Below, piece by piece: positions 1-48,619 of a DNA stretch of 48,619 nucleotides; the stretch's first letter is position 1; the number at the start of each line of letters is the position of its first letter. The stretch comes from a virus, in IMG/VR virus record IMGVR_UViG_3300020419_000022, positions 1 to 48,619 of that record; one strand, 5' to 3'. The notes under the pieces were generated by a model, which ran no database searches, had not been told where the DNA came from, and saw only the letters and a list, made by a program, of their open reading frames with translations. Position numbers and translations under genes: made by a program.

Positions 1-1
1 G

Positions 2-154
2 TTTGCAGGAACTTCAGCCGTAGGAACTGTTACTGTTATAGCTAAAGCTGTAGTAGTGCTTGAAGGTGTTTCTGCTACAGGAATTGTTCCAAGAGTAAAC
101 GTTTGGGGTCTTGTACCTAATGCTCAAACACCAAATTGGAAAGAAGTTGCTTAA
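2..154 (+). CDS. C-terminal end of a repeat-rich virion protein (partial)
   Basis: The open frame runs in from the left edge and stops at TAA 152-154, giving the last 50 residues. They are rich in G, T, V and A with a short beta-type repeat (GTSAVGTVTV, then GVSATGIVPRV) and end in NVWGLVPNAQ followed by TPNWKEVA. This resembles the C-termini of repeat-containing structural proteins that lie just before tail-fibre genes in marine phages, which is a recollection of the family and not a search result. The start and the main domain are outside the window, so the role in the virion is unknown. Confidence 0.6.
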   Translation, partial: FAGTSAVGTVTVIAKAVVVLEGVSATGIVPRVNVWGLVPNAQTPNWKEVA

Positions 155-180
155 CAATTACATGAAAAGTATGGTATAAT
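151..180 (+). promoter_or_regulatory. Putative sigma70-type promoter for the tail-fibre genes
   Basis: TTAACA at 151-156 and a perfect TATAAT at 175-180 are separated by 18 bases. TG at 172-173 adds an extended -10. The -35 overlaps the stop codon of the upstream gene. A transcript would start near 187, shortly before the fibre gene at 200. Confidence 0.5.
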
Positions 181-199
181 CAAAAACGGAGAATAAAAA

Positions 200-1240
200 A
201 TGGCAAGTACATACGTAAATGACCTAAGACTTAACGAGATGGCTACTGGGGATGCTAGTGGTACATGGGGAGAAGTCACTAATACAAATTTAGAATTAAT
301 AGCGGAAGCATTTAGTTTTGGCACAGAAGCTATAACAACTAATGCTGATACGCACACAACAACAATAGCTGATGGAGCAACTGACCCAGGAAGGTCAATA
401 TACCTTAAATACACAGGTACTCTTGATAGTGCTTGTACTATTACTATTGCTCCAAATACAGTAAGTAAACTGTGGTTTATTGAAAACGCTACATCAGGTT
501 CACAAAATATTATTATTTCTCAAGGTAGTGGAGCTAATATAACAATACCTGCTGGAGATACTAAAGCAATTTATTCTGATGGAGCTGGTTCTGGTGCAGC
601 AATAGTAGACGCTTTTGCTAGTCTTAATGTAGTAGATTTAAAAGTTGAAGATGATTTAACAGTTACAGATGACCTTATTGTTAATGGTGATATAGACTTA
701 GAAGGTTCTATAGATGTTAATGGTACAGCTAACCTAGACGTAGTAGATATAGATGGTGCTGTAGATTTTGCATCTACAACAGCTCACGCAGGCAATGCAA
801 CTTTTGCAGATAATGCTAAAGTAATTTTAGGAGCAGGTTCAGATTTACAGATTTATCACGATGGTTCTAATAGTTATATTGATGATGTAACAGGTAGTGG
901 AACAGGAGATTTATTTATAAAAGGTTCTGATGCTGTTAGAATTTTAACACCAGCACTTGTCGTAAACAACGCTGCTAATGATGAAAATATGATAACAGCA
1001 GTACAAGATGGTGCTGTATCTCTATATCATAATAATAGTGCAAAACTAGCCACAACGAGTGGCGGTGTATCTGTTACTGGTGAAGTTTCAATGACTACCT
1101 TAGATATAGGCGGAACAGACGTAACAGCCACAGCAGCAGAATTAAACTTTAGTGACGGAGTAACTTCCAACATACAAACCCAACTTGATACAAAAACCTC
1201 AACAGGTAAAGCCATTGCCATGGCTATTGTATTCGGATAA
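200..1240 (+). CDS. Tail fibre / virion surface protein
   Basis: A 346-residue protein with ATG preceded by the ribosome site ACGGAG. It starts MASTYVNDLRLNEMATGDAS and WGEVTNTNLE, an N-terminal sequence I associate with marine phage fibre-like proteins. The middle has a run of short strands of the form D(L/V)xVxDD(L)xVxGD, then LGAGSDLQIYHDGSNSYIDD and a related SLYHNNSAKLATTSGGVSVT block. These are the beta-rich modules of fibre shafts. It ends IQTQLDTKTSTGKAIAMAIV, typical of these fibre genes. It probably forms part of the host-contact apparatus. Exact position in the tail is not known. Confidence 0.7.
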   Translation: MASTYVNDLRLNEMATGDASGTWGEVTNTNLELIAEAFSFGTEAITTNADTHTTTIADGATDPGRSIYLKYTGTLDSACTITIAPNTVSKLWFIENATSGSQNIIISQGSGANITIPAGDTKAIYSDGAGSGAAIVDAFASLNVVDLKVEDDLTVTDDLIVNGDIDLEGSIDVNGTANLDVVDIDGAVDFASTTAHAGNATFADNAKVILGAGSDLQIYHDGSNSYIDDVTGSGTGDLFIKGSDAVRILTPALVVNNAANDENMITAVQDGAVSLYHNNSAKLATTSGGVSVTGEVSMTTLDIGGTDVTATAAELNFSDGVTSNIQTQLDTKTSTGKAIAMAIVFG

Positions 1241-1254
1241 TTTAGGAGAAAAAT

Positions 1255-1620
1255 ATGGCATCAGTAAATATAGTAAATGTAACATCCATTTTACCATTCA
1301 CAATTAATGGTGCAGTTACAACTTCAAATCAAGACATTATAGATGTAGCTGCCGATAAATTATATAAAGTAAACACAATAATAATTGCAAATATAGATGG
1401 TACTAATTCAGCTACTATAACTATTTCAATTTCAAATGATAATGGCGCATCTTCTCATGCAATTGCATCAACAGTAGCAGTACCAGCAGATTCAACTTTA
1501 GTGGTTATAGATAAAAATTCGTCAATTTATTTAGATGAAACAGATATATTGAAAATACAGGGTAGTGCTAATAGTGATTTAGAATACACAGTATCTGGTG
1601 AAATCTTAGATGATGCGTAA
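1255..1620 (+). CDS. Small beta-rich virion-associated protein, unknown function
   Basis: A 121-residue protein with a good ribosome site (TTAGGAGAAAAAT before ATG). It is rich in I, V, T, S and N, with no cysteine, no membrane segment and no catalytic motif that I can see. Predicted strands such as KVNTIIIANIDG and ATITISISNDNGAS suggest a beta-sandwich. It lies 14 bases after the fibre gene and 11 bases before another fibre-region gene, so a fibre-associated or adaptor role is likely by position only. Confidence 0.55.
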   Translation: MASVNIVNVTSILPFTINGAVTTSNQDIIDVAADKLYKVNTIIIANIDGTNSATITISISNDNGASSHAIASTVAVPADSTLVVIDKNSSIYLDETDILKIQGSANSDLEYTVSGEILDDA

Positions 1621-1631
1621 GGAGTTAAAAT

Positions 1632-2093
1632 ATGGCTCACTTTGCAGAACTTGACAACACTAATACAGTAATACGAGTAATAGTAATATCCAACGAGGAT
1701 GTAAATGCTAATGGCGGTGATTTAAGCCCAGACGCAGAAACCTTTGTAGCAAAATTAATTCCCCCTTCCCCCTACGGAGGAAATTGGAAACAAACTTCGT
1801 ATAATAATAATTTTAGAAAACAATTCGCAGGTCCTAATTATATTTACGACAGCTCTAAAGATAAATTTTTATTACCTCAACAATTTCCATCTTGGTCTTT
1901 AGACTCAAACGATGACTGGCAAGCTCCAGTAGCTTTTCCAAATACAGTTGATATAGGTGGTCTTAGAGCTAATGCAACATGGGATGAAACTAACCTAAGG
2001 TGGATAGGTAAAACATTTGACGAAACTACTGACCCAAACACAGAAACTGATTACGTTTGGGACGCCACTAATTTAAAATGGACGGAGATTTAA
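1632..2093 (+). CDS. Conserved marine-phage fibre-region protein
   Basis: A 153-residue protein starting MAHFAELDNTNTVIRVIVIS. The layout NGG..WKQTSYNNNFRKQFAG.NYIYD, then LPQQFPSWSLDSNDDWQAPV and a tryptophan-rich C-terminus (YVWDATNLKW) matches a family I recall from many cyanophages and other marine phages, usually next to tail-fibre genes. The biochemical function has not been established. A structural role is inferred from neighbours on both sides. Confidence 0.65.
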   Translation: MAHFAELDNTNTVIRVIVISNEDVNANGGDLSPDAETFVAKLIPPSPYGGNWKQTSYNNNFRKQFAGPNYIYDSSKDKFLLPQQFPSWSLDSNDDWQAPVAFPNTVDIGGLRANATWDETNLRWIGKTFDETTDPNTETDYVWDATNLKWTEI

Positions 2094-2097
2094 TATT

Positions 2098-3117
2098 ATG
2101 CCTATTACAAGAAATCAAAGAAATCCATTAATTGGAGCAGACCAAGAACCAGTTTTTTCAGCAAAAGTAACGTCTTTTAATAGCAGTACAAACTATGTAG
2201 TACCTTCTAAAACAACCTCAGTAACTTATTTAGTAGTTGCTGGTGGCGGAGCAGGAGGATTTTTTGGCGGAGGCGGAGGAGCAGGAGGTTACAGGTCATC
2301 TACACCCGGCGAAGCATCAGGTGGCGGAGCTTCCGCAGAACCAGCTTTGACAGTTACCGCAGGCTCAACAGTACCTGTTGTAGTTGGAGCAGGTGGTGTA
2401 GGTACAGTTGCTCATGGATATTGGGACCCTGGAGCAGATTCTAGTTTTGGACCTATTGTTTCTGCAGGGGGTGGCAGTGGTGGTAATAGGTTTGCTTATA
2501 CTCAACCCGGAAATCCTGCTGGCGGTAGTCAGCTTGGACAAGACGGAGGTTCGGGAGGAGGAGCGGGTATTTGGTATGGTGTTGGTGATTATCCTAACGG
2601 AGACGCTTCAGGGCGAGGAACAGCAAATCAAGGTTTTCCAGCTGGAGGTGCTAGAAGTCCAGCATCAAACTATGGTTGTGCTGTAGGTGGCGGTGGAGCA
2701 AGTGAAGCAGGTCAAAAAGGAAACCCTGATAATGTTATCGGAGGCAGAGGTGGAGCAGGTGTTGCATCTAGTATTACAGGTTCTCCAGTAGCTTACGCAG
2801 ATGGTGGTGGAGGTGCATCAGGTAATAGTGGACTTTCAGCTCCTAATAATAAAGGAGGAGCTCCTGGTCCAGGAGGAAGTGGCGGAACAGGTTACGGAAG
2901 TGGCAGTCCCTCTAATTTAGAAGCAACTGATGGAGCCGTCAATAAAGGCGGAGGTGGTGGAGGTAGTGCTTATGGTCCCTCTCCTGGTTCTAGAATTGTC
3001 GGTAATGGCGGTTCAGGATTTGTTGCTGTTAATGACCCAAACGGTGATTTTGCTGCATCAAGTGTTTGGAATCTAAGAGCCGTATTTACGTTAAAAAAAG
3101 CAGGCGATTGGATTTAA
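2098..3117 (+). CDS. Glycine-rich tail fibre protein
   Basis: A 339-residue protein. After about 30 residues it contains TYLVVAGGGAGGFFGGGGGA, followed by long glycine- and serine-rich stretches interrupted by Y, P and N over residues 45-310. This is the glycine-rich domain common in phage fibre tips and adhesins. It has many tyrosines and prolines in GGxGxxY/P contexts. The C-terminus (SVWNLRAVFTLKKAGDWI) looks like the closing strand of this class. It directly precedes a sulfotransferase and four oxygenases, which makes it a possible protein substrate; that link is inference. Confidence 0.75.
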   Translation: MPITRNQRNPLIGADQEPVFSAKVTSFNSSTNYVVPSKTTSVTYLVVAGGGAGGFFGGGGGAGGYRSSTPGEASGGGASAEPALTVTAGSTVPVVVGAGGVGTVAHGYWDPGADSSFGPIVSAGGGSGGNRFAYTQPGNPAGGSQLGQDGGSGGGAGIWYGVGDYPNGDASGRGTANQGFPAGGARSPASNYGCAVGGGGASEAGQKGNPDNVIGGRGGAGVASSITGSPVAYADGGGGASGNSGLSAPNNKGGAPGPGGSGGTGYGSGSPSNLEATDGAVNKGGGGGGSAYGPSPGSRIVGNGGSGFVAVNDPNGDFAASSVWNLRAVFTLKKAGDWI

Positions 3118-3129
3118 CCTAGCCTATTG

Positions 3130-3897
3130 ATGCAATTATATTTTTGTATAAATTTACAACGTGCAGGTAATACTTTACTCGGCAGTATTCTAAATCAAAA
3201 TCCCGATATAACTTTTACAGCTAATAGTCCTCTTACTGAAATTATTTACCAACTCGACTTAATAAAAACCAATAACACAATTACCCAACAGCAAAATTTT
3301 CCTCATAATGAGTCTTTAAATAATGTTATTAGAAAAACTTTTTATACTTATTCTGAAACATTTAAAACAAAATATGTTATTAATAGGTGTAATTGGGGGT
3401 CAGATGGCAACCTTGAATTATTAGAAAAGTATTTTGATAAAAAAATTAAATTTTTAATTCTGTACAGAAATCCTTTAGAGTGTTTAGCTTCGTTATGTAA
3501 AGCATATAAAATTAAAAAAGAAGATAGTGAATTAGCAGCAGACCATTACATGAATGTAGAAACAGGTACTTTAGGAAATGCTGCTAATCAAATTCCTTTT
3601 GTACGAAAAAATTACGAACATTTATTTATCACTTATAATCAAATACTAGACAATCCTAAAAATGTTGTTAATAACATTTATAATTTTTTCAATATACCGA
3701 AATTTCAGCATACGTATAAAAACCTAAAACAGTTCGAAATACAAAACATACAATATGATGATTCTATTTTTGGTGACGTAGATTTACACACAATAAGAAC
3801 AGATGAAATAAAAAAGAAACCATATCCAATAGAAGATTTTTTACTTCCTTCTGTTATAGAAAAGTATAAGAATATAGGAAAAGAGTATGAATCTTAA
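3130..3897 (+). CDS. Sulfotransferase-family protein
   Basis: A 255-residue protein from ATG 3130 (TTG at 3127 is possible, and no clear ribosome site supports either). Residues 8-26 (NLQRAGNTLLGSILNQNPD) match the 5'-phosphosulfate-binding loop of P-loop sulfotransferases, here with LQRAGNT where LPRSGNT is usual. The 3'-phosphate motif is FLILYRNPLECLASL near residue 112. These enzymes move sulfate from PAPS to hydroxyl or amino groups of sugars, proteins or small molecules. The gene lies between the fibre genes and four oxygenases and overlaps the next gene by 11 bases, so they are likely co-translated. The acceptor is unknown: fibre protein, host surface sugar or metabolite are all possible. 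Confidence 0.75.
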   Translation: MQLYFCINLQRAGNTLLGSILNQNPDITFTANSPLTEIIYQLDLIKTNNTITQQQNFPHNESLNNVIRKTFYTYSETFKTKYVINRCNWGSDGNLELLEKYFDKKIKFLILYRNPLECLASLCKAYKIKKEDSELAADHYMNVETGTLGNAANQIPFVRKNYEHLFITYNQILDNPKNVVNNIYNFFNIPKFQHTYKNLKQFEIQNIQYDDSIFGDVDLHTIRTDEIKKKPYPIEDFLLPSVIEKYKNIGKEYES

Positions 3898-4507
3898 ATG
3901 GTATTATTGGTATTTTAAATCCGCTATACCAGAAAAAATATGTGACGATATAGTACGTTATGGTAAAAAACAAGATAAAGAGATAGCTACCACAGGAAAC
4001 AGTAGTAAAAAAGAACTTACAGAAGTACAACTAAAAAACATTCAAAAGAAAAGAAAGTCAGATGTTGTATGGATGAGTGATAGGTGGATATATAACGAAA
4101 TACAACCTTACATACATCGTGCAAATAAAAGTGCAGAGTGGAATTTTCAATGGGACTGGTCAGAATCTTGTCAATTTACCGAGTATAAAAAAGGACAGTT
4201 TTATGATTGGCATTGTGATTCATACGAAGAACCTTATAACGAACCTGAAAACTTAAATAGACACGGCAAGTTACGAAAACTTAGTATGACTGTATCACTT
4301 ACTAACCCCGAAGAATACGAGGGCGGAGATTTAGAGTTTGATTTCAGGAACACAGACGAAGGCTCACAACCAAGAATATGTGAAGAAGTTAGAGAAAAAG
4401 GTAGTGTAATTGTTTTTCCTTCTTTTGTTTGGCATAGAGTAAAACCCGTAACAAAAGGCATACGACACTCTTTAGTGTGTTGGAATTTAGGACACCCTTT
4501 TAAATGA
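3887..4507 (+). CDS. 2OG-Fe(II) oxygenase 1 (prolyl-4-hydroxylase-like)
   Basis: A 206-residue protein. The iron triad is visible as H109-x-D111 (in YDWHCDSY) and H183 (in FPSFVWHRV), with R193 in place to bind 2-oxoglutarate (GIRHSLVCW). A YEGGDLEF strand-turn between them is typical of P4H/PKHD-type hydroxylases. The family uses 2-oxoglutarate and O2 to hydroxylate protein side chains or small molecules. It overlaps the sulfotransferase by 11 bases and the next oxygenase by 4 (ATGA). All catalytic residues are present, so it should be active. The substrate is unknown. Confidence 0.85.
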   Translation: MNLKWYYWYFKSAIPEKICDDIVRYGKKQDKEIATTGNSSKKELTEVQLKNIQKKRKSDVVWMSDRWIYNEIQPYIHRANKSAEWNFQWDWSESCQFTEYKKGQFYDWHCDSYEEPYNEPENLNRHGKLRKLSMTVSLTNPEEYEGGDLEFDFRNTDEGSQPRICEEVREKGSVIVFPSFVWHRVKPVTKGIRHSLVCWNLGHPFK

Positions 4508-5049
4508 TTACTGAATTAAAAAACCCTTTAACAGAAGAATATAAAAATTTAAAAGAATTAGTATTAAGTCCTTATCTTCATTGGTTTTATCTTGACAAAA
4601 CAACAGACTCTAAAAATAAAGATTTAAGTTTTTTTAGTCATCATCTTTTAAGTAGGCAAGTGCATGAAATAGAAGGTAAAAAAGTTCCTGCAATACCAGT
4701 AAGCACTTCACCTTATTTTGAAAAATGTTATTTTATACTTAAAGAAATACTAGATTACAATAATATAGGTTTTGAAGTTATGTATAGGATGAACATAAAC
4801 TTAACATTACATAGTAAGATTAAAGAAAGCGTACCTCACATAGATTTAAACTTACCACATAAAGTTGTTATAGTTTATTTAACTGAATTTACAAAAGGTA
4901 GGACAATAGTTTTAGAAGAAGATAAACAAAAGTTTTATTCAAATCCAAAAGAAGATAATGTAATTATGTTTGATGGTGCACTTACACATTATCAAGAATG
5001 TCCTGATATAGATGAAAAAAGAATAGTAATGATTGCAAATTTTCAATGA
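4504..5049 (+). CDS. 2OG-Fe(II) oxygenase 2
   Basis: A 181-residue protein with H112-x-D114 (VPHIDLNLP), H162 (GALTHYQECP) and R173 (EKRIVMIANF), the full Fe(II)/2-oxoglutarate set. It is clearly different in sequence from the flanking oxygenases, so this is not a recent tandem duplication. Similar small proteins occur in cyanophages. It overlaps both neighbours by 4 bases, indicating translational coupling in one operon. Substrate unknown. Possible roles are fibre-protein hydroxylation or action on a host metabolite. Confidence 0.75.
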   Translation: MITELKNPLTEEYKNLKELVLSPYLHWFYLDKTTDSKNKDLSFFSHHLLSRQVHEIEGKKVPAIPVSTSPYFEKCYFILKEILDYNNIGFEVMYRMNINLTLHSKIKESVPHIDLNLPHKVVIVYLTEFTKGRTIVLEEDKQKFYSNPKEDNVIMFDGALTHYQECPDIDEKRIVMIANFQ

Positions 5050-5642
5050 GTTTTAAAAAAGATAAATACCAAGTAATTAAAGGTGCTGTATCAAAAGAAC
5101 TAGCAGATTTTTGTTATCAATATTTTTTAAACAAAAGAGCAGTTGCAAGATATTTGTTTGATGAAAGATATATATCACAGTTTACTGAATACTTTGGAGT
5201 TTGGAATGACCCACAAATACCCGAAACTTATTCGCATTACGCTGATATAGTTATGGAAACTTTATTACAAAAAGTAAAACCAATTATGGAAAAAGAATCA
5301 AGAGTAAAACTTATTGAAACATATTCATATGCTAGAATTTATAAAAATGGCGATGAGTTAGAAAAACATAAAGATAGGTACGCTTGTGAAATATCAACAA
5401 CTATGCACTTAGGTGGAGATAAATGGTCAATATATTTAGAACCAGATATTGAAATAAATTTAAATCAAGGGGATATGCTAATGTATCGTGGTTGTGATTT
5501 AGAACATTGGAGAAAACCTTTTGAAGGTAAAAATTGTGGACAAGTATTTTTACATTACAACGATGCAAGTAGCAAAGATGCTAAACAAAATAAATACGAC
5601 ACTAGACCTATGGTTGGGTTACCAGCTTACTTTAAACAATGA
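5046..5642 (+). CDS. 2OG-Fe(II) oxygenase 3
   Basis: A 198-residue protein. H108-x-D110 (LEKHKDRYACE) and H154 (CDLEHWRKP) form the iron site. The usual C-terminal Arg that binds 2-oxoglutarate is not obvious: the strand reads GKNCGQVFLHYND, with K162 the nearest basic residue. This form (HW..PF.G...QVFLHY) is one I recall from other marine phages, so it may be a normal variant of the subfamily. Coupled to both neighbours by 4-base overlaps. Substrate unknown. Confidence 0.75.
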   Translation: MSFKKDKYQVIKGAVSKELADFCYQYFLNKRAVARYLFDERYISQFTEYFGVWNDPQIPETYSHYADIVMETLLQKVKPIMEKESRVKLIETYSYARIYKNGDELEKHKDRYACEISTTMHLGGDKWSIYLEPDIEINLNQGDMLMYRGCDLEHWRKPFEGKNCGQVFLHYNDASSKDAKQNKYDTRPMVGLPAYFKQ

Positions 5643-6181
5643 ACTTTATAGAAGAGTATCAAATAAGTAACAAAGCTGTTGATGAACTAATAAAGCATTG
5701 GAACAGTAATAAAGCTAACGCAGAAGAAGGTACAGTAGGTAATAATAGGATAGATAAAAAATTTAAAAAATCATTAGAAGTAATGATAACTCCAGAAGAT
5801 TTAACAAACTTTTTATATAGAGATGAATTATTAAAATGCCTAAAACAATATGTTTCAAAATATAAATTTGCAGATGATGTAGAGTTTTATGGTATTAACC
5901 ATAATACCAAAATACAGTATTACGACAAAGGATGGGGTTTTTATAAATGGCACGCAGAAAATGATGGTGGTCCTCATGTTATACAAAGACATTTAGTTTT
6001 TAGCACATATTTAAATAATGTTGAAAATGGAGGAACAGAATTTTTATATCAAGATTGTGTTACTAAAGCTAAAAAAGGTTCAACAATTATTTTTCCTGCA
6101 GGTTGGACACACGCTCATAGAGGACAAATATCTAAAAACCAAGAAAAATATATTATTACAGGGTGGTTTAATTTTTTATAA
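5639..6181 (+). CDS. 2OG-Fe(II) oxygenase 4 with H-x-E iron motif
   Basis: A 180-residue protein. YYDKGWGFYKWHAENDGGP carries H105-x-E107 in place of the common H-x-D. The distal His is H158 or H160 in GWTHAHRG, and K170 (EKYIITGWF) occupies the 2-oxoglutarate-binding position. STYLNNVENGGTEFLYQ is the usual P4H-type core strand. The H-x-E form with a C-terminal Lys marks a distinct subfamily. It is the last gene of the sulfotransferase-oxygenase run; the next gene starts about 100 bases later behind a possible new promoter. Confidence 0.8.
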   Translation: MNFIEEYQISNKAVDELIKHWNSNKANAEEGTVGNNRIDKKFKKSLEVMITPEDLTNFLYRDELLKCLKQYVSKYKFADDVEFYGINHNTKIQYYDKGWGFYKWHAENDGGPHVIQRHLVFSTYLNNVENGGTEFLYQDCVTKAKKGSTIIFPAGWTHAHRGQISKNQEKYIITGWFNFL

Positions 6182-6203
6182 AAAGCTATTGAATTAGAAA
6201 TCG

Positions 6204-6232
6204 TTGCTATTTTATTCAATTTGCTTTAGACT
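6204..6232 (+). promoter_or_regulatory. Possible promoter after the oxygenase cassette
   Basis: TTGCTA at 6204-6209 and TAGACT at 6227-6232 are separated by 17 bases in the roughly 100-base gap between oxygenase 4 and the small membrane gene. This is a weak match, supported by the spacing and by its position in one of the few gaps of the left half. Confidence 0.3.
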
Positions 6233-6278
6233 AAAACAGTACATTTATAGTTTCAACGAAAGAAAAAGGAGAAATAAA

Positions 6279-6434
6279 ATGGTAGAATTAATTATGTGGA
6301 TTACTACAATAGTAACGGTTGCTTCAATCGTAGCAGCTTCAACACCTACTCCAAAAGATGATGCATGGATAGGTAAGCTATATAAATTTGTAGATTTGTT
6401 AGCTTTAAACATAGGTAAAGCAAAGGAAAAGTAA
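6279..6434 (+). CDS. Small single-span membrane protein
   Basis: 51 residues. I chose ATG 6279 because AAAAAGGAGAAATAAA lies directly before it; an upstream in-frame ATG at 6204 has no ribosome site. Residues 4-20 (LIMWITTIVTVASIVAAST) form one membrane segment, followed by a short amphipathic tail ending in KAKEK. It is encoded just before another one-span protein (1-base overlap) and upstream of the lysozyme, so a lysis-related role is possible. Function not known. Confidence 0.6.
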   Translation: MVELIMWITTIVTVASIVAASTPTPKDDAWIGKLYKFVDLLALNIGKAKEK

Positions 6435-6616
6435 TGCCTACGGTAAAGGACGCATTAGCAGGACTTAATGCACATGAAAGAGAGTGTGCTATTCGTTACC
6501 AGTATATAGAAAAAAGTCTTGACGAAGGTCGTGCAAAATTTAAAAGATTAGAAATGCTTCTTTGGGGCATATATCCATTTATCGTAAGTTCAATTATTCT
6601 AACTAAGTTTTTATAG
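6434..6616 (+). CDS. Small tail-anchored membrane protein (XhlA-like layout)
   Basis: 60 residues. An N-terminal charged helix (residues 5-40, likely coiled coil) is followed by a C-terminal membrane segment (LLWGIYPFIVSSIILTKF). This layout resembles haemolysin XhlA-type accessory lysis proteins, but the similarity is structural and not a clear sequence match. It overlaps the preceding membrane-protein gene by one base (TAATG). A role in lysis or in the virion is possible. Confidence 0.55.
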   Translation: MPTVKDALAGLNAHERECAIRYQYIEKSLDEGRAKFKRLEMLLWGIYPFIVSSIILTKFL

Positions 6617-6625
6617 GAGGACTAA

Positions 6626-8515
6626 ATGCCTCTTCAAAAACTTTTATTTAAGCCAGGAATAAATAAAGAAGCAACTGATTACGCTAATGAGGGCGGTTGG
6701 GTTAACTCTAATTTAGTTCGTTTCCGTAAAGGATTGCCAGAAAAAATAGGTGGTTGGGCTAAAGCCACTTCTAATAGTTTTAAAGCTACGGGACGAGCAC
6801 TCCATGCTTGGGTAGCTTTAGAAGGAACTAAGTATTTAGGATTAGGAACCACTTGGAAATATTACGTTGTAGACGGAATAGTTTTTAGTGATGTAACTCC
6901 CATACGTTCAACTACAGCTTCTGGAGACGTAACTTTTGCAGCAACTGATGGTTCTTCTACTCTTACTGTAACAGATACAGCACACGGAGCTGTTGCTAAA
7001 GATTTTGTTACTTTTAGCGGAGCGGTGGGGTTAGGTGGAACTGTTTCTGCTAATAATTTAAATCAAGAATATCAAATCCTAACTGTAACAACAAACACGT
7101 ATACTATCACAGCTAAAGATACTAACGGCGATACCGTTACGGCAAATAGTTCGGATAGTGGTAATGGCGGAAGTAGTGTAGTAGGAACCTATCAATTAAA
7201 TGTAGGGCTTGATGTGTATATTCCCTCTACTGGTTGGGGGTCTGATACTTGGGGTGCAGGAACATGGGGAAGCGTTACTTCATTAGAATCCTCAAATCAG
7301 CTAAGATTATGGTCTCACGATAATTTCGGAGAAGACTTAGTGATGAACCCACGTGGTTCAGGAGTTTTTTACTGGGATGAATCTAATGGAACAGGAACAA
7401 GAGCGATTGCTTTATCTAGTTTAAGCGGAGCTAACCTGACGCCAACAAGAGCATTACAAGTTATGGTATCTGATGTAGATAGGCACGTTATTTGTTTTGG
7501 AGCAGACCCTTTAAATGATTCAAGCACCGCTAGGACAGGGGCAATAGACCCCATGTTTATTGCTTGGAGCGACCAAGAAAACATAACACAATGGGAACCG
7601 TTACCCACTAATACAGCAGGTTCTTTTAGACTTTCAGCAGGTTCTGCAATCGTAGGAGCATTAAGAGCAAGACAAGAAACTTTAATATGGACTGATACGT
7701 CTTTATATTCTATGACTTTCGTAGGTCAACCGTTTACTTTTTCAATTAACTTAGTTAACGAAGGAGTTGGATTAGTAGGACCTAATGCTATGGTTAACAC
7801 TCCTAAAGGCGTGTTTTGGATGGATAAAAAAGGTTTTTATTCTTACGCAGGAGCTATAAAAGAACTTTCTTGTAGTGTAGACGACTATGTGTTTTCTGAT
7901 TTAAATCAAACACAAAGTTTTCAGATATTCGGTTTTGTTAATAAAGCATTTAACGAAGTCGGTTGGTTTTATTGTTCAGCAGATAGCAATGTTATCGATA
8001 GATATGTTACTTATAACTATGAAGAAAATATTTGGATGATAGGAGAACTTTCTAGAACTTGTTGGTTAGACGAAGGTATCTTTAGCGACCCTAAAGCAAC
8101 ATCTAGTACCGATGACGTTGGGTATTTATTCAACCATGAAACAGGCAACGACGATGACGACACAGCAATGACTAATGTCTTTATAGAATCGGCTGATTTT
8201 GATTTAGGCGAAGGAGATTTCTATCAATCCATAAGTAGAATAATTCCTGATGTTAAATTTACAGGCTCTGCTAGTACCGGAGCAAACGGTCAAACAGTAG
8301 ACATAGTTTTAAAAAGAAGAAACTTTCCTGGAGAAGAACTTACTACCGCAGTTACAGGTGCTTGTACTTCGGTAACTACTAAAATAGATACAAGAGCTAG
8401 AGGAAGACAAGCTGTTTTAAGAGTTCAATCTAACGATACAAACGCTAACGATGTAGGCATGAGTTTTAGACTAGGAGCAACTCGTATAGACACTAAACCG
8501 GATGGAATGAGGTAA
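6626..8515 (+). CDS. Large virion structural protein (possible tail/stabilisation protein)
   Basis: 629 residues with ribosome site TAGGAGG. It starts MPLQKLLFKPGINKEATDYA and NEGGWVNSNLVRFRKGLPEK, a beginning I recall from structural proteins of marine podoviruses. A T-, G- and S-rich insert at residues 95-190 (DVTFAATDGSSTLTVTDTAH) looks like an Ig-like or beta-sandwich module. The rest is beta-rich with many W and G, consistent with a beta-propeller-like tail component. A relation to the P22 gp10-type stabilisation proteins is possible but unproven. The next gene overlaps its stop by 1 base. Confidence 0.65.
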   Translation: MPLQKLLFKPGINKEATDYANEGGWVNSNLVRFRKGLPEKIGGWAKATSNSFKATGRALHAWVALEGTKYLGLGTTWKYYVVDGIVFSDVTPIRSTTASGDVTFAATDGSSTLTVTDTAHGAVAKDFVTFSGAVGLGGTVSANNLNQEYQILTVTTNTYTITAKDTNGDTVTANSSDSGNGGSSVVGTYQLNVGLDVYIPSTGWGSDTWGAGTWGSVTSLESSNQLRLWSHDNFGEDLVMNPRGSGVFYWDESNGTGTRAIALSSLSGANLTPTRALQVMVSDVDRHVICFGADPLNDSSTARTGAIDPMFIAWSDQENITQWEPLPTNTAGSFRLSAGSAIVGALRARQETLIWTDTSLYSMTFVGQPFTFSINLVNEGVGLVGPNAMVNTPKGVFWMDKKGFYSYAGAIKELSCSVDDYVFSDLNQTQSFQIFGFVNKAFNEVGWFYCSADSNVIDRYVTYNYEENIWMIGELSRTCWLDEGIFSDPKATSSTDDVGYLFNHETGNDDDDTAMTNVFIESADFDLGEGDFYQSISRIIPDVKFTGSASTGANGQTVDIVLKRRNFPGEELTTAVTGACTSVTTKIDTRARGRQAVLRVQSNDTNANDVGMSFRLGATRIDTKPDGMR

Positions 8516-8841
8516 TGGCTAAGCTGTTAGAAACGAAACTTCCTGTAGCTATAGGACCTATTGACCCTGCACTATTTAATCGGTTAGTTAGAATATTAGA
8601 ACTTAGTTTAAATAAAGTAAACGTAGGTTCTACTATAAATGTTAATGAGTCTGAAAGAAACATAAACCAATTTAATACAGGGGATGTTATTTGGAATTTA
8701 ACTACGGAACAACTTCAGTTATGGACAGGAAAACAATGGTCAGATATTTATTTAGGAACAGAAAAGGGAGTTCAGGGAACAATGTCTCTTGGACAAATAA
8801 GTGTGTCAACTGGTGGCAACACGACAATAAAAATATTATAA
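8515..8841 (+). CDS. Small virion-associated protein, unknown
   Basis: 108 residues, starting at the TAATG that ends the large structural gene. It has an N-terminal helix (IDPALFNRLVRILELSLNKV) and a C-terminal strand-rich part (DVIWNLTTEQLQLWTGKQWS). No catalytic motif. Small proteins of this shape between a large structural gene and the lysozyme are common in marine podoviruses. Function unknown. Confidence 0.55.
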   Translation: MAKLLETKLPVAIGPIDPALFNRLVRILELSLNKVNVGSTINVNESERNINQFNTGDVIWNLTTEQLQLWTGKQWSDIYLGTEKGVQGTMSLGQISVSTGGNTTIKIL

Positions 8842-8852
8842 AAGGGGATATT

Positions 8853-9293
8853 ATGGATATGAAAAAACTACAAGAAGAATTAACTTTCGACGAAGGGTGT
8901 GTAGATAAAATATATTTAGACCACCTAGGATATCCTACTTTTGGTATAGGTCATTTAATATTAGAAACAGACCCTGAACACGGACAAGACGTAGATACTC
9001 CTGTTTCTAAAGAAAGAATTGATGAATGTTTTGGAAACGATATACAAAACGTTATAAACGATTTAGACAGAAACATGGAATGGTGGAAAGATTTACCAGA
9101 AGATTTACAAAGAGTTATGGCTAATATGTGTTTTAATTTAGGTATTACACGTTTGTTAAAGTTTAAAAATTTCTTAGCTGCTATGGAAAATAATGATTGG
9201 GATAAAGCCGCAGTTGAAATGTTAGACAGTCGTTGGGCTATACAAGTAGGTCCACGAGCTATAAGATTAAAAGATAGAGTAATAGGAGCATAA
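8853..9293 (+). CDS. Endolysin, T4-type lysozyme (GH24)
   Basis: 146 residues from ATG 8853, preceded by AAAGGGGATA; a longer in-frame reading back to 8691 overlaps the previous gene and lacks a ribosome site. The catalytic set E14, D23 and T29 sits in FDEGCVDKIYLDHLGYPTFG, with the same spacing as E11, D20 and T26 of T4 lysozyme, followed by GIGHL. It cleaves the peptidoglycan sugar backbone at lysis. No signal peptide is seen, so a holin is needed. Several small membrane proteins nearby (6279, 6434, 10351) are candidates. Confidence 0.92.
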   Translation: MDMKKLQEELTFDEGCVDKIYLDHLGYPTFGIGHLILETDPEHGQDVDTPVSKERIDECFGNDIQNVINDLDRNMEWWKDLPEDLQRVMANMCFNLGITRLLKFKNFLAAMENNDWDKAAVEMLDSRWAIQVGPRAIRLKDRVIGA

Positions 9294-9294
9294 T

Positions 9295-9441
9295 ATGAAA
9301 GTTAAAGCACCAAAAGGATTTCATTGGATGAAGAACGGCAAATCGTTTAAATTAATGAAACATGCTGGTAAATTTGTAAAACACAAAGGTGCTAGTTTAA
9401 CAGCTAATTTCGCAGTACAAAAAGTACATAAGAAAAAATAG
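9295..9441 (+). CDS. Small basic protein 1
   Basis: A 48-residue protein from ATG 9295, overlapping nothing and filling the gap between the lysozyme and the next basic gene. It reads MKVKAPKGFHWMKNGKSFKL, then a KHAGKFVKHKGAS stretch, and ends KVHKKK. About a quarter of residues are Lys, with a few His. It is the first of three consecutive basic genes and is likely to bind nucleic acid or be packaged. Too short for any family assignment. Confidence 0.6.
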   Translation: MKVKAPKGFHWMKNGKSFKLMKHAGKFVKHKGASLTANFAVQKVHKKK

Positions 9442-9450
9442 GAGAATAAA

Positions 9451-9648
9451 ATGCCCGCAAAAAAGAAAACACATAAAACTAAAGACGGCAGAACTGCTAA
9501 AAAAGGTCTTTATTACAATATAAATAAAAAACGTAAAGAAGGCAGAAAAATGCGTAAGAAGGGAGCTAAAGGTGCACCGACAGCAGCTGCTTTTAAACGT
9601 TCTGCTAAAACAGCTAAAAAGCCTAAAAAGAAAAGTAAGAAAAAATAA
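9451..9648 (+). CDS. Small highly basic protein 2
   Basis: 65 residues with ribosome site TAGGAGAATAAA. Roughly half of all residues are Lys or Arg (for example KKRKEGRKMRKKGAKG and a C-terminal KKPKKKSKKK). No globular core is apparent. It could bind DNA or RNA like a histone-like condensing peptide, or act as a virion-packaged protein. Overlaps the next gene by one base. Confidence 0.65.
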   Translation: MPAKKKTHKTKDGRTAKKGLYYNINKKRKEGRKMRKKGAKGAPTAAAFKRSAKTAKKPKKKSKKK

Positions 9649-9944
9649 TGGCTACAAAACGTAAAGAAAAGTCTATAAGACGTACTACAGGTAAAGGCGG
9701 TAATTACCGTAAAACTAAATCAGGTGCGGGCATGACTAAGAAAGGCGTTAAAGCATATAGAAGAAAAAATCCTGGTAGCAAATTAAAAACAGCTGTTACA
9801 GGTAAAGTTAAAAAAGGAAGTAAAGCAGCAAAAAGAAGAAAGTCTTATTGTGCTAGAAGTGCGGGACAGATGAAGAAGTTTCCTAAAGCCGCTAAAAATC
9901 CTAATTCAAGATTACGTCAAGCACGTAAAAGGTGGAAATGTTAA
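9648..9944 (+). CDS. Small basic protein 3 (DUF6321-like)
   Basis: 98 residues. The central part GMTKKGVKAYRRKNPGSKLK then TAVTGKV..GS.AAKRRKSYCARSAGQM matches a conserved phage domain that I recall as DUF6321, with C-terminal ...RLRQARKRWKC. About 40 percent of residues are Lys or Arg. Two invariant-looking Cys lie in SYCARSAGQ and at the C-terminal residue. Function unknown; nucleic-acid binding is likely from charge. The following nuclease gene starts on its stop codon. Confidence 0.65.
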   Translation: MATKRKEKSIRRTTGKGGNYRKTKSGAGMTKKGVKAYRRKNPGSKLKTAVTGKVKKGSKAAKRRKSYCARSAGQMKKFPKAAKNPNSRLRQARKRWKC

Positions 9945-10345
9945 TGGCTAAAAAAGCACCAGATGCGTTTGTATACAACGCTACATTAGAAAGAATAGTA
10001 GACGGAGATACATTTGATTGTTGTCTCGATTTAGGTTTTGATGTTAAACTCCATAAACAAAGAGTTCGTCTTTCAGGTATCGACACACCAGAGTCTAGAA
10101 TTAATACAAAACGATACCCCGAAAGAGCTAAAGAAAAACTTATGGGTAAAGCTGCAAAAGTAAGATTAGCCGAAATTTGCAAAGGAAATTTTAAAGTTAA
10201 ATCTTTAGGCAAAGGCAAGTACGGTAGAATTTTAGGTATTCCCTATACAGAAGACGGTAACGATATTTGTCAAATGTTAATAGATGAAGGACATGCTGTT
10301 GAGTATCATGGGGGTACAAAGACCAAAATCTGGGGAGTTGATTAA
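9944..10345 (+). CDS. Staphylococcal-nuclease-type thermonuclease
   Basis: 133 residues. ATG 9944 overlaps the preceding stop (TTAATGG); an in-frame start at 9932 would overlap more. The SNase catalytic set is complete: D22 (VDGDTF), R42 (RVRLSG), D47 and E50 (IDTPES) and R95 (KYGRILG), corresponding to D21, R35, D40, E43 and R87. It lacks a signal peptide. Ca2+-dependent cleavage of DNA and RNA is expected. A role in host DNA breakdown or as a virion-carried nuclease is possible, and the adjacent basic proteins may be partners. Both are inference. Confidence 0.88.
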   Translation: MAKKAPDAFVYNATLERIVDGDTFDCCLDLGFDVKLHKQRVRLSGIDTPESRINTKRYPERAKEKLMGKAAKVRLAEICKGNFKVKSLGKGKYGRILGIPYTEDGNDICQMLIDEGHAVEYHGGTKTKIWGVD

Positions 10346-10350
10346 TTCTC

Positions 10351-10701
10351 ATGGACTCCGTAGTTCAATTAATTAATGAAGTAGGTTTTCCAATAGCAGC
10401 AGCTATAGGATTAGGTTTGTTTATTTGGAAACTTATAAACAAAATAATTGACGGCATGGAAACTAAAGTAGATGTACTTGATGAAAAAGTATCAGCACAA
10501 ATAGCTCAAATAGAAGAACGGTTAGGTCAGAAATTAGATTCACAACACGGTATTTTAGTAGCTCTTATAGACAGAGTTAGGTCTGTAGACAATGAGATAA
10601 TTAGACAAGACACACTTCTCAAGACTATACTTGGGGTACCACAACTTATGAACACGGATAGAATAGCGAAAGCGAACAGGGATGACCAAAGGAAAGATTA
10701 A
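10351..10701 (+). CDS. Holin-like membrane protein with coiled coil
   Basis: 116 residues. Residues 12-32 (VGFPIAAAIGLGLFIWKLIN) form one membrane span preceded by a short N-terminal tail, then a long charged coiled coil (residues 35-100) and a charged C-terminus. The form MxxxxxLIxxVGFPIAAxIGLG followed by ILVALIDRVRxxDNEIIR is common in marine phages near lysis genes and resembles BhlA/UviB-type small holins. It is the best holin candidate in this window, without direct proof. Confidence 0.6.
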   Translation: MDSVVQLINEVGFPIAAAIGLGLFIWKLINKIIDGMETKVDVLDEKVSAQIAQIEERLGQKLDSQHGILVALIDRVRSVDNEIIRQDTLLKTILGVPQLMNTDRIAKANRDDQRKD

Positions 10702-10886
10702 TGAAAAAAGTATTTTTAACGGAGTTTAAAGTAGGAGATACAATATACGAAGGTCCTTTTATATACGCTAACAGTTTTGAAGAAGCCGATTTAGAAGCAG
10801 AAGCATTTGGAGTAGTTATCGTTGGAGAAGCTAAAATAGTTATAGGAATAGACGACAACGAAGAACAAGAAAGAGTTTTACATTAG
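10701..10886 (+). CDS. Small acidic protein, unknown
   Basis: 61 residues, starting at TAATG on the stop of the holin-like gene. It is acidic with predicted alternating strands and one helix (SFEEADLEAEAFGVVIVG), ending in an acidic tail (DDNEEQERVLH). No membrane segment and no motif recognised. Its stop is 9 bases before the CsgF-like gene, preceded by TTAGGAGAAAAA for that gene. Confidence 0.5.
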   Translation: MKKVFLTEFKVGDTIYEGPFIYANSFEEADLEAEAFGVVIVGEAKIVIGIDDNEEQERVLH

Positions 10887-10894
10887 GAGAAAAA

Positions 10895-11377
10895 ATGACG
10901 CCTGAGCAAGAAAAAGATAGACTATTATGGATAATAATGGCTATAGGAGCAATGTTAATTATCGGTGTTTTTGTAGAAAACGTTAGAGCAGACCAAATAG
11001 TTCATAAATTTAAATCACCTAGTTTTAACGGTATTGGCACATCATCTCACTATTTAACAATAGAAAATCAAGAGTTTAGTCGTAAGCTAACTATTAAAGA
11101 AGAAATCAAAGCCTTGCAAGATGAAATAGAACGAGAAAAAGAAAACAGTACATTGGCTAGATTCATGAGGAACTTAGAATCACGTGTCTACGCTGAACTG
11201 TCTAGACAATTAGTTAACAACCTCTTTGGAGAAACACCCTCTGATTCAGGTACAATAGAACTAGAGGGAAACATCATTGAGTATACAAGCGATGGTGTAA
11301 CATTAACATTAAAAATTACTGAGGCAGATGGAACCGTCACTGAGATTACAATTCCTATTGGTACTTTTACTTTCTAG
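10895..11377 (+). CDS. csgF: CsgF-like curli assembly protein
   Basis: 160 residues with a strong ribosome site. An N-terminal hydrophobic segment (residues 10-27) and VRA before D33 suggest a signal peptide cut at about residue 32. The mature start DQIVHKFKSPSFNG then SHYLTIENQ corresponds to the CsgF opening (FxFxxPxFGG...LLNSAQAQN), the part known to bind inside the CsgG pore. The C-terminal half (SRQLVNNLFGE, then GNIIEYTSDGVTLTLKITEA and TVTEITIPIGTF) matches the CsgF tail of strands. In bacteria CsgF sits at the outer membrane and couples CsgG secretion to surface nucleation. Its last 50 bases overlap csgG. Confidence 0.8.
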   Translation: MTPEQEKDRLLWIIMAIGAMLIIGVFVENVRADQIVHKFKSPSFNGIGTSSHYLTIENQEFSRKLTIKEEIKALQDEIEREKENSTLARFMRNLESRVYAELSRQLVNNLFGETPSDSGTIELEGNIIEYTSDGVTLTLKITEADGTVTEITIPIGTFTF

Positions 11378-12164
11378 TTGTTCTACATTAGACCAAATTG
11401 AAGACACGTATGAATATAGGTTCGGCAAAGAAAGTATTGTAAATATCCAAGATTTACAGTCTGTTGCTTTACGTGATGTTTCTATTCCTAAAGTTAGTCC
11501 TGTAGTAGCTGTGTATCCTTCAGCTTTTACTGACCAAACAGGTCAGCGTAAAAGTAATAGCGAGTTTGCTTTATTTAGTACAGCTATAACACAACAACCA
11601 AACGCATTACTTATACGAGCTTTAAAACACGCAGGTAATGGTGATTTCTTTAGGGTAGTAGAAAGAGTTGGTCTTGATAATTTAACTAAGGAAAGACAGC
11701 TTATACGTTCAGCAAGAGAACAGTTTGCTAGTGATGAAGAAAAGAAAAAACAATTAGCACCGTTATTGTTTGCAGGTGTTCTGTTAGAAGGTGCTGTTAT
11801 TAGTTATGAAGCTAATCTAGAATCGGGAGGTATCGGTGCTAGGTATTTAGGCATTGGCAACAGCGTACAGTATAGGGAAGATAATATAACAGTTAGCCTT
11901 AGAATGGTTTCTGTAGCTACGGGAGAAGTTCTGTTAGAAGTATTAAGTCAGAAAACTATATTTAGTTATGGTAAATCTAATGATGTATTTAGGTTTATAG
12001 AAATGAATACTGAACTTGTAGAAATAGAAGCAGGCAATGCAAGAAACGAGTCTTCTACTATTGCTTTAATGAAAGCTATCGAAGGCGGAGTATTAGAAAT
12101 AATTAAGTTAGGTTACAAAAAAGGTTACTGGGTTTTACAAACAAAAGAAAAGAAGGTAGAATGA
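11328..12164 (+). CDS. csgG: CsgG-like curli secretion pore (outer-membrane lipoprotein)
   Basis: 278 residues. The start ATG 11328 lies inside the csgF-like gene and has GAGG in front. It gives a type II signal peptide with lipobox LSSC and Cys18 as the lipidated residue. The core is strongly CsgG-like: VAVYPSAFTDQTGQRK, FSTAITQQPNALLIRALKHA, FFRVVERVGLDNLTKERQLI, then LEGAVISYEANLESGGIGA, RYLGIGNSVQYREDNITVSL and GEVLLEVLSQKTIFSYG. In bacteria CsgG forms a nonameric outer-membrane channel that exports curlin subunits. Length equals the family norm (about 277). All key regions are intact, so it should be functional. Confidence 0.93.
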   Translation: MEPSLRLQFLLVLLLSSCSTLDQIEDTYEYRFGKESIVNIQDLQSVALRDVSIPKVSPVVAVYPSAFTDQTGQRKSNSEFALFSTAITQQPNALLIRALKHAGNGDFFRVVERVGLDNLTKERQLIRSAREQFASDEEKKKQLAPLLFAGVLLEGAVISYEANLESGGIGARYLGIGNSVQYREDNITVSLRMVSVATGEVLLEVLSQKTIFSYGKSNDVFRFIEMNTELVEIEAGNARNESSTIALMKAIEGGVLEIIKLGYKKGYWVLQTKEKKVE

Positions 12165-12168
12165 AGGT

Positions 12169-12900
12169 ATGATGATGAACAGGTGCATACAATTATTGTT
12201 ATGTTTTGTTTTATTGCCGTTATATGCTGCGGACAATGAAATATATGTAGACCAGTCTGGTACTGGTGCTAATATAGATTTAGAACAGCTAGGTATATCT
12301 AATATTATTGGTGGATTAAATTCTACAGCAGGTAGTGTAAATGCTTTCGATTTAGACGGTACTACTATGACCTTGGACATTAATATGATTGGTGCAACTA
12401 ATAAGTTTCTTGGTGATATTTTTGCAGATAACTTTACAGGTTTGTACAACTTCACCGGAGGCACTAATACATTCACTATTCAAGTAGACCCAACAGATTC
12501 TTATAGTTCAGACGGCTCTAATCAAAACGTAGCAGTTACTGGTAGCAGTAATACATTTACTTTAAACCAAGGTACAACTGCAATAGCCGCGTCTCTTGAT
12601 TTAGATTGGATTATTCAAGGCTCTAATAATACAATTACTTCTAATATCAATATTGATGGTGCAACAAACTACATGGATATAGACGGCAGTGATAATACAG
12701 TAAACTATACAGGTACGGGTGTTAATGCTTCAGCAGGTGGTTATTTTTACTTAGACCACACAGGCGGTTCAAGAACATTCAATATACAACAACTGAGTAC
12801 CCAAGATAATGACTGGCTTAAAATTATATCGAATGGCGGCACTGCTGCTTCTACTGTTTGTGTCATTCAAAACGACCAAGGTACAAGCACAAGCTGCTGA
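12169..12900 (+). CDS. Secreted curlin-like / beta-solenoid repeat protein
   Basis: 243 residues. ATG codons stand at 12169, 12172 and 12175. The signal peptide ends PLYA near residue 20-21. Just after it, YVDQSGTGANIDLEQLGISN has the Q-x-G-x-x-N spacing of curlin repeats. The rest has repeated G-(S/G/A)-x-N-(T/Y)-(F/I/M/V) units (GGTNTFTIQVD, GSSNTFTLNQG, GSNNTITSNINIDG, GSDNTVNYTG), fitting a beta-solenoid. It ends with two Cys (STVCVIQNDQGTSTSC). By position after csgG it is the likely exported subunit. It is not a standard CsgA; the assignment rests on repeats, signal peptide and context. Confidence 0.65.
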   Translation: MMMNRCIQLLLCFVLLPLYAADNEIYVDQSGTGANIDLEQLGISNIIGGLNSTAGSVNAFDLDGTTMTLDINMIGATNKFLGDIFADNFTGLYNFTGGTNTFTIQVDPTDSYSSDGSNQNVAVTGSSNTFTLNQGTTAIAASLDLDWIIQGSNNTITSNINIDGATNYMDIDGSDNTVNYTGTGVNASAGGYFYLDHTGGSRTFNIQQLSTQDNDWLKIISNGGTAASTVCVIQNDQGTSTSC

Positions 12901-13930
12901 TATTGGGGACATATCTGAATTAAACGGTTCAGCACAAATAGTCAGAGATAAACCATACGACGCTAACTTAAAGTTTGCTATTCAAAGTAATGACGAAGCT
13001 ATAACTACTGACGGTAGAATGGCTATTACTTTTTTAGATGCATCTGTAGTAAAATTAACTGAACACTCACAACTTCTTATAGATGAATATATTTATGACC
13101 CTGACCCAAGCAAATCTAAAATGGCTCTTACCTTTGGTCTTGGGACAGCACGGTTTATTACTGGTAATTTAAACCGTATAGATAAACAAAACATAGAACT
13201 TAGAACTCCTACAGCCAATATCGCCATTCGTGGAACTGACTTCACAGCGACGGTAGACGAGCTAGGACGTTCACTTATTATTCTTTTGCCTGACGCTTTA
13301 GGTCTTTCTAGTGGTGAAATAGAAGTAGTTACTGCTATGGGAACAGTAGTGCTTAATAAACCTTACGAAGCAACTACGGTAAGTGTATTCGAGTCAGCCC
13401 CTTCTAAACCAGTTATCTTAGATTTAACATTAGATATTATTGATAATATGTTAATCGTTACACCTCCTAAACAAGAACAGACAGTTGAAGAAGAAAGAAC
13501 AACAGCACAAACAGATAGCGTATTAGATTTTAATGATTTAGATATTGATTATCTTGCCGAAGATTTTTTACAGGAAGAAGACTTAGAATTTACAGAACTC
13601 GATATAAATTTCTTAGATGTGAATTATCTTGAAGACTTACTAAATGTGTTAGATGCGTTAGCTGTCGCTGAAGACGAAGACCAATTAGCACAAGCTACAA
13701 GTACGCAAATATCTGGAACTCTTTTAGGTAAAGACCCTGAGACTCAAATAACAACTTTAATAACAGGAAACGTTGTTAGTTTACGAAGACAAGTAAACGA
13801 AAGCGTTAGAGTAGATTTAAACGGTAGTGATGCGTATACTGTAATTTTGATACAAGACGGAGTATCTAATATAATCAAGGTGAACGGAGGAAGCGATAGT
13901 GTTATTACCATTACGCAAAACGATGGATGA
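12809..13930 (+). CDS. Secreted FecR-domain protein with curlin-like C-terminus
   Basis: 373 residues. It starts inside the preceding gene (92-base overlap in another frame), where the overlap encodes a signal peptide (residues 1-29, cut near AQA/A). Residues 31-200 form a FecR domain: GRMAITFLDASVVKLTEHSQ, then FGLGTARFITG and IELRTPTANIAIRGTDFTA. An acidic, low-complexity linker follows (about residues 230-300: DFNDLDIDYLAEDF and similar). The last 30 residues (LIQDGVSNIIKVNGGSDSVI and TITQNDG) have the Q-x-G-x-x-N pattern of curlin repeats. It may be exported with the curlin-like protein or act as nucleator or sensor partner of the cyclase that follows (4-base overlap). Confidence 0.75.
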   Translation: MTGLKLYRMAALLLLLFVSFKTTKVQAQAADIGDISELNGSAQIVRDKPYDANLKFAIQSNDEAITTDGRMAITFLDASVVKLTEHSQLLIDEYIYDPDPSKSKMALTFGLGTARFITGNLNRIDKQNIELRTPTANIAIRGTDFTATVDELGRSLIILLPDALGLSSGEIEVVTAMGTVVLNKPYEATTVSVFESAPSKPVILDLTLDIIDNMLIVTPPKQEQTVEEERTTAQTDSVLDFNDLDIDYLAEDFLQEEDLEFTELDINFLDVNYLEDLLNVLDALAVAEDEDQLAQATSTQISGTLLGKDPETQITTLITGNVVSLRRQVNESVRVDLNGSDAYTVILIQDGVSNIIKVNGGSDSVITITQNDG

Positions 13931-15663
13931 AAAAACTTTTTATAGTACCTATATTGTTAATACTTTCATTACCTTTAGTGTTTCAATCAACACCTACAGA
14001 AATATTAAAACTTAAAGTATTCGATAATTTCATAGAGAAACAACAGCCTTCAGGTAATTTTGTTATTTTAAATATAACGGAAGAAGACGTTGAACGTGAA
14101 GGTGGCTATCCTTTGCCGAGAAAAAGGTTAGCTGATATACAACTAGAAATATTAGGCAAAGGAGCCCTTGGCGTTGGTTGGGTTATTTCTTTTCCACAAC
14201 CAGACAGACTTATGGGAGACGAAGATTTTGCTAGGTCTTTAGGTTATGCTCCTAGTGTAATAGCCACATTTGAGGACGGTAATAAAAACTATCCTAAAAC
14301 AACAGGCACCGTTATTAAAGGTCCCGATGTCGGTGGTTTATCTTCTACGGGAGTTAAACAAAATTTTAATCTTTACGATGATATAGCACAAGGAGTTGCT
14401 ATAGCCCCAGTTGAAGTAGACCAACTCGTTAGGCGTATTCCTCTCTTATTAAAGACGCCTGACGGGTGGGCTCCTTCTTTCGGAGTTCATGTTTTAAAAA
14501 ACTTAACAGGTGCTCGTACTTATATTATTACTACTAATGATAACGGCGTACAAGAAATAGCGGTTAGGGGTATACCGCCGGTAAAAACAGATAGTTTTGG
14601 TCGTAAGTGGGTCAGTTGGGTAGAAACAGAAGAAACTGATTTACAAGAAATGGATGTAAATGGTAGGTTTGTTTTTGTAGGTGTTACTGCTAATGGTGTG
14701 ATGCCGCAAATTGCAACTCCTGTTGGTTTACTTGAACCTCATAAAATACAAGCAGCATTAGCAGAATCAATACTCATACAAAATAGTCCGTATATTCCTG
14801 ATTACGCTTTAGCTTTAGAACTGCTTATCTTTATAGCGTCTGTAGGGCTCGTATGGGCGTTTATAAGCTACTTAGGTATAACGTGGGGCGTAAGCCTAGC
14901 TTTACTTACGATGGCTTTAACGGGCTTCTACGGTTACTACACTATAACTACGGGTGTTTTAATAGATATTACGTGGTCTTTAGTTTCTCAGTTTATCGCA
15001 GGAGCTATAGCTTTCTATTTAAGATTTAGAGAACAATACAAATTAAGACAACAAATTAAAAAACAATTTGAACATTATCTTGACCCAAGACAAGTTAAAC
15101 GTTTACAAAAAGACCCTAGCTTATTAAAACTAGGGGGAGAAAAAAGACGTTGTACTTTTTTGTTTACAGACGTTAGAGGGTTTACAGCTTTATCGGAAAC
15201 ACTATCTCCTGAAGAAGTAACAACAATAATGAACAAAGCATTAACTATACAATCAGATGCAGTACAAAAATATGGAGGAATGGTAGATAAGTATATTGGA
15301 GATGCAATGATGGCTATCTTTAATGCACCTATGGATTTATTACATCACGAAAAGATAGCTGTAGACTGTGCTAAAGAAATACAAGAAAATATAATAAAAG
15401 CCGATATTGGTATTGAAATCGGAGTAGGGGTAAATACGGGTGAAGCTGTTATAGGCAATATGGGCAGTGACACTAGATTTGATTATTCAGCTATAGGAGA
15501 CGCTGTAAATACCGCCGCTAGACTAGAATCCGCAACTAAAGAAGCGGGTGTAAACATACTTATTGGGGAAGAAACAGAACTATATTGTGGTTATCGATTA
15601 AAACAATTAAAACCAATAAAAGTAAAAGGTAAAGAAAAACCTTTAAAAATATACACTTTTTGA
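13927..15663 (+). CDS. CHASE2-domain membrane adenylate/guanylate cyclase (class III)
   Basis: 578 residues. TM1 is residues 3-19, then a periplasmic CHASE2 sensor (about 20-290: FVILNITEEDVEREGGYPLP, RLADIQLEILGKGALGVGW), three membrane spans (about 293-365), and a cytosolic class III cyclase domain (about 400-578). Metal ligands are D415 (FTDVRGFT) and D459 (YIGDAMMAIF). K455 and S521 occupy the purine-selecting positions, and N528 and R532 (AVNTAARLE) stabilise the transition state. The Ser at 521 replaces the Thr of bacterial class IIIb adenylate cyclases, so cAMP is the likely product. All catalytic residues are present. It is coupled to the FecR gene by ATGA overlap. An intact receptor cyclase on a phage is very unusual. 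Confidence 0.92.
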   Translation: MKKLFIVPILLILSLPLVFQSTPTEILKLKVFDNFIEKQQPSGNFVILNITEEDVEREGGYPLPRKRLADIQLEILGKGALGVGWVISFPQPDRLMGDEDFARSLGYAPSVIATFEDGNKNYPKTTGTVIKGPDVGGLSSTGVKQNFNLYDDIAQGVAIAPVEVDQLVRRIPLLLKTPDGWAPSFGVHVLKNLTGARTYIITTNDNGVQEIAVRGIPPVKTDSFGRKWVSWVETEETDLQEMDVNGRFVFVGVTANGVMPQIATPVGLLEPHKIQAALAESILIQNSPYIPDYALALELLIFIASVGLVWAFISYLGITWGVSLALLTMALTGFYGYYTITTGVLIDITWSLVSQFIAGAIAFYLRFREQYKLRQQIKKQFEHYLDPRQVKRLQKDPSLLKLGGEKRRCTFLFTDVRGFTALSETLSPEEVTTIMNKALTIQSDAVQKYGGMVDKYIGDAMMAIFNAPMDLLHHEKIAVDCAKEIQENIIKADIGIEIGVGVNTGEAVIGNMGSDTRFDYSAIGDAVNTAARLESATKEAGVNILIGEETELYCGYRLKQLKPIKVKGKEKPLKIYTF

Positions 15664-15748
15664 TATATAATCAATATATCAGCCCTTGTGCTGCAGTTTA
15701 CGAGATGAGCTTTAACTCGCAAATACGTGTAAACACGCTGGAGAAACA
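15661..15748 (+). other. Intergenic stretch with inverted repeat after the cyclase gene
   Basis: Starting on the cyclase stop codon, TGATATAT (15661-15668) and ATATATCA (15674-15681) form a perfect 8-base inverted repeat around AATCA. Downstream, CGAG/CTCG and CGTG/CACG pairs around 15700-15737 could form small hairpins. No run of T follows, so this does not look like a normal terminator. An operator site or an RNA structure are both possible. Confidence 0.35.
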
Positions 15749-15856
15749 ATGGTTGGAGTGGATAAAAAGACTTATAAGAAAAAAGCACAGAGCCGTTCTG
15801 GTTTTGTTATATACTCGTCTAAAGGAAAAAAGACAAAATCTAGGAGCCGCTTCTAA
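15749..15856 (+). CDS. Very small basic protein (35 residues)
   Basis: Read from ATG 15749, directly after GGAGAAACA. Sequence MVGVDKKTYKKKAQSRSGFV then IYSSKGKKTKSRSRF. Its stop overlaps the next start (TAATG), the common coupling pattern here, which supports it as a real gene over the longer open frame on the same strand at 15660-15887. Strongly basic, like the small proteins at 9295-9944. Function unknown. Confidence 0.6.
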   Translation: MVGVDKKTYKKKAQSRSGFVIYSSKGKKTKSRSRF

Positions 15857-16416
15857 TGGCTTTAACCCAATTAAAAACAATACCTGAAGTTAACGATAAT
15901 GAAGTTTCTGAGTTTGTTGCATATAAAGAAAATCAAAAACAGTTTATAACAAAAGTAGCTGAATTTGAAAAAGTTTTAAATAAACTTTCTAAACAAACAG
16001 GTCAAGATAAAAATCTTCCCTCTCTAAAAGGAGAAACAGAAGGTGCGGTTACTCATGATTTTGCTGACGGACAGTATATAAGAACTATTGTTATGCCTAA
16101 AGGATTAACTTTAGTTAGTAGAATACATAATAAAAACCATCCTTTCTTTATTATGAAAGGGGAATGTTCTATTTATACCGAAAAAGGACTTCAACGTATA
16201 AAAGCTCCGCATCACGGAGTAACTTTAGCAGGAACACAAAGACTTATGTATATTCATAAAGAATGTACTTTTATAACAGTTCATAGAACGGATTGTTTAA
16301 CCCCTAAAGAAATAATAAAAGAAGTAACCGTTAAAGATTTTTCTGAAACTTCTTTAAAAGGTTTTGATTTAAAACAATTAGATAAATTAATACACAACAT
16401 AGAGGTAACTATATGA
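15856..16416 (+). CDS. Cupin-like protein of the virion gene region
   Basis: 186 residues. An N-terminal helical part (1-60) is followed by a double-stranded beta-helix-like core: YIRTIVMPKGLTLVSRIHNK, NHPFFIMKGECSIYTEKG, RIKAPHHGVTLAGTQRLMYI, HKECTFITVHRT. Two His clusters (H-x-K-N-H and APHHG) could bind a metal. This type is widespread in marine podoviruses. The fold points to a small sugar-, metal- or ligand-binding role, but no reaction can be assigned. It overlaps the next gene by 4 bases. Confidence 0.65.
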   Translation: MALTQLKTIPEVNDNEVSEFVAYKENQKQFITKVAEFEKVLNKLSKQTGQDKNLPSLKGETEGAVTHDFADGQYIRTIVMPKGLTLVSRIHNKNHPFFIMKGECSIYTEKGLQRIKAPHHGVTLAGTQRLMYIHKECTFITVHRTDCLTPKEIIKEVTVKDFSETSLKGFDLKQLDKLIHNIEVTI

Positions 16417-17414
16417 CTATGATGACGGCAGCCCTTGTTATGACAGGAGGAACTCTTTTAGCAGGAAAAATAGCATCTAATAGAGCAAAAGACCCTAAAG
16501 CAGCTATTGGTAGCGGTACTTCACCTAGTTTACAGCCAGGAGAAGGAGCACCATTCACACCAATAGAAGGAAGTGCCGTTCAAAATTTCGGTGATTTTGA
16601 ATATGAAAACATGGCAGAACCTGAATTAAATAAAGAAGCACAAGAAGCACAATTATTAGCTTTGTTACAAGAGGCAGGTTTCGATGCTGAAGGATTAGCT
16701 AATCTTGCTTTTGGAGGAGAGGTTGAATATAAAGCAGGTGGTGGCGGTATAGGTGGTTTAATGAATCCTGAAGAATTAGAAGAATTATTAGCGGCTATCG
16801 GAGGAGCGGGTAAACGTCCTCAAATGAGCGACGTCATAGACTTTACTTCTATAGCGGAACCTGATTTAGCTGATACAATGGTAGCTCAACTAGCTGAAGA
16901 CCCTAAAAATTTAATAGCTGATTTTAGTCCTGAAATAGGTATGCCTGAAGAAGTTCCTACAGGTATGTTAGAAAACGCACAAATAGGTTTAGAAAATTTT
17001 GCAATAGATAATCCTGAAATGTTCAATGCAGGACTAGGAGCCTTAACTGATGTTCTTATGGCGGCACTTGTAGATATGCCCGAACGTAAAGGTAGTATGG
17101 TTAGAACACAAACACTTCCAGGAAACGCAGCACGAAGAAGAAATCAATTACAAAACATAACTCCTATTGGTGGGTCTAGTGTAACTTTTGCTAAAGAAGG
17201 TAAAGTATTAAAAAGACCAATGTTTATGCCTCATGGAGGTCCTATGAACGGTCCCGGTGGTCCTAAAGATGATTTAATTCCAGTGATGGCAAGTAACGGA
17301 GAATATATGTTATCTAAAGCCGCAGTAGATGCAGCAGGTAACGGTAGTCATGCTAAAGGCGTGGCTGTTTTAGATAAATTTAATAATATGGGAAATAAGA
17401 GATATGGCGTCTAG
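16413..17414 (+). CDS. Virion-region protein, possible internal or assembly protein
   Basis: 333 residues. A hydrophobic N-terminus (residues 3-20) is followed by acidic, A-, E- and L-rich helices, then a conserved C-terminal block: FMPHGGPMNGPGGPKDDLIP, VMASNGEYMLSKAAVDAAG, NGSHAKGVAVLDKFNNMGNK. I recall this C-terminal block from many marine podoviruses, in genes just before the large internal virion proteins. It is probably a structural or assembly protein. Overlaps the next gene by 11 bases. Confidence 0.6.
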   Translation: MTMMTAALVMTGGTLLAGKIASNRAKDPKAAIGSGTSPSLQPGEGAPFTPIEGSAVQNFGDFEYENMAEPELNKEAQEAQLLALLQEAGFDAEGLANLAFGGEVEYKAGGGGIGGLMNPEELEELLAAIGGAGKRPQMSDVIDFTSIAEPDLADTMVAQLAEDPKNLIADFSPEIGMPEEVPTGMLENAQIGLENFAIDNPEMFNAGLGALTDVLMAALVDMPERKGSMVRTQTLPGNAARRRNQLQNITPIGGSSVTFAKEGKVLKRPMFMPHGGPMNGPGGPKDDLIPVMASNGEYMLSKAAVDAAGNGSHAKGVAVLDKFNNMGNKRYGV

Positions 17415-19380
17415 AGAAGAACAAGAATATTCAAGTCAAGCCCCCGCCCCGTATATAGGGCAGTTTTTACAACAGGATATATTTCCTTTTGCACAACAAT
17501 TTTTACAACAACAGTTTCAAAACTTAGGTCAAGCTGATTCAAGTCCGTTTACTTACACAGGACAAAGAGTTGCTGATTTTGACCCGAGAGAACTTTATGG
17601 TATGGAACTTGCCGATTCAGCTATCGGTAGTTATAGACCATATCTAGGTGCACAAGCAGATTTACTAGATGAAGCAGCAGGGATATCTAGAGAAGGATTA
17701 GCTAGAGGACAGGATGAAATTTCTAGAGGGTTAAGTGCTGGTAGAGGGTTAGCAGGATTAGGTGCTGACCTTACTAGAGGAGCCCAATTTGATACAGCAG
17801 GCAGAGATTTATTAGCAGGAGCACAACAAAGACAATCCGGCAGAGGTCTTATAGAAGGAGCTCGGTTTGGTCAGTCAGGAAGAAGTTATCTTCAAGGCGG
17901 AGTACCTAATTTTAGTGAAGCTCAACAATTAACTAGAGCAGGTGCACCTAATTTAGATTTAGCTAGGCTAGAAACAGCATCAGCCAGACCTCAGTTCGGC
18001 GGTGCCAGAGCAGGTTTTGCAGGGGCTAGAGCAGAAACATTAGGAGCAAGACCGAACTTTAGAGGAGCTAGAGGAACACTAGGTAGAGCAGAACAGACTG
18101 GTTATGGTTCTGCAAATCGTTTTGACCCCAGTGGAATAGCAAGTTTTTATAATCCGTTTGAAGAAGACGTAGTACAGCAAACATTAAAAGACGTTAGAGA
18201 GGGTTTAGCTAAAAGTGATATGGGTCTTAGAGACGAAGCTGTTAGTGGAGGAGCTTTTGGTGGTTCTAGGTCTAGAATGAGACGTGATGAGTTAGCAGAA
18301 AATGTAGCAAGAGGAGCAGCAGAACAGGTAGGAGCTATTCGTAGTGGTGGTTTTTCTGATGCTGCTAATAGAGCACAACAAGCGTTTGAAGCACAACAAC
18401 AAAGACAAGCAGGACTTGCAGGACTGCAATCTAGTATTGCGGGTCAAGAAGGAAGTTTTGCAGGACAAGAAGCACAAACTGCATTAGGTAGAGCTTCACA
18501 ACTAGGCAGTTTAGCAGGTCAAGAAGCAGGATTAGCCGGTCAAGAATCTCAAGCAGCATTAGCTAGGGGAAGACAGTTCGGAGACCTTTCTACTACTGAA
18601 GCTCAAAACGCATTAAGTAGAGCAGCACAACTAGGAAGTTTAGAGGCACAACAAGCACAGGCTAAATTAGCTACAGGACAAGCATTGAATGCTTCAGAAC
18701 AGGCAGCAGTTGATAACGCTATGGCTAGAGGACAACAACTAAATACTTTAGACCAACAAAGATTCGCTAACCAACTACAACAAGGACAACAGTTATCTAA
18801 TATTGACCAACAAAGATTTGCTAGTCAGTTGCAACAAGGTTCACAATTAGGTGCTTTAGGTCAACAACAGTTTGGTATGGGGCTACAAGGCGGTCAAGGG
18901 TTAGCCGGATTAGGTCAACAAACAGCGGGAGCACTGAGCGGCTTCGGTAGTCAATACGGCGGTATGGCTAGTTTATTACCACAACTACAACAACAAGATA
19001 TTTCATCAATGATGGGTATGGGTGGACTAGGTAGAGGAAGACAACAATCCCTAATGGATTTAAATTATCAAAACTTTACAGGTCAATACAACTTACCTAT
19101 GCAAACGTTACAAAATGTTGGAGCACTTACAGCTTCTCTTGGACCTATGGCAGGTGGTTATGGTTATGCAGGTGGTGCACCAACTACTAACGCTAACTAT
19201 AATCCGTCAGGAACAATGGGCACAGGTTTAATGGGATTGCCTGGTGCCGGTAATTTTGGTTTTGGTCAAACTCCTCCTATAGGAATGCCTCCTATGGGAA
19301 TAGCTCCTCCTCAAAATATGGGACCCGGAAGTTTTGGAGGACCTAGCTCCTCATTCCAAAACTATAGGAGTATGGTTTAA
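17404..19380 (+). CDS. Large Q/A/G-rich virion protein with repeats
   Basis: 658 residues. An N-terminal domain (SSQAPAPYIGQFLQQDIFPF ...) is followed by GAR-type repeats (residues about 150-225: GARFGQSGR, GARPNFRGARG), a conserved FDPSGIASFYNPFEEDVVQQ segment, and long Gln-rich helical repeats (residues about 330-500: ALxRAxQLGSLxGQEA and DQQRFAxQLQQGxQL). The C-terminus is G-, P- and M-rich. The order matches internal/ejection-type proteins of marine podoviruses. The helical repeats may form a tube or coiled coil for genome ejection; that is inference. Confidence 0.6.
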   Translation: MASREEQEYSSQAPAPYIGQFLQQDIFPFAQQFLQQQFQNLGQADSSPFTYTGQRVADFDPRELYGMELADSAIGSYRPYLGAQADLLDEAAGISREGLARGQDEISRGLSAGRGLAGLGADLTRGAQFDTAGRDLLAGAQQRQSGRGLIEGARFGQSGRSYLQGGVPNFSEAQQLTRAGAPNLDLARLETASARPQFGGARAGFAGARAETLGARPNFRGARGTLGRAEQTGYGSANRFDPSGIASFYNPFEEDVVQQTLKDVREGLAKSDMGLRDEAVSGGAFGGSRSRMRRDELAENVARGAAEQVGAIRSGGFSDAANRAQQAFEAQQQRQAGLAGLQSSIAGQEGSFAGQEAQTALGRASQLGSLAGQEAGLAGQESQAALARGRQFGDLSTTEAQNALSRAAQLGSLEAQQAQAKLATGQALNASEQAAVDNAMARGQQLNTLDQQRFANQLQQGQQLSNIDQQRFASQLQQGSQLGALGQQQFGMGLQGGQGLAGLGQQTAGALSGFGSQYGGMASLLPQLQQQDISSMMGMGGLGRGRQQSLMDLNYQNFTGQYNLPMQTLQNVGALTASLGPMAGGYGYAGGAPTTNANYNPSGTMGTGLMGLPGAGNFGFGQTPPIGMPPMGIAPPQNMGPGSFGGPSSSFQNYRSMV

Positions 19381-21062
19381 TGGCTAAATATAATCCTTTC
19401 CCAACGTTCGGGGGTAAAAATGGTATTGCAGGTATAACTCCTGTTAAATTATCCCCAACTCAAATGAGGTTTCCAACAGCTCGTGCACCCGTTAGACGTG
19501 CACCTGAACCAGATACTTTAGAAAAAATAGCTCCTTTGTTGCCTTTTCTTTTTGAGGGTATAGGTTCAATGTTTAAAGGTAAACCAGAAACTATGACCGA
19601 TACACAATATTTAGATAGTATTGGTGGGTTGAGTAGTGGCACTACTTTAGAGGATGAGTTAAGTAATAGGAAAAAATTAGCACAACTACAAACATATCAG
19701 CAGTTCGGTACGCCTGAAGAAAAAGACGGTTTTGGTTTTGACGATATTTTTGATATAGTCGCCGCTAGTCAATTAGGCAGAGGAGCAAGTTCTTTTGCAA
19801 AAAACACTGTAGCTTTAAACAGGGCTAAAGAACAAGACAGATTAACAAAAGCAACAAATAGAGCAGCTTTTACAAAAGAAGCATTAAAAGATATAAACAA
19901 TTTACAATTTAAAAACTTTGAAGATACCGAAAAAGCCCAAGTAGGTGTTCCAGATTACCGTAGTGGTTTTGTTGACCCTAGAGGAAATATTTATGTTTTA
20001 AATAATGATAAAACAGGTTACGAAAATGTAACTGAGTTGGGTGGTAACTGGGTAGAACGACTTGCTAGACCAACAACATCTTTATCTACTCAGTTAAAAG
20101 ACCCACGTTTAGTTGATTTAACTAAAAAAGACGGAGAACTAAACGCTAAAGATACTGCTTTATTGGGCACAATGACGCTTACTAATGAAATGGTTAGAAT
20201 GCTTGATAAAGGTATAGCGGACCCTAAACAAAATCCATTAACCACAGTAACTAGTATTGGTAATTTCTTAAATAGTGCAACAGCTAACGCAAATCAAGTA
20301 TTATCTTATATGGGCGGCGGAGACGTATTAAATGCTTTTGCTACATCCGATGATATACAAAACAACACAGCAGGCTCTAACGGCAGAGAAGGTTCTGGTC
20401 AACTAGCTAAACAATTATATACAGCTGTACAGTCTGGTGACGATGAACAGATGTTAGCGGCTATGGAGGCTTTTGAAAAAGGTAATCCAGAAGTTAGCTT
20501 TAGAGCTTCGTTAGGTGATATGGCATATAATAATGTAAGAACTAGAGCTACGATGTTACAGTTAGCCTATGCAGCAGCAGCGGCTAATGGTCAAACAGGT
20601 AGAACATTATCGGATAAAGATTTAGCTTTCCATTTACAAATGGTAGGTTTTGGTGCTACACAAGATGCACAAACAGCTAAAGATAATATTTTAGGTTTTG
20701 TAGATACCTTAGTTAGACAAACAGATAACGTAATACAAGGAACTATATCATTAAACAGTATACAAGCAGGTCGTTATGATTTAGGCGACCAACTGTTTAC
20801 AAGTATTCTTGCTGGTTATTGGCAACCTCCTGAAGTTGATGGAACTCCTGATTTTACTAATGCACAAGGTTATGAATTTAAAAACTTTTATAAACGTTAC
20901 AATAAAGTTCCAGATGTTGTAAGTTATCAAAAACACAAAAGACGTGCGGGAACAGAATTTAATCCTAATCAAACAAAAACATTAGTAAATCCAAGCACTA
21001 AACTAGAAGAAGATTTAGAAGCACTAGAATTGTTATATGTAAAACCTAAAAAGATACCTTAG
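19380..21062 (+). CDS. Internal virion protein candidate
   Basis: 560 residues, starting on the preceding stop (TAATG). Mostly helical, with conserved-looking segments FGTPEEKDGFGFDDIFDIVA, TMLQLAYAAAAANGQTGRTL, SDKDLAFHLQMVGFGATQDA. No signal peptide or enzyme motif. Size and place between two other large virion proteins suggest an ejection/internal core component, as in podoviruses with three large internal proteins in a row. Confidence 0.55.
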   Translation: MAKYNPFPTFGGKNGIAGITPVKLSPTQMRFPTARAPVRRAPEPDTLEKIAPLLPFLFEGIGSMFKGKPETMTDTQYLDSIGGLSSGTTLEDELSNRKKLAQLQTYQQFGTPEEKDGFGFDDIFDIVAASQLGRGASSFAKNTVALNRAKEQDRLTKATNRAAFTKEALKDINNLQFKNFEDTEKAQVGVPDYRSGFVDPRGNIYVLNNDKTGYENVTELGGNWVERLARPTTSLSTQLKDPRLVDLTKKDGELNAKDTALLGTMTLTNEMVRMLDKGIADPKQNPLTTVTSIGNFLNSATANANQVLSYMGGGDVLNAFATSDDIQNNTAGSNGREGSGQLAKQLYTAVQSGDDEQMLAAMEAFEKGNPEVSFRASLGDMAYNNVRTRATMLQLAYAAAAANGQTGRTLSDKDLAFHLQMVGFGATQDAQTAKDNILGFVDTLVRQTDNVIQGTISLNSIQAGRYDLGDQLFTSILAGYWQPPEVDGTPDFTNAQGYEFKNFYKRYNKVPDVVSYQKHKRRAGTEFNPNQTKTLVNPSTKLEEDLEALELLYVKPKKIP

Positions 21063-21070
21063 TTATTAAT

Positions 21071-24000
21071 ATGGAAGTTACCCAAGAACAAGAAAATGAG
21101 TTTTATGCTTTAAGAACTAAAGCAGCAAATAGTTTAGCTAATAAAACTCTTAAAGATAATCCTAACGTTACTTACGGTCAATTGTTATCACCTAAAGAAT
21201 TAGAATTCGCAGCTCATGTATTTAGTCCTGATATTAAATCGAGAGCTTCTTTAATATATACTCCTGAAGAAATAGCACAAATAGAATCTGCTGTAAACTG
21301 GGAACAAAGAGTTTCTCCTTATAATAGAGCACCTGTAGATTTCGATATGTATGAACGTTTTCCTGAGTATATGAAACAGGTGGATTTTTTTAATAGCCCT
21401 GAAGCTCAAGAAAGAAGAAACATGGGAAAAGTACGTGGTAACTATCCCGATGATTATCAACCACTAGAACCTGTAGCTCCTTTTGGTATAGAAAAATCTA
21501 AAGAAATAAATAGTCTTGGTTTTGATTCTTCTCCAGATAACCAACTCCAGTTTGATAATGCGGGCGATGCTTTTAAATTTAATAACATGGTTGCTTTTGG
21601 TCCCCGTAAAATGACAAAAGAACAGTATCAAAGACTAGGAGAACAGTTTGGATTAAAAGGTGATTATATTTATATAAACCCTAGTAAACCTTCCTTGGGT
21701 GTAGCTTTTAAAGCAGAAGGCGAAGAAGATTTTAAAATAATAAACTCTCCTGAAATAACATTAGATGATACTATGCGAATTATAACTCAAGAGTTTCCAG
21801 CTATAGCAGGAGACGTTGGTTTGACTCTTTACGGAGCTAGTAAGTTTACAACACCTGCAGGATTAGCAGGGGGTGTCATAGGTAAATTTGGTAAAGTTTT
21901 AGGTTTATCAGGTGCTTCGGCTATCGGTGCGGCAGGGGGAGATTATGTACGTTTGTTAATAGGTTCTGCTATGGGAGCTCATGATTTAACAGCTGAAGAA
22001 ATGTTAAAAGAAGCAGGAGTTATAGGTGCTTGGGCTTTTGGTGGTACAGCCGCTATAACATTATCATCTAGAGCAATAACAAAAGCATATAAAGCTATAT
22101 CAGGAAAAGACGTTCCTCCTGGGATGTTAGAACAAATAGATGATGCTTTACAAGCGTCTAGACAAACAGACGCAGCAGGTCCTGGATTACTATATGGTGA
22201 TGATGTTTCTGTACAACAAATCAGAAATCAAATAAATAAACTAGCTGATAACTATGGAGCAGAGTTCGGGAAAGGATATAACCCAACAATAGCATCACAA
22301 GCAGGCACACAGTCAGCAGCTGATTTAGAAACAGTGTTTTTAAAATACGCTGACGACCCTGATTTAAGAGAACTATATAATCAAATAAAAGGTGGAAACC
22401 AAGAAGTTATAGATGAGTTTGTAAGAACTTTAAACGAAAAGATTGGACCTTCTATTAGTGGAGTAGACGACGCAACAGGAGCAACAGTTTCAGAAGGTCT
22501 TAGAGTGTTAGCTCAAAAAGATATAGACTTATTTAACGAACAAGCTTTCGAGATGATTAACCAAGTAAGACGTCAAGTTGGTGGTGCTGATGATGCCGCC
22601 GCTGCTGGAGATGCTATATTAAGGCAAGTAGATAACCCACAAGCGTCTAGTGGTCCTATATTTGAAAGAACACAAACTAGGTTAAATGAAATTAAAAAAG
22701 GATATTTAGAACCTTTTAATGAAGGATGGACTACTGCTTTAAATAACCCACGTTATGCTAACTTAAAAACAGGTGCAGGGTATACAAGAGCTCCCGCTCA
22801 AAAATGGTTAAACGCAAGAAAAGGAGAATCGAATAATCTTTTCCGTTCTTCACAAGGCGACGAAGCGGTAAAAGAATTATACAGTTTATTACCCGCAGGA
22901 ACAAAAGAAACTATAAACAGGTTACGCGGTATTGGTAAAAAAGGTTTTGAATCACCTAACTTTACTTTGAACGAATTAAACTCTGCTAGAGTTGCATTAA
23001 ACGACTTCGCTAGTAATTTACCTGATGGTAAACAAGGTATTGCAAGATTAGCTAGAGACCTTGAACGTGGTTTGGAAGACCAAATGAATGTTTTAGTTAG
23101 AGAAGGTGCTTCTGCTGAATCCGGAATACCTATGACACAAAAAGTTACGTTAAACAAATGGATAGACGAAAATAAATACGGCGATGATTTAAGACAAGCC
23201 TGGAGTAGTCAAAAAGAAGCATTACAATTATCTAACAACCAAGCAATAAGGTCTATTTTACAACAAGAACGTCCTGAAAAAATAGCGGAGTATATGTTTA
23301 ATACTGTCGCTAAAGGCAGCAAAAGAAATAAACCGATGACTGATTTTATGGCTGTATTAGAAAGAGAGGGTTCTGACGAAATACTTCAAATACAAGAAGG
23401 ATTAGCAGCATATATACAAAGAGAAGTATTAGACGCTCCTGATTTATCAGCGTTACAAATAGCTAAACAATATAGAAAGTTTGTAAAAGAAAATGAAGGA
23501 ACATTACGAGCTGTGTTTGGTGATAAGAACTTTGCTTCTAGGTTTTATAATCCAAAAGGATTTGACAAAGTTATTAAAGGTATAGAAAAAACTAATGAAG
23601 ACATACTTAGAATAGAAGCACGTTTTGGTATGGCACAAGCAGGAGAACCGGATAAAAAGATAACAAACATAGTTGAAAGTATTTTAGCTACAGGTAAAAC
23701 ACAAAAACAATCAGGACGTATTTTAGAAGACATTGAATACCTTGCTTCTATTACTAAAAATAATCCAGAACTGGCTGAACAAGTAGCACAAGTTACTAAA
23801 AGATATTTATTATCAGATATTATTACACCTAGGCAAGGAGGTGGTTTTGAAATAAACGGAGCTAGTTTAGATAAACTTCTTAAAGAAGGTTTCGGTCCTG
23901 AAGAAGTTGTTGGTCCTCGATTAACTTTTGATAGTTTTATGAAGCCTTTGTTGGGTAAAAAAGCAGGTAAAGAATTTATTGAAAATTTAAAAATATTGAA

Positions 24001-24448
24001 CAGCATGGTTCAAAGAGAAGCTGGTGTTACACCTTCAGAAGGTATTCAAAAAGTTATTACAGGAGGAGAATATATTGTAGGTAATAATATTGAAGGTGCT
24101 AGAATGTTACAAAGATTATTAATACCACCGTTAACACAAACAGGTAGAAGAATAACAGCTATTTCTTCTAGGCAAGCAGAAAACTCTCGTAAATTTATTG
24201 GTCGTATGTTATTAGACCCTGAGTTGTTTCAAAGAACTATGCAGTTTGCACAAGGCAGAGAAAGCACTCAAAAATTTATAAGTTTCTTAACGTCATACAG
24301 TATGGTTGCTGCTAATGACATAGGGAATGAATTAAAATATTACGATACAGAAGATAAAAAACAAAAAACTCCAGAGGACTCTGACAGGTTACAAAACTTA
24401 GTACCTCCGGTTCCTGAAAGAATTACACAAATAGGTGGTGGATTATAA
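21071..24448 (+). CDS. Very large internal virion / DNA ejection protein candidate
   Basis: 1125 residues, the largest protein here. It is largely helical. A hydrophobic stretch at about residues 240-340 (VGLTLYGASKFTTPAGLAGG, then IGAAGGDYVRLLIGSAMGAH, VIGAWAFGGTAAITLSS) could insert into a membrane. The C-terminal half carries long charged helices. I see no lytic transglycosylase or other enzyme signature. By size and place it is comparable to the largest internal virion protein of podoviruses. It overlaps the next gene by one base. Confidence 0.6.
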   Translation: MEVTQEQENEFYALRTKAANSLANKTLKDNPNVTYGQLLSPKELEFAAHVFSPDIKSRASLIYTPEEIAQIESAVNWEQRVSPYNRAPVDFDMYERFPEYMKQVDFFNSPEAQERRNMGKVRGNYPDDYQPLEPVAPFGIEKSKEINSLGFDSSPDNQLQFDNAGDAFKFNNMVAFGPRKMTKEQYQRLGEQFGLKGDYIYINPSKPSLGVAFKAEGEEDFKIINSPEITLDDTMRIITQEFPAIAGDVGLTLYGASKFTTPAGLAGGVIGKFGKVLGLSGASAIGAAGGDYVRLLIGSAMGAHDLTAEEMLKEAGVIGAWAFGGTAAITLSSRAITKAYKAISGKDVPPGMLEQIDDALQASRQTDAAGPGLLYGDDVSVQQIRNQINKLADNYGAEFGKGYNPTIASQAGTQSAADLETVFLKYADDPDLRELYNQIKGGNQEVIDEFVRTLNEKIGPSISGVDDATGATVSEGLRVLAQKDIDLFNEQAFEMINQVRRQVGGADDAAAAGDAILRQVDNPQASSGPIFERTQTRLNEIKKGYLEPFNEGWTTALNNPRYANLKTGAGYTRAPAQKWLNARKGESNNLFRSSQGDEAVKELYSLLPAGTKETINRLRGIGKKGFESPNFTLNELNSARVALNDFASNLPDGKQGIARLARDLERGLEDQMNVLVREGASAESGIPMTQKVTLNKWIDENKYGDDLRQAWSSQKEALQLSNNQAIRSILQQERPEKIAEYMFNTVAKGSKRNKPMTDFMAVLEREGSDEILQIQEGLAAYIQREVLDAPDLSALQIAKQYRKFVKENEGTLRAVFGDKNFASRFYNPKGFDKVIKGIEKTNEDILRIEARFGMAQAGEPDKKITNIVESILATGKTQKQSGRILEDIEYLASITKNNPELAEQVAQVTKRYLLSDIITPRQGGGFEINGASLDKLLKEGFGPEEVVGPRLTFDSFMKPLLGKKAGKEFIENLKILNSMVQREAGVTPSEGIQKVITGGEYIVGNNIEGARMLQRLLIPPLTQTGRRITAISSRQAENSRKFIGRMLLDPELFQRTMQFAQGRESTQKFISFLTSYSMVAANDIGNELKYYDTEDKKQKTPEDSDRLQNLVPPVPERITQIGGGL

Positions 24449-25794
24449 TGGCTAGAAGAAGGTTTGAACGAGAAGATTTTATGACACAAGGAATAATGAA
24501 TCCTTTTGCACAAGAACTAGAATCTATTAGGCTAAGAAAAGATGCAAATGATTCTATAAACAACGCTACTGACCAATATGAAGCAGATGTTGCTGATTTT
24601 AAAAGCACACAAGCTAATGAATTTGAACAAGGATTAGCTAGTTTGTTAGAACAAGAGCCTATATTTACCCCTCCTCCAATTTTTAGAGATGAGCCGCCTA
24701 TATTTACACCTCCTGGAAATCCTTACCAAGATATATTTAGACCTCCATTTGAACCACCAATAGATAGACCTCCATTTAGACCTCCATTTGAACCACCGTA
24801 TGTACCACCAATAGATGGACCGCCTGATGTTCCACCGTTTGAGCCACCAATAGATAGACCTCCCTATGTACCACCAATAGACGAACCTCCATTTAGACCT
24901 CCCTATGTACCACCAATAGACGAACCTCCATTTAGACCTCCGTTTGACCCACCAATAGATGGACCGCCTGATGTACCCCCGTTTGACCCGCCACCGCCAC
25001 CGCCACCTCCACCACCTAGTGGACCTATAAATCCGTATACAGGTAAGCCGGTTAATAATCCGTACACACCATACTCAACGGATAGTGGGGCGGCACCATT
25101 AACTAGGGCAATAACTCCCAGAGATTTTGGTCAAGCTCCTGGATTTGAACGTCCTATAGGAGGTCCTCCAATTATTTTACCGCCCGCTCCACCACGACCA
25201 CCAATCGAACCTCCGATTATGTGTTTTGTAGCAGGAACAAAAGTTGATATGGCTGATGGAACTAAAAAAGTTATCGAAAATATTGCAATGGGAGACGAAG
25301 TATTAGCTCTAAATGGTGAAAAAGATGTAGTTTCTTATGTACATGATATTCCAAAAGCTGACAGAAGTTTATGGACTATAAACGATAGAATAACAGCTAC
25401 AGATGCTCATGCGTTTTTAACTGAAGACGGATGGAAATCTAATAATGCTGAACTATCTAATACAGTTTATAACGAGTATGGAATAAATATTAAAGACTTA
25501 CAGCTAGGTGATAAATTAATAACTAACGATGGAGTAGAAGAAGTTACAAAGCTTGAAAACGAAAAAGATTTTGTAAAAGTTTATAACTTCACCACGTCTA
25601 ACACACATACATATATGGTAGACGGTGTTGTTTCTCATAATAAACAACCTCCCGGACGACCACCAATACTTTTTTCTAAAAAAGAGCCAGACGGTATGAA
25701 AAACGGTGGAGGTATTTCTATGTTGCCGATGAACGGACAAGGTGATACAATGACAACACAGATGTTTCAAAGAGCATTTAGACCAAGGAGATAA
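24448..25794 (+). CDS. Proline-rich virion protein with an intein-like (Hint/BIL) domain
   Basis: 448 residues. Residues 1-70 are helical. Residues about 70-195 are a proline-rich repeat (PPFRPPFEPPIDRPPYVPP-type units and a run of ten prolines). C259 opens a Hint domain (MCFVAGTKVDMADGTKKVIE), with the block B-like segment TATDAHAFLTEDGWK near residue 320 and the C-terminal VDGVVSHN ending H397-N398. It is about 140 residues long with no endonuclease insert. The residue after N398 is Lys, not Cys, Ser or Thr, so full protein splicing is not expected; this fits the bacterial intein-like (BIL) class, which can cleave its own chain. About 50 residues follow. Confidence 0.8.
   Translation: MARRRFEREDFMTQGIMNPFAQELESIRLRKDANDSINNATDQYEADVADFKSTQANEFEQGLASLLEQEPIFTPPPIFRDEPPIFTPPGNPYQDIFRPPFEPPIDRPPFRPPFEPPYVPPIDGPPDVPPFEPPIDRPPYVPPIDEPPFRPPYVPPIDEPPFRPPFDPPIDGPPDVPPFDPPPPPPPPPPSGPINPYTGKPVNNPYTPYSTDSGAAPLTRAITPRDFGQAPGFERPIGGPPIILPPAPPRPPIEPPIMCFVAGTKVDMADGTKKVIENIAMGDEVLALNGEKDVVSYVHDIPKADRSLWTINDRITATDAHAFLTEDGWKSNNAELSNTVYNEYGINIKDLQLGDKLITNDGVEEVTKLENEKDFVKVYNFTTSNTHTYMVDGVVSHNKQPPGRPPILFSKKEPDGMKNGGGISMLPMNGQGDTMTTQMFQRAFRPRR
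24859..24936 (+). repeat. 39-base perfect tandem duplication in the proline-rich gene
   Basis: Copies at 24859-24897 and 24898-24936 are identical and in frame, each encoding PPYVPPIDEPPFR. They lie inside a wider run of imperfect PP-containing units (about 24655-25020). Perfect identity suggests recent slippage or expansion. Confidence 0.85.
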
Positions 25795-25796
25795 TT

Positions 25797-26492
25797 ATGG
25801 ACCCGAATGAAAAATTAACAGGAATAACACAAATGGCACCTCCTTCTATGATGGCGGGCGGAATGGGTGGTGGACAACCCCCTATGCCTCCTATGAATAA
25901 CCCGCAACCTCCTACACCTCCTATGCCTGAACCAGGAATGGGTGAAATGGCTATGCAGGGTCAAGAACCTCCTATGGAAGAACCAGGAATGAATTTAGAA
26001 CAAGATTCAGCTATGTTAGCAGAAGCTGTAGTAGGCAGAGCACAAGGAGATATAGGGGCTGCTATTGCTGTGTTAGATAACGCTAAAGCTATGTTAATCT
26101 CTGCTGCTGAAGGCGGTGGTCAAGAACCTCAGATGATGATGCATGGTGGTGAAGTTCATTATGAAATGGACGGAGGACCTTTGTATCGTGAAGGTGGGGG
26201 TGAATTAAATCCAGGATTGAGAGCATTAGCTAAAAAAGAACCAAAACTTGTTGAAAAAATTACAGGTAAACCTTTACCCCAAAATATGTATGCGGGTGGA
26301 CCTCTGTATCGTGAAGGCGGTGGTGGTATGTCTGATAACGATGTAATGAGACAAATGATTATGGAAAATTTACAAAAACCTGCTATTCAAGAACAAGTTA
26401 TGGCAGAAGCTATGAATCAATTACAACCACAGGTTTCAGCTCCTAGTAAAACGGATGCTATGTCAGACCTTATGTCTTACAGAATGTCTTAA
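25797..26492 (+). CDS. Pro/Met/Gly-rich virion-region protein
   Basis: 231 residues. Residues 15-70 are P-, M- and G-rich (MMAGGMGGGQPPMPPMNNPQ). A helical segment follows (EAVVGRAQGDIGAAIAVLDN), and the motif GGPLYREGGG occurs twice (about residues 127 and 168). The end (MIMENLQKPAIQEQVMAEAM) is helical. It is the last gene of the rightward late block and its stop overlaps the end of the leftward helicase by 4 bases. Likely structural by context, with no clear family. Confidence 0.55.
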   Translation: MDPNEKLTGITQMAPPSMMAGGMGGGQPPMPPMNNPQPPTPPMPEPGMGEMAMQGQEPPMEEPGMNLEQDSAMLAEAVVGRAQGDIGAAIAVLDNAKAMLISAAEGGGQEPQMMMHGGEVHYEMDGGPLYREGGGELNPGLRALAKKEPKLVEKITGKPLPQNMYAGGPLYREGGGGMSDNDVMRQMIMENLQKPAIQEQVMAEAMNQLQPQVSAPSKTDAMSDLMSYRMS

Positions 26493-27931
26493 CCTATCCA
26501 GTCTTTCCACTTTTCATCCCCTAGCACTTCTTGTGCTAGGTCAAGTTTATTTCGTAGTGCTTTTACAATTTTTTCATCAACGGTGCCTTTAGCGACTAAA
26601 TCAATATAGGTTACTTTGTTAGTTTGCCCTATACGGTGAGCCCTATCTTCTGACTGTAAACGTTTTTCAAGGTCATAATTATTACTGTAATAAATAACAG
26701 TGTTAGCTTCTGTAAGAGTTATACCGTAACCACCGGTTTGGGTATTACTAATTAAATATTGTAGGTCTGAGTTTGGGTCTTGAAATCTTCTAATTATTTC
26801 TTGACGTTCTTCGTCAGGTGTTTCTCCGTAGTACGTAGCTACACTATCTACTCCTGCTATATCATGAAGTTTCTTTAATATTCTTTTTATATCGTATTGG
26901 TAGTTAGCCCATATAATAGTTTTGCCTTGTACTTCTTGTAAAACATCTACAAGTTCATCTAATCGATTACTTTTAACTTCTACTTCTTCACCGTTGTCGT
27001 TTCTAACAAAACCACAAACTACTTGGTGTAGTCTAAGTATTTGTGTTAATACAGAAGTTACGCTAACTATCTCATGTGAGTCTAGTTCAGCTATAGCATA
27101 ATCAGTAAGTTGTTTATAAACTTTCTTTTGTTCTGGTGTTAGTTCTACTTCTCTACGTTGATATACTTTATCAGGAAGGTCTAAACACTCTTTCTTAAGC
27201 ACCCTATAAGAGAACTCATTTACATTTGATGTAAGTTCTTCTAGGTTTTGATATCCGACTACTTGTCTGAAAGACCTAGCCCCCATTTTACGATTAATTA
27301 ATTTAGCGTATCTGTTTTGAAAAGAATAAAAAGATGTATAACCTAATAACTGCGGTGATAGAAATGTGCTTTGACTATACAAGTCTAACGGTGATTGGGT
27401 AACAGGAAAGCCTGTAAGTATTCTTCTATATTTAGTATTGATAGCTAACTTTAACAAGTTTTTAGTTCTTTGTGCTTTAGGGTTTTTAATAGTTGTCGAT
27501 TCATCAACGGCTATTAATGCATTATGTGCTAAGATAAACTTTTCTACAAACGCTACGCCTTTTTTGGTACTAAAAGCTTCTACGTTTATTACTAATATTT
27601 TTAAATCATGACTAACTTCAAACAACTTAGTTAGTTCTCTTTTTTGTTTTAATGTAGGTGCTGGATTCCATACTCCTATATGCTTTTCTATATGGTCTGG
27701 CATATGAGCAGGTATTTCTTTTTCTGACCAGTTTCTGTATACACCTTTGGGAGCCACGATTATAGCACCGTTGATACCGCCTTTATCATAAAGTATAGAA
27801 ATGTTATCTATAAGGACTTTAGATTTACCAGTACCCATTTCCATAAAATAAGCATACTCACGCTTGTTCCATGATTTATTTAACGCCAAAAGCTGATGCT
27901 CATATGGCTTTGTTTTAAACTTATACTTCAT
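26489..27931 (-). CDS. SNF2-type DEAD/DEAH helicase
   Basis: 480 residues, the only convincing leftward gene. Residues 31-37 (EMGTGKS) form Walker A. Motif II is AVDESTTIKNP (DEST), motif III ILTGFPVTQSP, then TIIWANYQYDIKRI, LISNTQTGGYGITLTEANTV (motif V) and EDRAHRIGQTNKV (motif VI), the RxHRIGQ of the SNF2 family. The family moves on double-stranded DNA using ATP. Phage copies are thought to act in replication or transcription control. It converges on the late operon and diverges from the early one, with its own regulatory region at 27932-28130. Confidence 0.92.
   Translation of the reverse strand: MKYKFKTKPYEHQLLALNKSWNKREYAYFMEMGTGKSKVLIDNISILYDKGGINGAIIVAPKGVYRNWSEKEIPAHMPDHIEKHIGVWNPAPTLKQKRELTKLFEVSHDLKILVINVEAFSTKKGVAFVEKFILAHNALIAVDESTTIKNPKAQRTKNLLKLAINTKYRRILTGFPVTQSPLDLYSQSTFLSPQLLGYTSFYSFQNRYAKLINRKMGARSFRQVVGYQNLEELTSNVNEFSYRVLKKECLDLPDKVYQRREVELTPEQKKVYKQLTDYAIAELDSHEIVSVTSVLTQILRLHQVVCGFVRNDNGEEVEVKSNRLDELVDVLQEVQGKTIIWANYQYDIKRILKKLHDIAGVDSVATYYGETPDEERQEIIRRFQDPNSDLQYLISNTQTGGYGITLTEANTVIYYSNNYDLEKRLQSEDRAHRIGQTNKVTYIDLVAKGTVDEKIVKALRNKLDLAQEVLGDEKWKDWIG
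26520..26545 (+). terminator. Putative terminator of late transcripts inside the helicase gene
   Basis: CCTAGCAC (26520-26527) and GTGCTAGG (26533-26540) make a perfect 8-base-pair stem with a TTCTT loop, 28 bases after the stop of the last late gene, followed by TCAAGTTTATTT. The tract is only moderately T-rich. The hairpin is encoded within the C-terminus of the convergent helicase, so it could reduce read-through from the late side. Confidence 0.4.
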
Positions 27932-28000
27932 ATTAACCTTTCTAATTTCTAACTGAGATTATATATTACAAACTAGTAGAATTAAAAGTACAGCATAATA

Positions 28001-28017
28001 TTTTCTCATGCCCTCTA
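28001..28017 (-). repeat. 17-base regulatory block shared with the terminase upstream region
   Basis: On the minus strand this reads TAGAGGGCATGAGAAAA, identical to 47246-47262 on the plus strand. In both places it lies 64-71 bases before the start codon of the downstream gene, reading toward it. Possible binding site of a phage or host regulator, or part of an unusual promoter. Confidence 0.75.
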
Positions 28018-28186
28018 ATAGAATTACTGAGTTTTTAATACTGATATATTTAAATCTAATATTGATTTATCCTCTAAAACATTGTGTTTTATTATAGTCA
28101 GTATTAGTATATTAGTTATATTAGTAGTTCTGAAAATATTTTTTCAGGAAAAATTTTATTTTTTAAAAAGACATATCGGTAATAAC

Positions 28187-28215
28187 TTTACTTTGCCTTT
28201 ATTCGTATATATTAT
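28187..28215 (+). promoter_or_regulatory. Early-type promoter 1
   Basis: TTTACT at 28187-28192, 17 bases, TATTAT at 28210-28215. The downstream leader has AGAAAGGAGAAA at 28236-28247 and GTG at 28251. It shares TTTACTTTGCC with the promoter at 43498. Confidence 0.65.
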
Positions 28216-28250
28216 TTAAAAAGTAACTAGAAATAAGAAAGGAGAAAAAA

Positions 28251-28577
28251 GTGACAGTATATGTTGTACAAGAAGTTCAAGGACGAAATATCGCCTCTGC
28301 TAGACAGTATGGTGATTTTGAAGTTCTACTACCTTCTAACACACAAATTATGTTAAGTGCGTCTCCTTCAGTCCGTAGGATGAAAAGTCTCTTACAAGAT
28401 TACAAAGAAGGAGATTACTTATTACTAATAGGCGACCCTGCCGCCATCGGAGTAGCGTGTTCTATCGCTGCATTTTATAATCGAGGTAGGTATAGTATAT
28501 TAAAGTGGGATAGGCAGGAAGGTATGTACTATCCAGTTGATATAGACTTACACCAGAAAGGAGAAATAGATGAATGA
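28251..28577 (+). CDS. First early protein, unknown function
   Basis: 108 residues with GTG start directly after GGAGAAAAAA. It begins MTVYVVQEVQGRNIASARQY, with LLPSNTQIMLSASPSV and GDYLLLIGDPAAIGVACSIA. I recall similar proteins as the first gene of early operons in many marine phages, with no function assigned. The GDP-A-I-G segment suggests a small alpha/beta fold. Overlaps the next gene by 8 bases. Confidence 0.6.
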   Translation: MTVYVVQEVQGRNIASARQYGDFEVLLPSNTQIMLSASPSVRRMKSLLQDYKEGDYLLLIGDPAAIGVACSIAAFYNRGRYSILKWDRQEGMYYPVDIDLHQKGEIDE

Positions 28578-29145
28578 AAAACCAACCTTTGAGGACTTAG
28601 TCGGTACGGATGATGTTCAGGAATGGACAAATAATGTAACCGATGGAGAACTCACTATAGTTTCTGATTTAGCTAACAAACAGTTAAAACTAGCTACTGA
28701 AGTGTCAGAGTTAGAAGCTGATTTAAAAGCTAAAAAAGAAGAACTTCGTTTGACTTCGGAGCAAGAACTACCTGATGCTATGCAACAGGCAGGACTTACA
28801 CAAATAACACTTAGTAGTGGCGAGAAGATTGCTATTAATGAGTTTTATAATGCTCATATATCGAAAGCAAACCAAGAAAAAGCGTATGAATGGCTAGTAA
28901 CCAACGGACACGAGGGGCTAATAAAGAACGAAGTTCTATTAAAGTTCGGTCGTGAAGAAACTGAGGTAGTTGACCAAACTGTTTCAGCTTTACAATCCAG
29001 AGGTTTATCACCAGAGGTGCGTCAGAGTGTTCACCCAAGTACATTAAAAGCTTTTGTAAAAGAGCAGATTACTACGGGGAACGATATACCAACCGAGCCA
29101 TTTGGTATCTATATAGGTACTAAAGCTACTATTAAAAAGGATTAA
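28570..29145 (+). CDS. Early protein with coiled coil, unknown function
   Basis: 191 residues. The ribosome site is another copy of AGAAAGGAGAAA. Residues 30-70 form a coiled coil (LANKQLKLATEVSELEADLK). The middle holds GEKIAINEFYNAHISKANQE and a helix-rich end with GLSPEVRQSVHPSTLKAFVK. It sits just before an SSB-like gene, so a role in replication or recombination is plausible. Similar proteins in phages remain uncharacterised as far as I know. Confidence 0.55.
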   Translation: MNEKPTFEDLVGTDDVQEWTNNVTDGELTIVSDLANKQLKLATEVSELEADLKAKKEELRLTSEQELPDAMQQAGLTQITLSSGEKIAINEFYNAHISKANQEKAYEWLVTNGHEGLIKNEVLLKFGREETEVVDQTVSALQSRGLSPEVRQSVHPSTLKAFVKEQITTGNDIPTEPFGIYIGTKATIKKD

Positions 29146-29149
29146 TACT

Positions 29150-29926
29150 ATGGCAGATAATAAAAATGAAATAGCTGAAGCTAAGACTACAGCAGTTAGT
29201 ACGTTTGATGATTCGTTACTATCAGGCGGTACTGGGTTAGAGGAAACTACAACGGATGATTTTGCGATTCCGTTTATTAGAGTTCTACAACCTATGTCAC
29301 CACAATTACAAAAACAACACGGAAGCTATGTAGTGGGTGCTAGTGCAGGAGATTTGTACAACACCGTTACCGGCGAAGCTTACGATGGAGAAGCAGGAGT
29401 ATCTATTGTTCCATGTGCTTATAACAAAAAGTACATTGAGTGGATTCCTAGAGAAAAAGGTGGCGGTCTAGTAAACGCTAACCACGATATTTCTATACTT
29501 TCTAAGTGTAAAAGAGACCCTGAGTCTAGAAGATACTACACTCCTGAAGGTAATGAGATTGTAGAAACTGCTCAGTTTTTTGTTCTAGTAGTTCTTGAAG
29601 GAAAAGCTCCTCAACAAGCAGTTCTTGCATTTACCTCTACTCAACTAGGAGTATCTAGAAAGTGGTTAACGATGTTAAGAATGGCTAGGGTACAAAACTC
29701 TAAAGGTGAGTCTGTAGAAGCTCCTATGTTTGCTTATACTTATAGATTAACTACGACTACTCAGTCTAATGATAAAGGTAGTTGGAACGCTTATAGTGTC
29801 AACCAAGAAGGAGCTACTGAGATGTCTGTAGCTATGATGGCTAAAGACTTCATGGGTGCTGCTAAATCTGGAGATGTTGCAGTAAAACAAGAACAGCAAA
29901 ACGATATTGTTAACGACGCTATCTAA
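29150..29926 (+). CDS. Probable phage single-stranded DNA-binding protein
   Basis: 258 residues. The layout FAIPFIRVLQPMSPQLQK, then GEAYDGEAGVSIVPCAYNKK, YIEWIPREKGGG, FVLVVLEGKAPQQAVLAFTS, SRKWLTMLRMARVQNS occurs in many marine and other phages directly before primase genes. These proteins are often annotated as SSB-like. The C-terminus (QQNDIVNDAI) is acidic, as in SSBs that recruit partners. Assignment rests on context and recalled family. No OB-fold can be proven by eye. Confidence 0.5.
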   Translation: MADNKNEIAEAKTTAVSTFDDSLLSGGTGLEETTTDDFAIPFIRVLQPMSPQLQKQHGSYVVGASAGDLYNTVTGEAYDGEAGVSIVPCAYNKKYIEWIPREKGGGLVNANHDISILSKCKRDPESRRYYTPEGNEIVETAQFFVLVVLEGKAPQQAVLAFTSTQLGVSRKWLTMLRMARVQNSKGESVEAPMFAYTYRLTTTTQSNDKGSWNAYSVNQEGATEMSVAMMAKDFMGAAKSGDVAVKQEQQNDIVNDAI

Positions 29927-29937
29927 GGAGATATTCT

Positions 29938-31461
29938 ATGTCGTTAGCAAAAGAGTTTGCTGTACGCTATGCGGGACTACGTCAAGCGTATGGAACTTTT
30001 ACAGCTAGCAATGAAACTAGAGAAGATGGAAAGGCAAGTGGTAAAAACATCACTATTTCTAAAGAACTATCTGATAGTGATTTATTAAAGTTATGGGAAG
30101 ACCATTTGTCTGGTCATCAAAGTGTAGGGATTGTAGCGATAGATGAACACAATAAGTGTGTCTGGGGAGCCATAGACGTTGACGAGTATCAGCTAGATTT
30201 AAAAGATTTAGCAATCAAAATAGCCAAGCAAGAATTACCCTTAGTCCTTTGCCGCAGTAAAAGTGGCGGAGCACATATTTATATCTTTTTGACCGAGCCA
30301 GTATCGGCTTCCATGCTTCAAAGAAAACTTAGACAGATTGCAGCAGCTATCGGTTATGGTCAAGTAGAGATTTTTCCTAAACAAACAAAACTATTATTAG
30401 ATAGAGGTGATAGAGGCAGTACATTAAATATGCCTTACTTTGGTGGAGAGAACTCTACCAGATACGCCTATGATAAAAAAGGAGCAGCAATGACTCCTGA
30501 AGAATTTTTAAACTATACTAAAGAAATAGAACTAACACCCAACGAATTAGAAAAACTAGAAGCTAGTCCACTAACTGAAACTATGGATTGGTTAGACCAA
30601 GCACCTCCATGTATACAGCATTTAGTAGTACAGGGTTTTCCTAAAGGCTCACGTAACTCAGGACTGTTTAATGTAGGAGTTTTCCTAAGGAAGAAGTTTC
30701 CTGATGATTGGGAACGCAGATTAGAAGATGTTAATATAAAATTTATGCAACCTCCATTAGGGGCACAAGAAGTATTAACCGTTGCTAAACAGTTACAAAG
30801 AAAAGACTACTTTTATAAATGTAATGACCAACCTATAGCGAGTCATTGTAATAGTCCTTTGTGTAGAACTCGTAAGTTTGGCATAGGTGCTAACGGGGGT
30901 ACACCTTTATTCAGTAACCTTACAAAACAGGATAGCGACCCACCAATATGGTTCTTAGATGTTGAAGGAGGTAGACTAGAGTTAGAGACAGACGACCTGT
31001 TAAATCAAAATAGATTTCAACGTAAGTGTATGGATGCTTTGAATAAAATACCACCTAAGGTAAAAGAAAACGTTTGGAATCAGATTATACAGCAGTTGTT
31101 AGACGCTATAACAATAGTAGAAGTTCCTAAAGAAAGTTCTACAGAAGGTTATTTTATGGAACTTTTAGAAGCTTTCTGTACAGAAAGACCCGCTAGAGAA
31201 CGTGATGAACTACTACTACATAAGCCATGGACTAATAGTGGTAAAACATATTTTAGACTTATGGATTTAATGGATTATTTACATAGAAATAATTTTAAAG
31301 AATACCAAAGAAACAAGCTAACTTCTAAGTTAAAACAGCTTCATGGAGAGCCGTACTTTTTTAATATTAAGGGCAAAGGCGTAAACGTTTGGTTCATAGA
31401 GGAGTTTAAAGCACAGGACGAGCCCCATGACTTACCTGAATTTAACGATAATTTATTATGA
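29938..31461 (+). CDS. Archaeo-eukaryotic-type primase (TOTE-like AEP domain)
   Basis: 507 residues. D80-V-D82 (WGAIDVDEYQLDL) gives the metal-binding acidic pair, and RSKSGGAHIYIFL (S107-K-S-G-G-A-H113) gives the sGGxH nucleotide-binding motif of AEP primases. LLLDRGDRGSTLNMPYF is also typical. A Cys cluster (YKCNDQPIASHCNSPLCRTR) follows at about residue 300, and a helical C-terminal domain with LLLHKPWTNSGKTYFRL follows that. It would synthesise primers for the PolA enzyme. No DnaB-type helicase was seen, so unwinding may depend on the UvrD-like or SNF2 helicase or on the host. Overlaps the next gene by 4 bases. Confidence 0.8.
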   Translation: MSLAKEFAVRYAGLRQAYGTFTASNETREDGKASGKNITISKELSDSDLLKLWEDHLSGHQSVGIVAIDEHNKCVWGAIDVDEYQLDLKDLAIKIAKQELPLVLCRSKSGGAHIYIFLTEPVSASMLQRKLRQIAAAIGYGQVEIFPKQTKLLLDRGDRGSTLNMPYFGGENSTRYAYDKKGAAMTPEEFLNYTKEIELTPNELEKLEASPLTETMDWLDQAPPCIQHLVVQGFPKGSRNSGLFNVGVFLRKKFPDDWERRLEDVNIKFMQPPLGAQEVLTVAKQLQRKDYFYKCNDQPIASHCNSPLCRTRKFGIGANGGTPLFSNLTKQDSDPPIWFLDVEGGRLELETDDLLNQNRFQRKCMDALNKIPPKVKENVWNQIIQQLLDAITIVEVPKESSTEGYFMELLEAFCTERPARERDELLLHKPWTNSGKTYFRLMDLMDYLHRNNFKEYQRNKLTSKLKQLHGEPYFFNIKGKGVNVWFIEEFKAQDEPHDLPEFNDNLL

Positions 31462-32048
31462 TAGTTTATATTAAAAAACATTTTAAAAACGCTAATCCTG
31501 GAATCGAATATAACCAATGGGACGAGCCCAGAGAAAGAGAGTTCAATGGCTCTATGGTAAAAGGAAGAAAAACAAAAGGCTTCGGCAGTGCTTCTTTTAA
31601 CTACGCAGGAAAACTCTATGAGCCAACACCATGGACTAAAGCTATGTACGATATAAAACAACAGGCGGAAAGATTAGTATGGAAAGAACTAGGAGTAGAT
31701 AAACAGTTCACGTTTTGTTTATGTGGTTATTATGGTATCGATGGCAAAGGTATACCTCATCACTCGGACACAGTACCGACACTAGACGACATAGTTGTCT
31801 CTATATCTTTAGGTGCACCAAGAGTATTCGTACAAAGAACATATCAGAACGAAGTAAAGAAACACACTAACACTAGTGAAATAGAAACAAAAATAGAAAA
31901 CTTTGTGATAGACGAAAAACATTACATATTAGAACACGGAGACGTACTGATATTTGATGGTCGTAACCAAATGACTTCTACTCATGCTGTTCCTAGTTTA
32001 GAGTCAGCGGGCGAAAGAATCAATCTAACTTTCAGGAGTGGTTTATGA
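31458..32048 (+). CDS. AlkB-like 2OG-Fe(II) dioxygenase
   Basis: 196 residues. H102-x-D104 (GIPHHSDTVP), H176 (TSTHAVP) and R187/R193 (GERINLTFR) match the AlkB set H131, D133, H187, R204 and R210. CGYYGIDGKGIPHHSD corresponds to the NRYxxGxxxxxHxD strand of AlkB. AlkB enzymes remove methyl or etheno groups from DNA/RNA bases by oxidation. In this replication block it may repair DNA or act on a modified base. It is separate in sequence from the four oxygenases at 3.9-6.2 kb. Overlaps both neighbours by 4 bases. Confidence 0.85.
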   Translation: MIVYIKKHFKNANPGIEYNQWDEPREREFNGSMVKGRKTKGFGSASFNYAGKLYEPTPWTKAMYDIKQQAERLVWKELGVDKQFTFCLCGYYGIDGKGIPHHSDTVPTLDDIVVSISLGAPRVFVQRTYQNEVKKHTNTSEIETKIENFVIDEKHYILEHGDVLIFDGRNQMTSTHAVPSLESAGERINLTFRSGL

Positions 32049-33541
32049 CCCTACCAAGCCACACACAAGTTATCCTTGGACCTCCTGGAACAGGAAAGAC
32101 GAGCACTCTACTTAGTCTTATAGAAGACGAGTTAGAAAGCGGAACACAGCCTGAAAGCATCGGGTTTTTTACCTTTACTAAAAAAGCAGTAACCGAAGGT
32201 AAACAAAGAGCTATGGCTAAGTTCAGCATAAGCGACAAAGACTTGCCGTTCTTTAGAACATTACATTCATTAGCGTTTAGACAACTAGGACTAACTAGAG
32301 AAAGTGTAGTTAGTAATACCGATATAAAAGATTTAAATGAAAAATTAAACTTACGACTCACTGGTAGAACGACTACAGATGATGGACATTTGTTCGGCAT
32401 GACACATGACGACCGTTTAGCTTTTATAGAAAATCTTGCTCGTATGCGTAATATACCGTTAGAACAGCAGTGGCATGAAGTAGAGGACGCAGTAGGTTGG
32501 TTTGAATTAGAAAGGTTTGCCAGAGGATTACAGTTATTTAAAGAAGATAGGTTGTTAGTTGATTATACAGACATGCTACATAAGTTTCTACACGAAGGAG
32601 ATGTGCCATCGCTAGACGTTATGTTTGTAGACGAAGCTCAAGACTTGTCTCCTTTACAGTGGGCTGTGGTTCGTAAGGTTGCAGAAAAAGCTAAAAAGAT
32701 TTATGTAGCAGGAGATGATGACCAAGCCATTTATAAGTGGGCAGGTGCCGATGTTGAATATCTTATAAACAACTCTAAGAATGCTATGGTTTTAAAACAA
32801 TCATACCGCGTACCGTCGTCTGTTCATGAAGTAGCTAGTCGTTGCATAGGTCAAGTTCGTTCTAGAATACATAAAGAATGGACTCCTAGAAAAGATGAAG
32901 GTATTGTTCGTTGGGAGCCTACAATAGAGCTAGTCAATATGGAAAAAGGAGATTGGTTAGTTTTAGCTAGAACAAACTATCTCTTGAATGAGGTCGATGA
33001 ATATTGTAGAAACGAGGGATGGTTTTTTGAAGTTAAAGGCAGACCAAGTATATCGGAAGCTAAAGTACGAGCCGTGATATATTGGGAACGGTTAAGAAAA
33101 GGAGATTCTGTTAGTTTAAACGAGTGTGCAAACATACTAAAATTTGTTAAAGTAGATAAACATAAGAAACTAGATATGTTAGATTCCGATTTAGTAATGC
33201 AGTATGAGGACCTCAAAAGCCATTTTCCTGATTTACCTGAAGGCAAGTGGTATGACGTTTTTACTCTACTGAGTCCTAGCGAGATAAGTTACATTAGAGC
33301 TATGTTGCGTAGAGGAGAGAAGATAACTAAGCAACCTAGAATACGTTTATCAACCATACACGCCGCTAAAGGCGGTGAAGCTACAAACGTTGTATTACTA
33401 ACGGACATAACAACAAGAGTGTATAAAAACTATCAACAAAACCCTGATGACGAAAATAGAGTATTTTATGTCGGGGTAACGAGAACAAAAGAAAACCTGT
33501 ATCTAATAGAGCCAAAATCGCCACGCTGCTATCAGATATAA
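32045..33541 (+). CDS. UvrD/Rep-like SF1 helicase
   Basis: 498 residues. Walker A GPPGTGKT (12-19), FFTFTKKAV (motif Ia), VDEAQD (196-201, motif II), GDDDQAIYKWAGA (motif III), LKQSYRVP (motif IV), LSTIHAAKGGEATNVVLL (motif V) and RVFYVGVTRTKENLYLI (motif VI) are all present. It is shorter than host UvrD (about 720), as expected for phage versions. A 3'-5' DNA helicase for replication or recombination is likely. It ends just before an early-type promoter at 33548. Confidence 0.92.
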   Translation: MTLPSHTQVILGPPGTGKTSTLLSLIEDELESGTQPESIGFFTFTKKAVTEGKQRAMAKFSISDKDLPFFRTLHSLAFRQLGLTRESVVSNTDIKDLNEKLNLRLTGRTTTDDGHLFGMTHDDRLAFIENLARMRNIPLEQQWHEVEDAVGWFELERFARGLQLFKEDRLLVDYTDMLHKFLHEGDVPSLDVMFVDEAQDLSPLQWAVVRKVAEKAKKIYVAGDDDQAIYKWAGADVEYLINNSKNAMVLKQSYRVPSSVHEVASRCIGQVRSRIHKEWTPRKDEGIVRWEPTIELVNMEKGDWLVLARTNYLLNEVDEYCRNEGWFFEVKGRPSISEAKVRAVIYWERLRKGDSVSLNECANILKFVKVDKHKKLDMLDSDLVMQYEDLKSHFPDLPEGKWYDVFTLLSPSEISYIRAMLRRGEKITKQPRIRLSTIHAAKGGEATNVVLLTDITTRVYKNYQQNPDDENRVFYVGVTRTKENLYLIEPKSPRCYQI

Positions 33542-33547
33542 AAGTTC

Positions 33548-33577
33548 TTTACTTTGCATATAAAAGTAAAGTATAAA
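33548..33577 (+). promoter_or_regulatory. Early-type promoter 2
   Basis: TTTACT at 33548-33553, 18 bases, TATAAA at 33572-33577, in the short gap after the UvrD-like gene. The leader AGAAAGGAGAAA follows at 33602-33613, before ATG 33616. It would drive the DNA-modification block. Confidence 0.55.
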
Positions 33578-33615
33578 GGTTATTATATATTTTATGTTTA
33601 AAGAAAGGAGAAAAT

Positions 33616-34098
33616 ATGAACATATTCTATTTTAGTGAAGACCCTGTGGCTTCTGCTAAAGCACAGCCTGACAAGATGTTAGTCAAAATGCCTTTAGAGA
33701 CTGCACAGATGTTATGCACCGCCCACCGCATATTAGATGGAGACGATTATGCAGATGAAGTTGGCTTATATAAGAAAGCGTACATGAATCACCCATGCAC
33801 GATATGGGCTAGAGAATGTAGTGGTAACTACTGGTGGCTTTATAAACATTTTTTGGCGTTAGGTAACGAATATTCCTATCGCTATAAACGTAATCATCTT
33901 AGTTTAGAAAAACTATCTGATGCGTTGTACGTGATGCCTAAAAACATCACTAGAGGTCTTATGACCGATGTAGCACAGGCTATGCCTGATGAGTACAAAA
34001 ATGAGGACTCTACTATTGCTTATCGTAATTATGTTATTAATGAAAAACATTACGCTAAGTGGGAGAAGGGTAGAAATAAACCAAGTTGGTGGAGGTAA
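33616..34098 (+). CDS. Conserved phage protein, unknown function
   Basis: 160 residues. It starts MNIFYFSEDPVASAKAQPDK, with MLVKMPLETAQMLCTAHRIL, NHPCTIWARECSGNYWWLYK and HFLALGNEYSYRYKRNHLS. The order DP.....Q.DK..VKM.LETAQ, NHP..IW.RE...NY.WL, EY.YRY...H.S is one I recall from many cyanophages and other marine phages, where it remains without proven function. Conserved K, H, R and E residues suggest an enzyme or nucleic-acid-binding protein. It is first in the transcript that carries the methyltransferase and thymidine-modification genes. Confidence 0.6.
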   Translation: MNIFYFSEDPVASAKAQPDKMLVKMPLETAQMLCTAHRILDGDDYADEVGLYKKAYMNHPCTIWARECSGNYWWLYKHFLALGNEYSYRYKRNHLSLEKLSDALYVMPKNITRGLMTDVAQAMPDEYKNEDSTIAYRNYVINEKHYAKWEKGRNKPSWWR

Positions 34099-34104
34099 AA
34101 TAAA

Positions 34105-34962
34105 ATGTCATCAATAAGAAAGAAACTACTCGTTAATGAAAACGATAGTAAAAATACGAGAATGGATATTGCTAGTGCGGGCGTACTGGCTAACTGGCGA
34201 CCTGATGAGATAGCTCATATGAGTCGTTTCGATAATATAGCTTCTATGTGTATAGAAGAAGCTAAACGACTAGGCAGACCCCTAGATACTTTTGAAGTAG
34301 GTTGTGGTGAGTGTTGGACTCTTAGAAATCTATATAAAGCATATGTTATTAAAAAGTCTGACGTGATTAAATCATACTACGGCTACGATATTGACCCTAT
34401 GTGCGAGTTAGAGAATCCTTTTTGGTCTAACGCAGGTAATCCGTTAAAAGACTCTACATGGTTTCAAAACTTTAACGGAGAGATAAGGATACAAGATTTG
34501 ACAGTAGACCCTGTATTTAAACTAGAGGATGAAAGTATTGACTTCTTTTGGACTACCGAAGTTATTGAACATATGGGTAGAGAGTTTATTGCTGCATGGC
34601 TAGACGATGCGGCTAGAGTTATGCGACCAAATGCATTAGCTTTTGTCTCTACGCCTAACCACGACGGTTCTAACGACAAGCTTCCTGAAGACCACGTATA
34701 TGAGTGGGGTTTCCAAGAACTAAAAGAAGAATTAGAAAGGAACTTCGAAATAGTTGACGTCACAGGCACGTTTATACAGCTACCTAATTTAAAGAAAGCT
34801 ATGAAAAAAGACGCCGAAGGCGAACACGAATGGAACGGTTGGACTCCGAAACAATTTAATAAACTACAAAACAGATATGGTAGACAATTTTTAAGAGTTG
34901 TTGCGGCAACATTCTATCCTGAAGTTGCGAATAACTGTTCTTGGGTGTTAAGGAAGAAGTAA
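34105..34962 (+). CDS. Class I SAM-dependent methyltransferase
   Basis: 285 residues. Motif I is TFEVGCGECW (63-71), with YYGYDIDP (motif II, acidic D95/D97). The segment DFFWTTEVIEHMGREFIAAW then LDDAARVMRPNALAFVSTPN matches the post-motif region of small-molecule and base/nucleotide methyltransferases. No DNA-methylase NPPY or PCQ motif is seen, so it is not a classical adenine or C5 methylase. Substrate unknown. Its stop overlaps the next start (TAATG), next to a thymidine-hypermodification-type gene, so action on a modified base or precursor is possible. Confidence 0.8.
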   Translation: MSSIRKKLLVNENDSKNTRMDIASAGVLANWRPDEIAHMSRFDNIASMCIEEAKRLGRPLDTFEVGCGECWTLRNLYKAYVIKKSDVIKSYYGYDIDPMCELENPFWSNAGNPLKDSTWFQNFNGEIRIQDLTVDPVFKLEDESIDFFWTTEVIEHMGREFIAAWLDDAARVMRPNALAFVSTPNHDGSNDKLPEDHVYEWGFQELKEELERNFEIVDVTGTFIQLPNLKKAMKKDAEGEHEWNGWTPKQFNKLQNRYGRQFLRVVAATFYPEVANNCSWVLRKK

Positions 34963-35897
34963 TGACTGAGTTTCTTGCAGAAGAACTAGACCGTTTTTGC
35001 TATTGGCAAACTGAACGCGAAAGTATTAGGGTCAAAAAAGAGGAGTATAACCTTCCTGCCCCATGGACAGATGACCCTATTCTGCGAGAGTTTAAATTCT
35101 GTCAAGTTTTCCGAGAAGACGATAGAACGACTAGGTGGTTTAGAACACATATAAGAGACCCTCTAGCCAATAGTTCTGATGTTATTATGGCTACGATTAT
35201 TTTCCGTTGGTTTAATTTTATACCCACAGGTAGAACGTTAGTAGAGAATGATTTACATAGGAACTGGGAGGGTGATAAAGCTATACAGCTTATAAAAGAA
35301 CAGCCTAAGTGGGTGACAGGCTCTTATATTATTAAAACGCCGAACGGTATGGATAAAGTAACAGGGGTAGTTGACTGTATTAATAATATCTGGAAGGATA
35401 AAGATTGGATAACTAAACGTTTAGAGTACGATAAAAAAGAAGGAACAAGTTCTTTAAAGTCTGCATGGACATTACTTAGGCAATATCCTTATATGGGTCC
35501 ATTTATGGCGTACGAGGTTGTTACTGATTTAAGGCATACCTATGTGTTAGATGAAGCCGAAGATATTATGACGTGGGCTAATGCAGGTCCAGGAGCTATG
35601 AGAGGACTAAATAGATTAACAGGCAGACCGCTTGATTTTTCGCATCGTAGCCACGACTGGAACACAGAAATGCAAGAATTATATCAAATAGTTATACGCA
35701 GATTACCTGCACATATTGCAATGCGTAATGATAGAGTGTATGAACTACGTGATATCGAAGGAGGGCTTTGTGAGTTTGATAAGTATTCAAGGATATTTAA
35801 AAAAGAAGGACGAACAAGGTCTATATATAAAACTAATAATCTTCCTGAAATAGAAGATTTGATAGATGGAGAAAGTAAGTATGGGAAAAGTGAATGA
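34962..35897 (+). CDS. Thymidine-hypermodification family protein (aGPT-PPlase / HMUDK helical domain)
   Basis: 311 residues from ATG 34962, which overlaps the preceding stop; ribosome site AAGGAAG. Diagnostic segments are RDPLANSSDVIMATIIFRWF (66-84), MGPFMAYEVVTDLRHTYVLD (178-197), TWANAGPGAMRGLNRLTGR (204-222) and DIEGGLCEFDKYSR (264-277). These fit the helical family described for alpha-glutamyl/putrescinyl-thymidine pyrophosphorylases and the helical part of 5-hydroxymethyl-dU DNA kinases. Known members act on 5-hydroxymethyl-dU in phage DNA on the way to bulky thymidine derivatives. No kinase P-loop is present in this protein. The exact step is uncertain. Confidence 0.82.
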   Translation: MTEFLAEELDRFCYWQTERESIRVKKEEYNLPAPWTDDPILREFKFCQVFREDDRTTRWFRTHIRDPLANSSDVIMATIIFRWFNFIPTGRTLVENDLHRNWEGDKAIQLIKEQPKWVTGSYIIKTPNGMDKVTGVVDCINNIWKDKDWITKRLEYDKKEGTSSLKSAWTLLRQYPYMGPFMAYEVVTDLRHTYVLDEAEDIMTWANAGPGAMRGLNRLTGRPLDFSHRSHDWNTEMQELYQIVIRRLPAHIAMRNDRVYELRDIEGGLCEFDKYSRIFKKEGRTRSIYKTNNLPEIEDLIDGESKYGKSE

Positions 35898-36102
35898 ATA
35901 TTCTCTAGACCTTTTAGAGAACTACGGAGAAGACGTTGACTGTTATTACACACAGTTTTTAGAGGTAGCTTTCTTTTTGAAAGTTGCGGCTAGTAATGAA
36001 ATGGCAATAGCGTTCATAAAAAGAAAACTGCCTGTTTTAGCTGAAAGCGAAATAAGTTTTCTTATAAGCGAGATAGTAGGAGCATATCAGGACACACTAT
36101 GA
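35881..36102 (+). CDS. Small helical protein, unknown
   Basis: 73 residues. I prefer ATG 35881 because GGAG at 35869 lies at a good distance; an in-frame ATG at 35866 lacks a ribosome site. Overlaps the 3' end of the previous gene and, by 4 bases, the thymidylate-synthase-like gene. Mostly helical and mildly acidic (EYSLDLLENYGEDVDCYYTQ), no motif recognised. Context suggests a link with the nucleotide-modification genes. Confidence 0.55.
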   Translation: MGKVNEYSLDLLENYGEDVDCYYTQFLEVAFFLKVAASNEMAIAFIKRKLPVLAESEISFLISEIVGAYQDTL

Positions 36103-37142
36103 AAGTAATCCGAGCAAGAAATGTAAATGACGCTTTACTTTTAGGTATTGATTTGTTTAATGACGATACCTCATATAGGGTGCAAGAAAGCCGTAATGGC
36201 ACGACTTACGAAGCATTAGAACCAGTAACAACTGTTTATAGTAAACCTTGTGAAAGAGTATGTTTACTAAAAGCAAGAGATGCTAATCCTTTCTTTCATT
36301 ATATAGAAAGTTTATGGATGTTAGCAGGACGTAAAGATTTAAAACCTTTGACCTATTTTGTTAAGTCTATGGAAGATTTTTCAGATGATGGTGAGACGTT
36401 ATGGGGTGCTTATGGTTGGCGGTGGAAAAGTTATTTCCATAAAAACCAGATAGATATGGTCTATAGAATGTTAAAAGAAAATCCTGAAGATAGAAGGGCA
36501 GTATTACAAATGTGGGACGCCAATAAAGACCTTAATAGAAACGGCAAAGACGTACCTTGTAATACGAATATTTATTTTAAGGTTAGAGAAGATAAATTAA
36601 ATATGACTGTCTGTAACAGGTCTAACGATATGCTATGGGGTGCTTATGGTGCTAACGTAGTACATATGTCAGTATTACAAGAATACCTTGCTGCTCTACT
36701 AGATATTGAGGTCGGAACATATAGGCAAGTTAGTGATAGTTTTCATGTATACCTAAATCCTGTTTGGGATAAAGTTAAAGATATTGAAATAGACGTCTAT
36801 ACGTATCAGCATATAAAAAATCCGTATGATACTTTAAATAATTATAAGCATATATTATTGTTTAACGAGCCTGACAGTTTAGAGTGGGATTTATCTAGAT
36901 TCTTCAATATACATCCAAATGATTTTCCTTCGTATACAGACGGTTGGGCTAACGCAGGAGTCAGCGATATCGCTGTCCCTATGATGTTAGCTTTTGCTTC
37001 ATATAAAGACAAAAACTATGAATCAGCATACGAACATATAGATAATATAAAAGCTCTTGATTGGAGAATGGCTTGTTTCGAGTGGGTCCGCAAAAGAGAC
37101 AAGACCATCATTAATAACGCGGACGGAGGACAAAACTTATGA
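36099..37142 (+). CDS. Thymidylate synthase family enzyme (possible dUMP hydroxymethylase)
   Basis: 347 residues. RRAVLQMWDANKDL then DVPCNTNIYFKV places the catalytic Cys at C154. CNRSNDMLWGAYGANVVHMS and VGTYRQVSDSFHVYLNP match the substrate-binding strands. N186 (GAN) occupies the Asn position that selects uracil over cytosine. C154 is followed by Asn where canonical ThyA has His. The family makes dTMP, or in some phages 5-hydroxymethyl-dUMP, from dUMP with methylene-tetrahydrofolate. Next to a hmdU-processing-type gene, hmdUMP synthesis is a serious alternative to plain dTMP synthesis. Confidence 0.85.
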   Translation: MKVIRARNVNDALLLGIDLFNDDTSYRVQESRNGTTYEALEPVTTVYSKPCERVCLLKARDANPFFHYIESLWMLAGRKDLKPLTYFVKSMEDFSDDGETLWGAYGWRWKSYFHKNQIDMVYRMLKENPEDRRAVLQMWDANKDLNRNGKDVPCNTNIYFKVREDKLNMTVCNRSNDMLWGAYGANVVHMSVLQEYLAALLDIEVGTYRQVSDSFHVYLNPVWDKVKDIEIDVYTYQHIKNPYDTLNNYKHILLFNEPDSLEWDLSRFFNIHPNDFPSYTDGWANAGVSDIAVPMMLAFASYKDKNYESAYEHIDNIKALDWRMACFEWVRKRDKTIINNADGGQNL

Positions 37143-37495
37143 GTAAGTGGGAAAATATGAAAGAGGTAGCCCAAAACGATTTAGAAGCTCTTAAACGAGC
37201 TGAGACTTCGTATGGTGACTCTTGGAGACGTCGTGGAGGTGTAGGTGCCTTTATGATGTTGGCACGTAAGTTCGATAGGATAGAACATCAGTCGCAAAAG
37301 CACGGATGGGATGTCTTCGAAGCAGGTGAGGTCTATAAAGGCGAAGCAGGTCTATTAGACGACATCAGAGACTTGCGTAGGTATCTTCTATTAGTAGAAG
37401 AATATATATTAACAAATACAGATACAGGTTCTGACGTAGAAGAAGCTGATGATGTAAATTACTCTGTCGAGGAAGATAGAGAGGAGGATTATTAA
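37139..37495 (+). CDS. MazG/Nmad1-like nucleotide-related protein
   Basis: 118 residues, overlapping the ThyA-like gene by 4 bases. SYGDSWRRRGGVGAFMMLAR then KFDRIEH and LLDDIRDLRRYLLLVEEYIL form an all-alpha domain like MazG-type pyrophosphohydrolases and the nucleotide-modification-associated domain 1 family (DUF1599, as I recall). The acidic tail (GSDVEEADDVNYSVEEDREE) is disordered. It could bind or clean up modified dNTPs. The assignment is by recalled similarity. Confidence 0.55.
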   Translation: MSKWENMKEVAQNDLEALKRAETSYGDSWRRRGGVGAFMMLARKFDRIEHQSQKHGWDVFEAGEVYKGEAGLLDDIRDLRRYLLLVEEYILTNTDTGSDVEEADDVNYSVEEDREEDY

Positions 37496-37496
37496 T

Positions 37497-37823
37497 ATGG
37501 GGTTTTGGTCAAAATTTGTAAAGTTTTTTACTCCACCACCAGTTGTAAAAGTGGATGAAGTAAAGAAAGCTAAAGTTATTAAAGAAGCTGTTGAGGAGGC
37601 TACGATAGAACTAGATAAGTTTGAAAAGCCTATCAAATCAGCCCCTACACGTGCTAGAACTAAAAAAGGCAGGTATATAGCTGATGATAAATCTACTCCA
37701 GATGTAAACGAAGCTTGGGTTGGCGGTAAAGCACCTAAAAAGAAAACATCTGTAGCTAAGAAAAAGATAACTAAGGCAAAAGCAGGTAAAGTTAAAATTA
37801 CTACCGATAATATAGGCGAGTAG
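37497..37823 (+). CDS. Small basic protein before the polymerase gene
   Basis: 108 residues. A short hydrophobic N-terminus (MGFWSKFVKFFTPPPVVKVD) and a Lys-rich second half (KAPKKKTSVAKKKITKAKAG). Largely disordered. TAG at 37821-37823 overlaps the GTG start of the polymerase by one base. Possible nucleic-acid-binding or polymerase accessory peptide. Function unknown. Confidence 0.5.
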   Translation: MGFWSKFVKFFTPPPVVKVDEVKKAKVIKEAVEEATIELDKFEKPIKSAPTRARTKKGRYIADDKSTPDVNEAWVGGKAPKKKTSVAKKKITKAKAGKVKITTDNIGE

Positions 37824-39691
37824 TGATTTTACAACATACCTTGTTTGAACCTAAAAGTTCTTGGACTACTCCAGATGTTTTTCCTCAGTTTTCTGAGACA
37901 GAAACTATCGCAGTAGACCTAGAAACCTATGACCCTTACCTCACGACTTGTGGTCCAGGATGGGCTACAGGTCGGGGTCATGTCGTAGGCATAGGCATAG
38001 CGACAAACAACTGGCAAGGTTATTTTCCTATCCGTCACGAGGGTGGTGGTAATCTTGACGAAGGTATGGTATTGCGTTGGCTAACAAATACACTTAGCTC
38101 TACAAAAAGAGATGTTATATTTCATAACTCACTCTATGATGTGGGTTGGTTAAGAAGAGAAGGAATTATTGTAAAAGGTAGAATACTAGACACAATAGTT
38201 GCTGCTCCTCTAATCAACGAAAACAGATATTCTTACTCACTCGATAATCTCGGTAGTTTTTACTGCGATGAAAAGAAAGATGAGTCTTTATTACAAGATG
38301 CAGCTTTGGCTTACGGGGTTAATCCCAAATCAGAGATGTATAAACTCCACGCTAAATATGTTGGACCTTATGGCGAACAAGACGCTGCTCTGACATTGAA
38401 GCTTTGGAATAAACTTAAGATAGAGATAGATGAGCAAGGGTTACAAAAAATATTAGAAATGGAGTCTAAGTTAATCCCTCTACTGTTAGAAATGCGATGG
38501 AGAGGGGTTAGAGTAGACGAAGAAAAGGCAGAACAAGTAAGTAAAAAGCTCTCTACCGAAGAACAAAAGATACAGGTAGAAATAAAAAGGAAGTACGGCA
38601 GTGATGTCAATCTATGGGCTAATGCTTCTCTACAAAACATATTTGAAAAGAATAAGATATGGTTTCCGAGAACAGCAAAAGGCATGGCTAGTTTTCAAAA
38701 AGACTGGTTAGAAGGACATGAACATGAACTTCCTCAATTAATTGTTAGGGCTAGAAAGTTAAATAAAGCGAGAACTACGTTTATCGATAAGATGATTATG
38801 GAGCACGCTTTTAACGGTAGAATACATGCAGAAGCTCATCCTATGCGTAACGACCGTGGCGGCACTGTCAGTGGTAGGTTTAGCTATAGTAATCCTAATC
38901 TACAACAAGTTCCTGCACGTGACCCTGAGATAGGCAATCTGATACGTTCGTTGTTTATTCCAGAAGAAGGTTGTCAGTGGGGTGTATTCGATTATTCTCA
39001 ACAAGAACCAAGACTTACTGTTCACTATGCTAATCAAATGAAACTAAACGGTGCTGAAAAAGCAGTTGCTCAATACAGAGACGATAACGCAGACTTCCAC
39101 CAGATAGTTGCAGACATGGCTAATATACCACGTAAACAAGCTAAGACGATTAATCTAGGATTAAGTTACGGAATGGGTAAAGAAAAACTGATTAATGAAT
39201 TAGGTATCGATGATACGGAAGCTGAGAAACTGTTCCAACAGTATCATGCTAACGTTCCTTTTATTCGTGCTCTACAAGACCAATGTGCAAGAGTGGCAAT
39301 GGAACGCGGATATATAAAAACATTTGCAGGTAGGCATTGTCGTTTTAATCTGTGGGAAAGCAGATATGAAAGGACTCTACCTTTGCCTATAGAAGAGGCG
39401 AAAGAAAAATACGGCGACGACCTTAAAAGGTCATACACTTATAAAGCTCTTAACAGACTAATACAAGGCTCAGCTGCTGACATGACTAAGTTAGCAATGA
39501 TAGGTCTTTGGGAGGAAGGAATAGTTCCTCACCTACAGGTTCACGATGAAGTTGATATTTCAGTAGAGAACACAGAACAAGCAAACACGATAACAAGAAT
39601 AATGGAGAATTGTGTTGAACTTGCTGTTCCCCTACTAGTAGACCAGGAATTAGGTAAGTCATGGGGCGAAACAAAGGAAATAAAAAGATGA
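37823..39691 (+). CDS. Family A DNA polymerase with 3'-5' exonuclease
   Basis: 622 residues from GTG 37823. Exonuclease motifs are AVDLETYDP (D32, E34), FHNSLYDVGW and YGEQDAALTL. Polymerase motifs are FDYSQQEPRLTVHYA (motif A), RKQAKTINLGLSYGMG (motif B, R437, K441, Y449) and LQVHDEVDI (motif C). There is no 5'-3' exonuclease domain. L445 falls at the place of E. coli Pol I Phe762, a site where phage polymerases carry Phe, Tyr or Leu and which has been linked to replication speed and lifestyle. This is the main replicative polymerase of the phage. Confidence 0.95.
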   Translation: MILQHTLFEPKSSWTTPDVFPQFSETETIAVDLETYDPYLTTCGPGWATGRGHVVGIGIATNNWQGYFPIRHEGGGNLDEGMVLRWLTNTLSSTKRDVIFHNSLYDVGWLRREGIIVKGRILDTIVAAPLINENRYSYSLDNLGSFYCDEKKDESLLQDAALAYGVNPKSEMYKLHAKYVGPYGEQDAALTLKLWNKLKIEIDEQGLQKILEMESKLIPLLLEMRWRGVRVDEEKAEQVSKKLSTEEQKIQVEIKRKYGSDVNLWANASLQNIFEKNKIWFPRTAKGMASFQKDWLEGHEHELPQLIVRARKLNKARTTFIDKMIMEHAFNGRIHAEAHPMRNDRGGTVSGRFSYSNPNLQQVPARDPEIGNLIRSLFIPEEGCQWGVFDYSQQEPRLTVHYANQMKLNGAEKAVAQYRDDNADFHQIVADMANIPRKQAKTINLGLSYGMGKEKLINELGIDDTEAEKLFQQYHANVPFIRALQDQCARVAMERGYIKTFAGRHCRFNLWESRYERTLPLPIEEAKEKYGDDLKRSYTYKALNRLIQGSAADMTKLAMIGLWEEGIVPHLQVHDEVDISVENTEQANTITRIMENCVELAVPLLVDQELGKSWGETKEIKR

Positions 39692-40026
39692 AAGGTATCT
39701 CTCAACAAAAAGCAAAAGAAAACTCCATTAGATACAGAGATATGTATACTGAATGGAATAACTCAAATATTACATTAGAACAATTAGGCAAAGCTAATAA
39801 TCTTACAAAACAAAGAATGTGGCAAATTATTACACGTTGTAAGTTGGGTGACGGTGATTACTATTATGGTATGCACGTTGCACGTAATAAATGGTCAGAA
39901 TTCAAACAACTCTACTCGGATGTCAATCAGACAAAAAGAGCCTTCGATGAGTGGTTAAAAGCACGTGAGATTAAATTAATTGAAAATAATCAAAAAGTTG
40001 CACCTCATACGGGTTGGGATTGGTAA
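39688..40026 (+). CDS. Small helix-turn-helix protein
   Basis: 112 residues. ATG 39688 overlaps the polymerase stop (ATGA), with AAAGGA nine bases before; an earlier in-frame ATG (39661) lies inside the polymerase gene. Residues 29-51 (TLEQLGKANNLTKQRMWQII) look like the helix-turn-helix of sigma-70 region 4 or similar regulators. The C-terminal half is helical and charged. It is likely a DNA-binding regulator and possibly controls early-to-late change, which is speculation. Confidence 0.6.
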   Translation: MKGISQQKAKENSIRYRDMYTEWNNSNITLEQLGKANNLTKQRMWQIITRCKLGDGDYYYGMHVARNKWSEFKQLYSDVNQTKRAFDEWLKAREIKLIENNQKVAPHTGWDW

Positions 40027-40245
40027 TCGTTAAATTTTTAAGGTTTTCTATAAAATCGACGTTACCAGACGCCACAGGTTAAACGAACGACTAGTAGTTA
40101 AGGGCTAAAGTTAAGAAACTTATAAAAGCCCTTAGAACGTCCCAGCTTAGCTTAGCTGGCATGTAGGCTCTTTAAGAGACTCTGTAAAGGCTTTTTACTC
40201 TGTGTACTAGTTTACTTTGGCGTTTTTCTCCTTTACCCTATATAT
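40027..40245. other. Structured intergenic region after the polymerase operon
   Basis: 219 bases without a gene. TAAGGGCT (40099-40106) pairs with AGCCCTTA (40127-40134), and inside it AAGTT (40108-40112) pairs with AACTT (40117-40121). CCAGCT (40142-40147) pairs with AGCTGG (40154-40159). GTAAA/TTTAC near 40185-40198 forms a third small hairpin. An early-type promoter follows at 40211. A small RNA, a processing site or a replication origin are all possible. Confidence 0.45.
40211..40239 (+). promoter_or_regulatory. Early-type promoter 3, possibly leaderless
   Basis: TTTACT at 40211-40216, 17 bases, TACCCT at 40234-40239. The expected transcript start is at or next to the A of ATG 40246. No ribosome site precedes that ATG, unlike the other genes of this class. 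Confidence 0.5.
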
Positions 40246-40971
40246 ATGGCTAAAGTTTTTGAAATAACAGATAAAAAGTACGAACCAGGACATGAACCTT
40301 TGGTGTGTATTTCAGTATCTTGCGAAAACGAACTAACAGGTCAACAACGTAAATACTGTAGCGAAGAATGTAGAGTCAAGGTCATGGCAAAAAAAGCCTG
40401 TAAAGAAAGAAAAGGTATTTATAAAGACCTTGATGGATGGGCAGGTGGACCAAGAGGATTAAGTAAGGTAGAAAGCTCTATCAAGAAAAACGAAAGTTAT
40501 GTTTTAGGCGATGGTCGATTCGTAGTAGATGACTATCACGTTGACCCACATATATTTGCTATAGCGGAAGCTAATCACGAACAATACGTTCTTGATAGAA
40601 ATGAATATGAAGCTAGAGTAGTTATTGACGGTTTAGCAATCTTTCAAGAAGAATATGATAAAAACCATGACGTAAGTTATCAAAAGGAACAATCTAAAAA
40701 ATATGAAGCTAATTTAACAGAAGACCAAAAAGTAGGTAGAGCTGCTAAGGCAGCAGAATACCAAAAAGAAAATAGAGAAAAGATAAATGCTAAATACAAA
40801 GCTAAATACCAAGCTAATCCTGAAAAATATAGAAAAATGCATAGAGATTATTATCACAAGAATAAAGATAAAATTAAAAAGTTTCAAAAAAAATATTATA
40901 GAGACAACATCAAAAAACCAGATTTATTTATGTTTGAACAATGGCTAAAGAAAAAAATCTCTGGCTGTTAA
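40246..40971 (+). CDS. Zinc-finger and charged-helix protein, HNH-associated type
   Basis: 241 residues. An N-terminal Cys set (CISVSCENELTGQQRKYCSE, then EC) resembles the CxxxC...CxxxC zinc finger found in front of HNH-type or regulator proteins. Residues 140-225 are a Lys/Glu/Tyr-rich helical tract with repeats (EYQKENREKINAKYKAKYQA, NKDKIKKFQKKYYRDN). No HNH catalytic motif is seen. Likely nucleic-acid-binding. It may be translated from a leaderless message. The last 31 bases overlap the nuclease gene. Confidence 0.5.
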   Translation: MAKVFEITDKKYEPGHEPLVCISVSCENELTGQQRKYCSEECRVKVMAKKACKERKGIYKDLDGWAGGPRGLSKVESSIKKNESYVLGDGRFVVDDYHVDPHIFAIAEANHEQYVLDRNEYEARVVIDGLAIFQEEYDKNHDVSYQKEQSKKYEANLTEDQKVGRAAKAAEYQKENREKINAKYKAKYQANPEKYRKMHRDYYHKNKDKIKKFQKKYYRDNIKKPDLFMFEQWLKKKISGC

Positions 40972-41330
40972 TAAGAGAAAACTTATCTCAGATACATTTA
41001 CAACGTATCGAAACAGGTATGACAGGTGCAGGCGTTCCTGATGTTAACGGCTGTGGTAAAGGCAAAGAGTTTTGGATAGAACTAAAAGAAATACACTCAG
41101 GTAATCAACTCACTCTACGACCAATGCAAATCTCTTGGTTGGCTAAACGTGCATCACATGGGGGTCAAGTTTTTGTTATGGCTAGAAAAAATGACGAAAT
41201 CAAACTCTACCATATTGACAGTCTCACCGGAATAAAAGACCTTGTAAAAGAAGGCTACAAATCTGACGCTCTACTAACGCTTACAATCCCTTACGATTGG
41301 GACGCTCTTGTTACTGCTTTACTTTCTTAA
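40941..41330 (+). CDS. VRR-NUC / PD-(D/E)XK nuclease
   Basis: 129 residues. Catalytic pattern E24 (QRIETGMTG), D34 (GAGVPDVNG), E47-L-K49 (FWIELKEI) and Q63 (RPMQISWL) fits VRR-NUC-type nucleases, as found in phages and in Fan1. WLAKRASHGGQVFVMAR is the expected following helix and strand. It may resolve branched DNA or serve as a repair nuclease. The promoter for the DUF932 gene overlaps its last codons. Confidence 0.8.
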   Translation: MAKEKNLWLLIRENLSQIHLQRIETGMTGAGVPDVNGCGKGKEFWIELKEIHSGNQLTLRPMQISWLAKRASHGGQVFVMARKNDEIKLYHIDSLTGIKDLVKEGYKSDALLTLTIPYDWDALVTALLS

Positions 41331-41346
41331 CTTTGGTAACTATAAT
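41318..41346 (+). promoter_or_regulatory. Early-type promoter 4 (for the DUF932 gene)
   Basis: TTTACT at 41318-41323, 17 bases, perfect TATAAT at 41341-41346. This is the best match to consensus of the set. The -35 lies in the last codons of the nuclease gene. Confidence 0.7.
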
Positions 41347-41377
41347 GACCGTAGTAGTAATTAAGCTACTGTCATTA
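41343..41377 (+). promoter_or_regulatory. Hairpin or palindromic operator over the promoter start
   Basis: TAATGAC (41343-41349) pairs with GTCATTA (41371-41377), and AGTAG (41353-41357) with CTACT (41366-41370), giving a 12-base-pair stem with a 3-base bulge. It overlaps the -10 and the expected transcript start, a usual place for a repressor site. Confidence 0.5.
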
Positions 41378-41396
41378 ACTTAGAAAGGAGAAATAT

Positions 41397-42425
41397 ATGG
41401 CACATCAAGTAGAAACAATGGCTTGGGCAGGTGACAAACCTTGGCACGGATTAGGTGTTGAAGTTGACGCTAACCTTACACCATTGCAAATGCAGGAGGC
41501 TGCACAGTTAGACTGGACTGTTAGTAAACGTCCTAGTTATACACTAGACGCCCCCGAATGGAGCGACGATGTTGGTATTATCCAAGCGGAGAATACTTTT
41601 CACATCGTTCGTGATTCTGATAATAGAATACTATCTCATTGCGGTAGAGACTACGTCCCTATTCAAAACGAGGACGTGTTCAAATTCTTTAAACGCTTTA
41701 CGGAAGCTGGTCATATGACCATGGAAACCGCAGGTAGTTTAAAAGATGGCGGAGAAATATGGGGTTTAGCTAAAATCTCAGAAGATTTCGAACTGGCGGG
41801 AGACGACCTTATAAAAGGTTATCTTCTTATTAATCAACCGCATATAGTTGGTAGGTCGATGACCATAAAGCTAACGCCTATAAGAGTTGTTTGTAATAAC
41901 ACCCTTACGATGGCATTACAGCAAGGTGGTTCAGCCTCTTTCCGTATGCCTCACGTTAAGGAGTTCGGTGACGACGTTATACAAGCTGCAGAAGAAGCTT
42001 TAGGTTTATCTGCGACAGCTATGACTGAGTTTAGAAACAACTCTACTCTACTGTCAAAAGCAAAAGCTAAACACTCAGATGTTCTTGATTATGTTAGTGA
42101 AATATATCAGCCAACGATGCTTGCTGAGTATAAGCTAGAAGAACAGCTACGAGCCCAAGGCAAAGCTGTAGGCATACAAGAACCCTTGAAGGACAGAATG
42201 AACAAGTTCCCTTCATTAGTAATGGAAGCTTTAGAAGAGAGTCCAGGTGCAAACCTGAAGTCTGCTAGAGGTACGTGGTGGGGTGCACTAAATGCAGTCA
42301 CCTATGTAGAAGACCATTTACGTGAGTCGCAAACCGAAGGCAATGCTCTACATAGTGCATGGTTCGGTGCAGCAGCCAATCGTAAGAGCAAAGCTTTAGA
42401 AATTGCTATACAGAGGGCTGCTTAA
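41397..42425 (+). CDS. DUF932 / phage-plasmid-like protein
   Basis: 342 residues. The start AWAGDKPWHGLGVEVD, then NTFHIVRDSDNRILSHCGRD, YVPIQNEDVFKFF and LTPIRVVCNNTLTMALQ are the marks of the DUF932 family (phage/plasmid-like TIGR03299), common in phages and plasmids. Function is not established; roles near DNA metabolism have been suggested. It has its own consensus promoter with an operator-like hairpin and the standard AGAAAGGAGAAA leader, so it is likely strongly expressed early. Overlaps the next gene by one base. Confidence 0.88.
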   Translation: MAHQVETMAWAGDKPWHGLGVEVDANLTPLQMQEAAQLDWTVSKRPSYTLDAPEWSDDVGIIQAENTFHIVRDSDNRILSHCGRDYVPIQNEDVFKFFKRFTEAGHMTMETAGSLKDGGEIWGLAKISEDFELAGDDLIKGYLLINQPHIVGRSMTIKLTPIRVVCNNTLTMALQQGGSASFRMPHVKEFGDDVIQAAEEALGLSATAMTEFRNNSTLLSKAKAKHSDVLDYVSEIYQPTMLAEYKLEEQLRAQGKAVGIQEPLKDRMNKFPSLVMEALEESPGANLKSARGTWWGALNAVTYVEDHLRESQTEGNALHSAWFGAAANRKSKALEIAIQRAA

Positions 42426-42655
42426 TGGAAAACCCTAAACAATACAAAATAGACGCTGATGTCTTAGGTATGGTTTGGGAAAGGTTATTCGAGTCAGGCA
42501 ACGATGAACTGGCTCGATTAATCTCCGATACCATGATAGCACAAGGTTGTCAGGAGTTAGTGGGTGTAAATGACCCATCACTGATATTAATGTTTTGGAA
42601 AAATTATCTAGAGGAAAATGACCTAGCTAGTTTTTCTGATGGTAAGCTACATTGA
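42425..42655 (+). CDS. Small acidic protein, unknown
   Basis: 76 residues, starting at TAATG on the DUF932 stop. It is mostly helical and acidic (VWERLFESGNDELARLISDT, then PSLILMFWKNYLEENDLASF). No motif recognised. Co-transcribed with DUF932. Followed by a new promoter at 42673. Confidence 0.55.
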   Translation: MENPKQYKIDADVLGMVWERLFESGNDELARLISDTMIAQGCQELVGVNDPSLILMFWKNYLEENDLASFSDGKLH

Positions 42656-42672
42656 AGCTTATCTTATACTGG

Positions 42673-42701
42673 TTTACTTTCGCGTTATTCGAAGGCATAC
42701 T
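42673..42701 (+). promoter_or_regulatory. Early-type promoter 5
   Basis: TTTACT at 42673-42678, 17 bases, CATACT at 42696-42701. AGAAAGGAGAAA follows before ATG 42758. The -35 shares GTTTACTTT with promoters 3 and 43498. Confidence 0.55.
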
Positions 42702-42757
42702 AGAAACTGGTTCTGCCGCAAGGTAGATTTTATTAACAAGAAGAAAGGAGAAAGCAA

Positions 42758-43138
42758 ATGCAAACATCAACTTCTACTACGCCCTCTAAAAGGAGAGCAC
42801 CAATAGCAACTGTGACTAAAACAACAGCTGCAAAACCACTTAGCAAAGCTAAAGTGACAGCAATACCAAAACCTACGAAAACAGGTAGAGGTTCCGCAAG
42901 AACTTTGTATAAGTATAGTGGTAAAGCACCAGAAGGTAAGACACCGCAAATGAATGCGTTGATTGCCACCTGTGTTGAGTGTAAGAAAACTGAACTAGAT
43001 ATATCTGGTTTTACTGCACAAGACTTAGTCGCGTTGGCTGTGAAGAAAGGCACTTTGACTACGGGTCAAGACCCGCTTAGAATCTTTAGGTTCTATGCGA
43101 AAAGACTCGTTGACGAAGGCTACTTCGCGAAAGCGTAA
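42758..43138 (+). CDS. Basic protein with possible DNA-binding C-terminal domain
   Basis: 126 residues. The N-terminal 50 residues are T-, K- and P-rich and disordered. The C-terminal domain (GKTPQMNALIATCVECKKTE ... LRIFRFYAKRLVDEGYF) resembles the C-terminal domain of the protein at 48129-48458 (I..FY..RL....F), so the two may be distant paralogues, perhaps with a winged-helix-like fold. Function unknown. Confidence 0.55.
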   Translation: MQTSTSTTPSKRRAPIATVTKTTAAKPLSKAKVTAIPKPTKTGRGSARTLYKYSGKAPEGKTPQMNALIATCVECKKTELDISGFTAQDLVALAVKKGTLTTGQDPLRIFRFYAKRLVDEGYFAKA

Positions 43139-43227
43139 ATGATACACGGCGAACTTTGGAAAGTTAGAATACTGGATAATAGGTAATACAGTTGGAAGAC
43201 ACCTAACCCCCAGAAGTATCAAAGTGT

Positions 43228-43263
43228 TGAGTCTCACTATAAAAAGACTCACTTTAATTTTTA
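43228..43263 (+). terminator. Putative intrinsic terminator or attenuator
   Basis: TGAGTCT (43228-43234) and AGACTCA (43245-43251) form a 7-base-pair stem with a 10-base loop, followed by CTTTAATTTTT. It lies in a 135-base gap with no convincing gene and just before the ribosome site of the next small gene. Confidence 0.5.
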
Positions 43264-43273
43264 GGAGAAAACT

Positions 43274-43453
43274 ATGCAAATAGAAATACAGAAAAAAGAC
43301 GGCACGACTTTTACAACAAACGTGACTACTCTAGCTAAAGCGATATACCCACACGTAACAGCAGATACATCGTACCATTACTCACTAGAAACAGATTTTA
43401 TAAACGGCGTTTATGACGCTATCGAACATATGATGGAGGACCAAGATGGATGA
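43274..43453 (+). CDS. Small protein of 59 residues, unknown
   Basis: ATG 43274 follows TTAGGAGAAAACT, a clear ribosome site. Sequence starts MQIEIQKKDGTTFTTNVTTL and ends YDAIEHMMEDQDG. It has a beta-hairpin-like start and a helical end. It overlaps the next tiny gene (ATG 43446). No family recognised. Confidence 0.55.
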   Translation: MQIEIQKKDGTTFTTNVTTLAKAIYPHVTADTSYHYSLETDFINGVYDAIEHMMEDQDG

Positions 43454-43523
43454 CCGAGATAAAATAATTCTCGCTTTTGCGTGGTTTCTCTTAGTAGTTT
43501 ACTTTGCCCTTTATGCAATATAA
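43446..43523 (+). CDS. Tiny one-span membrane peptide (25 residues)
   Basis: ATG 43446 lies 8 bases inside the 3' end of the preceding gene, with ATGGAGGACC as ribosome site. The product MDDRDKIILAFAWFLLVVYF then ALYAI is a short charged start followed by one membrane span. Its last codons contain the promoter at 43498-43526. It could be a small membrane-acting host-takeover or lysis-timing peptide; that is inference. Confidence 0.45.
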   Translation: MDDRDKIILAFAWFLLVVYFALYAI

Positions 43524-43526
43524 ACT
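43498..43526 (+). promoter_or_regulatory. Early-type promoter 6
   Basis: TTTACT at 43498-43503, 17 bases, TAAACT at 43521-43526. It shares TTTACTTTGCC with promoter 1. It lies inside the 3' end of the tiny membrane-peptide gene and is followed by the AGAAAGGAGAAA leader before ATG 43560. Confidence 0.55.
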
Positions 43527-43559
43527 ATAGGTATAACTATTAAAGAAAGGAGAAATGTT

Positions 43560-43910
43560 ATGAAAGCGATATTAATTAATTCTTTTGACGAATCTGTGTC
43601 AGAAGTAGATTACAACGGTGATTACAAAGAAATATATAATCTTGTAGATTGTAGAACATTTGATGTAGTCCCATTAGACCATACTAACGATATGTATGTA
43701 GATGATGAGGGTTTACTTAAAAACCCAAACCGATACTTTAAATATGGTCAACGAACCCTCGCAGGAAAGGGACTAATACTTGCACACAATGATGAAGGTG
43801 AAAGCGTAGGAACTACTTTAAGTAGTGCCGAAGTATTCGAAAACGTTGAGTTTTTACCAGAAGGTCATGTAGAAGAACCTTATATGCAATTTTTTGAGAT
43901 GAGGAGCTAA
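43560..43910 (+). CDS. DUF3846-like small phage protein
   Basis: 116 residues. MKAILINSFDESVSEVDYNG then DYKEIYNLVDCRTFDVVPLD, VDDEGLLKNPNRYFKY and LAGKGLILAHNDEGESVGTT match the layout of DUF3846-type phage proteins as I recall it. Function unknown. Overlaps the next gene by one base. Confidence 0.65.
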   Translation: MKAILINSFDESVSEVDYNGDYKEIYNLVDCRTFDVVPLDHTNDMYVDDEGLLKNPNRYFKYGQRTLAGKGLILAHNDEGESVGTTLSSAEVFENVEFLPEGHVEEPYMQFFEMRS

Positions 43911-44233
43911 TGACGATTAAAAAACTAATGAGAGATACTGCTAAAATGGTAGACTTTTTCAATACTTTGACTGATAAAGATGTCGAAATGATAGAGTTTA
44001 TCGATAAAGCTATAGATGAAGAAAAACGTCCTAATTTATCAGTATTTGAAGAAACGTTTTCGCACGATACTAGACCACGTAATGAGCTGTTATCTGATAT
44101 ATCTAGAAAATATATTGATTACTGGCATAAATACAAACCAGGAACTGAAGGTCTAATAAAAACAACCTTATCATGGTACGACCCTCATCACGAGGGCTAT
44201 CATGAAGTTGGCTCTGATAAGGAGCTCCACTAA
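43910..44233 (+). CDS. Small charged protein, unknown
   Basis: 107 residues, starting at TAATG. Helical N-terminal half (MRDTAKMVDFFNTLTDKDVE, IDKAIDEEKRPN) and a His-rich C-terminus (SWYDPHHEGYHEVGSDKELH). No motif recognised. Part of the early small-gene operon. Confidence 0.55.
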   Translation: MTIKKLMRDTAKMVDFFNTLTDKDVEMIEFIDKAIDEEKRPNLSVFEETFSHDTRPRNELLSDISRKYIDYWHKYKPGTEGLIKTTLSWYDPHHEGYHEVGSDKELH

Positions 44234-44235
44234 CC

Positions 44236-44424
44236 GTGTATTATAATACTGGTTTATTATCGTATGCTGTATTATATAATTTACTTATGTTAAAACTATA
44301 CAAGAATAACATTTCAAGTCCCGATAAAGGTTTTTATAGTTTATCTTTATTAGGCAAACGTGTGGCTATGAAACGAGCCTTTGTAAAAGCCTTGAAAAAC
44401 AGGTTAAGGATGAATGAGGTATAA
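44236..44424 (+). CDS. Small basic protein, start uncertain
   Basis: 62 residues from GTG 44236, which lies 2 bases after the previous stop with AAGGAG eleven bases before. A hydrophobic N-terminal part (LLSYAVLYNLLMLKLY) is followed by a basic end (KRVAMKRAFVKALKNRLRMN). ATG 44288 is an alternative start giving a purely basic 45-residue peptide. A possible promoter (TTTATT, 16, TATAAT near 44252-44279) lies inside the 5' part, which would favour the later start. Confidence 0.4.
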   Translation: MYYNTGLLSYAVLYNLLMLKLYKNNISSPDKGFYSLSLLGKRVAMKRAFVKALKNRLRMNEV

Positions 44425-44481
44425 GAACTAAACCGTTAACCTACATAGCCGCACACCTATTTCATAAGAAAGGAGAAATAT

Positions 44482-44724
44482 ATGAAAAACCTAGAAGAAA
44501 ACTTAGTTAAGATAGTTGACTCTATCGAAACTATTATCAAAACACAGCGTAGTGTTCAAGACTTTATGCAAGGACAGTTAGAAGCTAACGAGTTCCTAGC
44601 TAAACGCATAAAACAACTAGAAGGCAGAGTTGCTATGGCTGAAAACGATAAAAACGTGATAGATGCTGTTTCTGGTATTATACCAACTCAGGAGGTGTTC
44701 AATGCTGAGCCTAAAAGAGATTAA
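44482..44724 (+). CDS. Small coiled-coil protein, unknown
   Basis: 80 residues with the standard leader AGAAAGGAGAAATAT. Almost entirely helical with heptad-like spacing (LVKIVDSIETIIKTQRSVQD and LAKRIKQLEGRVAMAE). No membrane segment. It probably forms a coiled coil. It overlaps the next gene by 23 bases, and GGAGG for that gene lies within its 3' end. Confidence 0.55.
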   Translation: MKNLEENLVKIVDSIETIIKTQRSVQDFMQGQLEANEFLAKRIKQLEGRVAMAENDKNVIDAVSGIIPTQEVFNAEPKRD

Positions 44725-44974
44725 GAAACAAACTCTACCGCATATCAGCGACTTATGTAAGTGGCTCAACCTTACCGATGAGCAAATACTTACAGCGTAT
44801 GACTGGGTTGTCGAAGTTATGTATGATTTTCACCGAGTTTACGAGCCCTATCAATCTATCAAACGTAGCGACGTAGAATACTTTTTTGAACTATGGTGCG
44901 ACGATTATTTCGAAGACCCTGCACCTGCAGAGCCTCACGATGAGTGGGGTGCACCCTTACAGGAGGTAAACTAA
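44702..44974 (+). CDS. Small acidic protein, unknown
   Basis: 90 residues from ATG 44702, chosen because GGAGGTGTTC precedes it. Helical with aromatic residues (LTDEQILTAYDWVVEVMYDF, DVEYFFELWCDDYF) and an acidic, proline-containing end. Overlaps the next start by one base. No family recognised. Confidence 0.5.
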   Translation: MLSLKEIKKQTLPHISDLCKWLNLTDEQILTAYDWVVEVMYDFHRVYEPYQSIKRSDVEYFFELWCDDYFEDPAPAEPHDEWGAPLQEVN

Positions 44975-45135
44975 TGGACGAAGAACAAGAATATATAGTT
45001 GAAGTAAGTGGAACTTTTCATGTATTTGCTGAATCACAAGAACAGGCTAACGAATACATAGAAGAGCAGTTATATAGAAATAGTGGCTATGTAGAACAGT
45101 TATCTGTTTATAGTCCAGACGAGGAGCAAGACTAA
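44974..45135 (+). CDS. Small acidic protein, unknown
   Basis: 53 residues from ATG 44974 (AGGAGGTAAACTA before it). MDEEQEYIVEVSGTFHVFAE then a helix (SQEQANEYIEEQLYR) and a strand resemble small beta-alpha-beta phage proteins. Coupled on both sides by TAATG. Function unknown. Confidence 0.5.
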   Translation: MDEEQEYIVEVSGTFHVFAESQEQANEYIEEQLYRNSGYVEQLSVYSPDEEQD

Positions 45136-45290
45136 TGGATAAAACTTTTATACAACAGTTAGAAGACGCTGTCTTAGACATAAAAGATGATTTCGATGAT
45201 GGAGTTAATGATAGTAAAACGCTATCCTATGCCAGAGGGGCAGCAGATGCATTAGATATGCTAGTTAGACATTTTAAAGAGGTGAACTAA
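45135..45290 (+). CDS. Small acidic helical protein, unknown
   Basis: 51 residues, overlapping the stop of the gene before and the start of the gene after by one base each. MDKTFIQQLEDAVLDIKDDF ... YARGAADALDMLVRHFKEVN. Helical, no motif. Confidence 0.5.
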   Translation: MDKTFIQQLEDAVLDIKDDFDDGVNDSKTLSYARGAADALDMLVRHFKEVN

Positions 45291-45406
45291 TGATTGAAGA
45301 ACTACTAGACAAATACCATGTAGACGATTTTGATGATTTACTTATTAATATAATTAAACATATGCAAGATGTTAAAAAAGATAGAGAGGTAGAAGATGGC
45401 GAATAA
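45290..45406 (+). CDS. Tiny acidic protein (38 residues)
   Basis: Starts at TAATG on the preceding stop with GAGGTGAAC as ribosome site. MIEELLDKYHVDDFDDLLIN then IIKHMQDVKKDREVEDGE. Helical. Overlaps the next gene by 11 bases. Function unknown. Confidence 0.45.
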   Translation: MIEELLDKYHVDDFDDLLINIIKHMQDVKKDREVEDGE

Positions 45407-45749
45407 ATATTACTACGGCAACGGTTTCAACAGCGAGAACTCTGTTGCAATTATTTGGGATATTCAAGATGTTAGATACCAATTAGAAATACTAAATAAG
45501 GATATGCCCGAGAAGGTTGACTTAGAACTTACTGATGATGACTGTATGGACGTTCTACAAAGAGTTGTAGATAACCATGATGCTAATTTTGGCATATGTT
45601 GGGAAAACCTATATCAAGGTATTCGGTATTGTTTTGAAGATGAAATTAACGAACTAAAGGAGGCAAACGATAAGGAGATAATTCCTGGGATTGGAATTGA
45701 TTATTATTGGGGAGATGAATTAAACGACAAAACTAAGGAGCAAGACTAA
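45396..45749 (+). CDS. Acidic early protein, unknown
   Basis: 117 residues from ATG 45396, with AGAGAGGTAGAAG before it. Sequence includes SVAIIWDIQDVRYQLEILNK, LTDDDCMDVLQRVVDNHDAN and FGICWENLYQGIRYCFEDEI. It is very acidic, a property often seen in phage early proteins that mimic DNA or bind host enzymes. No family recognised. Confidence 0.55.
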   Translation: MANKYYYGNGFNSENSVAIIWDIQDVRYQLEILNKDMPEKVDLELTDDDCMDVLQRVVDNHDANFGICWENLYQGIRYCFEDEINELKEANDKEIIPGIGIDYYWGDELNDKTKEQD

Positions 45750-45844
45750 TGGCTATAGACAGAACTAAAATACCACCGCATTTACGTCATTTATCCGAGT
45801 GGCGATTACGTGCATTATTTTATTTATTTAGAGGACAAATATGA
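45749..45844 (+). CDS. Tiny protein (31 residues)
   Basis: Starts at TAATG on the preceding stop, with AAGGAGCAAGAC as ribosome site. MAIDRTKIPPHLRHLSEWRL then RALFYLFRGQI. Slightly basic and helical. Overlaps the next start by 4 bases (ATGA). Function unknown. Confidence 0.45.
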   Translation: MAIDRTKIPPHLRHLSEWRLRALFYLFRGQI

Positions 45845-45984
45845 GCGAATACGAAGTAACAATAGTGTTGAAATTCGATAGGTTTCCATCGGGCAAAGAT
45901 ATCGATGACGCAATAAAAGACTTATCGGAAAATAGAGGAGTTGTAGCAAAAATACAAGAGGTGAACAATGACGAGAAAAAATAG
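45841..45984 (+). CDS. Small protein (47 residues)
   Basis: ATG 45841 overlaps the preceding stop, with AGAGGACAAAT before it. MSEYEVTIVLKFDRFPSGKD then IDDAIKDLSENRGVVAKIQE form a strand-helix-strand pattern. Overlaps the MazG-like gene by 17 bases in another frame. Function unknown. Confidence 0.45.
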   Translation: MSEYEVTIVLKFDRFPSGKDIDDAIKDLSENRGVVAKIQEVNNDEKK

Positions 45985-46342
45985 ATTAGAAGAAGTATCT
46001 AGGGTAGAACATTGGGGAGAGGAACGTGGTTTGTTGATGGAGGAAGGCACATCAAACCCAGAGGTGCACCAACAAGAACGTTATTTATATAATGATAAAT
46101 CTAATTCACAGATGTTAAAACTTATGGAGGAGGTCGGTGAGACAGCTAAAGCACTAGCCTATAATGACGCAGACGGTTTGAAAGACGGCATAGGTGATTG
46201 TGTAGTAGTCTTGATTATATTAGCAGCACAGAATGGTTTGACTCTAGAAGAGTGTATGGACGCCGCATGGGACGAGATAAAAGACCGCACTGGTAAACTC
46301 GAAGATGGTTTATTCAAAAAGGATGGCGACTTCGATAACTAG
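45968..46342 (+). CDS. mazG: MazG-like NTP pyrophosphohydrolase
   Basis: 124 residues. The metal site is visible as E54-E55-x-x-E58 (LMEEVGETAKAL) and D73/D77 (LKDGIGDCVVVLIILAAQNG), then LTLEECMDAAWDEIKDR. This IGD form is common in phage MazG proteins. MazG removes pyrophosphate from NTPs or alarmones; phage copies are proposed to prolong host metabolism or clean up modified nucleotides. Ribosome site AGAGGTGAAC. It ends before a promoter at 46343. Confidence 0.82.
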   Translation: MTRKNRLEEVSRVEHWGEERGLLMEEGTSNPEVHQQERYLYNDKSNSQMLKLMEEVGETAKALAYNDADGLKDGIGDCVVVLIILAAQNGLTLEECMDAAWDEIKDRTGKLEDGLFKKDGDFDN

Positions 46343-46371
46343 GTTACATTCCCTTTGTTCTTTTTTATACT
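46343..46371 (+). promoter_or_regulatory. Early-type promoter 7
   Basis: GTTACA at 46343-46348, 17 bases, TATACT at 46366-46371. The leader AGAAAGGAGAAA follows before ATG 46412. The -35 differs from the TTTACT of the others, but the spacing and leader agree. Confidence 0.55.
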
Positions 46372-46411
46372 ATAAGGGTAAGTTAATCAAACTATTAGAA
46401 AGGAGAAATAT

Positions 46412-46603
46412 ATGACTTGTAATTTATGCAACGAACGAATACCTGAGGGCAGATTGTCCTTAGGTTATGTGACTTGTTTGGTATGTGGAGAAGCCGCAGC
46501 CAACGAGTTAGCGGAGACCCGCAAAAAGCAAAGTGCACCTGCTTACAATAAAGGTGCATACCAATATATAACTATTAATGATACTAAGAGTATCGGGAGG
46601 TAA
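46412..46603 (+). CDS. DksA/TraR-like zinc-finger protein
   Basis: 63 residues. MTCNLCNERIPEGRLSLGY and VTCLVCGEAAANELA give a CxxC...CxxC zinc site in the form seen in short phage DksA/TraR-like proteins (C..C...IPEGRL....T.C..C.E). These can bind RNA polymerase and change promoter use. The protein is shorter than DksA and lacks its coiled coil, so binding is uncertain. Confidence 0.65.
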   Translation: MTCNLCNERIPEGRLSLGYVTCLVCGEAAANELAETRKKQSAPAYNKGAYQYITINDTKSIGR

Positions 46604-46605
46604 CT

Positions 46606-46800
46606 ATGAATAATGTTACGAATTTAGATGACCGCAAATGTAGTATTTGCGAAGGGCATATCCAGCCGCTGAGAAATGACAGCGGTGAGGTTGTGTGGGA
46701 AGGCGGCAACAATGCTTTACCAGTGCACGACGGTAGGTGTTGTGATAATTGTAATATGACTGTTGTGATACCTGCACGTATTGCAACGATGGAGGGGTAA
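46606..46800 (+). CDS. Small zinc-ribbon-like protein
   Basis: 64 residues. Cys pairs CSIC (residues 12-15) and CCDNC (residues 45-49) with a His (PVHDG) suggest a zinc-binding fold of the C..C..N.......HDGRCC..CN type seen in several phages. Ribosome site GGGAGG. Function unknown. Confidence 0.6.
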   Translation: MNNVTNLDDRKCSICEGHIQPLRNDSGEVVWEGGNNALPVHDGRCCDNCNMTVVIPARIATMEG

Positions 46801-46801
46801 T

Positions 46802-47005
46802 ATGTCTAGAGAACAAATAACTAATAACCGCGAATATTATTTCGAAATACTCGATACTATGCAAGAAATGGGTAGTGTGAATATGTTCGGAGCACCCGCA
46901 GAACTTACAAAACATTTCGATGTTCCGAGACGCGAGGCTGTTGATATAGTCGGCGAGTGGATGAAATCGAAAGTGGTAAATAAAGAGAAATCCATCACCC
47001 CCTAA
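46802..47005 (+). CDS. Small protein with possible helix-turn-helix
   Basis: 67 residues from ATG 46802, with GGAGGGGTAAT before it. LDTMQEMGSVNMFGAPAELT and KHFDVPRREAVDIVGEWMKS look like a helical domain with a turn between helices, possibly DNA-binding. It is the last gene of the early block, 29 bases before a strong terminator. Confidence 0.5.
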   Translation: MSREQITNNREYYFEILDTMQEMGSVNMFGAPAELTKHFDVPRREAVDIVGEWMKSKVVNKEKSITP

Positions 47006-47033
47006 ATTTACTCCTCGATGGGTTGTTCTTTGA

Positions 47034-47055
47034 CCCCGCTTCGGCGGGGTTTTTT
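47034..47055 (+). terminator. Strong intrinsic terminator of the early block
   Basis: CCCCGC (47034-47039), TTCG loop, GCGGGG (47044-47049) and six T (47050-47055). A stable GC stem with a UUCG tetraloop followed by a T run is a textbook rho-independent terminator. Confidence 0.93.
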
Positions 47056-47325
47056 ATTGCCCTATTATTCTATGTGTATTGTTATCTGGTAAAATAAAAA
47101 AGTTTTTGAAAAAAGTTCTCTACATTGGCTAATATCACTAATATACTAATAGAATCAAGCTACAAGGCTCTTGGTTAGAGGATTGTTAGTAATAGCAAAA
47201 GTAATAGATTTCTATTAGTCTATTACAAATGAGTGGTAAGATACCTAGAGGGCATGAGAAAAAGTTTATAATATGATAAATATATAATATTATTGTAATA
47301 TCATTTGCTAAGTCTAGGAGACACA
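47056..47325 (+). promoter_or_regulatory. Regulatory region upstream of the small terminase gene
   Basis: 270 AT-rich bases with no gene. It contains blocks 47129-47151 (CTAATAT, CACTAATATACTAATA region), 47175-47183 (TTAGAGGAT) and 47246-47262, which match in order and similar spacing the blocks upstream of the leftward helicase. TTGAAA, 18 bases, TAATAT (about 47106-47135) could be a promoter. TAATAG/CTATTA (about 47202-47217) forms a short inverted repeat. Confidence 0.55.
47246..47262 (+). repeat. 17-base regulatory block shared with the helicase upstream region
   Basis: TAGAGGGCATGAGAAAA, identical to the minus strand at 28001-28017. It lies 64 bases before the small terminase start. 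Confidence 0.75.
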
Positions 47326-47859
47326 ATGAAACAGCTAACATACACCTCATTAGTTCCGACAGAAGATGGTAAAGCCTATGTTGATGACAAGGGTAAGATA
47401 TGGCAACCGCTCAACTCAAAACAAAAACTATTTTGTAAAGAGTATTTGAAAGGTCAAACAGCTACAGAAGCAGCGATTAAAGCAGGGTATACAAAGGACA
47501 GGAAGGGTGCTAAGACACAGGGAAGTGTTTTACTAAATCATAACCCAGTTGTACGAAACTACCTCATCGACTTGGAAATCGCAGCCTCAGAGAGGGACGC
47601 AGTTTCTCTAGAGAATCATTTGTCAACTCTGCACGACCTACGAGAAGAGGCAAAAGACCAAGGTCAGATATCCGCAGCCATCACAGCCGAGGTTCATCGA
47701 GGGAAGGCGGGCGGACTCTACATTGATAGACGAGAGATACTAACCGCGAAAATCGATATGATGTCCAAAGACGACATACTCACTCGACTCGAACAGCTAA
47801 TCAACAAGCGAGCAAGCGAGTCTAACGTGATTGACGGAGACTTTTCAGCTAAAGATTGA
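47326..47859 (+). CDS. terS: Terminase small subunit
   Basis: 177 residues from ATG 47326, with CTAGGAGACACA before it. Residues 29-80 (LNSKQKLFCKEYLKGQTATE, AAIKAGYTKDRKGAKTQGSV, LLNHNPVVRNYL) are the N-terminal helix-turn-helix of the Terminase_2 family. The C-terminal half is a charged helical oligomerisation region ending in a short tail. It binds the packaging site and directs the large subunit, which is not in this window. A lower-AT codon use than the early genes is visible. Confidence 0.88.
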   Translation: MKQLTYTSLVPTEDGKAYVDDKGKIWQPLNSKQKLFCKEYLKGQTATEAAIKAGYTKDRKGAKTQGSVLLNHNPVVRNYLIDLEIAASERDAVSLENHLSTLHDLREEAKDQGQISAAITAEVHRGKAGGLYIDRREILTAKIDMMSKDDILTRLEQLINKRASESNVIDGDFSAKD

Positions 47860-48128
47860 TTGAGTCCAATCGCTCTACTCTACTCTATCACTCTACTCTA
47901 CTCTACTCTACTCTATCCACTGAATGCAATCCCTTACCCGTACCCTGTTCTCTTCTTCAGTTCGTCTTTTCGTCTCTTCATTAGTTATCCTTTGTTATTC
48001 ACCTCTTATTAGTGCATAAAATAAAAGTAAATTAGTTTCTTTAAATGGTATACATTCGCAAAGTAAAGCAGTATGATATGTTTATGTTCGACACTAAAGT
48101 CGGGCGGTTTTTCAAGAAAGGAGAAATT
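47860..48128 (+). other. Gene-free stretch with CTCTA repeats after terS
   Basis: 269 bases without a convincing gene. At 47873-47916 the plus strand has about nine tandem or near-tandem CTCTA units. The whole stretch is pyrimidine-rich on this strand. TG-G-TATACA at 48046-48054 is a possible extended -10 promoter for the next gene. A packaging site is possible because terS proteins often bind repeats close to their own gene. Confidence 0.5.
47873..47916 (+). repeat. CTCTA pentanucleotide repeat array
   Basis: Tandem CTCTA units interrupted once by TCA. It begins 14 bases after the terS stop. Related CTCTAC words recur near 48538-48545. Confidence 0.8.
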
Positions 48129-48458
48129 ATGAAAAACAAAACTATAGAAAAGACATCTAAAATCACTGGATTTAAGGTGCAAGGTAATGGCAGAAGATTC
48201 GACAAGACTTCAGTCATTAAATTACATACTGTGACTAATGCTAACAAGCTGCCACATCAAGCACAGTGCATCATCGCTGCACTTGCTACTGCTGAGAATA
48301 ACAGTCTGACTGTTGAGCAGTTAATTGGTACTGACGCATCTGGTCTTAACTCTGCATTAGATAATGTTGCTGAGTTCAACACAGTTCAGACTCCAGCAAA
48401 AATCTGGCAGTTCTACAAGAACAGACTAATCAAGTCTGAGTTCATTTCAGTCGAGTAA
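48129..48458 (+). CDS. Small basic protein, possible DNA-binding
   Basis: 109 residues from ATG 48129, chosen for the AGAAAGGAGAAATT leader; longer in-frame reading from 48045 has no ribosome site. A basic N-terminus (SKITGFKVQGNGRRFDKTSV) is followed by a helical domain ending TPAKIWQFYKNRLIKSEFIS, like that of 42758-43138. Function unknown. It is the only gene between terS and a second terminator. Confidence 0.6.
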   Translation: MKNKTIEKTSKITGFKVQGNGRRFDKTSVIKLHTVTNANKLPHQAQCIIAALATAENNSLTVEQLIGTDASGLNSALDNVAEFNTVQTPAKIWQFYKNRLIKSEFISVE

Positions 48459-48474
48459 TCTCGACTGACTTCTG

Positions 48475-48500
48475 AGCCCACTGATTCCAGTGGGCTTTTC
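48475..48500 (+). terminator. Intrinsic terminator
   Basis: AGCCCACTG (48475-48483), ATTC loop, CAGTGGGCT (48488-48496), then TTTCTTT. A 9-base-pair stem and T-rich tail 17 bases after the stop. Confidence 0.88.
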
Positions 48501-48619
48501 TTTGCTTGTAAGTCTCTCTTGCTCTGCTGTTCGCGGACTCTACTCCGCTCCCTTATTCTCGAAATCAGACCCCCATTCCCCCCTTTTTCGTGTGCTCGCG
48601 GGTCCCACCCGCCCGCCCC
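48501..48619. other. C-rich, gene-free right end
   Basis: The last 119 bases are pyrimidine- and C-rich, unlike the AT-rich rest. GCGGA (48533-48537) pairs with TCCGC (48544-48548), and GCGGGT (48598-48603) with ACCCGC (48607-48612) around a CCC loop. It ends in CCGCCCGCCCC. No open frame of note. It could be a packaging/terminal region or a cloning or assembly boundary. Confidence 0.45.

Follow-up and report, generated by a model that had tools for sequence, protein, structure and literature searches.

Positions 10895-15663 of the window, the 48.6-kb viral contig that was analyzed as a whole, hold five intact, co-directional ORFs that encode, in this order, CsgF, CsgG, a curlin-like protein, a FecR protein and a CHASE2 class III cyclase (Table 1). 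We identify this block as a phage cassette that has spread horizontally and belongs to the type VIII secretion (curli) kind already known from pelagiphages. Its best reading, which we favor at somewhat better than even confidence, is that of a surface-export module in which the FecR protein informs the cyclase of export or anchoring. The five gene identities and the operon given in a preliminary description of this DNA were borne out, as all of the ORFs are intact and the Pfam families agree, and the lipobox that it ascribed to CsgG can be read directly in the sequence. Its claim of a new kind of phage system was not upheld, as the full set, including FecR and the cyclase, had already been published from the same phage type (PMC9599517). 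Operons with CsgF and CsgG were reported in pelagimyophages in 2020 (PMC7029224), a curli operon was described in the methylophage Melnitz in 2022 along with the proposal of a lysis pore (PMC9004378), and the complete set, FecR and adenylate cyclase included, was described in the same year in nine podophages of the HTVC023P type and in myophages (PMC9599517). Since these three papers describe the same system, that of the window is not new as a kind; what is new here relative to the published work is the synteny across ~200 loci, the re-reading of the upstream gene, the bacterial FecR-cyclase pairing, the shared C-terminal tail and the survey of cAMP machinery in the host.

Table 1. Genes of the cassette in the window and the nearby lysozyme gene
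Feature	Position	Strand	Evidence
Phage lysozyme (endolysin), close to the cassette but not part of it	8691..9293	+	Pfam Phage_lysozyme 6e-10
116-aa single-TM coiled-coil protein (holin/YvrJ-like)	10351..10701	+	PHROG matches, position
CsgF homologue, secreted, 160 aa	10895..11377	+	Pfam CsgF 4e-16; phrog_35372 1e-43
CsgG lipoprotein export pore, 278 aa	11328..12164	+	Pfam CsgG 5e-46; lipobox LLSS-C
Curlin-like secreted repeat protein, 243 aa	12169..12900	+	predicted all-beta; C-terminal VCVIQND
Secreted FecR-domain protein, 373 aa	12809..13930	+	Pfam FecR 7e-9; curlin-type C-terminus
Predicted CHASE2 receptor adenylate cyclase, class III, 578 aa	13927..15663	+	CHASE2 4e-23, Guanylate_cyc 4e-21 (Pfam)

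Judged by its genes, the window derives from a marine podovirus of the HTVC023P type. Its DNA polymerase is 53% identical to that of 023Pt_psg01 and 50% identical to that of HTVC023P, its 629-aa structural protein matches HTVC023P and HTVC027P, and it encodes a ferrochelatase, 2OG-Fe oxygenases and a thymidylate synthase, a combination described for HTVC023P-type phages (PMC9599517). Based on this membership, the host of the phage is probably a SAR11 bacterium.

The CsgG family profile aligned with the solved CsgG structures (4uv2 and others) over ~220 residues with an E-value of ~7e-65, and CsgF searched alone against the PDB returned nothing. The curlin-like designation is the weakest of the five gene calls and draws on sequence composition, profiles and a predicted structure. 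In the window's protein, G-x-x-N turns number 10 versus 3.1 in shuffled sequences (P=0.0004), and AlphaFold2 produced an all-beta model (pLDDT 82, pTM 0.79) for which Foldseek found no significant match in the PDB. Curlin_rpt had no direct match in this protein and matched six of the 11 members of its alignment, including the second curlins of myophages (best, 5e-8). Similarly, a curlin profile that included the second myophage curlins matched the curlin 8c50 at 7e-6, and the PDB curlin match was lost when the profile was built from the close family of the window's protein alone, for which reason we claim no match to a solved structure.

Relative to the csg system of E. coli, with which it shares the CsgF family and a CsgG that aligns over 220 residues with the solved structures, the cassette has FecR and the cyclase as additions and lacks CsgE, CsgC and CsgD, none of which was detected with Pfam or PHROG among the cassette and the neighboring ORFs scanned. 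The pelagiphage cassette of PMC9599517 shares with the window the order CsgF-CsgG-curlin-FecR-cyclase and one or more small genes upstream, but it has two curlin genes where the window has one curlin-like gene. The operons of HTVC008M and Melnitz (PMC7029224, PMC9004378) comprise homologous CsgF, CsgG, curlin-like, FecR and cyclase genes in identical order, whereas their proteins are only ~30-50% identical to those of the window, a second curlin-like gene lies between FecR and the cyclase, and in the Melnitz-type cyclase a Ser replaces the transition-state Asn.

The gene order was kept to a striking degree among viral loci. Of 501 relatives that a scan of IMG/VR with CsgG as the seed returned, 80 were fetched, and the five genes stand in the same order on every contig that extends far enough. 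With the cyclase and FecR as seeds, a further 144 locus records were obtained, all with identical order (144/144), comprising 98 with all five genes and 46 cut by contig ends, with no locus truly missing a gene. Altogether ~200 viral loci hold the gene order, a count in which some contigs recur between the CsgG-, cyclase- and FecR-seeded scans. The one real exception was L084, a locus from a genome collection in which the cyclase is missing. The synteny search suggested in the preliminary description returned homologous loci that are strictly syntenic, and the scattered genes that it named as a ground for refutation were not seen. Values of dN/dS were 0.07-0.17 across all six genes (0.09 each for csgF, csgG, the curlin-like gene and FecR, and 0.17 for the cyclase), csgF shares exactly 50 nt with csgG in 80 of the 81 loci, and the curlin and FecR genes overlap out of frame by 92 nt, a length that is the same in 66 loci. 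The cassette genes are thus under strong purifying selection, and the dN/dS values together with the conserved overlaps rule out chance ORFs. In one podovirus group the cassette is located downstream of gp629/lysozyme, in a second group it lies upstream of gp629, and it recurs in the myophages HTVC008M and Melnitz; therefore, it travels as one block and behaves as a mobile unit. No conserved RNA elements were found at the cassette, and promoter and terminator scans of it performed no better than those of shuffled sequences.

Among 50,697 phage records, relatives of CsgG, FecR and the full-length CHASE2 cyclase were found only in HTVC008M and Melnitz strains, with shorter cyclase-domain matches also present in other phages. 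A single CsgG match in a 1.5-kb Salmonella phage record was seen in the same search. All seven loci from the genome contig collection carry cassette genes; the two that were read gene by gene, L084 and L087, resemble phage contigs binned into MAGs, and the idea that the five genes arose as a set in bacteria was rejected. Neither FecR nor a cyclase was found beside csg in alphaproteobacterial chromosomal csg regions, of which five were fetched and effectively four were informative, as L103 showed no csg genes in ORF picking.

The gene immediately upstream of csgF requires separate consideration, as its counterpart by position in PMC9599517 was named a histidine kinase. The window protein of 116 aa has a single TM segment at the N-terminus as well as a coiled coil, matches the PHROG holin family 4898 (1e-5) and phrog_18771, and has weak matches to YvrJ. 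A member of its family sits just before csgF in podophage and myophage loci with room for it, and in other podoviruses and in contig L087 the slot is filled by a pair of proteins of the same kind (~92-97 and ~83-95 aa). No kinase domain was present in 14 homologues, and a histidine kinase upstream of csgF was rejected on this ground. From their position and number, we infer that these small proteins are the "HK, sometimes two" of PMC9599517, so that the annotation given there should probably be revised, and the window's protein is a probable sixth member of the cassette. The missing histidine kinase is not decisive for whether the window's block belongs to the pelagiphage cassette of that study.

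The holin-like matches bear on an explanation already proposed for Melnitz (PMC9004378), a pore for the timing of lysis, in which CsgG and the holin-like upstream protein would permeabilize or gate the envelope at a late stage of infection, with the cyclase sensing the state of the envelope. It would account for the small holin-like TM genes directly 5' of csgF across lineages and for the lysozyme near the cassette in the window, as well as for the holin-like gene and lysozyme that directly follow the cassette in L084. However, it leaves the conserved curlin and FecR substrates (dN/dS 0.09) and the tail that they share unexplained, and most relatives of this phage type manage without the cassette, which was carried by nine of 80 new genomes (PMC9599517). 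We consider this explanation unlikely, with a small chance of being correct.

That shared tail is found at the end of the FecR protein, which consists of a signal peptide, the FecR domain (66-151), an acidic linker and the C-terminus QDGVSN...ITITQND. The motif h-x-h-x-Q (hydrophobic-x-hydrophobic-x-Gln) was present at the C-terminus of 74 of 75 curlin and 68 of 68 FecR proteins, compared to nine of 381 other viral ORFs, two of 83 CsgG proteins and none of the CsgF proteins (0/80) or cyclases (0/59). It was also identified in 137 of the 138 FecR copies in the cyclase- and FecR-seeded loci and in FecR of the myophages, at an identity of 33-36%, and chromosomal bacterial curlins have a like C-terminal ending, but it was absent from bacterial FecR proteins in two partly overlapping sets (0/12 and 0/11). 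As the motif was defined after inspection of the tails and the FecR orthologues are related, so that 68/68 does not represent independent events, we treat the shared tail as a strong lead and not as a test. The C-terminal half of FecR was modeled at very low confidence, and hence the idea that its tail contacts the fibre comes from the sequence. The tail suggests that FecR may be co-exported with the curlin-like protein or attached to it.

The FecR-domain fold itself is supported, in that a fold search gave weak but high-probability matches to FecR/PupR-type anti-sigma domains. The same search returned the "cell surface anchoring domain" 5ix9 (TM 0.69 over 61 residues), a likeness between a model and a structure that we take as a lead; no open literature naming 5ix9 was found. 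An arrangement of the FecI/FecR/FecA type was not apparent, as there is no cytoplasmic anti-sigma part and the domain sits right behind the signal peptide, and neither a sigma factor nor a TonB receptor was detected among the cassette genes with Pfam or PHROG. These observations weigh on the published interpretation (PMC9599517, PMC7029224) that the cassette makes canonical curli, a putative amyloid of the curlin-like protein exported by CsgG/CsgF, either for host aggregation (sibling capture) or as a fibre coat that blocks superinfection, with FecR and the cyclase regulating it as an iron/cAMP circuit. Every essential part of type VIII secretion bar CsgE is present if the curlin-like protein is counted as the substrate, CsgE is not essential for curli (PMC7029224), and the purifying selection on the genes agrees with such a role. 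Yet the FecR protein is fully secreted and has no FecI or FecA partner in the cassette, the presumed host family is nearly without a cAMP receptor, and there was no clumping during infection by Melnitz (PMC9004378). As such, we give this interpretation a limited but real chance of being right.

Where PMC9599517 took FecR to be an iron regulator, we find that it is better read as a protein that works with the CHASE2 cyclase. Across 289 genomes from the class to which a Rhodobacteraceae MAG belongs (presumably Alphaproteobacteria), relatives of FecR and the CHASE2 cyclase were adjacent in 27 of 110 cases versus ~0.5 expected, an expectation calculated for genomes of 4 Mb from the listed FecR matches alone. 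In most of the 12 FecR-cyclase loci that were read, a TPR/Slam-type barrel or a TolC-type outer-membrane protein is alongside (a TolC-type OEP protein in L189), and among the bacterial FecR partners are large surface proteins that carry Calx-beta, RTX, VWA or TbpB-like domains. Consistent with this pairing, clusters of a CHASE2 cyclase, FecR and TPR proteins are known in Campylobacterota (PMC9239204) and an operon of FecR with a CHASE2 kinase has been linked to biofilm in Burkholderia (BiofilmReg; PMC5192318). In both, as in the window, a secreted FecR-domain protein stands beside a CHASE2 sensor, and the alphaproteobacterial clusters share with it the cyclase output. They differ in that the bacterial exporter is of the Slam/TPR-barrel or TolC type where the phages have CsgG/CsgF, and the bacterial FecR proteins are mostly larger than that of the phage and without a curlin-type tail. 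The simplest history is that a FecR-cyclase sensing pair of bacteria, itself linked to export, was joined to a curli exporter by phages or by an unsampled donor.

The company kept by these bacterial pairs also informs the suggestion (PMC9599517, PMC7029224) that CsgG serves as an ungated pore for the import of nutrients or cofactors with FecR as an iron sensor. The CsgE gate is indeed absent, and the same phage encodes a ferrochelatase and 2OG-Fe oxygenases, but import needs neither curlin nor CsgF, and in the loci read the cyclase-paired bacterial FecR proteins adjoin surface proteins and exporters rather than TonB receptors. We regard import as very unlikely.

The cyclase has CHASE2, TM segments and a class III domain in which the two metal Asp residues, Lys, Ser/Thr, Asn and Arg are all present; the claim of intact key residues thus held for this protein (FTD, KYIGD, YSAIGDAVNTAAR), and the intact viral copies that were read also retain the catalytic motifs. 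Among 99 genomes from the presumed host family, that of a Pelagibacter MAG, a class III cyclase above threshold was detected in two, both with a phage-type CsgF on the same contig, a class I cyclase in none (0/99) and a cNMP-binding domain in four. No cNMP-binding domain was found in 11 phage records that carry the cassette. Should the host be SAR11, these gene counts indicate that almost no cAMP receptor of known type is available, and the scarcity of receptors speaks against plain cAMP signaling and is a difficulty for the suggestion of the preliminary description that the cassette may raise cAMP.

We propose that during infection CsgG and CsgF would form an outer-membrane pore, through which the curlin-like protein may leave the cell as a surface fibre or adhesin. 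The FecR protein would be exported, or retained at the pore via its curlin-like tail, with the FecR domain on the periplasmic side, and the cyclase, sitting in the inner membrane, would read the export or anchoring state of FecR through CHASE2, upon which cAMP would be made. The FecR-cyclase pair would be a bacterial sensing pair, commonly found beside Slam- or TolC-type exporters, that became joined to curli in phages. The likeliest benefit may be an altered surface of the infected cell that blocks rival phages or holds neighboring hosts, and the sensor would time a late step. Counting against this proposal are the missing CsgE, the lack of clumping in Melnitz infections (PMC9004378) and the scarcity of cAMP receptors in the presumed host. 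A more specific version, which we put forward tentatively and think less probable than the general one, is that FecR is a CsgG substrate or a fibre-capping subunit by virtue of the shared tail, so that channel, substrate-like reporter and CHASE2 cyclase would form a closed export-sensing loop. Its cAMP would act on a private or novel target, because the presumed host is without cyclases and, a few exceptions aside, without known receptors.

Phage curli genes have posed a puzzle from 2020 onward, and the ideas put forward range from sibling capture to lysis timing. In place of an iron regulator and a histidine kinase, our analysis puts a FecR-CHASE2 pair that is linked to export, along with a small membrane protein, and the grouping of FecR, CHASE2 and an exporter is found in many free-living bacteria. 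A putative C-terminal signal common to FecR and the curlin-like protein is testable, and, as the presumed host family is essentially without known cAMP machinery, the output of the cyclase becomes a question that can be checked.

In the bacterial genomes, FecR-CHASE2-cyclase genes mostly adjoin Slam- or TolC-type outer-membrane proteins (most of 12 loci read from a presumably alphaproteobacterial genome set, L182-L193), and this combination is a widespread bacterial grouping. Among phage-like relatives, a podovirus-like contig binned as Maricaulis carries the cassette without the cyclase (L084:911-4798), with a holin-like gene and a lysozyme directly 3' of it. In the cyclases of the type found in methylophage Melnitz (fetched loci L002:10544-12592 and L087:6672-8705), VSTAAR stands in place of VNTAAR and Ser therefore replaces the transition-state Asn, a substitution suggesting that these two enzymes may be weak or inactive.

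Other genes of the window are listed in the table. The Lys/Arg-rich pair is placed between the lysozyme and nuclease genes, and the sulfotransferase gene precedes the oxygenase/endonuclease V/ferrochelatase block. The Hint/intein-like domain spans residues 258-396 of its protein (Pfam), the gene of which sits in the phage structural region. The helicase gene is on the minus strand, with the rest of the genome on the plus strand, and the GC skew also falls there. Since the 5-hmdU DNA kinase helical-domain gene adjoins the thymidylate synthase homologue, the pair, as judged from sequence, makes thymine hypermodification of the phage DNA likely.

Additional features of the window
Feature	Position	Strand	Match
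Sulfotransferase	3127-3897		
2OG-Fe(II) oxygenase, endonuclease V, ferrochelatase-family and second oxygenase genes (one block)	3887-6181		PHROGs
Two small proteins, very rich in Lys/Arg	9451-9944		
448-aa protein with Hint/intein-like domain	24448-25794		Pfam Hom_end_hint 7e-10, PT-HINT 1e-7
Helicase, 480 aa	26489-27931	minus	
5-hmdU DNA kinase helical-domain protein	34941-35897		Pfam 4e-41
Thymidylate synthase homologue	36099-37142		PHROG 7e-112
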